This document shows, piece after piece, positions 1-64,000 of a DNA stretch of 64,000 bases. The position numbers and the translations under genes are program-made. The stretch is taken from positions 62,001 through 126,000 of the forward strand of contig NZ_JAENIM010000041.1 of the NCBI RefSeq assembly GCF_016595495.1, written 5' to 3'. The DNA is from Persicirhabdus sediminis. Its GTDB lineage: Bacteria; Verrucomicrobiota; Verrucomicrobiia; Verrucomicrobiales; Akkermansiaceae. The notes under the pieces were generated by a model. The model had not been told where the DNA came from. It saw only the letters and a list, made by a program, of their open reading frames with translations, and ran no database searches. Numbering within the stretch: the first letter of the stretch is position 1; each line of letters opens with the position of its first letter.

Positions 1-2211
1 GTCGCTAGATGCCGTTAGGATCTTGCCTCCAGAAGTAGCTGCAATATCAATCCACGGCTGGGTAACTACGGCGTAGTAGTTGGCCACTGGCTGGCGCGCG
101 CGCAGGCTAGTAGCTGGAAGGTGAAGGAGGGCGGCGCGGTCGCCAGCGCGTTGCAGAATGAATAGACCTTCTTTGTTGTCGTTGCCGTAGCTGCGGGTGA
201 AGCTGATAGACTGGATGTTTTTGATGCTATAGAATTTGTATAGCTTGAGGTCTTTCTGGCATGGGGCAGCGTAGAGAGTCTCTGCGGTAGATAGATAGAG
301 AATGCCATCAATGTCATCGACCGCCATGCTGGTGACCATTTTTGATGGTTCCTGCGCAGGCAGGGTGACTTTGCTTAGCTGTTTGCCTGTCTTATCATTG
401 CGGTCGGCTTTGTAATTGATGATTTCGCCTTGGGCAGTGGATAGATAGAGAATACCAGCTTGGTGAGCGAGGGCTGTTTTTTGGAATGACCCTGATGTAT
501 TGAGAGCGATATTAGAAAGGAAGCGCTCGGTTTTTTTTGTATTGATGTTGAATGAGACGACCGCGCCTTTGCCGTTGTCGCCTTGCACGCTGATGAAGAG
601 CTGGCGGCCTGAGGCGGTGAAGGCGAGCGCTGATGGTCCTGAACTGCTAGAGGACAGTGAAACACCAGCTGCCTTGGCTAACTCGTCGCGGGTGAATGAT
701 TGAATCATCTGGCCGCGAATGTCGCGGATTTCCACTGCATAGTTGCCCTGTGGGCTGGCGGCTGCGTAGGCGCCAGCAATTCTAGCAGCGGCGACGATTT
801 CAGCTGGTTTGTCTGAGCTGAATGGCCACGATGCTGGAATGGTATCTTGCGCTGGTTTGGCGGCAATTTGTTGCGCTGTAAGCGGCTCGCGATTCGTAAT
901 TTCTTCGATCTTGATGTTATCGATGTGAATTCTGTTTGAGGCGTTAGCTTCGTAGTGCCCGAATATCAGATAAGGCTGATTACGGAAATAAATGGCTGGT
1001 GTTTGGAATTTGCTGTGGCGCTCTTCTGCTTTCTCATTGAAGAAATAGCTGTGGAAGATGGCTTTGCCAAAGTCTGGGTTAGAATCTACCAGAGTTGCAT
1101 CTGGCTTGCCGTCCCAGAGGATGACGTGGGTCTTGCTAGATGCCTTTTCTGCGCCGTGGTCGAGCGAGATCTGGTAGGATTTACCTGCTTTAAGATTGAC
1201 GGGCACGGCGACCCAAGTTCTACCAGCAATGCAGAGGTTATTACCAGTTGTGGCTGAGCTGAAGACTTGCTTGCTGTCATTGTAGGTAATGCAGTTTACG
1301 CTGGAAGTTCTGCTGCTGCCACCCCAGAGCCACGGAGTGATAGGCAATTCACCAGACTCTTCTCCTTGGACTAGGCGAGTGGATTTTTTCTTCGCTAATG
1401 ATTTGGTCCAGTTATCGCCGTCAAAATTTTCTTCGAAAGCAGTTTTTCCGGTGATAACTGGCTGCGGAGTATTGTCGCGAACAAACACATTCACTTTGAA
1501 GTTTTCGCTAGACTGTTGGAAGTTAACGGTGACTTCGAAGTTATCGATGCCAGAAAATCCGCTCTGAGGCTGGTAGTTAATGCTCAGTTGTTGTGGATTA
1601 ATCGTTAGGCTGCCGTTTTTCGGGTCGAGTTTGCTTTCGATTCCTTGGATGCCGTTAGCCTGTGGAAAGTAGGCCTGAGTGGTAGCGGCGGCGATATGTA
1701 AGACACCATCGTGGCGAAGTGAGAAATTAGCGCTTCCTGGGCCAGAAATCACAGCTGGCTGGATGATTTCGTCGCTTGGCGCGGGTGGCGTTTCGTCAAA
1801 GTCGACTGCGTCGATGGTTTTGGTATCGGCAATGCCGGTGTAATCTTTTTTCTCATTACCTAAGGTGGCTTCAGTGATCTCGCCGTCGTCTTCAGCTTGC
1901 CAGTGAGCTGCGTTAGAGAGTCTAGCGGATAGCTCGCTATCGTCGGCTTCTGGGCGCAGGCTGCGTCCCTGAATGATGGTTACTTTTTTGCCGCTCGCGT
2001 CACCAGAGGTTTCATTTTCAGCGATCTGTGTGTCTGCAGCCTGAGCGTCATCTGCGACTTCTTCTTCTGGCTGGGAATTGGTAATCGGTGGGAAGCCAAA
2101 GATTCCTGCGATAGAATCGCGTTCTACGTAGCCAACGGCGCAGAATACCAGAAAGAGGGCGGTGTAGACTATTTTGTTGGCCGTGGATGTGCGAGGCTTC
2201 TGTTGATACAT
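1..2211 (-). CDS. Large membrane-anchored or secreted propeller-type protein, C-terminus cut by window edge
   Basis: The frame is open from an ATG at 2211 to base 1, giving at least 737 codons with no stop, so the gene continues outside the window. Residues about 11-27 form one hydrophobic segment, a signal anchor or signal peptide. An acidic, low-complexity linker follows. Around residues 140-240 there is a stretch resembling the cadherin-like/Ig-like repeats common in verrucomicrobial exoproteins (a 'SGFSGIDNFEVTV'-type strand pattern). The middle part (about 250-430) looks like a carbohydrate-binding/jelly-roll region, and the last 250 residues show repeating beta-propeller strands ('SGPSALAFTASGRQLFISV', 'DDIDGILYLST'). 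An outer-surface scaffold or binding role is inference. It is divergent from sufE. Confidence 0.8.
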   Translation of the reverse strand, partial: MYQQKPRTSTANKIVYTALFLVFCAVGYVERDSIAGIFGFPPITNSQPEEEVADDAQAADTQIAENETSGDASGKKVTIIQGRSLRPEADDSELSARLSNAAHWQAEDDGEITEATLGNEKKDYTGIADTKTIDAVDFDETPPAPSDEIIQPAVISGPGSANFSLRHDGVLHIAAATTQAYFPQANGIQGIESKLDPKNGSLTINPQQLSINYQPQSGFSGIDNFEVTVNFQQSSENFKVNVFVRDNTPQPVITGKTAFEENFDGDNWTKSLAKKKSTRLVQGEESGELPITPWLWGGSSRTSSVNCITYNDSKQVFSSATTGNNLCIAGRTWVAVPVNLKAGKSYQISLDHGAEKASSKTHVILWDGKPDATLVDSNPDFGKAIFHSYFFNEKAEERHSKFQTPAIYFRNQPYLIFGHYEANASNRIHIDNIKIEEITNREPLTAQQIAAKPAQDTIPASWPFSSDKPAEIVAAARIAGAYAAASPQGNYAVEIRDIRGQMIQSFTRDELAKAAGVSLSSSSSGPSALAFTASGRQLFISVQGDNGKGAVVSFNINTKKTERFLSNIALNTSGSFQKTALAHQAGILYLSTAQGEIINYKADRNDKTGKQLSKVTLPAQEPSKMVTSMAVDDIDGILYLSTAETLYAAPCQKDLKLYKFYSIKNIQSISFTRSYGNDNKEGLFILQRAGDRAALLHLPATSLRARQPVANYYAVVTQPWIDIAATSGGKILTASSD

Positions 2212-2534
2212 ATTAAAAGTTTGGGCTGCGAACTAGAGGTTACTGTGAGGATATAGGCTGAGCTTTGTGCGTTCTCAATATTGGCTTATTTGTAAGATGG
2301 CATGGATTTGCTAGCTTTCATAGCCTCAGAACTATCGAAACTGTGGCTTATTTTATCATTTTATAAACGTAATCTGATGAATTGTAAGGTAAATCGAGGT
2401 AGCTGAATGAGTTGGCCAACCCGCCAGATGAGATGAAAAAAATAAATTATAACTAACGATTTCATAGCAATTGGCTGGCGATAAAGAAATTTCGTTGCAA
2501 ACTGGCGTATGCTAGCTATCTGTGCTTTGAAGTC
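2212..2534. other. Divergent intergenic region between the propeller gene and sufE
   Basis: About 320 AT-rich bases between two outward-facing genes, so promoters for both must lie here. I see no strong consensus promoter, no clear operator palindrome and no credible small ORF. Confidence 0.5.
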
Positions 2535-2945
2535 ATGAGCATTGCTGAAAAAGAATCTGAATTATTGGATGAACTGGGTCTGTTCCAAGATTGGCAGGAA
2601 CGTTATGAATACGTGATCGGCTTGGGCAAGAGGCTCTCGGCGATGGATGACTCATTGAAAACTGAGGATAGAAAAATCCAAGGTTGTCAGTCGCAAGTCT
2701 GGCTAGATGCTAGCTTTGAAGATGGCAAAATGCGCTATGTTGCGGATTCTGATTCATTGATCACTAAAGGGATGATCGCGCTATTTATCCGCGTGTTAGA
2801 TAATGAGACTCCGGGTGATATTTTGCAGTCCGACATGAGCTTCATTGAAAAAACTGGGCTCAAGGAGCACCTTGCCCCGACGCGCGCCAACGCGCTCAAC
2901 CTAATGGCTACGCAGATGAAACAGCGTGCCCTGTCGTTTGCCTAA
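2535..2945 (+). CDS. sufE: SufE-family cysteine desulfuration protein
   Basis: A 136-residue protein of normal SufE length. SufE accepts sulfane sulfur from the cysteine desulfurase SufS and passes it to the Suf scaffold for Fe-S cluster assembly in the cytoplasm. The acceptor cysteine is Cys51 in the family motif GCQSQVW. The C-terminal 'GLKEHLAPTRANAL' region also matches the family. The start ATG at 2535 gives the expected N-terminus (helix leading into 'LGLFQDWQERYEYVI'). No other suf gene is beside it, so sufE is a stand-alone unit here; sufS and sufBCD must be elsewhere. Confidence 0.95.
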   Translation: MSIAEKESELLDELGLFQDWQERYEYVIGLGKRLSAMDDSLKTEDRKIQGCQSQVWLDASFEDGKMRYVADSDSLITKGMIALFIRVLDNETPGDILQSDMSFIEKTGLKEHLAPTRANALNLMATQMKQRALSFA

Positions 2946-3086
2946 TTGGCAGAGGACCATTTTGACAATTTTGTTACACAACTTGGATTCTTTCTAAATG
3001 AAAGAGGTCTATACGCGCCCCTATGATTGGCCAGCTCGCGATTAACGGGCTGGACTGATGCGTGAGTAATCTGATTAGATAAAAAT

Positions 3087-4478
3087 ATGAAAAAGCACAT
3101 TATTGGCTCTGAAGAGTGGTGTGGGTTTCCCACTCTCGGCATTCCCGCAATTAAGGCTAGAGTGGACTCGGGGGCTAAGACCTCTTCGATTCACGCATTT
3201 AACATCACCACTTTCCGCCGAGATCATGAGCTCTGGGTGAGCTTTGAGGTGCATCCTATTCAAGACGACCGCAAGACGGTGGTGCGCTGTGAGCGTCCCG
3301 TGGTGGATAAACGTCGGATCAAAAGCTCGTCTGGTAGTACCGAGTCACGCTACGTGGTTGCGGCTACTTTGCTGATTGCTGGGGAAAATTACGAGATTGA
3401 GCTCACTCTAGCAAACCGTGATTCCATGGGCTACCGCATGCTGCTAGGGCGCGAGGCCATGAACGGGCGCATGATCGTAGATCCATCTGAGAGTTTCCTG
3501 ATGCGCGATGTATCACGTGACGAGTTGGATGAATATTATGGCAAACCTGAGCTGCCGCAGGGGGGATTGAAAATTGGTATTCTAGCCAGCAACCCTAATC
3601 TCTACAGCAATAAGCGTCTGCTAGAAGCTGGGCAAGAACGAGGCCACGACATGCAATTTCTCAACATCAAACACTGCTACATGCGCGTGGATGATAAGGC
3701 GCCAGAAGTTCATTACCGCGGCGGGCGTATCCTTAACGACCTCGATGCGGTGATTACGCGCATTCGTCCTAGCATGACTTTTTACGGATGTGCGCTGGCT
3801 CGCCAGTTCGAAAGCATGGGCATTCACACAGTGAATTCATCATCCGCGATCACGCAGTCGCGCGATAAATTATTTTCTCTCCAGCTGATGTTGAAAAGCG
3901 GCATTGGCATTCCAACAACAGGTTTTGCTAATTCGCCGATGGATACTGGCGACCTCATCGATATGGTGGGCGGCGCGCCATTGATTGTGAAATTGCTAGA
4001 GGGTACCCAAGGACGAGGCGTGGTGTTAGCTGAGACTAAAAAGGCAGCGGAATCGGTGATCAATGCCTTTAAATCGCTGAAGGCAAACTTGCTAGTTCAG
4101 GAGTTCATTAAAGAAGCATCAGGAAAAGACCTGCGCTGTTTTGTGATTGGCAACAAAGTGGTGGCGGCGATTGAAAGAACCGCAGCACCAGGAGAATTCC
4201 GCGCTAACATCCATCAGGGTGGATCTGCTAGTGTGGTGAAAATCACTCCTGAAGAACGCAAGTTAGCAATCAAAGCGGCTAAGGCGCTCGGGCTTAAAGT
4301 GGCTGGCGTGGACATCATCCGCTCGAAAAAAGGGCCATTGTTGTTGGAGGTGAACTCTTCACCGGGCCTTGAGGGGATTGAGACTGCGACCGGCAAAGAC
4401 ATTGCTAGTATGGTCATTACATCCATCGAGCAAAAACTCCGCTGGCAGCGGCCGATTGGCTTGCAGCAGGATGCTTAA
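3087..4478 (+). CDS. rimK: Fusion of retropepsin-like ATP-dependent zinc protease domain (RimB-like) with RimK-type ATP-grasp glutamate ligase
   Basis: 463 residues. About residues 1-145 match the PF05618 family (called ATP-dependent zinc protease, retropepsin-like), with the aspartyl-protease-like motif '[10 protein letters not shown]' near residue 28 and a '[13 protein letters not shown]' strand near residue 120. Residues about 155-455 are a complete RimK-like ATP-grasp ligase: an N-terminal '[17 protein letters not shown]' Rossmann-like part, '[12 protein letters not shown]', the ATP-binding '[14 protein letters not shown]' loop, '[16 protein letters not shown]' and the metal-binding '[14 protein letters not shown]'. 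RimK adds glutamates to the C-terminus of ribosomal protein S6. In pseudomonads a separate RimB protease modulates RimK, so the two activities are joined here in one chain. The exact substrate is inferred. A terminator follows the gene directly. Confidence 0.9.
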
Positions 4479-4497
4479 GTTGTTCGTCGAAGTTTTT

Positions 4498-4536
4498 CAT
4501 CCAGCTGGTGATGGTGCCAGCTGGATGATGATTTTT
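4498..4536 (+). terminator. Rho-independent terminator of the rimK-fusion gene
   Basis: Perfect 11-bp stem (CATCCAGCTGG at 4498-4508, CCAGCTGGATG at 4517-4527) with an 8-nt loop, followed within a few bases by TTTTT at 4532-4536. The U-tract lies only on the plus side. The stem is an inverted pair of the locally common word CCAGCTGG. Confidence 0.85.
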
Positions 4537-6181
4537 AATGGGTTTGGTATTTTGGATAGAAGCTGGCGCTCAGCGTACCTTTGACATTGTCATCTATCTG
4601 AATATTGATTTTTTTCTCCTCATACGGCTGCATTGGATCTAGCTGGATTTCTTTCACCAGTTGGTCGCCGAGGTGTAGGCGAAGTTTGCTAGGATTGCTC
4701 GTTGTTAGGCCAAAGTTTTTCACGGTAGTGACGGCTTTGCCATCAACGATGCTGATAGGTGCAGCGACAAGCACAGCTGGGTCATCAACAAAGCCCGGAA
4801 GCCGAGGGTAGGCGAAATAGACTGATCCGTCACTGCGCTTGCCGAGGATTTTGCCAGTAAAGCTATCCTCGGTGAAACCAAAGTTAGTTCCTTTGAAAGT
4901 GACTATGAGGTCCGCGCCATCGGCTGCAGAACTTAGCGCCTGCACGGCTTTGCCGTAATCTACCAGCTTAGGATCACCAAACTGCAGCGACTTGATATCG
5001 ACGTCAGTTAGTGGGTTGAATCCATCTTCGGCAATGAGTTTGATTTTCACCTCGTTAGTTTCCGGGGTGAGTCTGTCCTGATTTAGAATCTCGCATAGTC
5101 CTTCGACAACGAGAGGTAAGGTGAGGTGTTTGCTGCTGTGATTATCACTGCCAAGGTCAGCATCCTTTTTCACATCAATCATAGCAACTGATAGGTGAGT
5201 AGCGCGCCCGTGGGCATCTTGCACAATCTTTGGGCGCTCAGCTTTATACCAGTCAACTAAGGTGCCATCAGTATATCTTTCTATCTGTTGGGTGTAGGCG
5301 ATGCCGGGGTCGAGCTGCCAGTTTACGCCGTCGTGACTGCGCAGCTTGATCGCTGTACGAATTTGCCAGTAGTTGAACATCAGGTGGTACTGGTGGCCAG
5401 TTTTCCAGATGGCGGGATCTTCTGGCCCGCATCCACGGAACGGGATGGTGTCGGTCACACTAATTCCTTCTATAGCCTGCAGTGGATCTCCTGAAGAGGC
5501 GATGCCTAGGTCACCAGCTCTTGAGCAGAAGAGAATGCTGCCGTCTTGGCGAATAACGATAGATGGGTTAGCTTGGATGCGGCGAACCCTGTGCCAGTTA
5601 GGTGACGACGAAATTGTGCCGAGGTCTTCCCATTTGCCATTAACGTCAGTGCCTTCGGTGACGTGGATGAGTCCTTTATTGAGCCACAGAGCATAGCGAC
5701 CATCTTTCAGGCGGTGAACCTCAGGGTTGTGGCCAAGTCCATCTCGCAGATAGGGGTAGGCTGTGCCTAACACTGTCCATGGCCCAACTGGATCATCGGC
5801 GACCGCGTGAGCAACTTCTGATCGTGGCCATTGCCAGTGGCCTTTTTTACTATTTTCAGGCCAACGCGCTACAAAACAATGATATTTTCCATCATCTGCT
5901 AGAAATACATTGCCGCCCCAGTAGGACCATTCAGCATCTTCAATGCCGAGGCTTGGGTCGCGTGGTTTGCTAGTATCCGCACCCCACACATCATTGCGTA
6001 AACCATTCTTACTTGTTAGTGGAAGGATTAGGTCTTGAAACTCGGCTCCGTTAACGAGGCCTTCTGAGTTGCCAATGTGGCTAGGTAGTTGGTTACTGCT
6101 AGATGCCTTTTCTTCACTGGCTGAGAGTGGCGCTAAAAGAGCCACTGCGGCAATGGATGTGACGATGAAATGCGGGTTCAT
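4535..6181 (-). CDS. Secreted GH43/GH117-like five-bladed propeller glycoside hydrolase
   Basis: 548 residues with an N-terminal signal peptide (hydrophobic 'FIVTSIAAVALLAPLSASE'). The central 350 residues have the repeated beta-blade pattern of clan GH-F/GH43-like enzymes: 'EWSYWGGNVFLADDGKYHCF' with an acidic residue early in the blade, 'GLGHNPEVHRLKDGRYALW', 'NPSIVIRQDGSILFCSR', 'GPEDPAIWKTGHQYHLMF'. A 150-residue C-terminal part ('VEIKLIAEDGF' onward) looks like a beta-sandwich accessory domain. The substrate cannot be read from the sequence. It lies 45 bp downstream of a GH31 gene on the same strand, so the two are probably co-transcribed and act on the same glycan in the periplasm or outside the cell. 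Assignment to GH43 rather than a neighbouring propeller family is tentative. Confidence 0.75.
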   Translation of the reverse strand: MNPHFIVTSIAAVALLAPLSASEEKASSSNQLPSHIGNSEGLVNGAEFQDLILPLTSKNGLRNDVWGADTSKPRDPSLGIEDAEWSYWGGNVFLADDGKYHCFVARWPENSKKGHWQWPRSEVAHAVADDPVGPWTVLGTAYPYLRDGLGHNPEVHRLKDGRYALWLNKGLIHVTEGTDVNGKWEDLGTISSSPNWHRVRRIQANPSIVIRQDGSILFCSRAGDLGIASSGDPLQAIEGISVTDTIPFRGCGPEDPAIWKTGHQYHLMFNYWQIRTAIKLRSHDGVNWQLDPGIAYTQQIERYTDGTLVDWYKAERPKIVQDAHGRATHLSVAMIDVKKDADLGSDNHSSKHLTLPLVVEGLCEILNQDRLTPETNEVKIKLIAEDGFNPLTDVDIKSLQFGDPKLVDYGKAVQALSSAADGADLIVTFKGTNFGFTEDSFTGKILGKRSDGSVYFAYPRLPGFVDDPAVLVAAPISIVDGKAVTTVKNFGLTTSNPSKLRLHLGDQLVKEIQLDPMQPYEEKKINIQIDDNVKGTLSASFYPKYQTH

Positions 6182-6226
6182 TGATGTTAGTTCATGAGGC
6201 TGGGGGTTATTTGTTGATGTGAGGAA

Positions 6227-8770
6227 TTATTCGCCTGACAGCGATTTGATGACTACGTCGATTGCCTCACCCGTATATTGTACGGTTTTTGCGACCTTTG
6301 GCGTCACCTGATCCATGGAGTCGTTCATCAGCGCAATATTGAGTTTGCGTGAGTTTACCATTCCAGGATAACTACCCTGGCGCTCGCCAATGGATAGAGT
6401 TTGCTTTGCCTCGTCCCAGCTGATTTTCCAGGTAGAAAACTGACCCTTTTCGTAATTGTAGTTATCCCCCTCGTCTTCATAGACGGTGAACTCGCCATCG
6501 CTGCCTGGATAAACGCGGATGGTCCAGTCGGCGTCGAGGTTTTCACCAGTGTGCTGGACGACTGGGCCCTCTGGGATGATAGAGCCAGCGCGCACATATA
6601 GAGGCATGGTTTCTAGCGGAGCATCTGCGGTGATTGTTTGTCCGCCTGTAAGCTTTTTGCCAGTCCAATAATCATACCAGTCAGTGTCGTTAGGGAGATA
6701 AACTTCACGTGTCTTTGCAACATCTTTGAGCTCTGTAGATTCAGCGCCGTAGTACATTGGCGTGACAACTGGGCAAACCATGAGTGCTGGGCCATACATG
6801 AATTGAGTTTTTATATCATGAACCTTCGGGTCTTTGCGGAAATCAAACGCTAACAAGCGGGTCATGGTGTAGTTATTATGACTAGTCTGGCCAGCGATAG
6901 AATAGGTGTAGGGCATCAGCTTATAACGCAATTCTAGGTATTTGGCCAAGGTGTCATAAAATGGAGTGCCGGGCTCACCGAATTGCCAAACTTCGCGCGG
7001 GGTGTCGGTACCATGGCTGCGGAACATAGTAAGGAATGAGCCGTACTGGAACCAGCGGGTATAGAGCTCACGGAAGCCTAAATCTGCAACGCCTTCTGGG
7101 TAGATGCCGTCTCTAAACCAAGTACGCTTACTAGGTTTAACAAAAAACGCGCCGATGTCGTTAGTCCAATATGGGCTACCCGTGACGGTAAAGTTTAGAC
7201 CGCAAGGGATTTGTTGTTCTAGCACTTCCCAGCGAGCAGAGATGTCGCCTGTCCAGCTGATCGTACCGTAACGCTGTTGGCCTGCATATCCAGAGCGCGT
7301 GAGGTTAACAACGCGCTTTTCTTCGCTGGTTTTGCGTTGGTTTTCGTAGATCCCTTGTGAATGATAGAGTGAGTATGAGTTGAGTTTTTCTCGCCCTAAT
7401 GTTGCCCGTTGAGATGCGATATTAATGTCACGTCTTTCTTTAGGTGATAGTTTTGTCTTGCCCGTCCAATCGGCTTCTATCGGCTCAGTGCAATCACACC
7501 ACCAAGCATCGATGCCGTGTTTGAAAAGGTTGTCGTTAGTGTACTTCCAGTAGAGTGAGCGAGCGACTTCATTGTAGGCATCATAGGTTTTGCCATTGTT
7601 GAGCATGAATCCCTTCTCCGCCATATCTTTGGGTTCTGGATGATCTCCTTTAATGTGTGGCCAGATAGAAAGCATGATGTGAGCTCCAAGTTCATGCACG
7701 CGCTCACACATGGCGGTAGGATCTGGATAGCTTCTTTCTCTAAATTGTTTAATGCCCCAGCCAGTCGGCCAGTATTTCCAATCTTGTACAATGATATCTA
7801 GCGGAAGCTTACGCTTACGATATTCTTCGACGATGGAAATGATCTCGTCTTGACTCTTATAGCGCTCTTTAGATTGCACATAACCAAACGCGTAACGTGG
7901 CATCATTGGTGCAGAACCAGTTAGGTCGCGGTAGCCTGCGACGATGTCGTCGAGTTCAGGCCCGTAGATGAAGTAGTAGTCGAGGTCTTGAATGGCGTCT
8001 AGATCAATGAAACTGCCTTCCTCAGTATCGTTAAATTGTATTTCGCCGCAGGCGTCATAAAGAATGCCGTAGCCATTGGTAGAAACAATGACAGGAATGG
8101 CAATTTTCATATTCTGCTGGTAGACATACTGCAGGCTGCCTCGCAGGTTGAGCACGTTTTCTTCATGTGAGCCCAGGCCGTAAATGGCCTCATCATCGGC
8201 CCAGTTGAAGTTGTGTTTGACTGACCACGCTTTGGTAGTTTTGCCGGTTTCGACGATTTCACCTTCGACACGTCCGCCATCAATGGTTGCCACTTCTTTG
8301 GTGTCTGTTAGTTTGAGTTCCGTAATTTCAATGGCCTCGAATTTTCGAGGACTATTGGGCTCGCTGAGTAGGGGGCCGTCGGTAGTGCTTAAAAAGCTGA
8401 GAGCGCTGGTTTTTTTGTCTACTTTGATCTGCAGTTCGCCAGCTGAAATAATAACGGCACCGTCTTGCTCGTTGACCTGAGCGCTAGTTTCCACATCGCG
8501 CGGCAGGACGATATTGCTGGTGCTGGCGGTAAAGCTAGGGTTCTGGGTGACACGGACACGAATGAGTGAAGGACTAACAAACGAGATGTCCATCTTGCCT
8601 TGCTCAAGAGTCATCTGTGCGCCATTAGATCTAGCATCTACCGACTTCACGCTATTTGGCGCACTCTGCGCAAGGCTAGTCATGGGCAAGATCGCTAGAG
8701 TTGCAGCCGCGATTATTTTTTGTTTAGGGTGGAATTGATGTATGGGAATGATCTTTGTTAGTGCTTTCAT
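6227..8770 (-). CDS. Secreted GH31 alpha-glycosidase (alpha-xylosidase/alpha-glucosidase family)
   Basis: About 847 residues from the ATG at 8770. This start is chosen because it places a normal signal peptide ('HPKQKIIAAATLAILPMTSLAQS') at the N-terminus; an upstream in-frame ATG at 8911 would add 47 non-conserved residues. It has the GH31 layout: an N-terminal beta-sandwich with the 'IYGLGSHEENVLNLRG' motif, a (beta/alpha)8 barrel with 'PLDIIVQDWKYWPTGWG', the nucleophile motif 'DAWWCDCTEP' (Asp between two cysteines), the acid/base region 'TISWTGDISARWEVL', 'SPYWTNDIGAFF', 'FRSHGTDTPREVW', and C-terminal beta domains ('MPLYVRAGSIIPEGP'). The family hydrolyses terminal alpha-linked xylose or glucose. 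Specificity is unknown, but the TEP form of the nucleophile motif is seen in xylosidase-like members. First gene of a GH31-GH43 operon. Confidence 0.93.
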   Translation of the reverse strand: MKALTKIIPIHQFHPKQKIIAAATLAILPMTSLAQSAPNSVKSVDARSNGAQMTLEQGKMDISFVSPSLIRVRVTQNPSFTASTSNIVLPRDVETSAQVNEQDGAVIISAGELQIKVDKKTSALSFLSTTDGPLLSEPNSPRKFEAIEITELKLTDTKEVATIDGGRVEGEIVETGKTTKAWSVKHNFNWADDEAIYGLGSHEENVLNLRGSLQYVYQQNMKIAIPVIVSTNGYGILYDACGEIQFNDTEEGSFIDLDAIQDLDYYFIYGPELDDIVAGYRDLTGSAPMMPRYAFGYVQSKERYKSQDEIISIVEEYRKRKLPLDIIVQDWKYWPTGWGIKQFRERSYPDPTAMCERVHELGAHIMLSIWPHIKGDHPEPKDMAEKGFMLNNGKTYDAYNEVARSLYWKYTNDNLFKHGIDAWWCDCTEPIEADWTGKTKLSPKERRDINIASQRATLGREKLNSYSLYHSQGIYENQRKTSEEKRVVNLTRSGYAGQQRYGTISWTGDISARWEVLEQQIPCGLNFTVTGSPYWTNDIGAFFVKPSKRTWFRDGIYPEGVADLGFRELYTRWFQYGSFLTMFRSHGTDTPREVWQFGEPGTPFYDTLAKYLELRYKLMPYTYSIAGQTSHNNYTMTRLLAFDFRKDPKVHDIKTQFMYGPALMVCPVVTPMYYGAESTELKDVAKTREVYLPNDTDWYDYWTGKKLTGGQTITADAPLETMPLYVRAGSIIPEGPVVQHTGENLDADWTIRVYPGSDGEFTVYEDEGDNYNYEKGQFSTWKISWDEAKQTLSIGERQGSYPGMVNSRKLNIALMNDSMDQVTPKVAKTVQYTGEAIDVVIKSLSGE

Positions 8771-9164
8771 GGTCAGATTTTCATGCCTATTGGTTAAATG
8801 TTCGGAATATGAGGAGCCATTCACCATGGCCTTATGCATAAAATACAGTCGTTTGGGAATTATTATTTCTCCTATATGAATAAATTTTTCAACTATGTTG
8901 ATTTTAATCACCTAAATGCAATGGCTTAGCTGGAGCTCATCTATGAATAGATGGTGAAATGTGAGTTTTTTGTGAGAGTTATTATTTCCCACTTATCTTG
9001 CAAAATCCATGTTTTAGCTAGGATGCGTAGCGCGGAGTGAGATTGTGGCTAGCAGTAGAGAAATACGAAATCGTTAAAGATATAGCTAAAGCTGCGCTTA
9101 AATGACGTTTTTTAACGCGAATTTTTCTTTACCCTAGTGCGCGGGTGAGAATAGCGTTCGCGGG
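8771..9164. other. Divergent intergenic region upstream of GH31 and carbonic anhydrase genes
   Basis: About 390 bases, AT-rich, between outward-facing genes. It should hold promoters for both. I find no confident operator, riboswitch or small gene; an in-frame upstream extension of the GH31 frame to 8911 is open but lacks family similarity. Confidence 0.4.
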
Positions 9165-9803
9165 ATGAGCAAACACAATTCCCTAGAACACCTGTTGGAA
9201 AAAAATCGTGATTGGGCAGCCGGCGTTGAATCTGAACGCCCTGGTTTTTTCCAACAGCTCTCTCAGCAGCAGACTCCTGAGATCCTCTGGATTGGTTGTG
9301 CAGACAGCCGTGTGCCAGCTAACCAAATCGTCGACCTCCTACCCGGCGAAGTCTTTGTTCACCGCAACATTGCCAATGTCGTGGTGCATTCAGATTTAAA
9401 CTGTCTTTCTGTGGTTCAATACGCAGTAGAAGTTCTTAAAGTAAAACACATCATTGTCTGTGGTCACTATGGCTGTGGCGGTGTGCAAGCAGCACTTACC
9501 GGCCAGAATATCGGCCTGATTAATAACTGGCTGGCCCACATCAAAGACGTCTATCGCATGCACCAGAGCGACATTGATGCGCTGGAAACAGAGAAGGAAA
9601 AAGTAGACCTATTGTGTGAGCGCAATGTTATCGAGCAAGTTGCTAACGTCAGTCAAACAGCCATCGTGCAAGATGCTTGGAACCGAGGCCAAGAGCTAAC
9701 GATTCACGGATGGGTGTACGGCCTAGACAATGGCCGCGTGAAAGAGCTCGGCTGCGCCAAATCATCTACTGATGATGTGCTGCCGTCTCACCGACTTGTC
9801 TAA
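9165..9803 (+). CDS. can: Beta-class carbonic anhydrase
   Basis: 212 residues, the usual length for the bacterial beta class. It interconverts CO2 and bicarbonate with a zinc ion in the cytoplasm. The zinc ligands and catalytic dyad are intact: Cys45, Asp47 and Arg49 in 'CADSRVP', then His101 and Cys104 in 'CGHYGCGGV'. 'LPGEVFVHRNIANVV' and the C-terminal 'IHGWVYGLDNGRVKELG' are also typical of the E. coli Can group. It is monocistronic, with its own terminator about 25 bp downstream. Confidence 0.97.
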   Translation: MSKHNSLEHLLEKNRDWAAGVESERPGFFQQLSQQQTPEILWIGCADSRVPANQIVDLLPGEVFVHRNIANVVVHSDLNCLSVVQYAVEVLKVKHIIVCGHYGCGGVQAALTGQNIGLINNWLAHIKDVYRMHQSDIDALETEKEKVDLLCERNVIEQVANVSQTAIVQDAWNRGQELTIHGWVYGLDNGRVKELGCAKSSTDDVLPSHRLV

Positions 9804-9827
9804 TTAGACTGGCAATATAAAATTTCT

Positions 9828-9863
9828 ATCCAGCTGGGTGTCTTGCCTAGCTGGATTTTTTTT
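9828..9863 (+). terminator. Rho-independent terminator of can
   Basis: Stem ATCCAGCT (9828-9835) with AGCTGGAT (9849-9856) followed by a run of eight T. It uses the same CCAGCTGG-type word as the terminator at 4498. Confidence 0.85.
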
Positions 9864-10336
9864 GCAGCGAACTGCCTAATGATTATTTCCTATGGTGATT
9901 GATTCGCTGGATGCTTTATTTTTTTGACTCAAATACTTTCAGGCCTGAATCAACTACCAGCTAGTTCTGGCTAGCTATTTGCATAGGCAGCTCATTACTA
10001 GACACACAAAAGCCCATCCGTGGGAGTGGATGGGCTGGGTTGTGTTTGTTGTTGTTGCGTGGGAACTCAGTTGGGCTGAGTTCTATTGGGGTATGCGTTG
10101 TCACGCATGATGTTGGTGCTTTGGGGGGTGGGGTGACATCAGGTATTGCCATCATTTCAGCGTTAGATTGCAGAAGCCATGTCGAATACCCTTGTTACTG
10201 GGAAACTTCATAGCAATCCATAGTGCTTAGGGAGCACTGGGGCTGACGGGGTAGAGATGGAAATGACTAGGTGTCGGTATTATATGCTGCTAAAGATGAT
10301 GAGTCTCTGAAGCTAGCAGCATAGAAAATGGTTTAT
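9864..10336. other. Long intergenic region with several hairpins; possible minus-strand small RNA or long 3' UTR of yceI
   Basis: About 470 bases without a credible gene (a 64-codon minus-strand frame here has no recognisable features). Hairpins visible: GAACTCAG/CTGAGTTC around 10062-10083, ATGCGT/ACGCAT around 10092-10107, and ATGCTGCTA/TAGCAGCAT around 10285-10323. The last lies directly downstream of the yceI stop. The string ends, on the minus strand, in the terminator at 10005-10036. It could be a stand-alone small RNA or the processed 3' UTR of the pirin-yceI transcript. Confidence 0.3.
10005..10036 (-). terminator. Terminator on the minus strand downstream of the pirin-yceI unit
   Basis: Perfect 9-bp stem AGCCCATCC (10011-10019) / GGATGGGCT (10028-10036), read on the minus strand into TTTTGTGTG. 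It lies 300 bases past the yceI stop, so it ends either that transcript or an independent small RNA. Confidence 0.6.
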
Positions 10337-10969
10337 TTATGATTCTGGCTGAGCCTTGAGGTCAAAGCGGATAACAACTTCCTCACGGATGAGGTCATCG
10401 GTTTCTCCTGGGTACTTCACGTTGAAGTCGAATCGGTTAATAAAAAAGTCTGCTTTGATAGTGATTTCGTCAGCTGATTGCTGAACGGTAACTGGAATGT
10501 CTAGCGACTTCGTGACGCCGTGGAATTCGAAGTTGCCCGTGAGTACGTGAGTTTCACCTTTGGATCCAGATTTCTCAGTTAGCCCAGTAGCGGTAAATGT
10601 GCTGTTCGGGTATTTTTCTACGTCAAAGAAATCAGGTGCTTTAAGGTGAGCCGTTAGGTCGTCGTCGTCAGACCAAGTCGATTTCATATCAATGACAACT
10701 TGGTGGCCTGATGTCGCAAGCGTCTCACCCTCGACGTGGAAATAGCCTGAGATGTCTTTGAATCCACCTGAGTGTGAACCCGTGACTTTAGATCCAACAA
10801 AGGTGATGTTGGAGTCTTCAGTGAAGACCCACTTCTGGCCAGTTACATCGCCTTCGGCGACTTCTTTGGCTTCAGAAACCTTAGCTGCGGTTGAATTGTC
10901 AGCTGGGTTTTCGCATGAGCTTAGGGCAAATGCTGCTGCGGGGAGTAGGATGAAAGCTATTTTTTTCAT
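10337..10969 (-). CDS. YceI-family lipoprotein
   Basis: 210 residues. Lipoprotein signal: a hydrophobic stretch then lipobox 'LSSC' with Cys19. The mature part is a YceI-like lipocalin-fold protein ('SNITFVGSKVTGSHSGGFKDISGYFHVEG', 'PNSTFTATGLTEK', 'GNFEFHGVTKSLDIPVTV', 'IKADFFINRFDFNV'). YceI proteins bind polyisoprenoid or amphiphilic ligands in the periplasm; the ligand here is not known. It is 19 bp downstream of the pirin gene on the same strand, so probably an operon, and may be controlled by the divergent LysR regulator. The lipid anchor is unlike the soluble E. coli YceI. Confidence 0.92.
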   Translation of the reverse strand: MKKIAFILLPAAAFALSSCENPADNSTAAKVSEAKEVAEGDVTGQKWVFTEDSNITFVGSKVTGSHSGGFKDISGYFHVEGETLATSGHQVVIDMKSTWSDDDDLTAHLKAPDFFDVEKYPNSTFTATGLTEKSGSKGETHVLTGNFEFHGVTKSLDIPVTVQQSADEITIKADFFINRFDFNVKYPGETDDLIREEVVIRFDLKAQPES

Positions 10970-10988
10970 AATATTGGTGGGAGGGTGC

Positions 10989-11711
10989 TTATTTTAGATC
11001 AAATAATAGGGCTTCGGAGTCAGTAGTACTGGAGATTTCTAATGGGCCAGCGAGTTCAGTGAAGGCGGCATCTCCTGCTAGAAGTGATGTGCCGTTGATA
11101 GTAAGCTCGCCGCGAATGACTTGCAACCAAGCGCCGCGTCCGTCATCTAGCTGGTGGCTGATGTTTTCTAGCTTGGCTAGGTTGAGTCTGTAGATAAATG
11201 CGTCCTGCTGGATAGTGGCGGATTGCTCGCGCCCGTCCGGTGAGATGATCAGTGATTTGTTAGCTTGTTTTTGTTGTTCGTTAGGTCGCCATTCCGTGTA
11301 TTGCGGTGGCTGGTCTAGCTGTTTTGGTGATATCCAGATTTGCATTAGTGAGGCGAACTCACTAGCTGATCCGTTAACTTCAGAATGTTGGATTCCTGAG
11401 CCAGCTGACATCACTTGGATATCACCTGGATGAAGTTTACCTATATTGCCGAGGCTGTCTTTGTGTTCGAGCACACCTTCTAGCATGTAGGTAAAGATCT
11501 CCATATCGCGGTGTGGGTGTTCAGCAAATCCTCGTCCCGGTGAGATGAGGTCTTGGTTGATCACTCGCAAACTGCGAAAGGCCATTAACTCTGGATTGAA
11601 GTAGTCGCCGAAGGAAAAGCTGTAGCGAGCTTTGAGCCAACCGTAATCACGGTGGCCTCGATCGTTAGAGCGTAAGACTCGTAAGCTGGGAATGGGCTCG
11701 TCCTTCGTCAT
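10989..11711 (-). CDS. Pirin-family bicupin protein (quercetin 2,3-dioxygenase-like)
   Basis: 240 residues, close to E. coli YhhW. The N-terminal cupin carries the metal-binding signature: 'GRGFAEHPHRDMEIFTYMLEG' (His, His, Glu ligands) and 'GSGIQHSEVN' (last His). Pirins of this type can oxidise flavonols such as quercetin in vitro or act as redox sensors; the physiological role is unknown. It heads the pirin-yceI pair and is divergent from a LysR regulator only 110 bp away, the usual arrangement of a LysR protein with its target. Confidence 0.92.
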   Translation of the reverse strand: MTKDEPIPSLRVLRSNDRGHRDYGWLKARYSFSFGDYFNPELMAFRSLRVINQDLISPGRGFAEHPHRDMEIFTYMLEGVLEHKDSLGNIGKLHPGDIQVMSAGSGIQHSEVNGSASEFASLMQIWISPKQLDQPPQYTEWRPNEQQKQANKSLIISPDGREQSATIQQDAFIYRLNLAKLENISHQLDDGRGAWLQVIRGELTINGTSLLAGDAAFTELAGPLEISSTTDSEALLFDLK

Positions 11712-11767
11712 GAATGGAACTTGTCATAAATTGTTTGTTTTGTCTCATGTTTAGATGTTCTACATGC

Positions 11768-11784
11768 CATGCCTAAAAGGTATG
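11768..11784. promoter_or_regulatory. Candidate LysR operator between pirin and lysR genes
   Basis: Interrupted palindrome CATGCCTAAAAGGTATG (one mismatch) that contains the LysR-type T-N11-A core (T at 11770, A at 11782). It lies in the 110-bp divergent intergenic region, next to a TTGACA-like -35 hexamer at 11786-11791 facing the lysR gene. The -10 is weak. Confidence 0.5.
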
Positions 11785-11821
11785 CTTGACAAGTTGTAGT
11801 ATGCACGATAGGCATTAAAGA

Positions 11822-12697
11822 ATGAATATTCGTCAATTGCGCTACTTTGTTGCGGTAGCAGATGCAGGAAGTATTACGGCAGCGTCAAAGGTGCTGAACA
11901 TTACTCAGCCAGCACTCAGCCGGCAGATCCGCGCATTTGAAGACGATTGTGGATGGAACCTGCTAGATCGCGGGGCGAAGTCTATCAGGCTAACGAGAGC
12001 GGGCGAGGTCGTGCTGCGTGAAGGACGTGAAATTATCAAAGAAGTCGATAGGCGGAAGTTGATCATGCAGCGTCAGATTGACGGCGGGGTGATTAAAGTT
12101 GGTTATGCCCCAGTGCTGGGTGGCCCATTGATTAAGATGGCGATCGGCTGCTTTTTGCAGCGACATGCTAGAGTGCAAGTGGAGCTATTGGATCTGACAT
12201 CACAGGACATGCGCGAGAAGGCGATCGCGGGGGAAATTGATTTATTTGTCGGCTCGCAGTCTAGTGAGAAAGAGCTTAATTGGCGCACCTTGGTGATCAA
12301 GCGATGTTGTCTAGCGGTTCCAGCTGGCCATGAATTTGCAGATAGAGAGATCATTCGCGGTGAAGAGTTAGATGGTCAGCGCATGTTGATTTTGTCTCGC
12401 GTGGAATACAAAGATTACCAGAAGCTTATTACTAACTATTTTTTAGACCATGGAGCCAACGCCAAGATTGCTGGTGAGTTTGATGGCATGATGAGTTTAC
12501 GTGTGGCATTGGAAGCAGGGCTCGGACTAGCGATTTTGCCTTACGAAACGGAAGCTGATGATTCGGTGCGTTTGATTCCGCTAAGTCCAGAACCCAAACC
12601 TATCAAGGTAGCGGCGGCATGGAGCAGCGCGAGGCAGCCAGGGCCAGTGGTTTCGGCTTTTGTTGAGGAGCTCTATCATGCTGGCCAGCGGGTTTAA
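11822..12697 (+). CDS. LysR-family transcriptional regulator
   Basis: 291 residues, standard for the family. Residues 1-60 form the winged helix-turn-helix ('MNIRQLRYFVAVADAGSI', 'AASKVLNITQPALSRQIRAFE'), followed by a linker helix and a periplasmic-binding-like effector domain ('GVIKVGYAPVLGG', 'REKAIAGEIDLFVGS', 'ALEAGLGLAILPYET'). It most resembles the CbbR/BenM/CatM-like group by overall look, but the co-inducer cannot be inferred. The divergent position suggests it controls pirin-yceI and itself. Confidence 0.95.
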   Translation: MNIRQLRYFVAVADAGSITAASKVLNITQPALSRQIRAFEDDCGWNLLDRGAKSIRLTRAGEVVLREGREIIKEVDRRKLIMQRQIDGGVIKVGYAPVLGGPLIKMAIGCFLQRHARVQVELLDLTSQDMREKAIAGEIDLFVGSQSSEKELNWRTLVIKRCCLAVPAGHEFADREIIRGEELDGQRMLILSRVEYKDYQKLITNYFLDHGANAKIAGEFDGMMSLRVALEAGLGLAILPYETEADDSVRLIPLSPEPKPIKVAAAWSSARQPGPVVSAFVEELYHAGQRV

Positions 12698-12837
12698 TCT
12701 GGTTGAAGCGAGCCAGCTGGGAGTTGAAATAGTTAGGTGATGAATTGTACGAGCTAGCTAGGCAGCGCTGCGCTGGAGCCTATCGGTTAAGTTACTTAAA
12801 ACCTTGAGTTCGTATTGGGAATAGATATTTTTCATGG

Positions 12838-15192
12838 ATGAAATTAATTACCCTATACGCATCTTTATGGGCGATGCTTTTAGGCCAGTTAGCGCACGGC
12901 GAGGTCCTGTTACATCACAGCTACGATGATGGTGCTTGGGATTCGCGTAATGGTAACCATGGTGCATTGGTGATTACCAAATTTCCCAAGACATCGGTCT
13001 ATACGGCTGACGCAAAGTTTGGCGCAGGATCATTAAAATTCACAGCTGATAGTCGAGTTGACCTCGAATCTACCATCACGCTGGCGGATAACTCAGCGTG
13101 GGCAATTTCATTTTGGTTCAAATCTAGCAACGGCAAGTCAGCTGGCATCATTGGCAAATCAGGAGACTCCAACAGCCTTGGGGTGAATTACAATGATTCG
13201 GCCAAGCGCACACTATATTTACGTGGCAATGGTGGCTCCGCACATGCAATCACTGCAACGAGTACTGTTAATCCAACAGCTGCTGATGTTAGTGTCTGGC
13301 ACCATTATGTTGTTAGCTGTAATGGTCAGAGTGCTGGCGGCGCTGGAGCCGTGCTGGTTTATGAGGATGGTCAATTGATGTCGGGTAGCTGGACGGGGGA
13401 GAATACTGGGTTGAAGTTAGCACAAATTGGCCAAAGCAATTTGTTTAGCGCGGCGGCTGGCCAGCTTGATGAGCTGTGGGTTTTTGATAATGAACTCACC
13501 TCAGTGCAGGTGCAGGCGATGTATGCTATCAATAACCCGGCTGAGCCTCCAGCTAGCTCTGATGATGTCTATCAGATGCCTGAGAATGCTAAGCTGCAAG
13601 TGAGTGAGCAGCAGGGTGTTTTGCATAATGATCACAGTGCTGGCGGGAGCCTGATTGCGAGCCTTCATGTGGCGGCTGAATTTGGTACGGTTGAGCTCTC
13701 AGCCAATGGCTCATTTACCTACACGCCTAATGCGGGTTTTGATGGCATAGACGAATTTGTTTACCGCTGTGAGGATGGGGCGAGTTGGGCAAGTAGTCTG
13801 GCTAAGGTTAGGGTTGATGTTAGTGGTGGCAATGATACGCCTGTCGCCAATGCGGATAGCTATGAAGTTTGCAAAGACTGGCTCTTAAATGTTCCTGCAG
13901 CTGGGGTGTTGGCAAATGATGTGGACCCTGAAGGTGATGATTTATCCGTGGAGTTGGTTTCTGATGTTAGTAATGGTCAGCTGGATTTTAATGTCGATGG
14001 GTCCTTTGTTTATACACCAAGTTCAGGATTTGAGGGCGTTGATAGCTTCAGTTATCGAGCGATAGATGGTCAGGCAACCAGCAGTACTGTGACGGTGAAT
14101 CTAGACGTGAAGCCAAAACTCAAAGTATTTTTGTTAGCTGGCCAGAGTAATATGTGGGCAAAGCAAGCTGTGCCAGGTGACTTGGCGGCTGACAGCCCTT
14201 TTTACGGTGAGCAAGACGATGTGTTATTTTACACGGGAGGCAGCAATTGGAGTGTTTATGATGCCAGCAATTCATCAGTTGTTGGTAACCGTTACGGCCC
14301 AGATGTGACCTTTGGCCATGCCATGAGCTCGTATTTTGGTGAGCAGATAGGTTTGATCAAAAGCTCTGAGGGGGGAACAAACCTCTACGTCGAGTGGCGG
14401 GCATCGGATCCTGTGGGGGAGAATTTTGCGGCATTCAAAAGTCATGTGTTAGCAGCTCAAGCATCGCGTGATATCGAAATCATTGGCATGCTGTGGATGC
14501 AGGGAGAGACGGATACCAAAACCGCTGAAACCTCCGGCGACTATGCTGAAAATCTAGCAAGCCTGATTAGAACCTGCCGTGCTGAGTTTAATGCCGGCGG
14601 CATGCTCTTTGTCGCTGGGCGGGTGAATCCACCCGTGGCTAGCTGGCCGTATGTAGATGTGGTGAGATCTGCGCAGGAGAACATTGCCGAGCCTAACTAC
14701 ACATGGATTGGTTTAGATCAACTTCCCAAAGTGAGTGATAATGTACATTACACCGCAGAAGGTATACAGACGATGGGCTATCTATTTGCCGATGCTATTG
14801 CTAGCTTGTTTGGTGATGGTCCGGTTGATGTTGATGGTGACGGCATGGCTGAGTCTTGGGAGCATTTGCATTTCAATACTAACATCTTAGCTGAAGATAA
14901 CCCAGGCGGAGGCATTTTCAATAACGTGCAAAAGTATGTGTTAGGATTTGATCCCCTAAGCAAGCAATCTGATTTTTATTATACGAGCTTTGAAAAATCG
15001 GACGCTTCAGCTGGCGTGACGATCAGCTGGCCAGCGGTGCCGGATTGTACTTTTAATGTACTGTGGAGTGCGGACCTGAACACGCCATTTATTGATATCA
15101 GTGGTGATTTGCACGCGCCGAGATCTAGCTATACAGATGAAGTTCATCACCGTGCGTCGATGGGGTTTTATAAGGTGAAGGTGACACCGTAA
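12838..15192 (+). CDS. Secreted LamG / cadherin-like / SASA carbohydrate esterase
   Basis: 784 residues with a signal peptide (about 1-21, ending near 'LAHGEVL'). Residues about 25-235: LamG/concanavalin-like lectin domain ('WAISFWFKSSNGKSAGIIGKSG', 'GQLDELWVFDNELTSVQVQ'). Residues about 240-430: two tandem Ig/cadherin-like repeats ('GTVELSANGSFTYTPNAGF', 'GQLDFNVDGSFVYTPSSGF'). Residues about 433-660: SASA domain (PF03629, sialate O-acetylesterase-like) with the nucleophile block 'KVFLLAGQSNMW' and 'GMLWMQGETD', and a late 'VHYTAEG' containing the histidine. A short calcium-binding-like 'VDVDGDGMAESWEH' segment and a C-terminal tail follow. The enzyme probably removes acetyl groups from glycans outside the cell; the substrate is not known. 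Confidence 0.9.
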   Translation: MKLITLYASLWAMLLGQLAHGEVLLHHSYDDGAWDSRNGNHGALVITKFPKTSVYTADAKFGAGSLKFTADSRVDLESTITLADNSAWAISFWFKSSNGKSAGIIGKSGDSNSLGVNYNDSAKRTLYLRGNGGSAHAITATSTVNPTAADVSVWHHYVVSCNGQSAGGAGAVLVYEDGQLMSGSWTGENTGLKLAQIGQSNLFSAAAGQLDELWVFDNELTSVQVQAMYAINNPAEPPASSDDVYQMPENAKLQVSEQQGVLHNDHSAGGSLIASLHVAAEFGTVELSANGSFTYTPNAGFDGIDEFVYRCEDGASWASSLAKVRVDVSGGNDTPVANADSYEVCKDWLLNVPAAGVLANDVDPEGDDLSVELVSDVSNGQLDFNVDGSFVYTPSSGFEGVDSFSYRAIDGQATSSTVTVNLDVKPKLKVFLLAGQSNMWAKQAVPGDLAADSPFYGEQDDVLFYTGGSNWSVYDASNSSVVGNRYGPDVTFGHAMSSYFGEQIGLIKSSEGGTNLYVEWRASDPVGENFAAFKSHVLAAQASRDIEIIGMLWMQGETDTKTAETSGDYAENLASLIRTCRAEFNAGGMLFVAGRVNPPVASWPYVDVVRSAQENIAEPNYTWIGLDQLPKVSDNVHYTAEGIQTMGYLFADAIASLFGDGPVDVDGDGMAESWEHLHFNTNILAEDNPGGGIFNNVQKYVLGFDPLSKQSDFYYTSFEKSDASAGVTISWPAVPDCTFNVLWSADLNTPFIDISGDLHAPRSSYTDEVHHRASMGFYKVKVTP

Positions 15193-15210
15193 ATGATGGT
15201 GGCTTGGGGC

Positions 15211-15247
15211 AAAAAAATAGCTCAGCGGCTAGAACGGCCGCTGAGCT
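15211..15247 (-). terminator. Terminator of the large LamG/di-heme gene (also between convergent genes)
   Basis: Perfect 11-bp stem AGCTCAGCGGC / GCCGCTGAGCT (15219-15247) read on the minus strand into seven T (15217-15211). It may act in both directions between the two convergent genes, but the U-tract is on the minus side. Confidence 0.85.
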
Positions 15248-15270
15248 GATTGAGATTCTAACTAGATTTT

Positions 15271-18200
15271 CTAGCGAGTCATGTTTAGATTGAGGCGGAA
15301 GAATTTATGCCTGTTCTCAGCGTCCTGAATGATGCTAATTTCCACGGCTTCACGGGTATCGTCAGCTGGATCAGTAAGGGCTTGCTCGAGTGTGTAGTCG
15401 GTATCTTGCTCAGCTGGATACCAGCTGACCATATCGGTGCTCACCTCTAGCGTTTCTAGGATATCTTCATTTTTGCTACGCACATAAGTGAAGGTTGGTC
15501 CGTCTGGTGTTAGCGTCATCTTTGGTAGATGGCTGAGTTCATCGTTTGCTGTGTTAGGATCTTTAGCAAAGAAGTACTCTTCTAAGTTGGTGATGCCATC
15601 ATTGTCGTCATCACCAGTTGGGTCGCTTGATGTAAGCTGGTTGGCGTAGCTCCACTCGTAGTAGTCATAGCCGTCAGCGCTGTAGTGAACCACGAGGTTG
15701 CTGAAATCAGCTGAGGCAACTTGGTTATTATTGTGAGACGTTAGGGCGACACCTAAATACGCTTGCTCTGGCATGGCGAGCTCTTTGCTTTCGCCAATTT
15801 GCGTCCAAGTCCATCCATCGGTAGAGAAATACCCGGAGAACTCATTTGCGGTGCGAGTTAGTTTGAGCATGAGCGGCATGATGTCATTGCTGACACTTTG
15901 GCTAGCAGTCTTCGCGTCCGCTAGACGGCGTATTTGGAAGCCTGTATTGCCGTCTGGGCGGACCTGGAGGTAGGCATTTATAGCGCCCGCTTCTAATGAT
16001 TCTCTAATCATCAGGCCAGCTTTGGTATTTTTGTTGGTATTGCTGACGTCGTTGAGCTGGATGGTGACTTCTACGTCGCCTGTGATATCAGCACGATGAT
16101 AGAAGTGAAATGCGTCAGCTGCATTCCAAATGTCTGCACCACTCGCTTGCATGCGCAGTGTGCGATCTGCTAGGTTGTCAGCCGAGCTGCCTGCAAACTG
16201 CGCATCTCCAATGTCGATGCCTACCCAGTTAGGGCCAGCTAGCTCGGCGTGTTGAGGGGCTGGGCCATTTGACCCATCTAGCTGTAACAAGTAGTCGAAG
16301 AGTTCTTGTTGGTCCGCTGCGCTGAGCTGACGGACGCGCGCGTGGGCGGTGCCGTCGGGAGCGAGTTGGCTAGAAAAGACATCATCGAGAGTAGCTGCGG
16401 CGCCGTCGTGTAAGTACGGGGCGGTGGCCCAAATACCTCGCAAAGTAGGCGTATCGATGCCGTCTAGCAAGCTATTGAGTCGTTGCCCGCTTCCCTCTCT
16501 AATTGTGCCGATATGATGGCGGATGTTTTTTGCACTATCAGTATAATCGTCACCGCTGTGGCACTGGGCACAGTTGAGATCCATAAAGTGATTTTCGCCA
16601 GTTTGGGCGGTGCTAGTCATGCCGCCGTTATTTTTTCGGTGTGGGCTACGCGGCACCTGATCGAGTGAGGCGACATAAGCAGCGAGCGCATCGAGATCCT
16701 CCGATAGGCCAGCTTTGGCATTACCTAATGTGGTATTGTGTGAGCCGCTTTCAAAATCGGCATCGTCGATGAAACCTGTGCCGGCTTGTGGCCCGCGGAT
16801 GTCGTGTTCGAAGTCTTGGATTTCGTCAAAGTTAGCACTCCAGTGGGCGCGACCGTGGCCTACGCCACGCTTGCCTAGCAGTGTGGTGGTATTGCGCAAT
16901 CCTTCGCCACGCTCGGTGAAATCGAATGTGCGGCCGTCAGTGGCTCCATCATCATGGCATGACGCGCAGCTGATGTAGCCGTCTAGGGACATACGCAGGT
17001 CGCCGGCGTTGTAGAAAATTTGTTTACCTAGCAGGACCTCTGAATCTAATGATTCGTTAGCTACGGTGGGAATTGTAGCTAGATGTTCTTCTGGCGCTAG
17101 CAGGTTGAGGAATGCCTCGATATCAAAGATTTGTACGCTGCGGCTCATGAAGTTTTTGACGATGAGCTGTTTGCTCTCGGCATGGTAGGCGAGGCCGTCG
17201 GGAGCGAGCTCAGTGGCAATGGATTTTCTTTTCACCATGTTGCCGCCGTAGATATCGTAGATGTTGACGACGTTGTTGCCGCGGATGGCGACAAATGCAT
17301 AATCTCCCAGTGGGCTGAAAACGATGGCTGATGGGAAGGAATGGTTGTCGTGGTCAAATCTGAGCGCTTCATTTTCCTGGCTAGATCCGTTGTCAATCAC
17401 ACAGTTAGCTGGGCGCACGGTATTTTGGAATGCCTCGGAGTCTGGCTGGATGTTTTCGCCTTCGAGGAAATCACCGCGGTCCACATTCACCTTACTAGCT
17501 GAAATCCAGGTGGATTCTTGGTCGGGTGTAATGGCAATGTTAGACAAGTAGTTGAATACCCCGCGACCGTCCACAGAGGTGTCGAGCGCTTCGTGTTTGC
17601 TCAGGCCTATCGTATTTTGGATCTTGAACTTGTTTAAGTTGACCTCCCAAACAGTGGCGGTTTCTCCTTCGGTAATGAATTTACTAACGTAGGCTCGTGT
17701 GGCGCTGCCGTTGATGGCGATGGCGCGGCAGTTAGGGCCCAAGTAGAGTGAGCTGTTACCAGACACACTGGCGACATCGTAGCGGCGGATTTTACCACTG
17801 CCTCCAGCGGTGACAAACATCTTGTTAATCTCAGGTGCGTAGACGATGTCGTGTGGCTGGGCACCATAGTTTAGATTAAAGTTTTTGATATTTACGCCAT
17901 TGTCTATCACCTCGATGCGGTCATCGTCGCGGCAGACAACCCACACGCGCCCTAGGTTATCGACGGCTAGCGAGCTAGGTCGTTTGCTCACGGCGATCTC
18001 GGAAACTTTCTGATGGGTGATGAGATCGATGCTGGTGATGGTATCGTTATCTGGGTTGACCGTCCAGATGAGCTGGTTTTGGCTATCGACAGCTACAGTG
18101 CTGCTGGAAGTAGCTGATGGGCTTTCTGGTAGGGTGCCACTGGTGAGTTGGTAAATCTTGTTGGTTAGGTTGCCCACGGCGTCGCGCACGCTGACTTGCA

Positions 18201-20517
18201 TGCTGGCGCGGCCAGCTTCTTCAAAGCTGTAGCTGAAAACGTTAGATTCACCCCAGCCGCTGTCGCCGCCGTCGATTTGCACGCGGTATTCTAAGGTCTC
18301 AAAATCGGCATCGCTGGCATCTACGGTGATGGTGAATAATTCTCCAACAGGCAAAGGAGTAGCCGTAGAGAGCTGAATATCGTCGATGACTGGTGGGCTA
18401 TTATTCGGGTCGATAATGATGGTGGTACCGGTAGAGAAGCTAAAACGCAGCTCAGATTCGAGGCCATTGCCAACGACGTCTTTGATGCCGCCTTTGGTTA
18501 GGATGACTTCGTAAGTGGTATTTTCTGCCAGCAGATTGCGAGGTGTGATGTTGAGAATGCCCTTATCACACCAGGTCATGGTGGCGTCGAGCTGCTCACC
18601 GCCGAGCTCACGCATGATGACGGTATCTTTAGTGATAGATGAGGTATCAATGCTTTCGGGAATGAAGATGCCAACGCGGCTAGTGGTCGCTTGATTGATC
18701 GCGCCGTCAGCTGGGCTGTGGTAGCTGGACGCCGTTGGGCCAGTTGTATCAGCCTCTAGCTCGTGGACAAATAGGGCTGAGGCACCTTTGCCGCTGATAA
18801 TGAGCAGGGCATTGCCGATGGGCATCAGGTACTGGTTTCCTTTTCTGAAATTGAACACCGTGCTGTAATCGTTCATGTCGATTTTGCTGTTGCTCACAAA
18901 CATGTAATTGTCCTGGAAGTGCGCGTATTGGTCGTTGCCTGAAACGCTCAGCTCGGCTTCCAGCACGAGATTGGTCGGGTCTGTGAAATCGACAATCGAA
19001 GTCCTTCCTTCGCCGGCTGCATTTTTTCCGGGCAGGACGATTTTATTATGGTAAATGGCGGGTTCGTACGCGCTGCCGACGCCGTAGAGCAGGTCTAGCA
19101 TGATCGGGTTGGCAGGGTCACTGATATCATAGGTGGCCACAGCATCGCCCCAGCCGTTACTGGAGGTGATGATCATCAAGTTGCCCATTACCATTGGCAC
19201 ACCGCGGAAGCCAAAGTCGTTTTCAAAGTCCAAGCTAGCTATCTGGGTATCGGTGCGCATGTCCCAGATTTCCATTGGCTTGTGGCTACGTGGGTAGCCG
19301 TATTGACCGTAATAGGCGTATGGTGGAACCATGTATGCCTGCACATCGGGTGAGCGGCGGACCGTGTAGTCCAGCCCTGCTTGTTCTTTGATCGCTGGCA
19401 ACTGGTTGAAATCCCAAGTGGTCGGCGACTTGGTAAAAGTATTGTTTTGGTAATAATGGCCCAGCTGAGGGTCGATAGTCTCGTGCATCAGGTGCTCGGG
19501 ACGTTCGCAGTTATAGAAATGGCTCACACGTTTTGGATCAGTGAGGTCAGAGAAATCATAAATGGCCAAGCCGCCACTAAAAGCAATGTTACGTGAGTCG
19601 ACCGCAATCCAGCCGTCGAGGTAGCTGACGGTCACCGAACGACCTTCTTCACCATTTAAGCCCAGTGTATTGAGGTCAAATGTAGCCAAACGATCACCTA
19701 CTTTGATTGTCTCACCATCGTAGCTTTGCTGGCCAATGCCTGGGCCGATATGACCGTGTGATTTGCCTTCAATTTCACCGGCAATAGTTTCGATTGATTT
19801 GCTTTCTAGCCCGCCGAGGTAGAGGTGGCGAATTTCACCAGCATTGAGCACGCGGCTCCACACGGCAAATTCATCGAGATAGGCAGTCAGGCCATCTAGG
19901 CCATTGCTGGCACCAATGACGTCGAATGGTAAGTCGATGGACTGAAATGGATGCGAGTTGGTAAAGGCTCCGTAGGCAAAGCCGTCTACGTAGACAGACA
20001 TGGTTCCGTTGTTGGCAACCATGGCGAGGTGGACCCATTTGTCGTTGGGAAATTCTACATCCAGCACACCATCAGCCACCCCGTATTTGGTTGCGCCAAC
20101 TTGAGTAGATTCGTATTGAACCAGCCTTACCGAGTTGGTCGCTGAGTCGAGTAATGTTTCAATGTCTCTGCCGGTGGCTTGTTTTTTCACCCAGAGGGAA
20201 ATCGTCCAGGCGCGAGGAATATCGCCGAGGTTCAGGTTGATTTGCGAGCTGGCTTGTTCGAGATTAACCGCCTTGCTGACAATTCCATTGACGTAGCTTA
20301 CGGTGCCAGTAGCGGTTCCGTTGATACCATTAGCTGAGGTATCAGTGAGGTTGTTGTTGAATTTCCAATACGCCTCAAGGTCTTTGCCGAGTTCGGTGGA
20401 ATCAAATGCTTGCAGCTTGGCCGAGCTGGCCATGATGATGCCCGTGATCAGGGCGCAAGCGGTGTGTGCAGCTAGACGAGCGCGCCTAGCAAGCGTGTTT
20501 GTGTGGAAGCCTTGCAT
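15271..20517 (-). CDS. Giant exported LamG / beta-propeller / di-heme cytochrome c peroxidase-like protein
   Basis: About 1748 residues from the ATG at 20517, chosen because it puts a signal-like segment ('AAHTACALITGIIMASSAKLQA') near the N-terminus; a frame-open ATG lies at 20565. Domains in order (residues counted from 20565): LamG lectin about 50-250; a first propeller about 290-630 ('LMIITSSNGWGDAVATYDIS', 'IYHNKIVLPGKN'); a Big_5-type Ig domain about 640-740; a PKD-like stretch to about 830; a second, YVTN-type propeller about 850-1180 ('HQKVSEIAVSKRPSSLAVDN'); a MauG/CcpA-type di-heme domain with CASCH near 1198 and CAQCH near 1331 plus 'PTLRGIWATAPYLHDGAA'; then a DUF1349-like jelly roll and a TSP3-like 'DDDNDGITNLEEYF' tail. 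It is probably a secreted or cell-surface redox protein. Confidence 0.9.
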   Translation of the reverse strand: MQGFHTNTLARRARLAAHTACALITGIIMASSAKLQAFDSTELGKDLEAYWKFNNNLTDTSANGINGTATGTVSYVNGIVSKAVNLEQASSQINLNLGDIPRAWTISLWVKKQATGRDIETLLDSATNSVRLVQYESTQVGATKYGVADGVLDVEFPNDKWVHLAMVANNGTMSVYVDGFAYGAFTNSHPFQSIDLPFDVIGASNGLDGLTAYLDEFAVWSRVLNAGEIRHLYLGGLESKSIETIAGEIEGKSHGHIGPGIGQQSYDGETIKVGDRLATFDLNTLGLNGEEGRSVTVSYLDGWIAVDSRNIAFSGGLAIYDFSDLTDPKRVSHFYNCERPEHLMHETIDPQLGHYYQNNTFTKSPTTWDFNQLPAIKEQAGLDYTVRRSPDVQAYMVPPYAYYGQYGYPRSHKPMEIWDMRTDTQIASLDFENDFGFRGVPMVMGNLMIITSSNGWGDAVATYDISDPANPIMLDLLYGVGSAYEPAIYHNKIVLPGKNAAGEGRTSIVDFTDPTNLVLEAELSVSGNDQYAHFQDNYMFVSNSKIDMNDYSTVFNFRKGNQYLMPIGNALLIISGKGASALFVHELEADTTGPTASSYHSPADGAINQATTSRVGIFIPESIDTSSITKDTVIMRELGGEQLDATMTWCDKGILNITPRNLLAENTTYEVILTKGGIKDVVGNGLESELRFSFSTGTTIIIDPNNSPPVIDDIQLSTATPLPVGELFTITVDASDADFETLEYRVQIDGGDSGWGESNVFSYSFEEAGRASMQVSVRDAVGNLTNKIYQLTSGTLPESPSATSSSTVAVDSQNQLIWTVNPDNDTITSIDLITHQKVSEIAVSKRPSSLAVDNLGRVWVVCRDDDRIEVIDNGVNIKNFNLNYGAQPHDIVYAPEINKMFVTAGGSGKIRRYDVASVSGNSSLYLGPNCRAIAINGSATRAYVSKFITEGETATVWEVNLNKFKIQNTIGLSKHEALDTSVDGRGVFNYLSNIAITPDQESTWISASKVNVDRGDFLEGENIQPDSEAFQNTVRPANCVIDNGSSQENEALRFDHDNHSFPSAIVFSPLGDYAFVAIRGNNVVNIYDIYGGNMVKRKSIATELAPDGLAYHAESKQLIVKNFMSRSVQIFDIEAFLNLLAPEEHLATIPTVANESLDSEVLLGKQIFYNAGDLRMSLDGYISCASCHDDGATDGRTFDFTERGEGLRNTTTLLGKRGVGHGRAHWSANFDEIQDFEHDIRGPQAGTGFIDDADFESGSHNTTLGNAKAGLSEDLDALAAYVASLDQVPRSPHRKNNGGMTSTAQTGENHFMDLNCAQCHSGDDYTDSAKNIRHHIGTIREGSGQRLNSLLDGIDTPTLRGIWATAPYLHDGAAATLDDVFSSQLAPDGTAHARVRQLSAADQQELFDYLLQLDGSNGPAPQHAELAGPNWVGIDIGDAQFAGSSADNLADRTLRMQASGADIWNAADAFHFYHRADITGDVEVTIQLNDVSNTNKNTKAGLMIRESLEAGAINAYLQVRPDGNTGFQIRRLADAKTASQSVSNDIMPLMLKLTRTANEFSGYFSTDGWTWTQIGESKELAMPEQAYLGVALTSHNNNQVASADFSNLVVHYSADGYDYYEWSYANQLTSSDPTGDDDNDGITNLEEYFFAKDPNTANDELSHLPKMTLTPDGPTFTYVRSKNEDILETLEVSTDMVSWYPAEQDTDYTLEQALTDPADDTREAVEISIIQDAENRHKFFRLNLNMTR

Positions 20518-20796
20518 GTGAGAGAGGTGAAGTTGTGTTCTGGGCCAGAGGCTCTCAAATGGCATTGGGGGAGATGGGACAGGGGTTTACTCACTTAGGG
20601 TGAATCATCAGGGGGCTGTCCATCTGAGTGTTTGGCGGGTAAAACATAGGTATGATGGTTAAGTCGCGCAATCACAAAAAATGGCATCAGATGAGGCCTT
20701 GATAAGTTAACGCTTTTAGCTAGCCAGAAGTTGGTAACTAGAGGCAATTTTCCAGCTAGGTGGCGCGGGTTTCTGAGGCATTGAGCTGGAATTCGA
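20518..20796. other. Intergenic region upstream of the giant protein gene
   Basis: About 280 bases between two genes on the minus strand. A 74-codon frame overlaps the acidic tail gene and looks spurious. No terminator with a clear U-tract and no operator recognised. Confidence 0.35.
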
Positions 20797-21804
20797 CTAC
20801 TCGTCGTCTTCCTCGTCATCTTCTTCCACCACCATGACTTTAGGGATTTCTCGCCCTTGCAGGCTGGTCCCTAGCTCGAGCCATAGCGCGCGAGTCATCT
20901 GGTCAAATGGCGCCTGTCCCGCAGGCAATTGCTCACGTTTGGCTGGCACAATGAAGTTGGCATTGGTGCTCAGCTGGCGCTGGCTGCTGTCGTAAACAGC
21001 ATCTTTGATGATCTGCTTGAGCAGCTCTGGCTGGTCGCGCGGCATCATCATGGCGACGGGTGGTGTTTCTGCATCAAAGCGATCGTCGCGTGACAGCCAT
21101 AGCGCCATAGCTATCGGCGGAGGTGGCAATGGTTCCCCAGTCTCCGGGTGAGTAAGCACTGCTGGCGGCGGCGCTGGTGAGACGATGATGTCGCTTTTGA
21201 AAGATAAAGTCTGCCCTGAGCGCAGTGAAATTTCCTGGCCGAGATGCTCGATCTCGCGCTTCAGGTCCTTGCTATTTTCCATCGGAGTGCCCACGTGGAT
21301 AGTCAGCCCGATTGGTTTGCTTCCTTGCGGGTTGATGTATTTCACCTCACCAGAAATGGCCTCGATGGCATCAATCGCCTTGGCGCGTTGTTTTTTGTCG
21401 GAGTCGCAGCTATCGAGAATGCGCTCGTATGCGAGCAAGGCTTGCTGCTGGTAACCGAGTTTTTCCAGTCGCTTGGCCAGCTGGCGCATCGCTACTGGAC
21501 CAAAGTTTTTCTGATTGGCGTAAAAATTCAATGGCGGCGGCGTGCTCAGGTCGCCCAGCAGGATTTGATTCTGCTTTTTCTTCGACTTGTCATTCTGCAG
21601 CGTGATTGGTGCGAGCGCCGCAGGATTGTAGACCACCGCAGGCAGTTGCTTGCTTAGATGTTCGCCTTTCCATTCCTCGGCTGCTTGAGCTAGCTGGCGC
21701 GGTGTGGGTTTGGCGAGGAAGTCGTACTGCATGGTGCCAAGTGTCCAGCTCATGGCAGCCACAGCGGTACAGCTGATGGCGACAATATAGCGTGGAACTT
21801 TCAT
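20797..21804 (-). CDS. Membrane-anchored protein of unknown function with acidic C-terminus
   Basis: 335 residues, not recognised. One N-terminal hydrophobic segment (about 7-28) suggests a signal anchor, leaving the rest periplasmic. The body is proline-rich, with a predicted helical part around 'MRQLAKRLEKLGYQQQALLAYERILDSCDS' that reads like a single TPR-type helix pair (residues about 105-135), then a beta-rich part with a PPPP stretch. The last residues are almost purely acidic ('EEDDEEDDE'). It is divergent from the HzsA-related gene with 172 bp between them. Confidence 0.75.
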   Translation of the reverse strand: MKVPRYIVAISCTAVAAMSWTLGTMQYDFLAKPTPRQLAQAAEEWKGEHLSKQLPAVVYNPAALAPITLQNDKSKKKQNQILLGDLSTPPPLNFYANQKNFGPVAMRQLAKRLEKLGYQQQALLAYERILDSCDSDKKQRAKAIDAIEAISGEVKYINPQGSKPIGLTIHVGTPMENSKDLKREIEHLGQEISLRSGQTLSFKSDIIVSPAPPPAVLTHPETGEPLPPPPIAMALWLSRDDRFDAETPPVAMMMPRDQPELLKQIIKDAVYDSSQRQLSTNANFIVPAKREQLPAGQAPFDQMTRALWLELGTSLQGREIPKVMVVEEDDEEDDE

Positions 21805-21976
21805 GGCGGTAATTTGCGGATAAGCCGGCCAAGATGCAAGTACTGAGGTGGGAAATGAGCTGGATAATCTGGCATCTATACATATCAGTGGGTTTTGTAA
21901 CCAAGCCGATCATTTTTCAGGGCAAATTTCGAAAAATTCCCTTGTGAAATCTATTTTCATCATAACTATATGACTC

Positions 21977-24538
21977 ATGTTATTATTTCTGAGCAAAAGG
22001 AAATGGCAGGCGATCACGGCAATGCTAGTTTCGGCGTGTCCTGTAGCGCTTTCGGCTAATGACCAAATTGGCCCTGATGCCGCTCATGTGGCAGCCGAAT
22101 GGCAAACGCTATCGAGCCAAATTGCAGAGAGTAATAACTGGGGACTCGACCGTTTACGTAATGAAACCTACCGCCAGGAAGCATTGATCCTACCTAGCGA
22201 TGTGGACCCTAATGCTGTGGTAAATCGCCAGCTCAGCGGCTTGATCGACCACCTCGAGAAATCTGGCGTCGATCTGGCAGCGGAAAAACTCGAACTGCAA
22301 GCGATCAACAAAAATGCCAGCCAGCTGGATAGTCAGGGGCAATTTGCCAAGCTGACAAACTTGCGCCGTCGCGTAGCGTTCAAAAACCCACTTCTGGATT
22401 TTGACAAACTGCTCTTCTTGAAACACGACAAAATGGTGCGAGGCGAACGCCACATGGTCGACCAATACCTCGGGTTTAACCAATCCAAGCGCGGGGGTGT
22501 TTTTGTTTTGCACAACCCATTCTCAGATGATGCCAAGACCGTCAGCCTATCTGCTAATGCCAGCGTGGAAAATGGTCGCCTCAAGGGAAAAGAGCTAGAA
22601 AATAACGGCTCATTCATCTCGCTAGAACTCGATTACGAGGGTGAGTACATCTACTTTGCTTTCACCGAGGCTGAGCACCAGCCACGTGACAAAGAGTACT
22701 CGTTCGATGAGGACCCACTGCGTCACCTGAAAAACATCAACGGTGAAAAAGCACATTTCAAGAGCTACTACAACTTCACCCCTAGCGGAAATTTTCAAAT
22801 CATGCGCATGAAGGCAGATGGCACCGAGCTCACCGCTCTCACCGACGCCAGCCACAATGATTTTGACCCATGCATCCTGCCGAGTGGCCGCATCGTCTTC
22901 ATCTCTGATCGCATCGAAGGAAACCAACGCTGTGGCGGACGCTACAACTCGACCTTCACGCTGCACAGCATGATGCCAGACGGCTCAGACATTATCCCGC
23001 TCAGCCACCACGATACCAACGAATGGCACCCAAGCGTAGATAATAATGGCATGATCATCTACACGCGCTGGGATTACGTCGACCGCGACTCGGACGTCGC
23101 TCATCACATCTGGCATTGTTTCCCTGATGGTCGCAACCCACGTGCCTATCACGGAAATTACCCGAAAGTACGTGAACATCGCCCGTGGATGGAGCTTTCT
23201 CATCGCGCGATTCCTGGCTCAGACAAATACCTCTCCGTCTCCGTTCCTCACCACGGTGAAAATTACGGCTCATTGATCATGCTCGACCTCAAAAAAGAAG
23301 ACGACGGCGGCATGTCACAAGTCAAGCGCATCACCCCAGAAGTCCTATTCCCAGAAGCTGAAAAAGCACCCGGCGTTCCTCATGCCAAAGGCAAACATAA
23401 ACCCAATGGCGAAATCTACGGACAGCCGTGGCCGCTCAGTGAAGACTTCTACATCTGCACCTACTCTCCTGATGGCGACAAACACGGCATCTACCTCGTC
23501 GATAGCTTCGGCAACAAAGAGCTGCTCTACCGCGATAGCGAAATCGGCTGCCTCGACCCAATGCCACTGCGCGCACGCAAAAAACCTCGTGAAATCCCCG
23601 TGCAAACCACCCAAGCACTCGCGGATAAAGGCGCTACCGGCCAGCCAGTAGATCGCCAACACATGGAGCCCGGCTGGGGCACCGTATCTATCATGAACGT
23701 CTACGCGTCCAAACACGAATGGCCAAAAGACACCGTGATCAAAGAACTGCGTGTGGTAAACCCGTACCCAAAACCAAACTACCACCAGCATAAACCAAAA
23801 ATTGGCCACGCCAACCAGTCCATCGCCAGAGGCATCCTCGGCACCGCACCCGTGGAAAAAGACGGCAGCGCGTATTTCAAAGTGCCAGTAGGCATGCCCA
23901 TTTACTTCCAAGCCGTAGACGAAAATGGCTTCATGGTGCAAAACATGCGCTCCATCACTTACCTGCACGAAGGCGAAAACCTCAGCTGCGTAGGCTGCCA
24001 CGAGAGCAAGCAATCAACACCAATCAATAGCTCATCAGCACCGCTCGCCATGACGCGCCCGCCATCACCGCTCGTCAACGATCTCGAAGGCTCATACCCA
24101 CTCACATTCCCAAGAATGGTTCAGCCAATCCTCGACCAACACTGCGTCAGCTGTCACGACAGCGAGGAGAGCGCCGGCAGCCTGCGCGGTGATAAATTTG
24201 ATCCCAAACTCGGCTGGTCCGAAGCCTTCACCACCCTCAACCAATACGCCTGGGGCAAACACGGCGGCAACGGTGGCATTAACAAAAATAAACGCTCCTA
24301 CTCGCTCCCTGGCCAAGAAGGGTTCCGCGTCTCCAAGCTCTACAAAATCCTCGTGGAAAATGACCACCACGGCGTCCAGCTCAGCGATGACGAAATGCGT
24401 CGCATCGCCGCATGGGTCGACTGTAACTCCAACTTCTACGGCGCCTACGTCGGGCTAGAAGAACAAGCACGCGGCGAAGTCGTACCTCCACTCCTTGGCC
24501 TGCCACCACAAATCCCATTCGACCAACTGCAACGCTAA
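21977..24538 (+). CDS. HzsA-related secreted di-heme protein with TolB-like propeller
   Basis: 853 residues with an N-terminal signal (hydrophobic to about residue 27). The middle part is a PD40/TolB-like six-bladed propeller ('TDASHNDFDPCILPSGRIVFISD', 'DTNEWHPSVDNNGMIIYTRW'), and the C-terminal part has two c-type heme sites, CVGCH at 671-675 and CVSCH at 723-727. This arrangement matches proteins annotated as HzsA-related, after the hydrazine synthase alpha subunit, which are widespread in Planctomycetes and Verrucomicrobia that do not carry out anammox. The real reaction is unknown, so hydrazine synthesis must not be inferred. Codon use is C-ending and poor in CTAG compared with neighbours. 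It faces away from the preceding gene. Confidence 0.88.
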   Translation: MLLFLSKRKWQAITAMLVSACPVALSANDQIGPDAAHVAAEWQTLSSQIAESNNWGLDRLRNETYRQEALILPSDVDPNAVVNRQLSGLIDHLEKSGVDLAAEKLELQAINKNASQLDSQGQFAKLTNLRRRVAFKNPLLDFDKLLFLKHDKMVRGERHMVDQYLGFNQSKRGGVFVLHNPFSDDAKTVSLSANASVENGRLKGKELENNGSFISLELDYEGEYIYFAFTEAEHQPRDKEYSFDEDPLRHLKNINGEKAHFKSYYNFTPSGNFQIMRMKADGTELTALTDASHNDFDPCILPSGRIVFISDRIEGNQRCGGRYNSTFTLHSMMPDGSDIIPLSHHDTNEWHPSVDNNGMIIYTRWDYVDRDSDVAHHIWHCFPDGRNPRAYHGNYPKVREHRPWMELSHRAIPGSDKYLSVSVPHHGENYGSLIMLDLKKEDDGGMSQVKRITPEVLFPEAEKAPGVPHAKGKHKPNGEIYGQPWPLSEDFYICTYSPDGDKHGIYLVDSFGNKELLYRDSEIGCLDPMPLRARKKPREIPVQTTQALADKGATGQPVDRQHMEPGWGTVSIMNVYASKHEWPKDTVIKELRVVNPYPKPNYHQHKPKIGHANQSIARGILGTAPVEKDGSAYFKVPVGMPIYFQAVDENGFMVQNMRSITYLHEGENLSCVGCHESKQSTPINSSSAPLAMTRPPSPLVNDLEGSYPLTFPRMVQPILDQHCVSCHDSEESAGSLRGDKFDPKLGWSEAFTTLNQYAWGKHGGNGGINKNKRSYSLPGQEGFRVSKLYKILVENDHHGVQLSDDEMRRIAAWVDCNSNFYGAYVGLEEQARGEVVPPLLGLPPQIPFDQLQR

Positions 24539-24555
24539 CCCAGCGGGCAGAGGAA

Positions 24556-24619
24556 TGGGGAAGTTTAAGAGGTCAGAGTTTCCGATGTTTTCAACTGGAT
24601 ATTCAATTGAACTTCCCCA
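24556..24619. other. Long-loop inverted repeat in a convergent intergenic region
   Basis: TGGGGAAGTT at 24556-24565 and AACTTCCCCA at 24610-24619 form a perfect 10-bp stem with a 44-nt loop between the convergent HzsA-related and DUF1573 genes. There is no U-tract. The rest of the 230-bp gap shows no gene. Confidence 0.4.
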
Positions 24620-24769
24620 AAACACTAGCCAGCAGGTCACCTTACTTCTGCAACTGTTCACGATCGACCTTCTTCAGCCCCTTCACCTCCAGCCGATACG
24701 CCAATATTCGTCCTCGGCGCAACACAATCTTACGATTCCACTCGTTCAGTTAGCGCCCGCGGTATCACA

Positions 24770-25717
24770 TCATTCTTGATCCGCACTGAGACCAACCCTT
24801 AATGTATAGAAGGCTAAGGCTTTGCCGGTACCCTTGTTGCGGATAATAATCTGCCCAAGGTCAGTCTTCCACGAAACGCTATCTTTATTCTCTATAGCCA
24901 CCCTAACTTTACCGGCTTGGATATCTACGGTCCCGCTAGAGTATTTACCTGAATAGCTAGCTTCATGTAAATCAGCAGAAAGACCTTCCACTGAAAACTC
25001 GGTCACAGACACTTGTCCATCTACACAACGTCCAGTCAACAAATAGTCATCACAGGCAAAGGCGTCTTGGTTTGTGTACTCAAGCGGGTAAAGCCCATGT
25101 ATGGTTTTGTCTCCGTCATTGATGACGATATCTAATGTCCCTATATATCTACCGTACACCACATCTGTATCGACCGTGACTACACCCTTTACAGCTCCGT
25201 CTTCTATTACGGTATCGACTTTAAACATTCCGTCTTCATTGGTCACCTTACAGGCCTCTATGGAATGGTCTGATGATGTTAATTCTATTTCAAAACTACC
25301 AATATTCCCTGAACTGACGCATTCAGTATAATTTAGCTTATAGAAATTAGATACATGTATCATGAAAGGCATAACTTTCTTGCTACTACCGTTTTTTCCG
25401 TACCTGCATGTTAATTCATAAACAAACCTCGCTGATTCATCAGCCGGACCAAAAACGATCGGCAAACGAAGAGAACTCTTCGCTGGTATCTCGATTGTAG
25501 CTGGCTGTACTAAAGTAGCTCCACAACAAGAAAGAGCCTCCAAGACACGAACTTCTTTGGACCCGGTATTTTCAAGTACCAAGGCGTTACTCTTACGAGG
25601 ACCGATCTGAGCAAAATCAATACGCTCTTCCAGTGTCATGACAAGATCCGCCAGAGCTAAATGAGTCGAGAAAAGAAAAGATAACAACGCTATATTACCA
25701 ATAACTAATCGCTTCAT
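24770..25717 (-). CDS. Secreted DUF1573-type protein
   Basis: 315 residues with a signal peptide (about 1-23, ending 'HLALA'). Residues about 28-120 show the DUF1573 pattern: a strand followed by 'ALVLENTGSKEVRVLEALSCCGATLV', then 'IEIPAKSSLRLPIVFGP'. DUF1573 domains are Ig-like folds of the ASH/MSP type found in Bacteroidetes, Planctomycetes and Verrucomicrobia; function unknown. The rest is a further series of beta-strands, probably one or two more Ig-like domains ('AFACDDYLLTGRCVDGQVSV'). A truncated reading frame just upstream on the same strand ends in a similar type of sequence, suggesting a former operon partner or paralogue. Confidence 0.8.
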   Translation of the reverse strand: MKRLVIGNIALLSFLFSTHLALADLVMTLEERIDFAQIGPRKSNALVLENTGSKEVRVLEALSCCGATLVQPATIEIPAKSSLRLPIVFGPADESARFVYELTCRYGKNGSSKKVMPFMIHVSNFYKLNYTECVSSGNIGSFEIELTSSDHSIEACKVTNEDGMFKVDTVIEDGAVKGVVTVDTDVVYGRYIGTLDIVINDGDKTIHGLYPLEYTNQDAFACDDYLLTGRCVDGQVSVTEFSVEGLSADLHEASYSGKYSSGTVDIQAGKVRVAIENKDSVSWKTDLGQIIIRNKGTGKALAFYTLRVGLSADQE

Positions 25718-25727
25718 AATTATTCTT

Positions 25728-25937
25728 CTAAGTAGAGTGGGTAAGTATAGATCTTTTGTTTAGTATGACTATCGCTGATTTTTCAGACATCGAATTGTCT
25801 GTACTCTTGATAGCTAATTTGAGTCTAGTTCCAACTCTCTCAGTATGATCAACAATCAACGAGTCCCGCCCACCGATTTGCAGCTCTACTTCACTTGGAA
25901 CAGCTCGATCAAATGTAGTTTGGGCACTCCCTGATCT
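25728..25937 (-). pseudogene. Remnant of a gene 3' end upstream of the DUF1573 gene
   Basis: A stop-bounded 69-codon frame without a good start reads as a beta-rich protein C-terminus ('AVPSEVELQIGGRDSLIVDH', then 'KSAIVILNKRSILTHST'), like the last Ig domain of the downstream DUF1573 protein. It is preceded by an in-frame TGA at 25938-25940. With no start, no ribosome site and no upstream continuation, I read it as the decayed tail of a DUF1573-like gene. Low confidence. Confidence 0.35.
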
Positions 25938-26035
25938 TCAACTCTATCTAGACCCTGCAGATATTGGGACACTGAGATTAGGGTGATCAGAGCTAGCCCC
26001 CCAGAGAAGCCATTCAATTACTCTAGTTTTCACAA

Positions 26036-26785
26036 TTAAAGCAGATCAACAGATATCTTCGACTCAATATCATACAGTTTCTTCATACCTTTGGTATTAA
26101 TTTTCAAAGGCTTATTCTCACCATCAAGAATGTTAACTGAATGAATAACATAACGCTTACTGCCTGAACAATTCAACTTCGTATTGGCTCGGTCCCAATA
26201 ACCTTTGTAGTCGAACACCTTGAACAGCCCCAGATTACCAATCATCACCTTCTCAGTAGACAAATCAAAATAGTAGTCTGCCAAATTCTGATCTTTACTA
26301 ATAAGATGGTATCTCGTTTCGCTTTTCTTGTTGATGTCATACCTCCCCTCAGTTTGGTAACGCTTCATCAAGAAATAGGGACTCTGTTTTAGCATGAAAC
26401 CGTAGGTGCTTTCGACCTTTTCACGGTCTTTAGTTTTTATAAGAGAGGATCGATCGTATCGCTTGATATAATAATTAATCCCATCATAACATAGTGAACT
26501 AATAGGTTTCTCCATTAACTTTGAGTGGTAGAGATCAACGCTATATGTATTCCCAATTTTTTTGAGAACTCCATATCGATTTATGGAGCCTCTAGTCTCA
26601 GCTACATCGACCTCACCCCTATCGAGCATACCCTGAACCTCTGGATGATTAGAGATCTCGTAGTGGGATTCAAAATCAACCGGCATTGCTAATAGGCTGC
26701 GGTGTATCACCGCATTAAAATCTTCGGCCTGAAGCGAGATAAAAGAAGAGATAGTAACTATAGCACTAATTATATAGATTTTCAT
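26036..26785 (-). CDS. Secreted protein of unknown function
   Basis: About 249 residues from the ATG at 26785, preferred over the upstream in-frame start (26869) because it begins a clean signal peptide ('KIYIISAIVTISSFISLQA'). The mature part is charged and beta-rich ('RGSINRYGVLKKIGNTYSVDLYHSK', 'MIGNLGLFKVFDYKGYWD'). No catalytic motif recognised. The general look, a secreted protein measuring a precursor-like 'ISKDQNLADYYFDLSTEKVMIGN' strand pattern, is similar to LolA/outer-membrane lipoprotein-sorting folds, but I do not assign it. It lies next to transposon debris, and its AT-rich composition suggests accessory DNA. Confidence 0.65.
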   Translation of the reverse strand: MKIYIISAIVTISSFISLQAEDFNAVIHRSLLAMPVDFESHYEISNHPEVQGMLDRGEVDVAETRGSINRYGVLKKIGNTYSVDLYHSKLMEKPISSLCYDGINYYIKRYDRSSLIKTKDREKVESTYGFMLKQSPYFLMKRYQTEGRYDINKKSETRYHLISKDQNLADYYFDLSTEKVMIGNLGLFKVFDYKGYWDRANTKLNCSGSKRYVIHSVNILDGENKPLKINTKGMKKLYDIESKISVDLL

Positions 26786-27119
26786 AATAGAAGGTAGCCC
26801 CTGACACATTTGAGCCAAGGCCTGATAGTTCAAATTATTCTCCGTGGGTGTGGTCTGGACATTTATCAACTAACTAGAAAACCTAGTATTTCGTAGGATT
26901 TTGACATAATTAGTTAGCACGCGTAAGCACACAAACACCGTTGAGGTTAATCAATACTCAGTGTTAGTTAATGTCGTGAACATTTATTTAGATAGTTTAA
27001 AATTAGAATGATAGCAACAACTAACTTAACATAACATGAGTTAGCTGGCGGGTAAGGATATAAATTGATCTTCCCCTCAAATTTCGTACAGCAAGTCTCC
27101 TTTAATTTTTTTAGTTGAA
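26786..27119. other. AT-rich gene-free stretch beside the IS remnant
   Basis: About 330 bases with no reading frame worth calling. The right part probably contains the outer end of the degraded insertion sequence, but I could not identify a terminal inverted repeat. Confidence 0.35.
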
Positions 27120-27592
27120 TTAGGCTGCTAGAGTAACCTGATTTTGTTTTTTGAGGTGCTCAAATGGCGAGATATAGCCCAGTGATGAGTGGCGTCTGTA
27201 GGTGTTATAAAAGCCCTCAATGTACTCAAAAATAGCTTTGCGAGCTAGTTCTCTGCTTGCGAAATAGCCACAGCTAGGAAGTAGTTCTGCTTTTAGTGAG
27301 CCGAAAAAGCTCTCACATGTCGCATTGTCGTAGCAGTTTCCTTTGGCTGACATCGACTGCTTGAACTTATGATCTCCGAGTAACTTACGTAGTTTACAGC
27401 TTGTGTACTGGCTACCTCTATCAGAATGAAAGATGGATTTGCCTCATGGTAAATCCCATTGAGTCACAGCTGCTTCTAGGGCGCCGGTCACGATTTCAGC
27501 GGGCATGGCTCCAGCGCATTGATGCCCAACAACTAGGCTAGAATGGAGGTCGATAACCACTGATAGATAGAGCCATCCTGACTGGATTCTCG
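27120..27592 (-). pseudogene. Degenerate IS3-family transposase (OrfB, integrase core), 5'-truncated and with an in-frame stop
   Basis: The frame contains the second half of an IS3 OrfB integrase core: 'GWLYLSVVIDLHSSLVVGH', then 'FHSDRGSQYTSCKLRK' (second catalytic Asp), 'GNCYDNATCESFFGSLKAE' (third catalytic residue, Glu) and the typical end 'YRRHSSLGYISPFEHLKK'. A TGA at 27444-27446 interrupts the same frame 31 codons before the downstream ATG. Upstream, similarity stops just before the first catalytic Asp (the 'DIT' block) and the sequence runs into the repeat array. The element is therefore dead; no intact OrfA or inverted repeats are visible. Confidence 0.85.
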
Positions 27593-29608
27593 CTGCAACT
27601 GAAAAAACGCTGGCTGAAAAATATCTGAAAGGGGACACGCTCCAGCGGAAATCAATGCCGAAGGCATCACTAAAAGCCAACCCCGTGTGATGACGCAGCC
27701 ACCCCGCGGGAGAAACGCCCCGCAAACCCCGTGCCCTGAAAGGGCTCCTGATAGGCTGACATCCGGTGAATTTTCGCAAGCCAGCTAGCTAATCCACCCA
27801 GCTAGTTTTGTAAAGTACCTGTGTTATACAGGTACTTTTAGCCATCCTGTATAGCTGGCTAGCTTGACTCAGAGCTAACTAAGTCGGAATATGTCTTCCC
27901 GCCGAACCAACACCAGTTGGAAAACCAATGCCGAAGGCATCGTTAAATGCCAGCCCCGTGCGATGGCGCAGCCATCCCGCGGGGGAAAACGCCCCGCAAA
28001 ACCCGTGCCCTGAAAGGGCACCCGATAGGTAAACAATCGGTGAGTTTTCACAAGCTAGCTAATCCACCCAGCTAGCTACACGAAGTACCTGTATTATACA
28101 GATACTTTATGACACCCTGTATAGCTGGCTAGCTTAGATCTGACGAAGTCGAAATTTGTCGTCCTGCCGCAAATATGATAGGTGAGAAGAACGAGCAGGA
28201 AAAGGTCCAACGGACCGGGACACTACAGCCCAGTGCAAGGCTGAACTGAAAGTTCAACGCAGCTCTGGGTAATAGTCCCCCAAAAAGCCAGAAGCCCCAA
28301 AGGGGCGAGAGAAAGCTCAGCAGAAAAGAAATCCAGCTAGAGCTCAGAGAGGTGAGATGGAAATTCCAGCCGACCCTACAACAGCTGGAAAACCCATGCC
28401 GAAGGCATTACTGAATGCCAGCCCCGTGCGATGGCGCATCCATTCCGCGGGGAGAAACGCCCCGCAAAACCCGTGCCCTGAAAGGGCTCCTGATAGGTAT
28501 ACAATCGGTGAATTTTCACAAGCGGTCTAGCTAATCCACCCAGCTAGTTTTATAAAGTACCTGTATTGTACAGGTACTTTGTGCCTCCCTGCATGGCTGG
28601 CTAGCTTGACCTGACGAAGTCGAAATTTGTCGTCCAATCACAAATATGTTAGGCGGGGAGGACGAGCTGGAAAACTATTAGCTGGAAAAGGTCCAACGGA
28701 CCGGGACACTACAGCCCAGTGCAAGGCTGAACTGAAAGTTCAACGCAGCTCTGGGTAATAGTCCCCAAAAAAGCCAGAAGCCCCAAAGGGGCGAGAGAAA
28801 GCTCAGCAGCAAGAAAGATCCAGCTAGAGGGTAGGGAGGTAAGATGAAAATTTTAGCCGCGCTCGTTCCAGTTGGAAAACCAATGCCGAAGGCATCGTTA
28901 AATGCCAGCCCCGTGCGATGGCGCAGCCATCCCGCGGGGGAAAACGCCCCGCAAAACCCGTGCCCTGAAAGGGCTCTCGATAGTTAAACCTCCGGTGAAT
29001 TTTCACAAGCTAGCTAATCCACCCAGCTAGTTTCATAAAGTACCTGTATTATACAGATACTTTATGACACCCTGTATAGCTGGCTAGCTTAGATCTGACG
29101 AAGTCGAAATTTGTCGTCCAATCACAAATGTGTTAGGCGGGGAGGACGAGCTGGAAAACTATTAGCTGGAAAAGGTCCAACGGACCGAAACACTACAGCC
29201 CAGTGCAAGGCTGAACTGAAAGTTCAACGCAGCTCTGGGTAATAGTCCCCCAAAAAGCCAGAAGCCCCAAAGGGGCGAGAGAAAGCTCAGCAGCAAGAAA
29301 GATCCAGCTAGAGGTCAGGGAGGTAAGATGAAAATTTTAGCCGCGCTCGTTCCAGTTGGAAAACCAATGCCGAAGGCATCGTTAAATGCCAGCCCCGTGC
29401 GATGGCGCAGCCATCCCGCGGGGGAAAACGCCCCGCAAAACCCGTGCCCTGAAAGGGCTGCCAATAGGTAAACAATCGGTGAATTTTCACAAGCGGTCTA
29501 ACTAATCTACCCAACTAGCTACATGAAGTACCTGTATTATACAGATACTTTTCACCAACCTGCATAGCTGGCTGGCTTAGATCTAGCGAAGTCGAAATTT
29601 GTCCTCCC
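27593..29608. repeat. Two-kilobase array of alternating hairpin-rich modules (A A B A B A B A)
   Basis: Two non-coding modules alternate. Module A (about 255 bp) begins near TGCCGAAGGCA at 27655, 27928, 28396, 28883 and 29367. Module B (about 190 bp) begins near GGTCCAACGGACC at about 28204, 28689 and 29172. After the first A-A pair the period is 468-487 bp. Each module is made of tiny self-complementary units: TGCCGAAGGCA, GCCCTGAAAGGGC, AGTACCTG-TATTATA-CAGGTACT (A); GGTCCAACGGACC, GCCCCAAAGGGGC (B); with GCTAGCTAATCC and CCAGCTAGC at the A boundaries. Long spurious frames cross it but change between copies. It abuts the dead transposase. Confidence 0.85.
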
Positions 29609-29682
29609 GTCGCAAACATGTTAGCTAAGCTAGCCTGCGTGCTGATAAGCAAAATCTACCTCTGCGGGATCGTTATCAATGC

Positions 29683-30207
29683 TTAGTTTTTGTCTCTATC
29701 ATCAGAGAGAGATTCGTCTTCAAAGTTGTAGCGCCTAGCAAATGAAATGCTACACCTCAATCTAGCGACGCGCTCGATGTTTTCAATCCCGCTGGCAACA
29801 TCCCTCATGCGTAACGCACAACAAAGCCGGCCCGCCCGATCCCTAATCTCAGCCAACTCACCATCACTAGAGGCCTGAGCCACATAGCGATTTTCTGCTA
29901 GCTGAAAAAACTCGTGTTCACCCGCTCTAGCGAGCTCTTGATCTTGCAGAGCATCTTCAGGCCACAGCCCATTGATAATGTCGCCTCCAATTTCCTGGAG
30001 TTCGTAGAGCACAAAGCCCATATGATAGAATGACAATGCCGAAATCTGTAAGCGCATGCCAGCGTACTTCGACATGTTCTCAGTCATTATCGTATCTAGG
30101 CTGAGCGGAGAATGGCTGGTGTAGCGGTGGCGAATTGCCTGCAATGAAGCCACATCCTTAAGCTGTATAATCTCGCTGGCCAGAAACGCTGAGTGATAAT
30201 TTTGCAT
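29683..30207 (-). CDS. Hypothetical protein, 174 residues
   Basis: Not recognised. Soluble, mostly helical by composition, with an arginine-rich C-terminal half ('RDRAGRLCCALRMRDVASG', 'ERVARLRCSISFARRYNF') and an acidic tail. No signal peptide or membrane segment. It starts a run of minus-strand accessory genes with long spacers. Its coding potential rests on length, an ATG with normal codon use, and no competing frame. Confidence 0.55.
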   Translation of the reverse strand: MQNYHSAFLASEIIQLKDVASLQAIRHRYTSHSPLSLDTIMTENMSKYAGMRLQISALSFYHMGFVLYELQEIGGDIINGLWPEDALQDQELARAGEHEFFQLAENRYVAQASSDGELAEIRDRAGRLCCALRMRDVASGIENIERVARLRCSISFARRYNFEDESLSDDRDKN

Positions 30208-30367
30208 CTTTTTGATTTAGCGTATGCTTGATGGGGGGCTAGCTGCAATAAGTTACGAGAGACCTGTTATTGGCTTTGAGTATTTAACAAGAAATCAGTT
30301 GGCTGAAACAATGTTTTTGTTAGTCTGAGGTCAAAACCATGCTGACGAGATCTCACCGAGAATATTA

Positions 30368-30778
30368 TTAGCGGCTTAGACGGTCCATGATGAGCCAACT
30401 AATGGGGATTAAACAAGCAGGAATGGCTAATAGCCAGTATGGAAGTGAGAGGTAAGTTAAGTTTGGGAAGGCAGAGAACTTGAACCCGCCAGCTAAGACC
30501 TGACTGAGTTTGGGTGGATCTCTAAAAAGAGCCATACCTCTATTGTCGACAAACGCTCTTTCGTAGTGGCTAAAACCCTGTTTGTAATATGGTACTGTTG
30601 GGAATAAGGTTCCAGATGGTTCTGGAGTCGTTACAGCTAGAGATAAACTGCCGCTAGATGAGCCAATGTTGATCCAGGCTCTATCAGCAATTGAGCTGTT
30701 CACCTCGAATGCAAAAACAAAAGTCAACGCCCATAAAAGGATCAATGCAGTTAGCGGTAAGAGCAAGATAGATTTCAT
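30368..30778 (-). CDS. Small membrane protein of unknown function
   Basis: 136 residues with two hydrophobic segments, about 5-24 ('LLLPLTALILLWALTFVFAF') and about 112-130 ('YWLLAIPACLIPISWLIMD'), and a charged cytoplasmic-type end ('DRLSR'). The roughly 85 residues between them would be periplasmic. This two-helix plan is seen in small verrucomicrobial proteins of unknown role; no motif allows a function. Confidence 0.65.
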   Translation of the reverse strand: MKSILLLPLTALILLWALTFVFAFEVNSSIADRAWINIGSSSGSLSLAVTTPEPSGTLFPTVPYYKQGFSHYERAFVDNRGMALFRDPPKLSQVLAGGFKFSAFPNLTYLSLPYWLLAIPACLIPISWLIMDRLSR

Positions 30779-30842
30779 CGTTGGAAACGTTTAGTGTTAG
30801 GTTGTCGAGGCCAGCAAACGGCTCGTCGCTGGTTTTGCTCAG

Positions 30843-31394
30843 CTAGTATTTTTGATGGCGTTCAAAATATCTTTGATAGAACAGGCTGTAGTTAGAATCG
30901 TAAGTAATAGAAGTGATGGATTCAATGTCTAGCACACTCTTCTCGTCATCAATTTGTCCAATACCAGTGATGAAATCTACAGAGACGTTATGCTGCGTTA
31001 CCTCGTCGATGAACCCGATAACAAATAGATCATTTTGTATTTCGTCCTCTAGAATGATGACGGCACGTCGGTCAAAGTTATCTAATAAATGCCTGACGCC
31101 TCCCTCGGGGATTTTTGCCGCAAAGTCGACTCGATCTAGCAGACCTTCTTCCTCTAGCAAAGCTTTCTGAAATTCATTTGTCGGCGTGCTCTTAAGAGCG
31201 CTAATATCGGCGATCCTCAACAGAAGCCATCCATCGATATGGAAATCATACTCGCGCTTGAGCAAGATCCATTGATCATCGTAATCCACTATAAATCCAT
31301 GAATGTCATTAGAGTCGATGCGCTCACGAGTGATTGTTACCAATGATCTGGACTGGCTGAAATGTTTAACAAGAGACTTGGGAATCGAGGTCAT
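30843..31394 (-). CDS. Hypothetical protein with Sm/SH3-like beta pattern
   Basis: 183 residues, not recognised. The first half alternates short strands with charged turns ('SLVTITRERIDSNDIHGFIVDYDDQWILLKREYDFHIDGWLLLRIADI'-like region, residues about 17-66), which suggests a small barrel fold such as Sm/SH3; the second half has a similar pattern ('DLFVIGFIDEVTQHNVSVDFI'). Its first codons resemble those of the nuclease-like gene upstream (ATG.A..TC.ATTCCCAAGTC), although the remaining proteins differ. Function unknown. Confidence 0.6.
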   Translation of the reverse strand: MTSIPKSLVKHFSQSRSLVTITRERIDSNDIHGFIVDYDDQWILLKREYDFHIDGWLLLRIADISALKSTPTNEFQKALLEEEGLLDRVDFAAKIPEGGVRHLLDNFDRRAVIILEDEIQNDLFVIGFIDEVTQHNVSVDFITGIGQIDDEKSVLDIESITSITYDSNYSLFYQRYFERHQKY

Positions 31395-31474
31395 TGTTTT
31401 TGTTGCGGTTAGTCTGGCGATTCAAACGAAATTCAATCAGTGAGTTGTATTATTTAGTTAGCGTTGGAATTGTA

Positions 31475-31502
31475 ATAAAATTAGGGCAGTCTTGGACTGC
31501 CC
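31475..31502 (-). terminator. Probable terminator downstream of the nuclease-like gene
   Basis: Perfect 8-bp stem GGGCAGTC (31484-31491) / GACTGCCC (31495-31502) with a 3-nt loop, read on the minus strand into TAATTTTATT. Confidence 0.6.
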
Positions 31503-31564
31503 CACGGTTGGGGGGATGCGCCTTGTTTGTTTGAGGCTGTTTTATGGTAAGAGAAAGGTTAGTT

Positions 31565-32194
31565 CTACTTGATAGGAAGACATAGAAAGTGCCACTTCTT
31601 CTCGACATCCCAATTAATTTTGTAGCTTCCTTTAAGCTCTAACTTTACGTTTTCTCTACCTGCACACTTTAGACCTCTAGTGTTGTATTCTCCGGGAGTG
31701 ATACTAGCACCTTCGTGCAGTTGAAATCTTGTTCCAACTCCTGATCTAGAAGGTTTTATGTACTCAGAGGCATCGGTAATCATGAAGAAATAACCTAATG
31801 AGAATTCTTTCTTCTCAGTTGCTAGTTCAACTGCCTCAATGTCAATATATGCATCTATTCTACCTAAATTCTGCGCTGCTTGTTTCTTTGTCTTAAACTT
31901 GAGCTCAATGGCGCAATAAGTATTAGAGTTTTCATAGCCGCAAACGATGTCAATGAACTTTCTCTTACCTTTGATGTCTTCGAGGCGTTCTTCTAGGTCG
32001 ACGATAAACATGTCATCTCTACTGATGCAGTAACAGTCTCCTATAACAGATAGGATATGGCCAAAGTAGTGTTGAAATGGAGCTTCAGTAGGGATTTTAT
32101 GACGACCATGTAGGAATCTAGATTTGAAGATCCGCCATGAGATCTCTACGACTTCACGGATTCGCTCTTCATGTGACTTGGGAATAGAATTCAT
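31565..32194 (-). CDS. PD-(D/E)XK-like putative nuclease
   Basis: 209 residues. Residues about 75-110 carry the signature of the PD-(D/E)XK restriction-endonuclease fold: a strand with Asp ('KFIDIVCGYE'), then a strand with 'CAIELKFK', in which E-x-K supplies the other catalytic residues, followed by a helix ('KKQAAQNLGRIDAYIDIEAVE'). The spacing and the following 'GYFFMITD' core strand fit this fold. No DNA-recognition domain is identifiable. It lies 112 bp downstream of herA on the same strand, so it may belong to the SIR2-HerA defence locus or be an independent defence gene. Nuclease activity is inferred from the motif only. Confidence 0.65.
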   Translation of the reverse strand: MNSIPKSHEERIREVVEISWRIFKSRFLHGRHKIPTEAPFQHYFGHILSVIGDCYCISRDDMFIVDLEERLEDIKGKRKFIDIVCGYENSNTYCAIELKFKTKKQAAQNLGRIDAYIDIEAVELATEKKEFSLGYFFMITDASEYIKPSRSGVGTRFQLHEGASITPGEYNTRGLKCAGRENVKLELKGSYKINWDVEKKWHFLCLPIK

Positions 32195-32306
32195 TATATA
32201 TAGGGTAACGCCAAGCTAATGTGACATAAAACGGTGGTATAGAACTTTTGTTAAGCAAAAAGCGGCATGCGTTAAGGGCCCTGCTGTGATGTTTGTTAGA
32301 GTCTTA

Positions 32307-34037
32307 TTACTGAATGCTTTGTTTTCTCCAATTGTCTACAGCTTTATTCAGCCGCCCAACTGTTACATCACCTTGCCACTCCTTCCAGAATTCGATAGTG
32401 CCACTATCTGGTTTATTATTGGGCTCATCTATGCGTATACGACTTGGCAATAAACTAGCGTCTCCAACAACAAGCGCTTCACCAGTATCTAAAGTAGGTA
32501 AGATATCACTAAAACCACCTAAGCTATCTGGGAGCAATTTTTTAATGACAGACTGATCATCAGAATTGGTAAGCCTCATAGCCACAAAGTTACTACACTG
32601 ACTAAGTATGGTCTTATTCACTTCCGATGGTCTTTGTGTGACAACCACCAAACTAACCCCGTACTTTCTACCTTCTTTAGCTATGCGTTCGAAAATTTGG
32701 ATGGAAATATCATCTGATACACCAGAGACATTTTTATTAGGAATATATAAATGAGCTTCATCACATAAGATTGCTACTGGGTGGCGTTCTTCAGATGGTG
32801 TCCACTGTTGAACAGAAAAAGCAAGGCGAGCGACTAATGAAACGATTAGAGGTAGGACATCTGACGGCACTTCAGAAAAGTTAATTATCTTTACTCCTCC
32901 ATTCCCATTTTCATCGTTACTTCCCAAAAGAGCATCAGCCAACCTATTTAACCAGTCAAATTCTAAAACATCTGCTCCACCTTGGAACAAAAATCCTAAA
33001 CGACGATCTGATATTTTATTTTCTAAGCGAGAAATCATTCTGCTCAGTTTACCGTTAAACTCACCAGCCTTGTTAGTCCCTGCTCGAGCACCTGGTACCC
33101 GCTCAATGTTGATAGCATTTAACGCATGAATCAATGATGACAAATCAAAAGGAACTGGGCTATCAACTGTAAAGTTATCTAAAATATCTTGGTAACCACC
33201 GCTTTCTAAGTATAGGGTTTTTGCTGAGTTGACTTCTCTCGCCATTAGCATTGCTTGGTTTGGCGCATTTTGATCACTGCGATCAACGAATAATGAAACT
33301 AATGCTTCATATGATAGCAGCCAATAAGGTAGGTAAATTGCACCGTCTGCCAAGGTTCGACTTGACTCTATGTCACTAGGCCCGGCAACTTTGAAGTGAC
33401 TAATTCCTTCTCCCTCTACAGGAGAGTACTCACCGTGTAAGTCGAAAACTATTGCATTTGCATTTTTCAGCTCAGAAACTTGCTCAATTATTCGAGCTGT
33501 CGTCCAAGATTTACCAGCCCCTGTGCTTCCTCCGATAAAAGCATGTCGCTGAAAAAATTTATTACCATTTAAGTAAGCTACCGCATTTTCATCTAAGGTG
33601 TATTTACCTAAAGTTAGAGAATTACCATCAGCTTCTGCGTGGGAAATAACTCTCATGAAAGAAGTTAGTCTTTCTCCCTCCAATGCAAAGCAATTTGCAT
33701 CGATTTCAGGAACGCTTTCTAGTGTGCGACGAAAAATGTTTCTATTAATTCCTTCAGCGTCAATCAATGAGCCTATCAATGCTACTTTGCATAAGTTTTG
33801 TTCATCAGAAGGTTCTTCTTGTTCTTCGGTAGCGGAAGAGGTTAGCTTTTTTCTGGTAACTTGATTGATAATTCCAATTAAATGCTGACCCGGTTTACTA
33901 CTTTGTAATACTGCTAACCTATTGACCTGCAACCTTTTTAGGAGTTCGGTGTCATTTATTTCTACAACAACTGTTGCAGTATCTACGGAAGCTACTTTCC
34001 CTAAAGCTTCATCGTCATTAAAATTTAAAATAGTCAT
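32307..34037 (-). CDS. HerA-type DNA translocase/helicase (DUF87), partner of SIR2
   Basis: 576 residues. N-terminal HAS-barrel-like beta region (about 1-75, 'VASVDTATVVVEIND'), then a FtsK/HerA P-loop ATPase: Walker A 'GGSTGAGKSWTTARI' near residue 165, Walker B 'VAILCDEAHLYIP' near 425, the sensor region 'VVVTQRPSEVNKTILSQC', and an arginine-rich end. HerA hexamers translocate DNA. Paired with a SIR2 NADase they form the Sir2-HerA antiphage complex known from experiments in other bacteria. The gene starts 8 bp after the SIR2 stop, so the two are co-transcribed. Confidence 0.93.
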   Translation of the reverse strand: MTILNFNDDEALGKVASVDTATVVVEINDTELLKRLQVNRLAVLQSSKPGQHLIGIINQVTRKKLTSSATEEQEEPSDEQNLCKVALIGSLIDAEGINRNIFRRTLESVPEIDANCFALEGERLTSFMRVISHAEADGNSLTLGKYTLDENAVAYLNGNKFFQRHAFIGGSTGAGKSWTTARIIEQVSELKNANAIVFDLHGEYSPVEGEGISHFKVAGPSDIESSRTLADGAIYLPYWLLSYEALVSLFVDRSDQNAPNQAMLMAREVNSAKTLYLESGGYQDILDNFTVDSPVPFDLSSLIHALNAINIERVPGARAGTNKAGEFNGKLSRMISRLENKISDRRLGFLFQGGADVLEFDWLNRLADALLGSNDENGNGGVKIINFSEVPSDVLPLIVSLVARLAFSVQQWTPSEERHPVAILCDEAHLYIPNKNVSGVSDDISIQIFERIAKEGRKYGVSLVVVTQRPSEVNKTILSQCSNFVAMRLTNSDDQSVIKKLLPDSLGGFSDILPTLDTGEALVVGDASLLPSRIRIDEPNNKPDSGTIEFWKEWQGDVTVGRLNKAVDNWRKQSIQ

Positions 34038-34045
34038 ATCTTTCC

Positions 34046-35065
34046 TTACATTATTAAACTCATGAAGCCTTGTAGTGACCAGAAATCGCCATCTACTTCT
34101 ACTGGACCATCTAATAGGGAGCTATAAATTCTAGATTTGTTGTTATGAGCCGCTTCAATGGCCAAGTATTTATTTGTACCTTCATGGGCGATGAACTTTT
34201 TCGTGGCATCAGTTAATTCATAAGTAATGATAATCACCGAGGCTCCATTGTTAGCACATCGATTTACCAGTTTCGTTTGGATATGTTCATCATTGAAGCC
34301 AAACCCTACGCACAAGTAAGCAGAGGCTTCATCCATTACGTCGTCAGATTCATGGATGATTGTTTTGTAGGGTTCTTTATGAGTACTTCGGTACTTTTCA
34401 ATACCCGGTGTTACTATTAGCGGTGTTAAGCCATCCGGGATTTCATTAATGTTACTTAAAAACGTAATAACACCATTAGAATTAGTGAACCAACCAAGAG
34501 AGCCATGAACTTTCCAGATATTCACCTGTCTAGAGCATGATAAGTAGTTCTTCCTAGCGCTATGGCCTCTATAGCCATGAGAGAATCCAGTGTAATGATG
34601 AATACTTTCTTGTTCACATGCATATTCTGCTAAGCGATCATAATTAGGTGTAATTATGTTTAGCTCTCTAGCGGTGCTTCTAAACATATGTTTCAACAAC
34701 TTGCCTAATGGAAATAAAGTGGAGTTATTTAATGAATCTTTAAATACTTTAAAGTCTTCTGGAGCTAGAAGGGTCCATGTTTCGTAAACTATTCTACAAG
34801 TCAGCTCAGTTGATAAGGGTACATCATGTAATGCTGTTTCTAAATCTATGCCTGCATTCAGTTTCTCGCAAAAATTACACCAAGAAGCTTTATCGTTACC
34901 GGGTAAATCGGCCAAATGGACATGGGCCATAAGATGCTTTGCTAAGTTCCCCATTCCAGACATGCCAAAAGCAGCAGAAGCCCCACTCCCTAATATAATA
35001 ACAGGAGTATTTCTGTAATAATCTTGAGCTTGTTTTGATATTATTTCTAGGGTTTCTTTAGACAT
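34046..35065 (-). CDS. SIR2-domain protein of a SIR2-HerA defence pair
   Basis: 339 residues. SIR2-type Rossmann motifs in order: 'VIILGSGASAAFGMSGMG' (residues about 19-37), 'NIITPNYDRLAEYACEQ' (about 147), 'WKVHGSLGWF' (about 184, catalytic-type His), 'TPLIVTPGIEK' and 'AYLCVGFGFNDEHIQTKL' (about 255). No four-cysteine zinc site is visible, as in defence SIR2 proteins (SIR2_2/SIR2-like), which hydrolyse NAD+ to stop phage growth. It is first in a two-gene unit with herA. The promoter should lie in the 35066-35403 gap. Confidence 0.92.
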   Translation of the reverse strand: MSKETLEIISKQAQDYYRNTPVIILGSGASAAFGMSGMGNLAKHLMAHVHLADLPGNDKASWCNFCEKLNAGIDLETALHDVPLSTELTCRIVYETWTLLAPEDFKVFKDSLNNSTLFPLGKLLKHMFRSTARELNIITPNYDRLAEYACEQESIHHYTGFSHGYRGHSARKNYLSCSRQVNIWKVHGSLGWFTNSNGVITFLSNINEIPDGLTPLIVTPGIEKYRSTHKEPYKTIIHESDDVMDEASAYLCVGFGFNDEHIQTKLVNRCANNGASVIIITYELTDATKKFIAHEGTNKYLAIEAAHNNKSRIYSSLLDGPVEVDGDFWSLQGFMSLIM

Positions 35066-35403
35066 AACATTCCTTAAGTTGGTTATGATTCGGTATTGTG
35101 ATTCTAACGAATATTGATTCGTAACAATGGATGCGTGATTTAATCTCTCTGCATTGTATCAGCCGAGACTACGATCATGATTGATCATGATCTGGTGTTG
35201 ATGTAGTTTAGTTAGGTTGATAGTTTTCATGATGGTGGCGGGCCTCGACCTTAGTTAGCAGTGGAAAGTTTTAAGTGACCAAAGCAACTAATGCAGCTTG
35301 CTAGAAATCTCTAATGAGTCAATGAGATAGTTAGAATATGGAGCCGCTCCATGGCCCTGCGCTAGGGATGGGCTCTCTGGGCTAGCTAGCCTATCTATGT
35401 TTG
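35066..35403. promoter_or_regulatory. Regulatory gap upstream of SIR2-HerA, with palindromes
   Basis: About 340 bases between the P-loop gene and the SIR2 gene on the same strand. It holds a TGATCATGATTGATCATGAT-type palindromic cluster near 35175-35192, the perfect palindrome ATGGAGC-C-GCTCCAT (35338-35352), GGCTAGCTAGCC (35381-35392) and one copy of the ~25-bp repeat described separately. The SIR2-HerA promoter is expected here. No gene. Confidence 0.4.
35302..35326 (+). repeat. Copy 1 of a dispersed direct repeat
   Basis: TAGAAATCTCTAATGAGTCA plus ATGAG. Same orientation as copies at 35966 and 46035. Confidence 0.8.
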
Positions 35404-35907
35404 TTAGGATATTTGTTTTATATGCGCCTCGAGTTCACGAGGATGTTTGAAGCTGTGCACTGTGAGGTGAGGGTGCTCAGCGAGTAAGTGCATCGTTCTC
35501 TGACGAAATTTTTTACGGTATCTAATAATGTAGAGGATGAACTCTAGATTGAGTCTTTCTGGGCAGCCTGCGGCACAATCCGGTCGGACTTTGCCGAAGC
35601 CCGTGAAGGTCCTGCTTAAGGCACGTAATAGGCAAATGTGAGTTGGGTAGTCTAGGTGATAAACCGTGTCTGATCGCTTCAGTCGATTATCGAGTGTTGA
35701 GAAATAATGCCCGTCGATAATCCAGCGGTCTGCCTGATAGAGAGATGTCGTTCGTTCTCTGAACTCAGCAAGGTCAGGGAGTGTCCAACCTTCACCCCAG
35801 AATTCTGTGTCCAAGTGAACGATGGGCAAACCACTGATAGCACTCAGCGTGTGAGACAAAGTGGATTTACCAGCGCCACAGCAGCCGATGATAGAAACGC
35901 GTTGCAT
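35404..35907 (-). CDS. FlaR/topology-modulation-like P-loop kinase
   Basis: 167 residues, the size of the FlaR-like (topology modulation protein) group related to adenylate kinase. Walker A 'GCCGAGKST' at residues 8-16, then 'PIVHLDTEFWGEGW', 'WIIDGHYFSTLDNRL' (Walker B-like Asp) and an arginine-rich lid-like region ending 'RYRKKFRQR'. FlaR-like proteins may phosphorylate a small nucleotide-type substrate; none is established. It sits between two copies of the dispersed repeat and is likely mobile or accessory. Confidence 0.85.
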   Translation of the reverse strand: MQRVSIIGCCGAGKSTLSHTLSAISGLPIVHLDTEFWGEGWTLPDLAEFRERTTSLYQADRWIIDGHYFSTLDNRLKRSDTVYHLDYPTHICLLRALSRTFTGFGKVRPDCAAGCPERLNLEFILYIIRYRKKFRQRTMHLLAEHPHLTVHSFKHPRELEAHIKQIS

Positions 35908-35965
35908 ATGCTTTGTTAGTATTCAGCTAAGGGAAGAGCACGGCAAGCGTGAGTTTACTGAAGTT

Positions 35966-35992
35966 GATAGAAATCTCTAATCAGTCAACGAG
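35966..35992 (+). repeat. Copy 2 of the dispersed direct repeat, left edge of the Bat block
   Basis: GATAGAAATCTCTAATCAGT followed by CAACGAG: one changed base (C for G) in the core compared with copies 1 and 3. It lies about 30 bp before the 3' end of the batD-like gene. Confidence 0.8.
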
Positions 35993-36020
35993 CTAGCGCA
36001 GTTGTTTGCTAGTTTTGGGA

Positions 36021-37322
36021 TTATTGCTTTGGTCCGGGGTTTAGTCGAAGTGCGTTTGCAGCTGCTTGTGGTTTGCTTGGCTCACGGCATTCCTGCCACA
36101 GGCGCTGGAGTTCACTCACTTTTGGTGGTGGCCCGTCACCGTAGGCGTGGGCCATCAGCGCGGCGGAGATGGTGCTCAGTTGGGCATCGTGTGAGCAGGC
36201 GCTGCTGAGTTGCCACTCGGCATGTTCTGATACTCGTTGGTAGAGCAGTTCGAGGCAGCGGCGGCTGTCTTGTTGTCCAGCTGCATTCATGAAATCCGCT
36301 CTGGCGCGACGTTTGCGACGTGTGGTCTCGATACGATCCCGCAGGATGCGGAGCCAGCTAGCTCGGCGTGTCCAACGGATCAGCCAGTAGCCGAGGGCGA
36401 GGCCCAATATTGCCAGCGCCCAATACCACAGCTTGTTGGTCTTTTCCTGTGGCTGGGTGGCGGCTGGCGTAGCGTCTAGAGCTGGGGCATCTGGAACCTT
36501 GAAGGTGCGGCCTGCTAGGTCGATTTGCTCCACTTTCCCGGTCTCTACATTAAACCAATGAATGCGGTGATCTGGAATCGTGTGGCTGCGGCCAGCCTTG
36601 AAGGTGAAGACCACGCGTTCTTCGCGCAGGCCTTCGAGTTTGCCGCCCACCTCTTTGTCGTCGACTAGCGGTGGCGCTTGGTAGACTTGCACGCCGTTGA
36701 GTTCGATTTCAGGTGACGCTGGAATGGCCATCGCCGGTGAGCCATTGATGGTAAATTTCCGGATTCTGGTGACCGCGTCACCGACCTGGTAGGTATCGAG
36801 AATTCCCTCCCAAGACTCTTCGACTTTGAATTCGTTTGCCGCCACCCATGAGGTCAATCCTTCAGTTCCCGGAGGCGCCACGATTTCTAATGGCGGTACG
36901 GTGAGTTTGACCTCGCCCGTTACGTCACCATGCGTCTCGGTTTCGACAGAGATGAAGGTGGTCAATTCTGGTATGCTCACGGGGCCGGTGCGCTCTGCAT
37001 GCAGCTCAAATCGCCAAGTCTGAAAATTCCAACGATCGCCACCTCGGCGGCGGCTTTCGTTGAAAGCCGTCTTGGTCATGCGCCTAACTAAGGCGGCGGG
37101 CACAGTGAAGTCGCGCACACGGACGCCCTTAGCAAAGCGGTCCGGGGTACCCACTTCCACGATGATCTCGATGGGTGCCTTTTGGTAGTGCGGAGCGGGA
37201 GTCTTGACCACGGCGCGGGCTTCGAGCTCACCCGAGGTGAGGAGAGCGTCGATGGTCTCGGCTGGCGCGACTTGCACCATCGCCAGCATGAGCATCAGGC
37301 CGAATATATTTGCGAGCTTCAT
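36021..37322 (-). CDS. batD: BatD-like membrane protein
   Basis: About 433 residues from the ATG at 37322. Signal peptide about 1-21; the large extracytoplasmic region has BatD/Ig-like strands ('FAKGVRVRDFTVP', 'WRFELHAERTGPVSIPELTTF'); one transmembrane helix ('LWYWALAILGLALGYWLI', about residue 300) and a cytoplasmic C-terminal tail rich in basic residues. BatD is part of the Bat (Bacteroides aerotolerance) system with MoxR, whose function is not settled. Last gene of a seven-gene minus-strand operon; it follows the batC-like gene at 12 bp. The tail is shorter than in many BatD proteins. Confidence 0.8.
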   Translation of the reverse strand: MKLANIFGLMLMLAMVQVAPAETIDALLTSGELEARAVVKTPAPHYQKAPIEIIVEVGTPDRFAKGVRVRDFTVPAALVRRMTKTAFNESRRRGGDRWNFQTWRFELHAERTGPVSIPELTTFISVETETHGDVTGEVKLTVPPLEIVAPPGTEGLTSWVAANEFKVEESWEGILDTYQVGDAVTRIRKFTINGSPAMAIPASPEIELNGVQVYQAPPLVDDKEVGGKLEGLREERVVFTFKAGRSHTIPDHRIHWFNVETGKVEQIDLAGRTFKVPDAPALDATPAATQPQEKTNKLWYWALAILGLALGYWLIRWTRRASWLRILRDRIETTRRKRRARADFMNAAGQQDSRRCLELLYQRVSEHAEWQLSSACSHDAQLSTISAALMAHAYGDGPPPKVSELQRLWQECREPSKPQAAANALRLNPGPKQ

Positions 37323-37333
37323 CAAGGTTCTTG

Positions 37334-37993
37334 TTATTCGTTATTGTCGTTTTTTTCGTCCTGCTCGATTTGAAGATAGAACTTCGTGGTAAGAAACTCC
37401 GAGGGGTCACGTTGGATTTGCCGCAACCACATTTCCGTGAGCTCAGGGTCCTGCAGCAGTTGCTCGGCGCTTAGTTGTTCGAGCTCTCCTGAAGCTTGTT
37501 CACCGTCGCCCTCGGTGGACTTTTGGCCGTCACCCGGCTTGCGCTTGCCGTCGCCAGGTTTGTCGTTCTGGTCGCTGCCCTTGGTGGCCTTGATGATGGC
37601 CTCCATGACCGAGATATTTACCGCTGGAGCTGGATGCTCTGGGTATCGGTTCGCCATTTCTTGATAGGCTATTTTTGCGCCCTTGTAATTCGTTTGGTGG
37701 GCGAGGGCGTTAGCGTGGGCCAGCAAGGAATTGGCATCCTGATATTGTGAGAAATACTGCTCAGCGGTATCGAATTCCTCAGCTGCGTATGAGCTAAACC
37801 CGCGCCATCGTGGATCCTCAAATGCACGCGATGCGCGTTCATAATCTCCGAGCTGGAACCATAGCCTGCCCTGTTGGTCTGGGGTCAGCCATAAATTCAA
37901 AAATGCAGCGGGAAATACGACCGCCCAGACGATAGCGGCGAGAGCCAGTAGCAATAGCAAGCGTCGCTTCGGAACTTGCGCGAGTTTTGACAT
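37334..37993 (-). CDS. BatC-like TPR membrane protein
   Basis: About 219 residues from the ATG at 37993, which follows the batB stop at once; an in-frame ATG at 38017 would overlap batB. N-terminal transmembrane segment ('LLLLLALAAIVWAVVFPAAFLNLWL') followed by TPR helices ('GRLWFQLGDYERASRAFEDPRW', 'EEFDTAEQYFSQYQDANSLLAHANALAH') and a charged linker rich in Gly-Asp-Lys with an acidic C-terminal end. The same arrangement is known in Bat clusters as BatC or the BatB-BatC fusion. Expected to anchor at the membrane with its TPR part as interaction surface. Start uncertain by 24 bases. Confidence 0.75.
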   Translation of the reverse strand: MSKLAQVPKRRLLLLLALAAIVWAVVFPAAFLNLWLTPDQQGRLWFQLGDYERASRAFEDPRWRGFSSYAAEEFDTAEQYFSQYQDANSLLAHANALAHQTNYKGAKIAYQEMANRYPEHPAPAVNISVMEAIIKATKGSDQNDKPGDGKRKPGDGQKSTEGDGEQASGELEQLSAEQLLQDPELTEMWLRQIQRDPSEFLTTKFYLQIEQDEKNDNNE

Positions 37994-37998
37994 GATTT

Positions 37999-38973
37999 CT
38001 ACCATCGCAGTGCCCATCCCTTTCTAAACCAAAGTAAAAACAAAAGCACGATCGGCCAGACCAGATAATAGCCGCCATCCTCCCATGGTTGGGAGCTGTT
38101 GCCGCTGAGTTCGTAGTGTCGGTCAATCTGCTGAAGAATTTGCGCGACATCCTGATCGCCAGCGGAGACTTTTTGGTAAACGCCACCACCGGCACCAGCC
38201 AGTGCCTTGAGCTCTGATTCATTGAGCGGTTGCGCCTCGTTTTTCAGGCCGCGTTTGGCGTCTTCATTCAGTTCCGCCTGCGTCTTGCCCATGCCCCAGA
38301 CAATGAGTTGAATGCCAGCGTCATCGTGGAGCGCGCGGAAGGCTTCTGTGGAATTTTCCGTCGCGCCATCACCGATGAGTAAAAGCGTTCCTCCACCCGC
38401 AGCAAGCAGATCACGAGCCATGGGCAGGATGGATTCTGGCGCCTTGCCTTGCTTTGGCATCATGCCGACCTGTAAGGCCTCCAAATAATGCAGTAGGACA
38501 TTGGTATCATTGGTCAATGGCAAGACCGTGTGACCCGAACCAGCATAAGCTAATAGCGCGGTGCTAGCATCTCCACGAGCTTGGGAAAGTTCGAGAATTT
38601 TGCTGCGAGCTCGCTGCAGTCGATCAGGTTGCAGATCCTTGCCTGCCATTGAATCGCCAAGGTCCACCGCAATCACCAGCGAGGCCGAGTCCACCGCAAA
38701 GGGAGATTCGCCGCGGGTCCAGCTAGGGCCAGCCAAAGCCACCACCAGCATCGGCAGTACCACTACCGATACCCACAAGGGCGAGATCAGCTGGCGCTGG
38801 CTACCCGACACCACCATGCGCGGGAGCAGGTGAGGGGCGATGACGCCCTGCCACTGGCGGGCGAGGTCAGCGGAGCGCCACTGTAGGTAGCTAATCAAAG
38901 CAAAGGGAATCAACAGCCAGAACCACTCTGGCCGCAGGAAATGTAGATCTTGGATGAAGGCAAGTTTAGTCAT
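37999..38973 (-). CDS. batB: BatB-like vWA membrane protein
   Basis: About 324 residues. The ATG at 38973 is chosen because GGAGGG lies 6 bases upstream and it overlaps the batA stop by a few bases; an upstream in-frame start at 39120 would lie inside batA. Transmembrane segments at the N-terminus ('FLRPEWFWLLIPFALISYLQW'), a middle one and a C-terminal one ('YYLVWPIVLLFLLWF') frame a vWA domain. The MIDAS is DLGDS, not the usual DxSxS, so the first serine is replaced by glycine and metal binding may be altered. Followed by the batC-like gene. Part of the MoxR-Bat operon. Confidence 0.9.
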   Translation of the reverse strand: MTKLAFIQDLHFLRPEWFWLLIPFALISYLQWRSADLARQWQGVIAPHLLPRMVVSGSQRQLISPLWVSVVVLPMLVVALAGPSWTRGESPFAVDSASLVIAVDLGDSMAGKDLQPDRLQRARSKILELSQARGDASTALLAYAGSGHTVLPLTNDTNVLLHYLEALQVGMMPKQGKAPESILPMARDLLAAGGGTLLLIGDGATENSTEAFRALHDDAGIQLIVWGMGKTQAELNEDAKRGLKNEAQPLNESELKALAGAGGGVYQKVSAGDQDVAQILQQIDRHYELSGNSSQPWEDGGYYLVWPIVLLFLLWFRKGWALRW

Positions 38974-39958
38974 GAGCAACCCTCCGTTTGCGACGCGCTG
39001 CCATGACAAAGAACGGCATCGAGATGATGTAAAGAAAAGCAAAAGCAGCCAAGGGGACATGGAACATGGCTTTGCGTGGTCGATAGGACTGGCTGTCGTA
39101 GTTAGCCGGCTCCAGCTCATCGATCAGTCGATAGGTTTCACTCAGCGCCTCGCGGTTGTTAGCCACAAAGCTGCCGCCGCCGGTGGTACGGGCGACTGCT
39201 TCTAAGGTTGTCATGTCCAGCGCGTCCTCGCCCACGGTTGTTGGGTCACCCACAGCTACGGTGTAAATGGTCACGCCTTCGACCTTGGCCACCTTGGCTG
39301 CATCCAATGGCGGAACTCTGCTGCCAGTGTCATTGCCATCGGTCAAAACAATCAACACTCGGTTCTCTGTTTTGGATTGGCGGAAATGTGAAATGGATAG
39401 GCCAATGGCATCACCAAGCGCCGTGCTCGGTCCCGCCATGTTGACAATGCTTTCGTCGAGCAGCTTCAGCCAAGTCTCGTGGTCATCGGTGAAAGGTGCC
39501 TGCAAATAAGCGGCGCTGCCAAAAACAATCAGACCTAATCGATCACCTTCACGACCAGCTACAAATTCTTCCAGCACTCCCTTGGCCACACTCAGGCGGT
39601 CGGTTTTCTGCCCTTCAGCATCGCTGAAATCAGTAGCTTCCATTGAACCTGATAGATCGACTGCCAGCATCAGGTCGCGGGCGGTTTTTTCTAGTTTGAC
39701 TGGCTCGCCGACCCATTCAGGGCGGGCTAGGGCACAAACCAGAAGACACCAGCCAAGGAGGCCAGCGACAGCCTGAATGATCAAACGCCTGCGGATGCTC
39801 GATCCGGTGCGGGGCGTTTCGCCACTCAGGGCGACCAATCGTTGAAAGTAAGGCACCTGAAGTGAATCACGGCTTTCTCGATGAGCTGGTACCAGCCAGT
39901 AGATTAAGACCGGCGCGAGCAGCATTAGAAATGCCCATGGATGTGCAAATTCAAGCAT
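38966..39958 (-). CDS. batA: BatA-like vWA membrane protein
   Basis: 330 residues. N-terminal transmembrane helix ('WAFLMLLAPVLIYWLV'), a second near residue 60, the vWA domain with intact MIDAS 'DLSGSMEATD' (about 100) and 'LTDGNDTG' (about 205), then a C-terminal helix ('LAAFAFLYIISMPFFVMA') and a basic tail. In Bat clusters BatA and BatB are inner-membrane vWA proteins working with MoxR. Its stop overlaps the start of batB by 8 bp. Confidence 0.92.
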   Translation of the reverse strand: MLEFAHPWAFLMLLAPVLIYWLVPAHRESRDSLQVPYFQRLVALSGETPRTGSSIRRRLIIQAVAGLLGWCLLVCALARPEWVGEPVKLEKTARDLMLAVDLSGSMEATDFSDAEGQKTDRLSVAKGVLEEFVAGREGDRLGLIVFGSAAYLQAPFTDDHETWLKLLDESIVNMAGPSTALGDAIGLSISHFRQSKTENRVLIVLTDGNDTGSRVPPLDAAKVAKVEGVTIYTVAVGDPTTVGEDALDMTTLEAVARTTGGGSFVANNREALSETYRLIDELEPANYDSQSYRPRKAMFHVPLAAFAFLYIISMPFFVMAARRKRRVAHD

Positions 39959-40454
39959 AGTCCCTCCTGTGTTTAAGAATCCATCCCTCCAGAGCCGCTA
40001 TCAACGACTCGGTATCAATTTCCCCAAGCTCATCCAGCGGTGCATAAGCAAGGCGCTGCAGATCAGCTACTGGCAGCCGGTCTTGTTGTGGGGAAATTTT
40101 TGCCAATGCATTGGCATAGTCATCGCCCTGCAATCCGGAGACCGATTCGCGGCCAAGTGCTGCGATTGCAGTTGCTCGAAGTAAAGGCGCTAGTTCACGC
40201 ACTGGCTCATGGTTTCCAGTGTCCAATTGATCTTTAATCGTCGCCAGCTGGGCCAATGCCTCGCGCCGGTAGCTATCCCGCAAATACGCTTGTCGGCGCC
40301 GCCAGATGACTCGCATTAGCAAAGCAATCAGGGCGATGAGCAATAGCCACCATCCCGGCGCGACGGGCACCAGTGAGACCGGTTCGGGAAACTCCGCTTC
40401 GACGATCGTGCGTAGTGACGGGTTGCCCCATTCTGGTTCGAAGACTTTTTTCAT
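39951..40454 (-). CDS. DUF4381 membrane protein of the MoxR-Bat operon
   Basis: 167 residues with one transmembrane helix ('WWLLLIALIALLMRVIW', about 34-50), then a helical cytoplasmic part ('SYRREALAQLATIKDQLDTG', 'LRATAIAALGRESVSGLQGDDYANALAK'). This fits DUF4381, the small protein found between the DUF58 and vWA genes in such operons. AGGAG lies 8 bases before the ATG. Overlaps both neighbours by a few bases, so translation is coupled. Confidence 0.85.
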   Translation of the reverse strand: MKKVFEPEWGNPSLRTIVEAEFPEPVSLVPVAPGWWLLLIALIALLMRVIWRRRQAYLRDSYRREALAQLATIKDQLDTGNHEPVRELAPLLRATAIAALGRESVSGLQGDDYANALAKISPQQDRLPVADLQRLAYAPLDELGEIDTESLIAALEGWILKHRRDYA

Positions 40455-41425
40455 GGCTGGGCTCCTAGGGCTCGTTGCAGCTGCTGCAACGGCTTGTCCA
40501 CGGTGTTGATTTCGATCAATGGCAGGCCAAAACGCTGCAATGCTTCACGCATGTGCTCGACATGTTTGAGGTAGCTTTGCTCAAAACGTGTTTGTAATTC
40601 CTCATGGGTTCCCGAGACGACAATTTGCATTTCACCGTCCGAAACCACGAGCTCCTTGAGCGGTGGTAAATCGCGCTCGGCGGGGTCGAAGAGGTTCATC
40701 GCAATCACATCATTGTGCAGCGACAAAAGTTTCACCATCTCGTCGCTAGCCTTATCCCAGCCAAAGCCGTCGCCGATGTAGATCACCAGCGCATCGTTGG
40801 TGACGTGTCGCCGCAGGGCGTCGAAGGCGATGTTGAGCTGTTTGGGATTGGCTTGGCAACCCGCAGTGAGGGCCGCATTAGCGCTCTCTAATCGCTTGAG
40901 AATATCGATGACTCCCTCACGGCTGCGACGCGGGGTAAAATGGTAGCATTCCTGATCATCAAAGATTAAGGCGCCGATGCGATCGCCTTCGCCTAATATG
41001 CGCCATGAGATCAATGCCGCCAGCTCCGCCGCGACGGCTGATTTCATCGCCCGCTGGCTACCAAAAAACATGCTGATACGCTGATCCACCAACAGGTAGA
41101 TCCGGCGCTCTCGCTCCTCGGTGTAGACGCGGACGTGAGGTTTGCCAGTGCGGTTAGTCACCTTCCAGTCCATGGTGCGGATGTCGTCACCGGGGCGGTA
41201 ATGGCGCAGTTCTTCGAAGTTGAGGCCACGGCCTCGCAGCCGTGACGCGTTGCGTCCGCTGAGGATGCTCTGCGCTGGCTGGCGCGGTAGGAATGAAAAC
41301 CCACGCGCCGAGTATTCCTGCGCGCGCAGGTGAGCTAGACTCACCGCGATGCGGTCGTCCTGCTCGCTCAACTCAGGGCGGTTTTGTCCTGAGTCATCTC
41401 CTAACCATTTGGACTGCTTCTTCAT
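40451..41425 (-). CDS. DUF58-domain protein of the MoxR-Bat operon
   Basis: 324 residues. The DUF58 signature 'LRHYRPGDDIRTMDWKVTNR' near residue 90 is followed by a vWA-like fold ('RRIYLLVDQRISMFFGS', a D-x-R-x-S form of the MIDAS). No transmembrane segment, so cytoplasmic. It overlaps moxR by 4 bp. DUF58 proteins accompany MoxR ATPases; their molecular function is not settled. Confidence 0.92.
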   Translation of the reverse strand: MKKQSKWLGDDSGQNRPELSEQDDRIAVSLAHLRAQEYSARGFSFLPRQPAQSILSGRNASRLRGRGLNFEELRHYRPGDDIRTMDWKVTNRTGKPHVRVYTEERERRIYLLVDQRISMFFGSQRAMKSAVAAELAALISWRILGEGDRIGALIFDDQECYHFTPRRSREGVIDILKRLESANAALTAGCQANPKQLNIAFDALRRHVTNDALVIYIGDGFGWDKASDEMVKLLSLHNDVIAMNLFDPAERDLPPLKELVVSDGEMQIVVSGTHEELQTRFEQSYLKHVEHMREALQRFGLPLIEINTVDKPLQQLQRALGAQP

Positions 41426-42396
41426 GCAGCGGTGACCAATTTCAAAATTTCGTCGATCACATCATCGGCGGAAACCGACTCAGCCAGTGCGTCGTAACTC
41501 AGAATCAAACGGTGCCTGAGCACGGAATGGGCCACGCCGCGCACATCATCTGGCGTCACATAATCCCGCCCGTCTAGCCATGCAGAAGCCCGCGCGCACT
41601 TGTCCAAGGCGAGACTGGCCCGTGGGCTAGATCCTACTCGGATCCAATCTTTGAGGCGTGAATTTTTGTGGCGAGCTGGATCCCGAGTCGCCATGATGAG
41701 CGCGACAATGTATTGGTCGATATTTTTAGACACTGTGGTGGCGGCTACTTCCTTGCGGGCAGCAAATACAATGTCCTGTGAGAAGCGCGGCTCTTCTGGT
41801 ACCTCGCCAGCTTCCTCGCCGCGAACCAGACGGATGATCGCTTCCTCAGCGGCGTCGTCTGGATAGTCGACATTGGTTTTCATGATGAAGCGGTCCATCT
41901 GCGCTTCCGGCAGCGGGTAGGTGCCTTCCTGCTCGATAGGGTTCTGGGTGGCGAGCACCATAAACAATGGCGGTAGCTTATAACTCTGGCCAGCTACGGT
42001 CACTGTGCGCTCTTCCATGGCTTCCAACAATGCTGCCTGCACTTTCGCAGGTGAGCGGTTGATTTCATCCGCTAGGACGACGTTGTTAAATATCGGTCCC
42101 TCCTGAAACTGCAACATCTGCTTCCCTTCAAGCTCTTGGTAGACCTCGTTGCCGGTCACATCCGAGGGCAGCAGGTCAGGGGTAAACTGGATGCGGCCCA
42201 AGCTGGCATCTAGGCAGCGGCTCAGTGATTTGACCGAACGTGTCTTTGCCGTGCCGGGTAATCCTTCCAGCAATACATTGCCGTTAGTCAGCAAGGCGAG
42301 AAGCAAGGTTCTTACCACTTCCTGCTGACCGATAACCGCTCGGTTGATGGCGTCGTTAAGATCCTGAAATGCTTCTTGATGGCTATTTTTTTGCAT
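41422..42396 (-). CDS. moxR: MoxR-family AAA+ ATPase
   Basis: 324 residues. Walker A 'GLPGTAKTR' at 45-53, Walker B 'VVLADEINR' with 'SPAKVQAALLEAMEERTV', sensor 1 'FMVLATQNPIEQEGTYPLPEA' and 'QMDRF', and the C-terminal lid with 'RVGSSPRASLALDKCARAS'. MoxR ATPases act as chaperones that mature protein complexes with vWA partners. First gene of the Bat operon; a hairpin separates it from the DUF1254 gene behind it. Confidence 0.96.
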   Translation of the reverse strand: MQKNSHQEAFQDLNDAINRAVIGQQEVVRTLLLALLTNGNVLLEGLPGTAKTRSVKSLSRCLDASLGRIQFTPDLLPSDVTGNEVYQELEGKQMLQFQEGPIFNNVVLADEINRSPAKVQAALLEAMEERTVTVAGQSYKLPPLFMVLATQNPIEQEGTYPLPEAQMDRFIMKTNVDYPDDAAEEAIIRLVRGEEAGEVPEEPRFSQDIVFAARKEVAATTVSKNIDQYIVALIMATRDPARHKNSRLKDWIRVGSSPRASLALDKCARASAWLDGRDYVTPDDVRGVAHSVLRHRLILSYDALAESVSADDVIDEILKLVTAA

Positions 42397-42407
42397 GATG
42401 ATTTTTT

Positions 42408-42439
42408 TATAAGAGGGAGCATTTCGGCTCCCTCTTATA
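42408..42439. terminator. Intercistronic hairpin between DUF1254 paralogue and moxR
   Basis: Perfect 13-bp stem TATAAGAGGGAGC / GCTCCCTCTTATA with a 6-nt loop. On the minus strand it follows the DUF1254 stop but runs into A, not T, so it is either a bidirectional or rho-assisted terminator, or a processing hairpin. Confidence 0.5.
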
Positions 42440-42452
42440 TCATGATGAAGAT

Positions 42453-43973
42453 TTAGTTAGTCTTGATGATTTCGCTAGGACGCCATGACTGGTCAATCCA
42501 GGCTTTCAGCGGGCTGTACATCCGTAGGATGGTGAACCAGCTTTTGCCGGGAACCGTCTGCACCCAGTTGTTCTGATAGCCTGGAGGTGGCTTAGGGCCG
42601 AAGTAGATATCAATCGATCCGTCTTTGTTGTAGCGCAAGCCCTCTTGCAGGCTGTCGATGCCAGCATTCTTCTGGTCGGTTTGCAGCATCGAGCGGGTCT
42701 GAGGGTCGTAGATGGTCACCGCCCAGAAGTTGGCGACTGGAGCATCAGCTGGAAGCGAGATCTTATAGGTCTTGCTACCATCGAATGGCTCCTTGTCTCC
42801 GTCGAGGAAGGCAATGCCGTAGTCGGAGCCCTTACCCTCCCGTGGTGCTGCCATTACCGGCGTCACAGCTGTGTAGGGGTAGTGGAACATCACACGAGCA
42901 TCGGTGTTCATGGTTCCGCCATCCTCGCCGTTGAAGTGCACATTTCGGCCCATGTAGGCCATATTCCAAGCACTTCCAGTATCCGGGTAGATTTGCGCAT
43001 CAGGCATATTCATGTTGGTACGTGGGTACCATACGATAGAGCGAGCTTGGGCGTTACCAATCGCCACACCGTCGTCTAGGATCGCTTTCATCCTGTCGTC
43101 TGGCTTGAACTCTTTGCCTTTCTCCATGCCGAGTGAGGCAAACAAACCACGCACCTCTGGGGTGAATAGGCCAGGTGCTTCATATTGAATCACCTCGTCC
43201 ACGTGATGATAGAACTCGGCGTTGTTGTAGTGGACCGTATTGAAGTCCTTGTCAGTGCCGCTGAACCATTCCATTTTTGGCGGATTGGCAGCATCGGCCA
43301 GCTTATAGACCTTAAGGTTGTCTTTTACATCCTTAACCGCAGCGCTCACATCAGCTTCAGCCTTGCTCTTGGGAGTTTTGCGCAGGAAGACCCACACGCG
43401 GTATGTCTCGGGGCGGTAAACATTGTACCCCTCAGGCACTTCACCTTCGTAGCCGGGTGGTAGGAAGAGGTATTTTCCTCCGGTGATGTTTTCGATGAAA
43501 CGGAAGTTAGCATCGTTGGCAGCGCCGAGTAATCCTTCGGGCGCATCAACTACGGTGGGTCCATCACGTTTCAGGTCAAGATCCGGAATAACGTAGACCG
43601 TGGCACTGTTGCCAGTTAGGAAGAGCGATTTGGCATTCATCAGCCCATCGAAAATCATGACTTGATTGACCTCAACGGCACCCAGAGAGTGGGCACCTTC
43701 GATCAATGCGGCAACTGATGCCGCTGGCATGCCCTTGAGGAAGGCATCAGCCGCGCGTGAGGTGTCCATGAAGTCGTAGACTTTGTCTGCGGTCTCGCGG
43801 GAAGGGACGCCGTCGGTGAAACTCAGTTCACCAATGGAGGTTTCCACTTTGTCGGGAGTGAGAATCCCCTCGGGGATCTCCGTGGTGTACTCGAATTTTT
43901 CCTGAGCTGTGGCCGTGGCGCACAGGGCACCGATTGCCAATAAGCCAATCGATTGGATAGTTTTTGTTTTCAT
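42453..43973 (-). CDS. Secreted DUF1254/DUF1214 protein, paralogue 1
   Basis: 506 residues. Signal peptide (about 1-23, ending 'CATATAQ'). The N-terminal half is DUF1254 ('IPEGILTPDKVETSIGELSFTDGVPS', 'TGNSATVYVIPDLDLKRDGPTVVDAPEG'), the C-terminal half DUF1214 ('KISLPADAPVANFWAVTIYDPQTRSML', 'GYQNNWVQTVPGKSWFTILRMYSP'). Function of these domains is unknown. The tandem copy upstream is nearly as long and is clearly homologous; both probably come from one local duplication. A hairpin follows the stop. Confidence 0.93.
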   Translation of the reverse strand: MKTKTIQSIGLLAIGALCATATAQEKFEYTTEIPEGILTPDKVETSIGELSFTDGVPSRETADKVYDFMDTSRAADAFLKGMPAASVAALIEGAHSLGAVEVNQVMIFDGLMNAKSLFLTGNSATVYVIPDLDLKRDGPTVVDAPEGLLGAANDANFRFIENITGGKYLFLPPGYEGEVPEGYNVYRPETYRVWVFLRKTPKSKAEADVSAAVKDVKDNLKVYKLADAANPPKMEWFSGTDKDFNTVHYNNAEFYHHVDEVIQYEAPGLFTPEVRGLFASLGMEKGKEFKPDDRMKAILDDGVAIGNAQARSIVWYPRTNMNMPDAQIYPDTGSAWNMAYMGRNVHFNGEDGGTMNTDARVMFHYPYTAVTPVMAAPREGKGSDYGIAFLDGDKEPFDGSKTYKISLPADAPVANFWAVTIYDPQTRSMLQTDQKNAGIDSLQEGLRYNKDGSIDIYFGPKPPPGYQNNWVQTVPGKSWFTILRMYSPLKAWIDQSWRPSEIIKTN

Positions 43974-44010
43974 AGTTATTGTTTGTTTCGTAGGGCTATT
44001 ATGATTTTTA

Positions 44011-44045
44011 AAGGTCGCGGCTTGGAGGAAGCCGTTTGCGACCTT
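44011..44045 (-). terminator. Hairpin between the two DUF1254 paralogues
   Basis: AAGGTCGC-GGCTT / AAGCC-GTTT-GCGACCTT with one bulge, partly inside the stop of paralogue 2 and followed on the minus strand by TTTAAAAATC. Probably terminator or processing site. Confidence 0.5.
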
Positions 44046-45564
44046 AGTTCGTTTTAATGATTTCGCTAGGGCGCCATGATTGATCGATCCATTTTTCTAA
44101 TGGGCTATACATGCGCAGGATGCTGAACCAGCTCTTGCCGGGGATAGTCTGTACCCAGTTGCTCTTGTAGCCGGGAGGAGGTGTGGGAGCGAAATAGATG
44201 TCAATCGATCCGTCTTTGTTGTAGCGCAGTCCCTCTTTGAAGCTGTCAACACCTGCAGCACCCTGATCAGTTTGCAGCATCGAGCGGGTCTGGGTATCGT
44301 AGATGGTCACGGCCCAGAAGTTGGCAACTGGAGCATCAGCTGGCAGGCTGACCTTATAGGTCTTGCTGCCGTCGAATGGCTGCTTATCGCCATCGAGGTA
44401 GATGCAACCGTAGTCCGAGCCTTTACCCAGTCGTGGTGTTGCCATTGCTGGGGTCACACCCGTGTAGGGGTAATGAAAACTCACGCGGGCGTCGGTATTC
44501 ATGGTAGCGCCGTCTTTTCCACTAAAGTTCACGTTGCGCTCAGGATAGCCCATATTCCAGGCACTGTCGGTGTCGGGGTAAATCTGAACACCGCTCATGT
44601 TCATATCGATGCGGGGATACCAGACGATAGAGCGGGCCTGAGCATTGCCGATGGCCACACCGTCAGCCAAGATGGCTTTCATGCGGTCGTCGGGGGTGAA
44701 TTCCTTGCCCTTTTCGATGCCGAGCGAGGCAAAGAGTCCGCGGGTTTCCGGCGACAATAGGCCAGCGGCTTCGTATTGGATCACCTCGTTCATGTGATCG
44801 TAAAACTCGGCGTTGTTGTAGTGAATGGTATTGTATTCTGCTCCTGTTGTACTGATAAACTCCATTTTTGGCGGATTTGCCGCATCGGCCAAGCTATAGA
44901 CCTTGAGGCCCTCCTTGAGTATTTTGGCACCCGCCGCCACATCCTCGGGCGACTTGCTCTTTGGAGTGACACGCATAAATGCCCACATGCGGTAGGTTTC
45001 GGGACGATAGACCTTATAACCTTCAGGGACATCACCTTCGTAGCCAGGCGGCAGGAACAGGTATTTCCCTGGCAGGAGGTTTTCTACAAAGCGGAAGTAA
45101 CCGTCGTTGATGGCTCCCAGCACACCTTCAGGTGCTTCAATCACTGTGGGTCCGTCGCGTTTGAGATCGAGATCCGGAAATGCGTAAATGGTTGATGTAT
45201 TGGCCGTCAGGAAGAGTGATTTTGGGTCCATCAGCTGATCAAAGATGGTCACTTGATGCGCTTCCACCGCTCCGCGAGAATGGGCGCCTTTGATCAAGCC
45301 GTCCAGAGAGGCTGCGGGCATGCCCTTGAGGAAGGCATCGGCTGCGCGCGAGGTGTCCATGAAGTCGTAGACTTTGTCCGCGGTTTCGCGGGAAGGAACT
45401 CCGTCGGTGAAGTTCAATGTGCCAATAGAAGTTTCCACTTTGTCAGGAGTAAGAATCCCCTCGGGGATCTCCGTGGTGTACTCGAATTTTTCCTCGGCCA
45501 AGGTCGTGGCGCAAAGGGCTCCAATTGCCAAGAGGCAGATTGATCTGGTAGATTGTCGTTTCAT
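44044..45564 (-). CDS. Secreted DUF1254/DUF1214 protein, paralogue 2
   Basis: 506 residues, same length as paralogue 1 and highly similar throughout (same ends 'IPGKSWF', 'IDQSWRPSEIIKTN'). Signal peptide about 1-23. Differences cluster in the middle ('GAEYNTIHYNNAEFYDHMNEV' versus 'DKDFNTVHYNNAEFYHHVDEV'). Same orientation as paralogue 1, 70 bp upstream of it. The promoter is expected in 45565-46030. Confidence 0.93.
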   Translation of the reverse strand: MKRQSTRSICLLAIGALCATTLAEEKFEYTTEIPEGILTPDKVETSIGTLNFTDGVPSRETADKVYDFMDTSRAADAFLKGMPAASLDGLIKGAHSRGAVEAHQVTIFDQLMDPKSLFLTANTSTIYAFPDLDLKRDGPTVIEAPEGVLGAINDGYFRFVENLLPGKYLFLPPGYEGDVPEGYKVYRPETYRMWAFMRVTPKSKSPEDVAAGAKILKEGLKVYSLADAANPPKMEFISTTGAEYNTIHYNNAEFYDHMNEVIQYEAAGLLSPETRGLFASLGIEKGKEFTPDDRMKAILADGVAIGNAQARSIVWYPRIDMNMSGVQIYPDTDSAWNMGYPERNVNFSGKDGATMNTDARVSFHYPYTGVTPAMATPRLGKGSDYGCIYLDGDKQPFDGSKTYKVSLPADAPVANFWAVTIYDTQTRSMLQTDQGAAGVDSFKEGLRYNKDGSIDIYFAPTPPPGYKSNWVQTIPGKSWFSILRMYSPLEKWIDQSWRPSEIIKTN

Positions 45565-46034
45565 CGTAGTTGTTTGTTATGTAGGAGTGTTATGGTTTCA
45601 AAAGATAGCTCCCGATCCACAAGAAATCTGATTCGAGTGCTTAGAGGGGAAGGGCTTTGTAAACAAATAAACGATCAGAGATCTTGATCGTATCTCGCCA
45701 TTTACTCGTGGCATTTGGTGTTGGGCGACCTGTCTCACTACCTGATCTGGAAGTGGCGAGCATCATCGGAAGCCTGAGTATTGGTATAAGGGGATTCATT
45801 TTTTTGCTAACATAATTGGCTAGTGGTCGTAGTTGAGAGATTTAGCCTATCTATAGCTTAGTTAGCCGAGCTTGCAAGCTGGGTGGGTGGCTGGGAGCCT
45901 GTTTGCTAGGATGATAGTTTTTATGATGACGGGCTGGGCCGCTCAGTTTGTTGGTGGGCAGGTTTCGGTTTTTCAGAGAAAGAAGCCTGCCAAAAAAGAG
46001 CTCGTGGAACAGACGATTGAATTAATCGAGGTTT
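45565..46034. other. Gene-free region upstream of DUF1254 paralogue 2
   Basis: About 470 bases of mixed composition. It should contain the promoter of the DUF1254 pair. No clear operator, terminator or ORF; it leads into the third copy of the dispersed repeat. Confidence 0.4.
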
Positions 46035-46060
46035 GATAGAAATCTCTAATGAGTCAATGG
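46035..46060 (+). repeat. Copy 3 of the dispersed direct repeat, right edge of the Bat-DUF1254 block
   Basis: GATAGAAATCTCTAATGAGT followed by CAATGG. Core identical to copy 1 and one base different from copy 2. Confidence 0.8.
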
Positions 46061-46091
46061 AAAAAAGGTTAGGTGTCCAGCCGGGAGGGAA

Positions 46092-46182
46092 GGGTGAAGG
46101 GTGAAGGGTGAAGGGTGAAGGGTGAAGGGTGAAGGGTGAAGGGTGAAGGGTGAAGGGTGAAGGGTGAAGGGTGAAGGGTGAA
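46092..46182. repeat. Tandem repeat: 13 perfect copies of GGGTGAA
   Basis: Thirteen uninterrupted 7-bp units (91 bp) with no variation. Such perfect short repeats expand or contract by slippage. A minus-strand frame through it (TLHPSPF repeats) is spurious. Confidence 0.95.
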
Positions 46183-46257
46183 GAGGGCTAATATGTAAAC
46201 CATGTCCTGAACCCGTAGCCCAAACGGATGTAAGCTTGCTAGCTGGAATCGCTGGTG

Positions 46258-47085
46258 GCGAGATGGTTTCTGGCGTCCTTTCAGGACACGGTGCTTAGGA
46301 GGAGTGATCTCGGGGCTAAAGCCCCGAGCTTTGTGCTTATGCGCCTTCAGCGCAATGGCTAGCCGCAAGTGGTGTATCCCGCACCAGCGGGAGGACCTTG
46401 ATCGCAGCGAACCTTAGGCCGCTGGCCGTACCTGCAGCGTAGCGAACCTTCATCCCGCGTCAGCGGGAGACCTTAAGCGCAGCGAACCTTAGGCCGCTGG
46501 CCGTACTTGCAACGAAGTGAACCTGCATCCGCGCTAGCGGGAGAACCTTAAGCGCAGCGAGCTGTGGCGCTCTTTCAGAGCTTTTCCTGCTGGCTGGCGA
46601 TTTACCTTGGGTTGCGTTGCCCCTATGGGGCGGCCTTACCCAAGGCTAGGCTGTTTCACGCCCTTGGCGTTTATCGGAAAGATAGCGAACCTTAGGCCGC
46701 AGGCCGTACTTGCAACGAAGTGGACCTGCACCCCGCGGCTAGCGGGAGACCTTAAGCGCGGCGAGTTGTGGCGCTCTTTCAGAGCTTTTCCTGCTGGCTG
46801 GCGATTTACCTTGGGTTGCGTTGCCCCTATGGGGCGGCCTTACCCAAGGCTAGGCTGTTTCACGCCCTTGGCGTTTATCGGAAAGATGGCGAACCTTAGG
46901 GCGCGGGCCGTACCTGCAACGAAGTGGACCTTAGGCCGTACCTGCAGCGTAGCGAACCTTCATCCCGCGCCAGCGGGAGAACCTTAAGCGCAGCGGACCT
47001 TAGGCCGCAGGCCGTACCTGCAACGAAGTGGACCTGCATCCAGCGCCAGCGGGAGACCTTAAGCGCAGCGAACCATAGGTTGCAG
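46258..47085. repeat. Array of mini-hairpin modules with ACC/TTAA spacers
   Basis: Non-coding array made of short self-complementary words: GGCCGCTGGCC, GCAGCGTAGCG, CCCGCGTCAGCGGG and AAGCGCAGCG, each ended by an (A)ACC or similar spacer. The set recurs in the same order about every 75-80 bp. At the left end are GGGGCTAAAGCCCC and GCGCCTTCAGCGC. Frames that cross it read as nonsense peptides ('MGRPYPRLGC') and are not genes. Contains the 117-bp duplication below. Confidence 0.8.
46567..46887. repeat. Perfect 117-bp direct duplication inside the array
   Basis: 46567-46683 and 46771-46887 are identical (from GCGCTCTTTCAGAGC to ATCGGAAAGAT) and 204 bp apart. Each copy holds CCTTGGGT/ACCCAAGG and GCCCCTATGGGGC hairpins. 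Identity suggests a recent duplication. Confidence 0.9.
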
Positions 47086-47143
47086 GTCGAACCTTTTTCT
47101 GCGTCGTACTGGTCTGAAAACTGAAAACTTGTATCTGAAAACT

Positions 47144-47180
47144 AAAAAAAAGCCCCACCGGGATGAACCGGTGAGGCTTT
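47144..47180 (-). terminator. Rho-independent terminator of rplS
   Basis: Stem AGCCCCACCGG (47151-47161) / CCGGTGAGGCT (47168-47178) with one mismatch; on the minus strand it runs into seven or more T. Placed about 26 bp after the rplS stop. Confidence 0.9.
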
Positions 47181-47205
47181 TAGAAAATCAGATGGTCTGG
47201 AAGGA

Positions 47206-47559
47206 TTACTTGTTACCTTCAGCTGCCTTAACGAGAAGCGCACGCTTACCAACACGGTCACGAAGGTAGTTGAGCTTAGCACGACGTACTTTGCCCTGAC
47301 GAGTTACTTCGATCTTGCTGATACGTGGTGTGTGAACTGGGAATGAACGCTCAACGCCTTCGCCAGATGCGATCTTACGAACGGTGAATGCAGCGTTTAC
47401 GCCAGACCCGCGCTTAGCGATGCAGAGACCTGCGAAAATCTGAGTACGCTCTTTGCCGCCTTCGACAACGCGTGTGTGCACCTTAAGAGAATCTCCTACG
47501 TTGAAATTAGCAACGTCTTCCTTAAGTTGCTCCTTTTCGATTTTATCAATGATATTCAT
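47206..47559 (-). CDS. rplS: 50S ribosomal protein L19
   Basis: 117 residues from the ATG at 47559, which has AGAAGG 6-10 bases upstream and gives the family length; an upstream in-frame start would add 29 unrelated residues. L19 sits at the subunit interface. Typical features: '[26 protein letters not shown]', '[36 protein letters not shown]', '[17 protein letters not shown]'. No trmD, rimM or rpsP next to it, so the usual operon is split here. Confidence 0.97.
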
Positions 47560-47673
47560 ATCGGCCTTCTGTTTAAAAATTTCTACAAAATGCACGTAGT
47601 GCATTGTGCGGGGCGGAGAGCTAATAGATAATGGCAGATGATGCAACAGTTTTTTTGCTTTTTAGCCAATTTT

Positions 47674-49512
47674 TCACTCTCTTCCCAGTGATTTTAGATG
47701 TTTGTGCAAGATACGCTGGATTTCCTCACTGGTTTCCAGCTTGTCATGCACTTGGTGGTCAAAGGGTAGTATCAGCTCAGATTCCGCGCCGTCAAGACGA
47801 GATGAGCGATATGTCACCACACCGTCTGAGGCTTTAGCTAGCGGGCCTTTGCGACCGCGGTTGCCGATGATGCTGTGGTATTTCACCTCTGGGTTGAGCG
47901 GCTGTTGTAGTAGAGTTTTTAGGTAGGGGTTATTGGGTTTGAGCTTGGTGATGCTGGTTGGTTTTTCGTCAGCGGCGGTGATGGCTTGGCCAATTTCATT
48001 CAAATCCTCGCGCAGTGAGTCCATCTGCAGGGTGAGCACATCCTTAGGCACAGCAATGATCTGTGAGGCGGTGCGGCCTAGCCAGTCGCTCGCCAGCTTG
48101 CTGCCACGGTGGGGAGTGGCGATGAAGATCACGCGTGAGGCGGCATCGATGCTTGGTGGATTAAAGAACGCTTGAACTTTTTCCATCGCCTCAGCATCGC
48201 TATGGCTGCGGAATTCCTCCAGTGAGATATCGGAAAGCTTTTGCCATAGCTTTTTGTCAAAGCGGCGAATCTGCGCGTTGGCTACTAGCCCGCCCATGCT
48301 GTGGCCAATCAGCACCATGTTCTGGCTAGCTTCGTGGTCACCACGGCTGCGGCAGTACGCCTGTAGCCGCTGCAGCTCCATACGCAGGTGGCCAGATGGC
48401 AGCGCCGGTGGCTGGCCAGTGGGGTAGAAAAAATAATACGCTTGGAAGTTTTTGCGCAAGAGTGGGTCTGCCATCACCTCATTGACGGTATTGGCCCAAG
48501 CCGCAGGGCTGGAGATGAGCCCGTGAATGAAGACAATGGGGATTTTCCCTTCACTATAAGGAGTGCCTGAGTAGAGGCCTTCGCGCTCGAGGTATTTTTC
48601 ACCATTGATCGCCGCATCTAGCCCGGTGCTCAGGTTGCCTACATGGGAAAATGATGCCGCCAGCGCAGTCGTATAATCTGCCGTCAGCGGGTAGGTTTTG
48701 CCGCGCCAGCTGATTTCTTCTTCATCGCGCAAGTTGGTGATGGCGATGGATGCCTTGCCGCCAGCTTTAAATTCTATCAGCGCGTTGATAGGCACGTGCA
48801 GGCCGATGTCTGGCATGAATGGATCTTCCGCTAGCCGATCTTCGGCGTAAAAGCGCTGACCCACCATAGGCGCGCCGTAGCCGTCAAAGTGTACGTCCGA
48901 GCGCATGAACAGGTGGCTGGTTTTTTGCGATGGGATGTAGTTGTCAAAATAATCTGGCCGCAGCGTAGGGCGATGACCGCTGTATTCGTTTAGCGTGTAG
49001 CTGCCCACGGTGACGGATTTACCATCAGTGGGGAGTTGTTTCTGGTGGGCGAGCCGGTCGACAGTTTGGCTCACTGCTTCGCGGTACAAATTTTTCGCTA
49101 GCTGGAATTGTTTATCGTCCGCCGCTAACGACTGGTCGAGGATGGGCCACAGAGATTCGCCTGCTTTGAGGTAAAATTCTACCACCTTATCGTTAGTGTA
49201 CAGGTAGTCGTGCTGGGCTGAGCGGATTCTATATTCCGCCACCGCAATGCGTTCCTCAGGCGTGTGAGCTAATGTCTGCCCACTGCGCCTCATCTTCGCC
49301 ATGCTCAGCTGTGACTGGCGTGATGGTTTGTCGCTATTGAGCACGCAGCGTGGCAAGCTGCGGTAGTATTGTTTGCTCAGCTGCTCGTTTTCTTTAAATA
49401 CTGGCGCGCAGCTAGATAGAGATGCCATGCTCAGGGGAAGCAAGCCTAACTTCGCCAGCTGCAGTAGTTGGCGGTTTTTGCTGTGTTTGCTAGCTTCCTT
49501 AGTTTCCCTCAT
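47674..49512 (-). CDS. Lipase-like alpha/beta-hydrolase lipoprotein
   Basis: 612 residues. Lipoprotein-type start: a basic N-terminus, hydrophobic 'LGLLPLSMASLSSC' with the lipobox Cys. An N-terminal helical region is followed from about residue 300 by an alpha/beta-hydrolase domain: oxyanion-loop 'IPIVFIHGLISSPAAW', nucleophile elbow 'VLIGHSMGGLVANA', and a later 'FDHQVHDKLE' that may supply the histidine. Similar to PGAP1-like and lipase-type hydrolases, so an outer-membrane-linked esterase or lipase is likely; the substrate is unknown. It follows the vWA operon by 20 bp on the same strand. Confidence 0.85.
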   Translation of the reverse strand: MRETKEASKHSKNRQLLQLAKLGLLPLSMASLSSCAPVFKENEQLSKQYYRSLPRCVLNSDKPSRQSQLSMAKMRRSGQTLAHTPEERIAVAEYRIRSAQHDYLYTNDKVVEFYLKAGESLWPILDQSLAADDKQFQLAKNLYREAVSQTVDRLAHQKQLPTDGKSVTVGSYTLNEYSGHRPTLRPDYFDNYIPSQKTSHLFMRSDVHFDGYGAPMVGQRFYAEDRLAEDPFMPDIGLHVPINALIEFKAGGKASIAITNLRDEEEISWRGKTYPLTADYTTALAASFSHVGNLSTGLDAAINGEKYLEREGLYSGTPYSEGKIPIVFIHGLISSPAAWANTVNEVMADPLLRKNFQAYYFFYPTGQPPALPSGHLRMELQRLQAYCRSRGDHEASQNMVLIGHSMGGLVANAQIRRFDKKLWQKLSDISLEEFRSHSDAEAMEKVQAFFNPPSIDAASRVIFIATPHRGSKLASDWLGRTASQIIAVPKDVLTLQMDSLREDLNEIGQAITAADEKPTSITKLKPNNPYLKTLLQQPLNPEVKYHSIIGNRGRKGPLAKASDGVVTYRSSRLDGAESELILPFDHQVHDKLETSEEIQRILHKHLKSLGRE

Positions 49513-49532
49513 GATGAAGCTCTATCTATAGA

Positions 49533-52283
49533 TCATTTTCGTTTTTTTGCACGCGCATAACGCGACTGCCTAGAGCTAGCTGTTACGGGTGTTTCTTCTT
49601 TGGCCACGGGGGATTCCTTTGGTTTTTCTGCTGCGCGTGGTTTTTTGCTAGTTTTGGCAATCGTAGGCCGCTGGGTGATTCTAGCAAGCCAGCTGGATTT
49701 TTTCTCCTCAGCTGGCGCAGCTGCTAGTGCTGGCTTTTTACGCCATGATTTCATCCAGCTAGCTAGCTCGTTCCACTGCCAGCCAATCCTTGTTAGCAAG
49801 GCGTCTAGCAATAAAATCAAGAGCACGGCAATCGCCAAGGGGAGTCTGAGATTATCTAGCTGGCTGGTTTCTGGTCGTAGCCAGGCGTCTGATAGATCGA
49901 GTAGATCGCGCCCGCCGCTGAGCTCGCTGGCCGCTACCAGCTCGTCGCGCGCTTGTTTGTCAAATGCCCACTCGCTGCTAGTTCCCATAGTCACTGGGCC
50001 GAAGCTCAGTGCCCGCTGGCCTAGCTGGATGGCGCCGCGCAGCGTGCTACCTTCGCTCGCCTGGTGGCGGATCTGATAGTGACCGGGAGCCATGCGCTGC
50101 CAGATGATCTCAGCTGGTGGCTGGTCGTCTTCTATCACCATGATGCGCGGTGGGTTGTTAGCCAGTTCGCGTTCCCAGCTTTCTTGATCGTAAAGTAGGT
50201 CTAACTGTAGATCCGTTCCTTGTGCTTGTTGGCGCACCGCTATTCCCGGTGGCAGCTCGTCACCCATCAGCCAGCGTGTTAGCGTTTGGGTGAAATCACC
50301 ATATTCATTCCAGCCTAAGGCGCTCGCTGAAAATTCTCCAGCTAGCGGGAAGCTTGTGGCCACACAGCGGCCCATGCCTCGTCTAACGTAGCTAACTAAT
50401 GGCGCCGCGTATTCATCCTGGCTGATCAACATGGCCGACGCCTCGGGACGCAGGTAGGATAAATTGTAGCCGTCCACTTGCTCCAGCCAGCTCAGCTGAG
50501 ATCCTGTGAGCTCGAACCATTTGCCGGTTGATAGAGTGGCCACTGGATCTTCTAGAAAGGTAGATCTAGCTACCGACACCGTCTCCTGAGCAAATAGCTG
50601 CGGGATGGTTTTGGCGTCTTCGGTGAAGAAAATCCTGCCGTCGCCACGCTTGGCAATGTCTTTGAGCAGCCAGGCGTCGCTGTCTTTATCCGTGCCTAAG
50701 CCGATGACTGAAATGGTCACGTCAGCGGCGCGCATTTCCTCGATGAGTTGTTTGTATTTGCTCGGCTGCTCGCTGTCGGCTGCATCTGAAAATAGAATCA
50801 AATGACGTGTTCCCGCTTTGGATTTTTTCAACTCTAACCAGCCAGCGTAAAGTCCGTTGTAGGTGTAGATGCCGCCACCCTCCGAGCGGATTCTGCGAAT
50901 GCGTTTGGTGATGTCATCGCGGTTGCCTGCCATTCTGGTGAGAGGCACCATGCGGTGTGCCTCACTGTCCACGGCAAATACACAGATTTGATCGCGGTCG
51001 CCTAGCAGCTCGACGGCGGTAGTAGCGCCGCGGTTAGCTAGATCCATCTTCGTACCTCCAGCTACACGCATAGCCATCGAGCCAGAGCGGTCCATCACCA
51101 CAGCCATGGCAACCTCTAACTTGTGGTGGTCAGATTTTAGCTCCATCGATACTGGCAATAACGCGTCGATGTCGGATTGGTAATAGCCGCCCGAGCCAAA
51201 TGCGTGTTTGCCGCCCACCATCATCAGCCCGCCACCTTGCTCGCGCACGTAGAAATCTAGCGCTGCTAGAAATGGGGTGGCTATCTTGTTAGCTGGAACG
51301 TTGTTGATGATCACTGCCTTGGCGCCGCTCAAGGTACCAGCATTCAGCGTGGTGGCATTGGTTATCAGCTCGACGTCGTAGGCGAGCTTTTCTAGCGACT
51401 GAACCAGTGGGTCGTTAGTGTATTGGGAAATTAATAAAACGCGCGGGCCTCCAGCGATCTCAATCCACTTATCCTTCTGGTTGTTGCCAGTTTGTTGGTC
51501 GTTAGGTGGATAGATGCCGGCGCTGTATTGGTACGAGCCAGCAGTGGCAATGCGGTCGGTGAACTCGACTACCGCAAATCCATCTTTTACTTCGACATCA
51601 GATTTGGCAATCGTCTGGCCATTGCGCTTCAGTTCCAATGGCACCGCTAAGTTTTGTTCACCTCTAACGATGATTTCTATAACGTAGGGTTCATTTACCT
51701 GCACTTTGTCGGGCAGGCTCAGTTTTGCCAGCTGGAAGTCGTTGGGGAATTCTTTTCCTAGCATTCTGTAGTCTAGCGGAATTTCCGCCAGCTGAAGTTT
51801 GCTCGCCACGTTGGTGATAGATTCGGTGGCATAACCATCGGTCATCAACAAGACGCGGTTGGCTCGCTCTGGATCTGCCAAAGCCAGCACATTTTCCAGC
51901 GCTAGAGCTGTTTTGGTGAGGTTTTTTTTGCCGGTATACGATTGTCTATCAGATCCAGCTAGATGCAGTTCTACTTCCTCGCCGTATTGGATAAGGTGAA
52001 GTTTATCGTGGCGTGATGGTTTTTTCTGCTCGAGAATTTTCACCCATTCTTGGACGCTCGGCCCGCTCAGTTGGTCGGCTGATTCTGAGCGATCGACCAC
52101 TAACCAAAGGTCTAGCGATTTTTGCCCTTGCTGCACCATTGGGTCGGTTAACCACAGGACTCCTAGCAGCAGAATGACCACTCGCAGTGGCTGCCACAAG
52201 CGCATGGATTTCCACATCCATGCGATTACCACGAGCGCGGGGATAAGGATGAGCCATTCTGGTGATGTAAAGGTGATAGGCAT
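49533..52283 (-). CDS. Large vWA membrane protein with GATase-like domain
   Basis: 916 residues. N-terminal transmembrane helices ('WLILIPALVVIAWMW', 'VVILLLGVLWLT'), a first vWA-like domain ('SLDLWLVVDRSESADQLSG', D-x-S-E-S MIDAS), a class I glutamine amidotransferase-like fold ('AALDFYVREQGGGLMMVGGKHAF', about 330-370), a second vWA domain with intact 'MDRSGSMAM' and 'LILFSDAADSE', and a C-terminal membrane helix followed by a basic tail. This is the 'vWA + GATase-like' type of protein in BatA-type operons of PVC bacteria. Last gene before the lipase-like gene; follows the BatA-type gene at 5 bp. Confidence 0.88.
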   Translation of the reverse strand: MPITFTSPEWLILIPALVVIAWMWKSMRLWQPLRVVILLLGVLWLTDPMVQQGQKSLDLWLVVDRSESADQLSGPSVQEWVKILEQKKPSRHDKLHLIQYGEEVELHLAGSDRQSYTGKKNLTKTALALENVLALADPERANRVLLMTDGYATESITNVASKLQLAEIPLDYRMLGKEFPNDFQLAKLSLPDKVQVNEPYVIEIIVRGEQNLAVPLELKRNGQTIAKSDVEVKDGFAVVEFTDRIATAGSYQYSAGIYPPNDQQTGNNQKDKWIEIAGGPRVLLISQYTNDPLVQSLEKLAYDVELITNATTLNAGTLSGAKAVIINNVPANKIATPFLAALDFYVREQGGGLMMVGGKHAFGSGGYYQSDIDALLPVSMELKSDHHKLEVAMAVVMDRSGSMAMRVAGGTKMDLANRGATTAVELLGDRDQICVFAVDSEAHRMVPLTRMAGNRDDITKRIRRIRSEGGGIYTYNGLYAGWLELKKSKAGTRHLILFSDAADSEQPSKYKQLIEEMRAADVTISVIGLGTDKDSDAWLLKDIAKRGDGRIFFTEDAKTIPQLFAQETVSVARSTFLEDPVATLSTGKWFELTGSQLSWLEQVDGYNLSYLRPEASAMLISQDEYAAPLVSYVRRGMGRCVATSFPLAGEFSASALGWNEYGDFTQTLTRWLMGDELPPGIAVRQQAQGTDLQLDLLYDQESWERELANNPPRIMVIEDDQPPAEIIWQRMAPGHYQIRHQASEGSTLRGAIQLGQRALSFGPVTMGTSSEWAFDKQARDELVAASELSGGRDLLDLSDAWLRPETSQLDNLRLPLAIAVLLILLLDALLTRIGWQWNELASWMKSWRKKPALAAAPAEEKKSSWLARITQRPTIAKTSKKPRAAEKPKESPVAKEETPVTASSRQSRYARAKKRK

Positions 52284-52288
52284 CTCTG

Positions 52289-54049
52289 TTAGCTAGGGTT
52301 GGTTTTGGCATCGAGTTTCCAGCTGAGCAATAATAAGCCCATGGCAAGGATCAGCCACAGCTGCCACCACGGATCGTCGTAGTGGTGTTGGCTGCTCAGC
52401 TGGCTGTGGCGTGTGCTTTGCTGGTAGCGTGTGGTGGAGCGGGAAAAATCAGCCTCGCGAGTATCGGCAAAGTTAGCTGCAGAGCGCAGCCAAACTTCAT
52501 CGCCGCGGTGGATTTGATACCACCCCGCTTCAGCTGGCGCGTGTGCATTGCTGGTCGATACCGGCTGGCTTGAGACAATAGATCTGTCTAACTTTAGCTG
52601 GCTGAGTGTCAGCTGGTCGCTACTCGGTGGATAGATATCGAGCGCCTGCAGCAGCTCGCTTTGGTATTGTTCGAGCCCGCGTTTGTTCTGGCGGATCTGA
52701 TCGCAGTAGCGCATCAGCATGATGGCAAAGGCGGGTTGCTGTAGCGCGTTTGACTGCGTGAGGTTGAAGTGGATTGTTAGCTGGCTGGATTGTTCTAGCT
52801 GGCGCAGGGAGATTAACGGTCTATCAGCTTGCCAGAGGAGTACTTTGTCGTCGGCATGCAGTGCTGGGTGTGGCACGTCCATGACGAGTAGTGATTGCCA
52901 ATTTAGCCTATCAGTGAGCGGGTTCGGTTCGGCAACGATAGAGCCAACTAACCAGCTGGAATCGTCTAGGCCAACTGGTGCGCTGAGCATGCGGTGGGAA
53001 TGTGGTGGTAGCTCATCTGCCTCGGTGTGGTGAGCGAGGATTAAGTCGGCTGATTCGTGCTGCCCCGTCAGTGATGTATGGGCAAAGCTGGTGCCTAACT
53101 TGCTAGCTAGTTGGTCTAGCCCGGCTGCTGTCTTGTCGCTGGCAATGGTGAGTTCTTTGGCAACTGGCCTTACTAGATAGAAAACATCATCGGCGGCAAA
53201 ATGGTCGGGGCTGAGCTCAAGCACGGCAAATTCCTCTCCAGCTGGAAATAGACCAGTTAGGTTAGCTGTGGATAAGGGCGCTAGCTCGATCACTTGCGGC
53301 TGGCTAGCTCCCTGAGAGGTGATGATTCGCCACTGCCGTTGAGTGGCTATAGAAGTATGGTTTTTTACCAAGGCTTTCCACATGAGTCCGTCGGCGCTTG
53401 TCTGATAGTCAATGCCTGTGATGCCGACGTTATTGATGGGGTAGCCGATGCTGAGCTCTGCAGCATCGAAAGGTAGTGTTTGGCGGCTCGGCGTATCAGT
53501 GAGGTAACAAACGGCACCCTGTGGACCTGCTAGGCTGCGCGCTAGCTGCAGTGATTGGTTAGGCGAAACGGCACCGGTGGCACTTTGGTTTTCGCTGATA
53601 GCTAGCGTCGCAGCCTCGATGTCATTGCCGTAATAGATGCGGGGAAGTCGGTGGTCGCTTGGCAGTACCCAGATTTCCGCGTGTGGTGCCACGCCCTTGA
53701 GGTCGGCCATCATTTTGCCAACAGGTTCAGGCATGGATTTTTTGAATGCCTGCATCGATGCCGAACTATCAACCACAATGGCAATGCGCTGGCTGGAATT
53801 TGATGCCAAATAGCGCGGTTGGACAATCAGCCAAGTAATCAATAGAATGGCTAGAATCTGCAGCAATAGGGGAATGGAGAGAATGAGTCTATCAAAACGG
53901 CGACCTTTGGCTGAGACGTAAGCCGCTTGGTTTAACAGAAACAAGGTGCTGGTCGCATAGGTCTTGCTCTTGCGCTGGAGAAAATGAATCGCCAGCAAGG
54001 CTGGAATAGCCAGTAGGGCAAAAAATCCATATGGGTTAGCAAATTGCAT
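52289..54049 (-). CDS. BatA-N-domain membrane protein with vWA region
   Basis: 586 residues. The BatA (aerotolerance regulator) N-terminal domain is seen in 'NPYGFFALLAIPALLAIHFLQRKS' and 'LILSIPLLLQILAILLITWLIV'; then a vWA domain with intact MIDAS 'VVDSSASMQAF', a long periplasmic beta region and a C-terminal helix ('WWQLWLILAMGLLLLSW'). Co-transcribed with the DUF58 gene (6 bp gap) and the 916-residue protein. Confidence 0.9.
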   Translation of the reverse strand: MQFANPYGFFALLAIPALLAIHFLQRKSKTYATSTLFLLNQAAYVSAKGRRFDRLILSIPLLLQILAILLITWLIVQPRYLASNSSQRIAIVVDSSASMQAFKKSMPEPVGKMMADLKGVAPHAEIWVLPSDHRLPRIYYGNDIEAATLAISENQSATGAVSPNQSLQLARSLAGPQGAVCYLTDTPSRQTLPFDAAELSIGYPINNVGITGIDYQTSADGLMWKALVKNHTSIATQRQWRIITSQGASQPQVIELAPLSTANLTGLFPAGEEFAVLELSPDHFAADDVFYLVRPVAKELTIASDKTAAGLDQLASKLGTSFAHTSLTGQHESADLILAHHTEADELPPHSHRMLSAPVGLDDSSWLVGSIVAEPNPLTDRLNWQSLLVMDVPHPALHADDKVLLWQADRPLISLRQLEQSSQLTIHFNLTQSNALQQPAFAIMLMRYCDQIRQNKRGLEQYQSELLQALDIYPPSSDQLTLSQLKLDRSIVSSQPVSTSNAHAPAEAGWYQIHRGDEVWLRSAANFADTREADFSRSTTRYQQSTRHSQLSSQHHYDDPWWQLWLILAMGLLLLSWKLDAKTNPS

Positions 54050-54055
54050 GATCGG

Positions 54056-54958
54056 TTAGCTGTTGGTGCTCAGCGCTTGTTTGGGTAGTGCTTGTAGCTG
54101 CAGCGATTCTATCAATGAGAGCTCAGCTGGGATTCTAGCAAGCGGTGCTTGAAATTTCTGCGCGCACTGCTGCCACAAACTAAAGTGGTTGTTATAGGCA
54201 GTTTTGTAGGCATCGAGCTGTTTGGGATTAATATGCACCTGATGGTCACGCCCTTGCTCAGTATCTTTGAGGTTGCAGTTACCGCGCCAGGCTGGGTTTT
54301 CTTCCTCGCTGCAGTAGGGGATAAATAGGCTCATCACGCCTTGGCCGCGCGCTAGCTGATGCAGCCAGCTGGTTGGGTCGCCTAAGTACAATCCGTCAGT
54401 CAGTATAAGTCGGAAGCTTTTGGCGCGTAGCGGTAAGTGGTCGACGCGTGGTAAGCTCGGTCCATCAGCCTCGGCTGTTTTTTTCTGCTTGCTAGAAAAG
54501 TTAGCTACTTTTTCGAACCATGCGTGAGAGGCTAATTGGTCGCGCTCCACTCTGAGATGGTGGTCACCGTGTAGCAGGTAGATCTGTACCGCCGAGCCAG
54601 ATTTTTCAGCCAGTGCGTGAAGTAGGTAAATCATCTCGCAGCTACGCATGGCTTTCTGCTTGGTTAGAAACATCGACGGGGTGACGTCCACGATTAGCTC
54701 TACCAGCGGGCGCACTTCCTCGCGGTAAAGTTTCATGGTGTAGCTGCCATTGCGCGCGTATGCCTGCCAGTTGATGTGGCGCGGGTCATCACCGGGGTGG
54801 TAGTCGCGCTGGTCGTGAAAATCGATAGACGAGCCCGTGCCTGAGCCAGCAAATTCGCCAGCTGGCCCCGACCAATTTTTACCAGCCAGCGGCAGCGCGA
54901 GGTGCTGGCTGGCGGCTTGAGCATTTTCTAATGCCAGCTGGAGATCGTCGATGGTCAC
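54056..54958 (-). CDS. DUF58-domain protein of the ABC-vWA operon
   Basis: 300 residues with a GTG start at 54958, placed just after the permease stop (TAACACGTG). The DUF58 signature 'DYHPGDDPRHINWQAYARNG' is near residue 50, followed by a vWA-like fold ('VELIVDVTPSMFL', D-x-T-x-S MIDAS). Cytoplasmic. It has the same plan as the DUF58 protein of the MoxR operon but is a different paralogue. No MoxR ATPase accompanies it here; the ABC ATPase genes take that position. Confidence 0.9.
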   Translation of the reverse strand: MTIDDLQLALENAQAASQHLALPLAGKNWSGPAGEFAGSGTGSSIDFHDQRDYHPGDDPRHINWQAYARNGSYTMKLYREEVRPLVELIVDVTPSMFLTKQKAMRSCEMIYLLHALAEKSGSAVQIYLLHGDHHLRVERDQLASHAWFEKVANFSSKQKKTAEADGPSLPRVDHLPLRAKSFRLILTDGLYLGDPTSWLHQLARGQGVMSLFIPYCSEEENPAWRGNCNLKDTEQGRDHQVHINPKQLDAYKTAYNNHFSLWQQCAQKFQAPLARIPAELSLIESLQLQALPKQALSTNS

Positions 54959-54961
54959 GTG

Positions 54962-56407
54962 TTAGTCAGCTGAGTTAGCAATTTGTTTGAGAGCGACGCT
55001 TTCCACTTCACGGATATGTTTCCACGCTGGGATAGATTTGAACCATAGGATAATCAAATAGGTGCCTGTGACGAGGCAGCTAATGACCAGCTGTGAGCTA
55101 TCAGAGACAGTATTATCAAAACTGAGAGCCAGTGCGCCAACTGGCAGCCAACAGAATAATAAGAGCACATCATCAGAGGTGGTGGCAGCCATGATGCCTA
55201 GCAGAATCATAAAACCCCAGTGGATACAGAAGATCAGTAGATAGACGGTGAATAGGTTTTTGTATTTTTTGAAAAATAGTTGGGTGATAGCAGCTGGAAA
55301 AATGAGTATGCCAAAGTAGGCGATGAAGGCTGATAGGTCTTCTGGCTGAAAACCGTAGGAAGAATTAGATAATGAGCAAATGGTTATCATTACCGGCAAG
55401 AGTAATAGTCCAATAATCGTGCAATAGAAGGTACCCGTAGCCCAACCAGGGTAGAGCAGTCGTCCTGCTAGCTGGCCAATTCTGCCACGTTTGACGAATG
55501 GTTTGCAAATGCTAGGTACCAGCTGGTGGGTACGAATGAGCGCGCTAACAAAGAGCGGGGTAATGACCGCCATGGTGCCCATGATGATGGCCTCTGGTGA
55601 AGTATTGGCGAACATCAATGAGATGCTAACAATGACAGCAGCGATAAAGCCAATGACGCGCTTGATCGTATCACGGTTCTCGGCCAGTGGAGCAATGATA
55701 GAAGTGGCAATTTCTAGCATGAGCCAGCTGGTGTAGAGGCTACCAGCAATGATGGCAATGAAGACTGCTGTGAAATCTGAATCAGTAAATGTGAGTTGTT
55801 CGATTATGTTGTTGAAAGAATAGGAATTACTAAAGGCTCCGGCAATGGAGATAAAGACGAACATGGATCCTATCAGAGGAATGATACCACGCAGCAAAAT
55901 GGATGGTGTGGCGCTGAGGCCAACGGTGATGGCACTGAAAAAACCTGAGAAAACCAAGATAGTCATCAGCAATGTGAGCTCCGGCAAAATCTGCATGTTA
56001 CCAAAGAAGTAACGCATGATTAGATAGGGAAGAATGGCGCTAGCTATCAGTAGCGACTGCGCTACTAACGAGATCCATTTGCCAAAAACAATAGACCAAG
56101 CTGACATGCGGGTGAGCTGCAGCATGTCTAGTGTTTTGGCTTTCAGCTCGCTGGATATCCCATTGCAACCACGCAGTGGCTGGACGATGAGCAGGCAGAA
56201 TGAGAAACAGAAAAAGATCAGCTGGGAGATGTGGGTTCCAGTATCTTGTGAGCTGCTTGAGAGAGTGGCCGTTAGGAGTAAGATCAGCGAGAGGATGATC
56301 TGCAAGGTGATGAAGAGGATGAGAAATCCTTTGCCGCGCAGATCTTGGCGAAGTTCTTTGACTACTATCGGGCTGAGCCGATCTGAGAAGTCGTTAGTGA
56401 GATTCAT
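54962..56407 (-). CDS. ABC-2 type permease
   Basis: 481 residues with about 11-12 hydrophobic helices. The 'FSDRLSPIVVKELRQDLRGKGFL' start and the pair of six-helix blocks match ABC-2 membrane subunits that move polymers, drugs or lipids out of the cell. It follows the ATPase gene by 13 bp. The substrate cannot be deduced; by neighbourhood an envelope function is likely. Confidence 0.88.
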   Translation of the reverse strand: MNLTNDFSDRLSPIVVKELRQDLRGKGFLILFITLQIILSLILLLTATLSSSSQDTGTHISQLIFFCFSFCLLIVQPLRGCNGISSELKAKTLDMLQLTRMSAWSIVFGKWISLVAQSLLIASAILPYLIMRYFFGNMQILPELTLLMTILVFSGFFSAITVGLSATPSILLRGIIPLIGSMFVFISIAGAFSNSYSFNNIIEQLTFTDSDFTAVFIAIIAGSLYTSWLMLEIATSIIAPLAENRDTIKRVIGFIAAVIVSISLMFANTSPEAIIMGTMAVITPLFVSALIRTHQLVPSICKPFVKRGRIGQLAGRLLYPGWATGTFYCTIIGLLLLPVMITICSLSNSSYGFQPEDLSAFIAYFGILIFPAAITQLFFKKYKNLFTVYLLIFCIHWGFMILLGIMAATTSDDVLLLFCWLPVGALALSFDNTVSDSSQLVISCLVTGTYLIILWFKSIPAWKHIREVESVALKQIANSAD

Positions 56408-56420
56408 GTAGGTAGGAAAA

Positions 56421-57401
56421 TTAAGAGTTAGGTAGAGCTGGAGGAATTGGGTTGGCGTTCGCTTCTTCTAGCGAGCCGAGCATGTCGATGAAGGCGTCTT
56501 CGAGGTTGCGTTGCTCGCGGTGGAATTCGGTGACTTCGAGGCCATCGCGTAGCATGTTAGCGAGCACTCTAGCGGCGAGCGCCTTGTCGTCGCCCTCTAC
56601 TTTAATGCGTCCGCCGTGTTTGCGAGATTCTATCAACTCGACGTATGGCGAGGTGGCTGCCCAGTCGCAGAGTGACTGTGGATCACCGAGAATTTGCACA
56701 TCGTAGAGCAGTCCAGCGTCTTTGTTATTATGGTTTTTCAGCGAGTCTGAATCGCCGTGGTGGACGATTTTTCCGCTATTGATGAATAGGAGGTGGTCGC
56801 ACATTTCTCCCAGTTCGGAGAGAATGTGGGAGGAAATGAGAATCGTTTTGCCTTCATCTGCTAGGAGGCGAATGAGGTGCTTGAGTTCGACTCGAGCTTT
56901 GGGATCGAGACCGGCCGCGGGCTCATCCATGATGAGAACTTCAGGGTCTTGCAGCAGCGCGCGCGCTAGGCAGAGCCGCTGAGTCATGCCTTTGGAGAGT
57001 TTGTCTGAATCCCGATCTACCAATGTATGCAGGTCGGTGAAATCCATCACCTCGTTGAGCCTCTCTTGGCGTTCTTCTCCTTTATAGCCGAGCGCCCTAG
57101 CGTAGAAATCGAGGTATTCCCACACCGTCATGTTGGAGTAGTTGCCAATGTCATCGGGCATCCAGCCGAGTTTTTTTCTCACCTCGTCTGGCCTATCCAT
57201 GATGTCGATGTCACAGATTCTAACTTCACCTTCGTCTGGGTAGTCGAGAGTAGCTAGAATGCGCATGGTGGTGGTTTTACCGGCGCCGTTAGCGCCGACA
57301 AACCCACAGACTGAGCCAGCTGGGACGTCGAAGCTGATGCCGTCGACGGCTTTGAGCGCGGCAAAGTTGCGGTGCAGGTTTTTTACAGAAATGGCATTCA
57401 T
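56421..57401 (-). CDS. ABC transporter ATP-binding protein
   Basis: About 326 residues from the ATG at 57401, which overlaps the end of the upstream gene in a stop-start arrangement; an in-frame ATG at 57503 would add 34 non-homologous residues. Walker A 'GANGAGKTT', Q-loop region 'GWMPDDIGNYSNMTVWEYLDFY', signature 'LSKGMTQR', Walker B 'VLIMDEPAAGLDP' and 'SSHILSELGEMCDHLL' follow in order. The C-terminal ~90 residues form an additional regulatory-type domain. Functions with the ABC-2 permease. Confidence 0.95.
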   Translation of the reverse strand: MNAISVKNLHRNFAALKAVDGISFDVPAGSVCGFVGANGAGKTTTMRILATLDYPDEGEVRICDIDIMDRPDEVRKKLGWMPDDIGNYSNMTVWEYLDFYARALGYKGEERQERLNEVMDFTDLHTLVDRDSDKLSKGMTQRLCLARALLQDPEVLIMDEPAAGLDPKARVELKHLIRLLADEGKTILISSHILSELGEMCDHLLFINSGKIVHHGDSDSLKNHNNKDAGLLYDVQILGDPQSLCDWAATSPYVELIESRKHGGRIKVEGDDKALAARVLANMLRDGLEVTEFHREQRNLEDAFIDMLGSLEEANANPIPPALPNS

Positions 57402-57402
57402 G

Positions 57403-59241
57403 TTAGTTTGTGAGTTTGGCTTTGCCGGTGATGATAGATGTTTTATCGTTCCAGCTGATTTGCTCAAAGCTAGAGATGAATGGTGGCTGGTCGCTGAGCG
57501 CAAAGAACCTTTCGTTCTGGCTGCTTAGTAGCTGGATGCGATCACGTAATGTTTCCGAGTAGGCTTTTTGATTGTTAGCTAGGAAGGTTTCAAATTTCTG
57601 ATTGTGTTCGTCTTTGCTCAGCTGTGTTAGTTTGCCAGGGGTGAGTGATTTTGCCCACCAGACTTGTCCCTCTGCATCGCGGTAGCAAAACTCATTGAGC
57701 ACCTTGTCGAATGATGAGGTGGCAGCTGGCTGGCCATTGTTGTGGCTGAGCTCAACTTTCGCACGGGTCGGCATTTGCTGTTCGAGATAGAATCCCAGGT
57801 CGCTGCGTGAGAGTAACCAATCCCCACTGAGTTGTTTGCCATTTTCACTATCAGCATACTTGAGCCGCAGCGAGGATTCATTCATCGATGAGACTCGAGT
57901 CCAATCTGAGACTGGCATCTTGATAGGGCTGATGAAGACGTCGTCGGCTATTTCGCCGCGCGCTTCAACTAGCACGCCAGCTCGCAAACATTGATCTTGT
58001 TGGATAATGAATTGGTGGTTGGCTGGATCGACTTCTACTAAGGCTACACGGGCTCCTTTGCCGTTGATGCCATCGATGATTAGAATCAGTGCGATCATTA
58101 ACAAGCTGGCAATGATGGAGATGGCTGGTGTGGTAATGAAGAGGCGGTGACGTTTGCCTTTTTTGGCAAAGCAGAAAAAGTTGACCGGACCAACGATTAG
58201 AGCAAAGAGAACTAGGATGATAACAAAAAACTCTACGAAGCTGGATTTGACACCAAGTGAGCGGTACAGGCTCCAGTCGTGGCTAGTGCGCCCGTTAGCC
58301 AGCTGAGTCGACTGCGTGTTGTCTGCTAGGTCGCTCATGGACATGACCAAGTCGGCTTTGTTTTTGATGCTAGAGGTTGAGTTTAGCTGATAGAACTGGA
58401 TGGTGCCCATGCCCAGCGCGGTGCTGCCTTTGTGTTTGAGTTCCGCTGGCTCAGTGGTGACATTGAATAGCTGCGATGTAGTTAGGCTGCTAGCTGAGTC
58501 GCATATGGTTAGCTGGCCACCTTGCTCCACCCAACGCTGAATGGTTTTCTGTGAGGTCGCTGGAGTTTTGCGCCATTCATCGAGCGAGATGAGCATGGCA
58601 TTAAAACCTGAGTAGATTCGCCAGTCGCTAGGTAATTCCTCGGCGATGAAGGTGCCGGCAAATTTATCGTAGCTGGAGTGCCCCCTAGAGCTAGATTTCG
58701 TTAGGTAGGTGACTAGTTCAGATTCTAACTTGCTTAAGTTGTTAACCGACAGCTGATTACTAATGAGGGCTGAGGGCCAATTGTTTTCCTGGGGCATTGA
58801 GCTCATTGATCCTTGTTGCTTGCGCTCACCTGAAGCGTAGACGTCAAGCTTTAGAGCGGTGCCGTTAGAGTAGCTGCTGTAGCTTCTGATGCTTGAGCTT
58901 AATAGTGAGACTAAGGGCACACTGAGCTCGTAACGTTGTTTGGCGCCAGCTGGGCAGCTAAGGTTATAGCTAGATTCAACGATACTATCCTTAGAATCAA
59001 AGCTGTCAGTCCTGTGGATGGAGCGGAATGCAAAGTTCCAGCTGCGTTCGCGGTTGCTGCCATTGCTGAGCTCAACCACGATGGGCGCGTGACCACTAGC
59101 AGGGAGGATGTCGAATTTGTTAGTCACTGTGACGGTGCAAAGCCCGTTGCTTTCGCTGTAGTCGATTATTCGTTCTTGCGCTGAGGCCGTTAGCCAGCTC
59201 AGAGCCAGAATGACCGACAGAAAATTGATTAGAGATCTCAT
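57403..59241 (-). CDS. Membrane protein of unknown function heading the ABC-vWA operon
   Basis: 612 residues. Signal peptide ('SVILALSWLTASAQ'), a beta-rich extracytoplasmic half, and paired hydrophobic segments near 335-400 ('FVEFFVIILVLFALIVGPVNFF', 'ISIIASLLMIALILIIDGI'). The end is cytoplasmic or periplasmic. Not recognised; the position suggests an accessory (possibly GldG-like or substrate-binding) subunit of the ABC-2 exporter, but I see no conclusive domain. Confidence 0.75.
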   Translation of the reverse strand: MRSLINFLSVILALSWLTASAQERIIDYSESNGLCTVTVTNKFDILPASGHAPIVVELSNGSNRERSWNFAFRSIHRTDSFDSKDSIVESSYNLSCPAGAKQRYELSVPLVSLLSSSIRSYSSYSNGTALKLDVYASGERKQQGSMSSMPQENNWPSALISNQLSVNNLSKLESELVTYLTKSSSRGHSSYDKFAGTFIAEELPSDWRIYSGFNAMLISLDEWRKTPATSQKTIQRWVEQGGQLTICDSASSLTTSQLFNVTTEPAELKHKGSTALGMGTIQFYQLNSTSSIKNKADLVMSMSDLADNTQSTQLANGRTSHDWSLYRSLGVKSSFVEFFVIILVLFALIVGPVNFFCFAKKGKRHRLFITTPAISIIASLLMIALILIIDGINGKGARVALVEVDPANHQFIIQQDQCLRAGVLVEARGEIADDVFISPIKMPVSDWTRVSSMNESSLRLKYADSENGKQLSGDWLLSRSDLGFYLEQQMPTRAKVELSHNNGQPAATSSFDKVLNEFCYRDAEGQVWWAKSLTPGKLTQLSKDEHNQKFETFLANNQKAYSETLRDRIQLLSSQNERFFALSDQPPFISSFEQISWNDKTSIITGKAKLTN

Positions 59242-59336
59242 CTTGCTAGTGAGATTAGTTGATAGATTGACTGTGACAATTACAGAAATGAGAAATTTCT
59301 CTCATGTCTCCAGCTGGCTAGAATTTCTATCAAGAC

Positions 59337-59372
59337 AAAAAAATAGCCCATGCCGTGAGTCGGCATGGGCTA
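59337..59372 (-). terminator. Terminator of the L,D-transpeptidase gene
   Basis: Perfect 12-bp stem TAGCCCATGCCG / CGGCATGGGCTA (59344-59372) with a 5-nt loop; read on the minus strand into TTTTTTT (59343-59337). Confidence 0.9.
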
Positions 59373-59392
59373 GAAATATGGTAATGATTAGA

Positions 59393-60097
59393 TTACTGGA
59401 ATTTCACAGGTTTGTGATCTGTGAAGATGTTGTTCTTCAGCATTTCCTGTGGGTAGTAATCTGGCAGTGGACCCGCATCTGGAGGACGTGGAATGTTGCG
59501 GCCAATAGTCGCGTCTTCAGGCTGCGAGTAGGCGATGTTGATAGGAGTGCCGCTCTTCACTAGGGCAAAGAACTTAGGCGCTACGTTGACATGCAGGCGG
59601 ATACATCCGTGGGTGCATGGACGATCTTTCATCCAACCAGCATGGATACCATAGGCTGGGGTGAACTCTACCCAGTATGGCATAGGTGTTCCTTTGAATT
59701 TCCAGCCAGCTGGCTTTTTCGCAAGGTAAGTTTGGCGGATTTGGCCACTGTCGGTATAGGCGAAACCGTGAGTGTTAGCACGACGGTAGTGTTCCTTGTT
59801 AAAGGCACGGAAGTTACCTCTAGGTGTCGGTGTTCCAGCTTTGCCCACACTAGCTGGTGCTATGAGGAGTGGTTCATTGCCTTCCATTACGTAGACCATC
59901 TGGTTTTTAAGTGAGATCTTAACGCGAACATTGTTCGGGTTAGATGGTTTTTTAGCAGGTCTGTCGTAAGAGAAGTAGCGTGCTGAAGCTCCACCACCTG
60001 GGTGAGTTGATGGTTTGAACGAGCTGCCACCCGTTGAATCACATGAGGTGAAGCAGATGGCTGTTAGTCCGGCGAGGATTAGGGATAGGTATTTCAT
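59393..60097 (-). CDS. YkuD-type L,D-transpeptidase lipoprotein
   Basis: About 234 residues from the ATG at 60097; the open frame extends two codons upstream to a TTG that is less likely. Lipoprotein signal with 'LTAICFTSC' lipobox. The catalytic segment 'GIHAGWMKDRPCTHGCIRLH' contains the family H-x(n)-HGC(I)R motif with nucleophilic Cys. Such enzymes make 3-3 peptidoglycan cross-links or attach lipoproteins to the wall. The upstream gene is a small lipoprotein, then ftsZ, so this is a cell-envelope neighbourhood. Confidence 0.94.
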   Translation of the reverse strand: MKYLSLILAGLTAICFTSCDSTGGSSFKPSTHPGGGASARYFSYDRPAKKPSNPNNVRVKISLKNQMVYVMEGNEPLLIAPASVGKAGTPTPRGNFRAFNKEHYRRANTHGFAYTDSGQIRQTYLAKKPAGWKFKGTPMPYWVEFTPAYGIHAGWMKDRPCTHGCIRLHVNVAPKFFALVKSGTPINIAYSQPEDATIGRNIPRPPDAGPLPDYYPQEMLKNNIFTDHKPVKFQ

Positions 60098-60148
60098 AGA
60101 CAAGCGGTATTGTATTGTGTTTGTGGGGGCTTGGTGAAATATTTTGTA

Positions 60149-60592
60149 TTACTCAGCTGGTTGCTGCATTTTTTCCCAGCGTGCGACTTTGTCGTTGGTT
60201 AGGAATACGGAAGCTGATTTGTAGGGGATGTAGGTGACTTCAGGAGTGGGCCCACCGTAGCTGCCGACGCCGTAATAGCCGCGTGGGTAGTATCCGTAGC
60301 CCCAGTAGTTCCAAGTATAGACAGGCTTAAGGTTGGTGTAATCCCAGCGGACAAATGGGGTATTTCCTTTTTGTCCTTCGCTTTTGGTAGCTGGAGCGCC
60401 CCATGCGAGGAAAACGCCGCCGCTTGGCATGCCATTGGAGATGTGTCCTTGGGCGACTTGTTCTTTCTGAGAATCGCTGAGGCTATTGTAGATCTCAGGG
60501 TGTTTGGCGATTCTAGATTCGGGGGTTTGTGGTGCGCAGTTGGCTAGCAAAAGCGCGAGCGGAGCAAGCAGGAAGAAGAGTATATTTTTCAT
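60149..60592 (-). CDS. Small lipoprotein, BamE/SmpA-like pattern
   Basis: 147 residues with lipobox 'LLLANC' (Cys19). The segment 'KEQVAQGHISNGMPSGGVFLAWGAP' has the 'motif: short helix, then a strand with W-G-x-P' of BamE/SmpA-like proteins (outer-membrane assembly lipoproteins). The middle is rich in Tyr/Gly ('NYWGYGYYPRGYYGVGSYGG'), which is odd. BamE assignment is tentative. Confidence 0.7.
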   Translation of the reverse strand: MKNILFFLLAPLALLLANCAPQTPESRIAKHPEIYNSLSDSQKEQVAQGHISNGMPSGGVFLAWGAPATKSEGQKGNTPFVRWDYTNLKPVYTWNYWGYGYYPRGYYGVGSYGGPTPEVTYIPYKSASVFLTNDKVARWEKMQQPAE

Positions 60593-60653
60593 GTTGGCTA
60601 AAGTTAGTTAAATGAATGTATACCCTGATCTTCCGCTTGTCGCACCATTAGAT

Positions 60654-62237
60654 TTACTTTTTTTTGCGAAGGAATGGAGGGATGTCGAGGTCCTCACCGT
60701 CGTAGAGGTTTGGTTTCTCGCCTTCGAATTTACCTTTTGGTCCACCGTCGAGCTCAAGTTCAGCTTGGTCAGGAGAAACGGCTGGTTTGGCTGGGTCAAC
60801 TGGATCCGCTGAGCTATCAGGGAGTTCGATTTCATCACTGACCTCCTCTTTTACTGGAGGTAGATCGGCTTCGTTGATTGGTGCAAAAATTGAATCAGAT
60901 ACTTTGTCTTCATCTTTCTCGCTTGGTGTAGACCACTCGGCGATAGCGACTTCAGGTTTCTCCTCATCGCTTGAAGAAGTGAGGTCTTCAAAAACTGGTG
61001 CGTTGAGGCGAACGATGTCATCATCGTTAGAAGGTGTTTCAGTTAGTCCGCCTTCGATAGTTTGATTGAGCAGATCTAGCGGGTTTTCACTTTCTTCACT
61101 AGCTGGAGTGATGCTGCCAAAGTCTGGTGTTGGAGTGCTTTCCTGAGGAGTCACTTCAGCTGGTGTTGAGGCAACTGGCTCAGCGATAGCTGGGCTAGGA
61201 ACTACTTGGGCAACTGGCTCGAGCTTTGGCTCAGCCTGAACAACTGGCTCTGGCTTGGCATGCAGAGCAGCTTCTGGCAGCGAGCTAATGAGAGTGACGG
61301 ATACATCGTCTTGCATGCTAGGGTCGACGGCCACACCAAAGAGGATGTGAGCATTGTCTGGCACGTGCTTGCTGAGTGACTGCATGAGAAGCTCAACTTC
61401 GTAGAGTGATAGATTGTCACCACCGCAGATGTGAACGAGCACGGTGTCAGCGCGCTTGAGCAGAGCGCCTTTGTCTAGCAGAGGGCTGGTGAGTGCGTTT
61501 TCTAATGACTTTGTGCTGCGGTTTTCGCCAGATGCTAGACCTGAACCAAACAGGCAGCGTGAGCTGGTAGTGTTGAGAGCGGTCATCAGATCATCGAGAC
61601 CGATGTTGATGATGCCTGGGCGAGAAACGATGCGTGTAACGGCCTGGATGCTCTGTGCGATCATGCGGTCAGCAGCGGAGAAGGCATCGTGGATGCCTTT
61701 GTCTGCTAGGACGAGTTCACCCATGCGCTGGTTATCAAAAGTGATGAGAGCGTTAGAAAGAACTGAGAGTTCGTTGAGTGATGTCTCAGCTTGTTCGCGG
61801 CGGCGCTTGCCTTCAAATGGGAATGGCATGGTGGCAAAAACCACCACAAATGCGCCAGCTTCACGAGCGAGGCGAGCAAGTAGCGGTGCGGCGCCTGAGC
61901 CAGTACCACCACCTAAACCTACGCAGATGAAGACGATTTTGTGATTTTTCAGAGAAGCTAGCAGCTCGTCTTGATTTTCTCTAGCAGCGTTGAGACCAAC
62001 TTCAGGGTCACCACCCGCACCGAGTCCACGAGTAAGGTCGCGTCCGATCTGGATTTTCTCTTTGGCGACAGAAGTAGACAGCGAGCGCATGTCTGTATTG
62101 ATGGTGAGCATGTCGATGCCACCAAAGCCGTCGAGGGCTGCGCGGTCGATGATGTTAGCGCCTGCGCCACCAATGCCTACGAGCTTGATAGCAGATTCGG
62201 GGATCGTTTGTTGCGGATCATTTTTGTAACCGATCAT
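60654..62237 (-). CDS. ftsZ: Cell division protein FtsZ
   Basis: 527 residues. Tubulin-like GTPase that forms the Z ring. GTP-binding motifs: 'GIGGAGANIID' near 21, tubulin signature 'GGGTGSG' at 109-115, 'PFPFEGKRRREQA' and 'NADL/FDNQRM' region. The C-terminal linker (about 320-515) is very long (~200 residues), acidic and rich in Pro/Ser/Glu, and ends with the conserved interaction peptide 'DIPPFLRKKK'. It is 31 bp downstream of ftsA. Confidence 0.98.
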   Translation of the reverse strand: MIGYKNDPQQTIPESAIKLVGIGGAGANIIDRAALDGFGGIDMLTINTDMRSLSTSVAKEKIQIGRDLTRGLGAGGDPEVGLNAARENQDELLASLKNHKIVFICVGLGGGTGSGAAPLLARLAREAGAFVVVFATMPFPFEGKRRREQAETSLNELSVLSNALITFDNQRMGELVLADKGIHDAFSAADRMIAQSIQAVTRIVSRPGIINIGLDDLMTALNTTSSRCLFGSGLASGENRSTKSLENALTSPLLDKGALLKRADTVLVHICGGDNLSLYEVELLMQSLSKHVPDNAHILFGVAVDPSMQDDVSVTLISSLPEAALHAKPEPVVQAEPKLEPVAQVVPSPAIAEPVASTPAEVTPQESTPTPDFGSITPASEESENPLDLLNQTIEGGLTETPSNDDDIVRLNAPVFEDLTSSSDEEKPEVAIAEWSTPSEKDEDKVSDSIFAPINEADLPPVKEEVSDEIELPDSSADPVDPAKPAVSPDQAELELDGGPKGKFEGEKPNLYDGEDLDIPPFLRKKK

Positions 62238-62268
62238 AATAAATTTTTAGTGTGGAGTATGTGTTAAA

Positions 62269-63495
62269 TTAACCGAATGGCCAGATTGCTCGTCCTAATG
62301 TTCGAACAAAACGGCTGATTTTGTTGCCGCCGGTGGTTGCTTGTCGTTCGCTATCGATTAGCTGAGCGTAGCGAATGAGACCGATAGCGGTGGCGTATTG
62401 GGGAGATCTGAAGTTGGCGTGAACGCCGCTGATGTCTGGCTGATCAGCCTCGTAAACAGGGAGGTCAAAGACGCTGTTTACCAGCTGGGAAAAGCCACGC
62501 ATCTGGCTGGCTCCACCAGTGAGGAAGACACCGGTGCCGACGCGGCTGAGTTCTTCTTTTGGTAGATTGTTTTTTACTAACTGGAGTGTTTCTTCCAGTC
62601 GGTAGTTGATGATGCCATTGAGTGTTTCGCGCTCGATCTCTGTTTCTGTGAAACCTTTGTCGTCGGTAACGCGGATTTTTCCCACGTTGTGAGCCGGGTT
62701 TCCGGAGGCGTCACCTTCTGTTTTTTTGACTTTCTCAGCCTCTGATAGAGGGATGCGAGTGACTAGGTGGATGTCATTGGTGACGTGCTCGCCGCCTACT
62801 GGGATGCAGCCAGAAGCCGCGATTGAGCCATTGTGATAGAGAACGTAGTCGGTGGTGCCGCCGCCCATGTCGATGACTAAGGCGCCGGAATCTTTGCCTT
62901 CGCGGTCCAGCGCCACGAGGGCTGAAGCGATAGGTGAAAATACAACATCATCCACTTCTAGCGGAATCTCACGCACGCATTTGATACTGTTTTGAATGCG
63001 TGTGCGGATGCCGTGAACGATGTGGTAGTCGACATCTAGTGTGCGCCCGTGAAGACCAACTGGGCTGACATTGTGGTCGTGGCCGTCGAGGCGGTAGTTG
63101 CGGATCAGAGAGTGGAGGTAAACGTTGTCGCTAGGAATGGATACATCTCTAGCAATTTCGGTAGCCTCGGTGACATGGCCGATGTGCACTTCCTCTTCCT
63201 CTTCTGGTAGACGGTAGGTGCCACGGTTGTTGACGCCTTTAATGTGTGATCCTGTGACCGCTAGAAATACGCTGTTAATTTCTACGTCGCTGAGGTCTTC
63301 AGCCTCCAGCAATGCGGATTTCACCCCAGCTCTAGCGAGCGGGTAATCTGAGATTTCTCCACGTCTAACCCCCGCTGAGCCATTTTCACTGACCGCAAGG
63401 ATTTTGAGCGAGTCGTCGGGTTTTACCTCAGCAACGACCATGCAGGTTTTGCTGGTGCCTATTTCAAGGCCGACATGAATTTTAGACTTCGCCAT
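62269..63495 (-). CDS. ftsA: Cell division protein FtsA
   Basis: 408 residues. Actin-like ATPase anchoring FtsZ. 'HVGLEIGTSKTCMVVAEV' (phosphate 1), 'GALVIDMGGGTTDYVLY' (phosphate 2), 'GVFLTGGASQMRGF' (adenosine). The C-terminal 'NKISRFVRTLGRAIWPFG' is the predicted amphipathic membrane-targeting helix. Operon with ftsQ (upstream) and ftsZ. Confidence 0.98.
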   Translation of the reverse strand: MAKSKIHVGLEIGTSKTCMVVAEVKPDDSLKILAVSENGSAGVRRGEISDYPLARAGVKSALLEAEDLSDVEINSVFLAVTGSHIKGVNNRGTYRLPEEEEEVHIGHVTEATEIARDVSIPSDNVYLHSLIRNYRLDGHDHNVSPVGLHGRTLDVDYHIVHGIRTRIQNSIKCVREIPLEVDDVVFSPIASALVALDREGKDSGALVIDMGGGTTDYVLYHNGSIAASGCIPVGGEHVTNDIHLVTRIPLSEAEKVKKTEGDASGNPAHNVGKIRVTDDKGFTETEIERETLNGIINYRLEETLQLVKNNLPKEELSRVGTGVFLTGGASQMRGFSQLVNSVFDLPVYEADQPDISGVHANFRSPQYATAIGLIRYAQLIDSERQATTGGNKISRFVRTLGRAIWPFG

Positions 63496-63546
63496 AGATG
63501 TGGTATTAAAAAAGTTTTAATTATTACGTTTGGTGTGTGGAGAGGT

Positions 63547-64000
63547 TTATTGATTGGAGGGGGTATTCGTCTCAGCAGGTAGTTCAGGTGACTGGACAAA
63601 GCGCACTGGGATGTTCTTATCTGGAATAAGGTTAATGTGTGCGATTTGTCGACCTGTTTTCTTGCAGTGGTTCTGCGCTTGCAGCAAATCAGAGAGTTGA
63701 CGGTCATGGTCGTACAGGCCAAATATTGCCTCCGTGCCATCCATACAACTCGCTTGCATGGAATAAAAATTTAGCACCTCGACTTTGTCAAATCTCCACT
63801 GCTCATTATCCACTTTTTCTTGTGACAGCAGTATTAAATTGAGCGCCCGCTTGATCTCGGTGGAGCCAATCTCTTCGCCTAACTTGATTTTTCTATAATC
63901 TTCATCCGAGCATTTGATTAGCGGCAGGTCTTTGGCGTGTTGCCAATAATCAGCATGGCAGAAAAAGGGCACGCCCGATTTGTCTAGCAAAACGCCAGAA
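63547..64000 (-). CDS. ftsQ: FtsQ-like cell division protein, N-terminus outside the window
   Basis: The last 150 codons of a frame open to base 64000. The visible part shows the FtsQ/DivIB pattern: 'SGVLLDKSGVPFF', 'DLPLIKC', a beta-rich middle, and a strand 'QWRFDKVEVLNFYSMQ'. POTRA and membrane part lie outside. 51 bp before ftsA in the same direction. The frame-open start codon at 63990 is only a window artefact. Confidence 0.75.
   Translation of the reverse strand, partial: SGVLLDKSGVPFFCHADYWQHAKDLPLIKCSDEDYRKIKLGEEIGSTEIKRALNLILLSQEKVDNEQWRFDKVEVLNFYSMQASCMDGTEAIFGLYDHDRQLSDLLQAQNHCKKTGRQIAHINLIPDKNIPVRFVQSPELPAETNTPSNQ

Follow-up and report, generated by a model that had tools for sequence, protein, structure and literature searches.

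Three-hairpin repeat units in Persicirhabdus sediminis as probable REP-type partners of TnpA_Y1 subclass 1.2 transposases

The window analysed here, a stretch of 64,000 nucleotides from Persicirhabdus sediminis (Verrucomicrobiota, Akkermansiaceae; contig NZ_JAENIM010000041.1, positions 62,001 to 126,000), carries an array of eight repeat units at 27655-29473, all on the + strand and in the order A A B A B A B A. The five A units, at 27655-27760, 27928-28034, 28396-28502, 28883-28989 and 29367-29473, score 91.4, 119.7, 108.0, 115.9 and 112.4 bits with R2, a structure model of the A units (range 91-120 bits), and the three B units, at 28200-28320, 28686-28806 and 29170-29290, score 124.5, 124.7 and 125.5 bits with R1, the structure model of the B units (range 124-126 bits). 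This is the composition of five A and three B modules given by the first-pass annotation, and a repeat search returned the same families. The block at 28608-29391 (+ strand) was recently duplicated with a period of about 484 nt including spacers, 28608-28907 being 98% identical to 29092-29391. Behind each A unit lies a further, distinct palindrome, AAGTACCTGTATTATACAGATACTT (27811-27838, 28079-28115, 28547-28583, 29030-29070 and 29526-29554), and near-identical copies of 23-27 nt occur elsewhere in the genome (L020, L021, L022).

On its left the array adjoins a truncated IS3-family element with an integrase core (rve; rve_2/rve_3) at 27066-27579 on the - strand, whose homology to its other genomic copies stops at 27579, placing the array edge at 27580. 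A clean insertion of the array into the IS3 element was rejected because the missing IS3 part was not found on the far side of the array, and a phage or plasmid origin was discarded for want of any match in a nucleotide search. No known RNA family reached its gathering score when the window was compared with Rfam. At 32307-35065, a HerA-like ATPase (DUF87) adjoins a SIR2_2 protein, forming a likely SIR2-HerA defence pair; the pair that had been noticed near the array is therefore real, and no tie between it and the array was found. The window also contains a second three-hairpin array at 46260-46878 on the - strand, with two B-like units at 46555-46674 and 46759-46878 (span 46555-46878; R1 80.8 and 81.9 bits) and one unit at 46260-46357 that resembles the Rfam family RF01687 (R2 30.3 and R1 29.9 bits; RF01687 29.8 bits, E 1.4e-4, at 46309).

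Every module follows a common plan: a small hairpin (H1, stem of about 5-7 bp), 10-13 nt ending in [CT]AG, a long hairpin (H2, 7-8 bp, sometimes with an inner hairpin), 20-27 nt, and another small hairpin (H3, 5-7 bp). In the fourth A unit these are TGCCgaaGGCA, CCCCGTGCGATGGCgcaGCCATCCCGCGGGG and GCCCTgaaAGGGC, respectively. The [CT]AG sits at the foot of H2, which is the position of the GTAG guide in classical REPs. Since R1 also recovers four of the five A modules (E 2e-4 to 0.012), A and B share one plan. The loops are mostly 3 nt long, in agreement with the earlier description of the modules as chains of tiny hairpins. In an alignment of 30 B copies from this genome, 98.0% of stem cells were paired compared to 85.0% in shuffles, 16 of 23 pairs had changes on both sides, and 86 cells were compensatory against 21.6 in shuffles (a value of 86 was reached by 0 of 500). 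The 18 A copies gave 95.4% paired cells and 31 compensatory cells against 9.7 in shuffles (again 0 of 500). Controls with slid stems collapsed for both families, although the structure was drawn on the same copies, so that this control favours it, and the shuffles ignore relatedness. Compensatory changes, which the first-pass annotation had proposed, thus exist in the stems of H1, H2 and H3. The example cited for them is of another kind: CAGGTACTT/CAGATACTT belongs to a spacer palindrome and alters one side alone; the left arm, AAGTACCTG, is constant in the copies, so CAGATACTT just breaks the pair. Folded as DNA, B reached z values of -4.3 on one strand and -3.4 on the other, and A alone was weakly better than its shuffles (z about -1.7). 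On the strand read from H1 to H3, G-T cells exceeded A-C cells by 30 to 7 outside the loop-closing pairs, a count that comes from few independent sites.

The first-pass annotation had proposed a search of the genome for both modules, with a single occurrence counting against its reading; many copies were found. At E <= 0.01 R1 matched 121 places, and some 90 of these lay outside the array and scored at least 65 bits; R2 matched 57 places, 14 of them outside the array with at least 67 bits, the weaker matches of the two models overlapping each other. As judged with a simple gene caller on the fetched stretches, 60 of 61 strong units were intergenic, compared to 23% for random placement. Their orientation relative to neighbouring genes was mixed, and convergent genes were the commonest context (22/59). 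Nucleotide-level conservation of the units outside this genome was not found because the units diverge fast, and structure models were therefore needed. Some other repeats were seen along the way. At L066:15395-16018, tandem RF01687 units with a 135-nt period overlap a repetitive ORF of 200 aa that is probably spurious. In the fetched genome stretches and in the window, two short sequences are strongly over-represented relative to base composition, CCAGCTAG by 18-26 fold and AGCTAGCT by 13-19 fold; they are about 3-5 times denser between genes and resemble a highly iterated palindrome.

The genome contains 25 matches to Y1_Tnp, six of which are short proteins. Each of the six short Y1/HUH genes stands between three-hairpin units that are inverted relative to each other and have a sequence version of their own. 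A-type units surround the gene at L067:5275-5727, and B-type units surround those at L068:5225-5674 and L066:5524-5973, whose proteins form the most similar pair among the six (50%). At L068, short tandem repeats of the type GTGTCAGGCATCATCAAGAAAA adjoin the B-type units on both sides of the gene. The six proteins match solved IS200/IS605-type transposases by sequence (2xm3, E 6e-15). The TnpA_Y1 subclass 1.2 is defined by the motifs DH[IV]H, WQ and Y---Q--HH and a length of about 148 aa, and is described as low-copy, mostly found in Cyanobacteria and Bacteroidetes, and without a REP partner (Quentin et al. 2018, PMC6006769). The aligned proteins carry DH[VL]H (DHLH in one of six), WQ and Y---Q--HH within 147-150 aa and so agree with this subclass in motifs and length; they also agree in the small number of copies and in their low mutual identity, as the six genes are single-copy and their products 36-50% identical. 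The published absence of associated REP-like structures does not hold here, since all six genes, like most of the foreign ones, have three-hairpin units beside them; these flanking units are a departure from the published description. Plasmids yielded the transposase in four cases only, at less than 60% identity. The genome has about 18 further Y1 genes (L070, L071, L076 and others), most encoding 370-445 aa and several near contig ends, which resemble TnpA_Y1 subclass 2.3; the three that were read out show NHFH and Y-DLNP. These long genes were rejected as partners of the array, being of a different kind and having no A or B model matches in most of their loci.

Relatives of the six transposases were collected from contigs of Verrucomicrobiota, Planctomycetota, Kiritimatiellota, Lentisphaerota, Acidobacteriota, Deltaproteobacteria, Bacteroidota, Ignavibacteria, Calditrichota, Fibrobacterota and others, and from whole genomes of the class. 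In 55 of 99 loci the upstream and downstream flanks matched each other as inverted repeats more strongly than the 99th percentile of mismatched pairs. A mechanical search for three hairpins gave 1.41 units per kb in the flanks, 0 in shuffles and 0.037 per kb farther away; the H1-H2 spacer measured 10-13 nt in 50 of 58 units, most units had [CT]AG at the foot of H2, and the loops were AAC, GAA, GTA or AAA. The strongest test applied R1, trained solely on the B units of this genome, to 105 foreign subclass 1.2 loci. Of 172 matches, 102 fell at gene edges, within 9% of the DNA, and 96 of these had the predicted orientation (+ upstream, - downstream) compared to 6 with the other. At least one gene-edge match was present in 62 of the 105 loci, and R1 recognised no unit at a gene edge in about 40% of them. 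Since 28 of the loci had been chosen partly for clear flanks, the other 77 were also counted separately, and 37 of them had at least one correctly placed unit. Inverted units around subclass 1.2 transposase genes thus occur in bacteria of about ten phyla.

Part of the unit has been catalogued before. The 46-nt consensus of RF01687, the Acido-Lenti-1 RNA of Weinberg et al. 2010 (PMC2864571), aligns as the reverse complement of H1 - 12 nt - H2 (H2 - 12 nt - H1 on the opposite strand), its CUA being the complement of the TAG foot, and spans only the H1-H2 half of the unit. A 2026 paper (PMC13298647) treats RF01687 as an RNA and suggests possible regulation of protease genes in Tannerella; no paper linking the family to a transposase was found among the openly readable papers searched. 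RF01687 scores above gathering symmetrically on both flanks of the gene in several loci (L120, L159, L177, L128, L116, L135). In the present genome it does so around the gene of L064 and in other units, and the units of the window itself stay below the threshold of 37 bits (15.5 bits in a B module, 29.8 bits at 46309). Across 141 genomes of the class, RF01687 was present in 42, a subclass 1.2 gene (E < 1e-20) in 40, and both in 36 compared to 12 expected (hypergeometric p 8e-23, without correction for relatedness); six genomes had RF01687 without a detected transposase and four the transposase without RF01687. In 14 control genomes none was found. Head-to-head RF01687 doublets about 150 nt apart, which look REPIN-like, were seen in G069, G085, G061 and G093.

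The closest known system is that of REPs and their RAYT/TnpA_REP transposases (E. coli type, TnpA_Y1 class 2). Common to both are a small, low-copy Y1 HUH transposase between inverted hairpin repeats, many dispersed and mainly intergenic copies without a gene, including doublets and arrays, one repeat family per transposase, and a short conserved foot 5' of a hairpin. However, the enzyme here belongs to subclass 1.2 (Y---Q--HH) rather than class 2 (Y---NP), and the unit, about 95-120 nt long, comprises three hairpins rather than the single GTAG/GTGG-tagged hairpin of 21-65 nt, with a foot that is mostly [CT]AG (N[CT]AG) and seldom GTAG. The array is therefore best read as a cluster of REP-type units that works like a REP system while lacking two classical REP features, and to the question of whether it is a known element family the answer is that it is related to REP/RAYT without being a plain member. 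BIMEs and REPINs likewise form composite arrays, and relatives have comparable head-to-head RF01687 doublets (G069, G085), but the units here are larger and all those of the window array share one orientation. IS200/IS605 elements (TnpA subclass 1.1) have a related transposase and subterminal hairpins, but one hairpin per end, a different Y motif and multicopy, near-identical elements, in contrast to six genes with products 36-50% identical and three-hairpin ends.

Descent from such an element, with the units as decayed ends of a conventional IS200 insertion sequence, would account for the shared enzyme fold family and for an IS-sized element with structured ends. It seems very unlikely to us, given single-copy genes that differ this much within one genome next to numerous units, three hairpins per end instead of one, and the existence of arrays without a gene. 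That the units are ordinary passive repeats, i.e. transcription terminators or spacers amplified by recombination, with no link to a transposase, would fit the many units between convergent genes and the amplification of the A-B block by duplication. It leaves unexplained both the inverted units at subclass 1.2 genes in about ten phyla and the co-occurrence of RF01687 with the transposase; it was already disfavoured by the R1 test on foreign loci, and we regard it as extremely improbable.

The remaining alternative, genuine small RNAs of the Acido-Lenti-1 type travelling with the transposase element or serving it, has the Rfam entry as an sRNA on its side, together with covarying stems, as RNA would also show, and the excess of G-T over A-C cells, although this comes from few sites and single-stranded DNA would look alike. 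Yet the G-T excess lies on the strand opposite to the Rfam model, the loops are mostly AAC, GAA, GTA or AAA triloops instead of GNRA tetraloops, the orientation to neighbouring genes is not constant, and the units stand as mirror pairs, one per strand, tight against both ends of the gene. We therefore consider small RNAs very unlikely, and what RF01687 describes as an RNA gene most likely represents the end of a mobile DNA element. Of the options in the first-pass annotation, which included a structured RNA, a replicating repeat element and a recombination scaffold, the repeat element is supported by the dispersed intergenic copies, the mirror-image copies at transposase genes and the covarying hairpins; a structured RNA is how Rfam lists half of the unit, yet the anatomy speaks for a DNA element.

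The A and B modules are thus very probably REP-type non-autonomous DNA repeats of small HUH (Y1) transposases of TnpA_Y1 subclass 1.2, clustered at this locus. The autonomous form would be compact, with unit - tnpA - inverted unit taking up about 650 nt and the start and stop codons mostly lying near the ends of the units. Each unit is a chain of three hairpins able to form in single-stranded DNA. Judging from this anatomy and the known chemistry of Y1 transposases, TnpA might bind the hairpins in single-stranded DNA, cut near their feet and move or copy units into intergenic sites. In the window, two families would have piled up beside the IS3 remnant, and an A-B block would then have been amplified by tandem duplication. 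In the genus of G006, a site bordered by the same two genes exists in three differing states: the element is present in G006 (L247), a related element lies in opposite orientation in G199 (L271), and G018 (L270) has 66 nt with one leftover small hairpin. A clean empty site was looked for in this genus and not found. These states show variation, not how it arose, and deletion or inversion also fits.

We further think it rather likely that subclass 1.2 TnpA and three-hairpin ends together make up an undescribed, phylum-spanning family of single-stranded DNA mobile elements with REP-like non-autonomous offspring, Acido-Lenti-1 being its end and not an RNA gene. This would supply a partner repeat for a transposase subclass described as lacking one, and offer an explanation for an Rfam family that has lacked one since 2010 and continues to be taken for a possible regulatory RNA. 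It also serves as a warning that covarying hairpins emerging from comparative RNA searches may be DNA elements.
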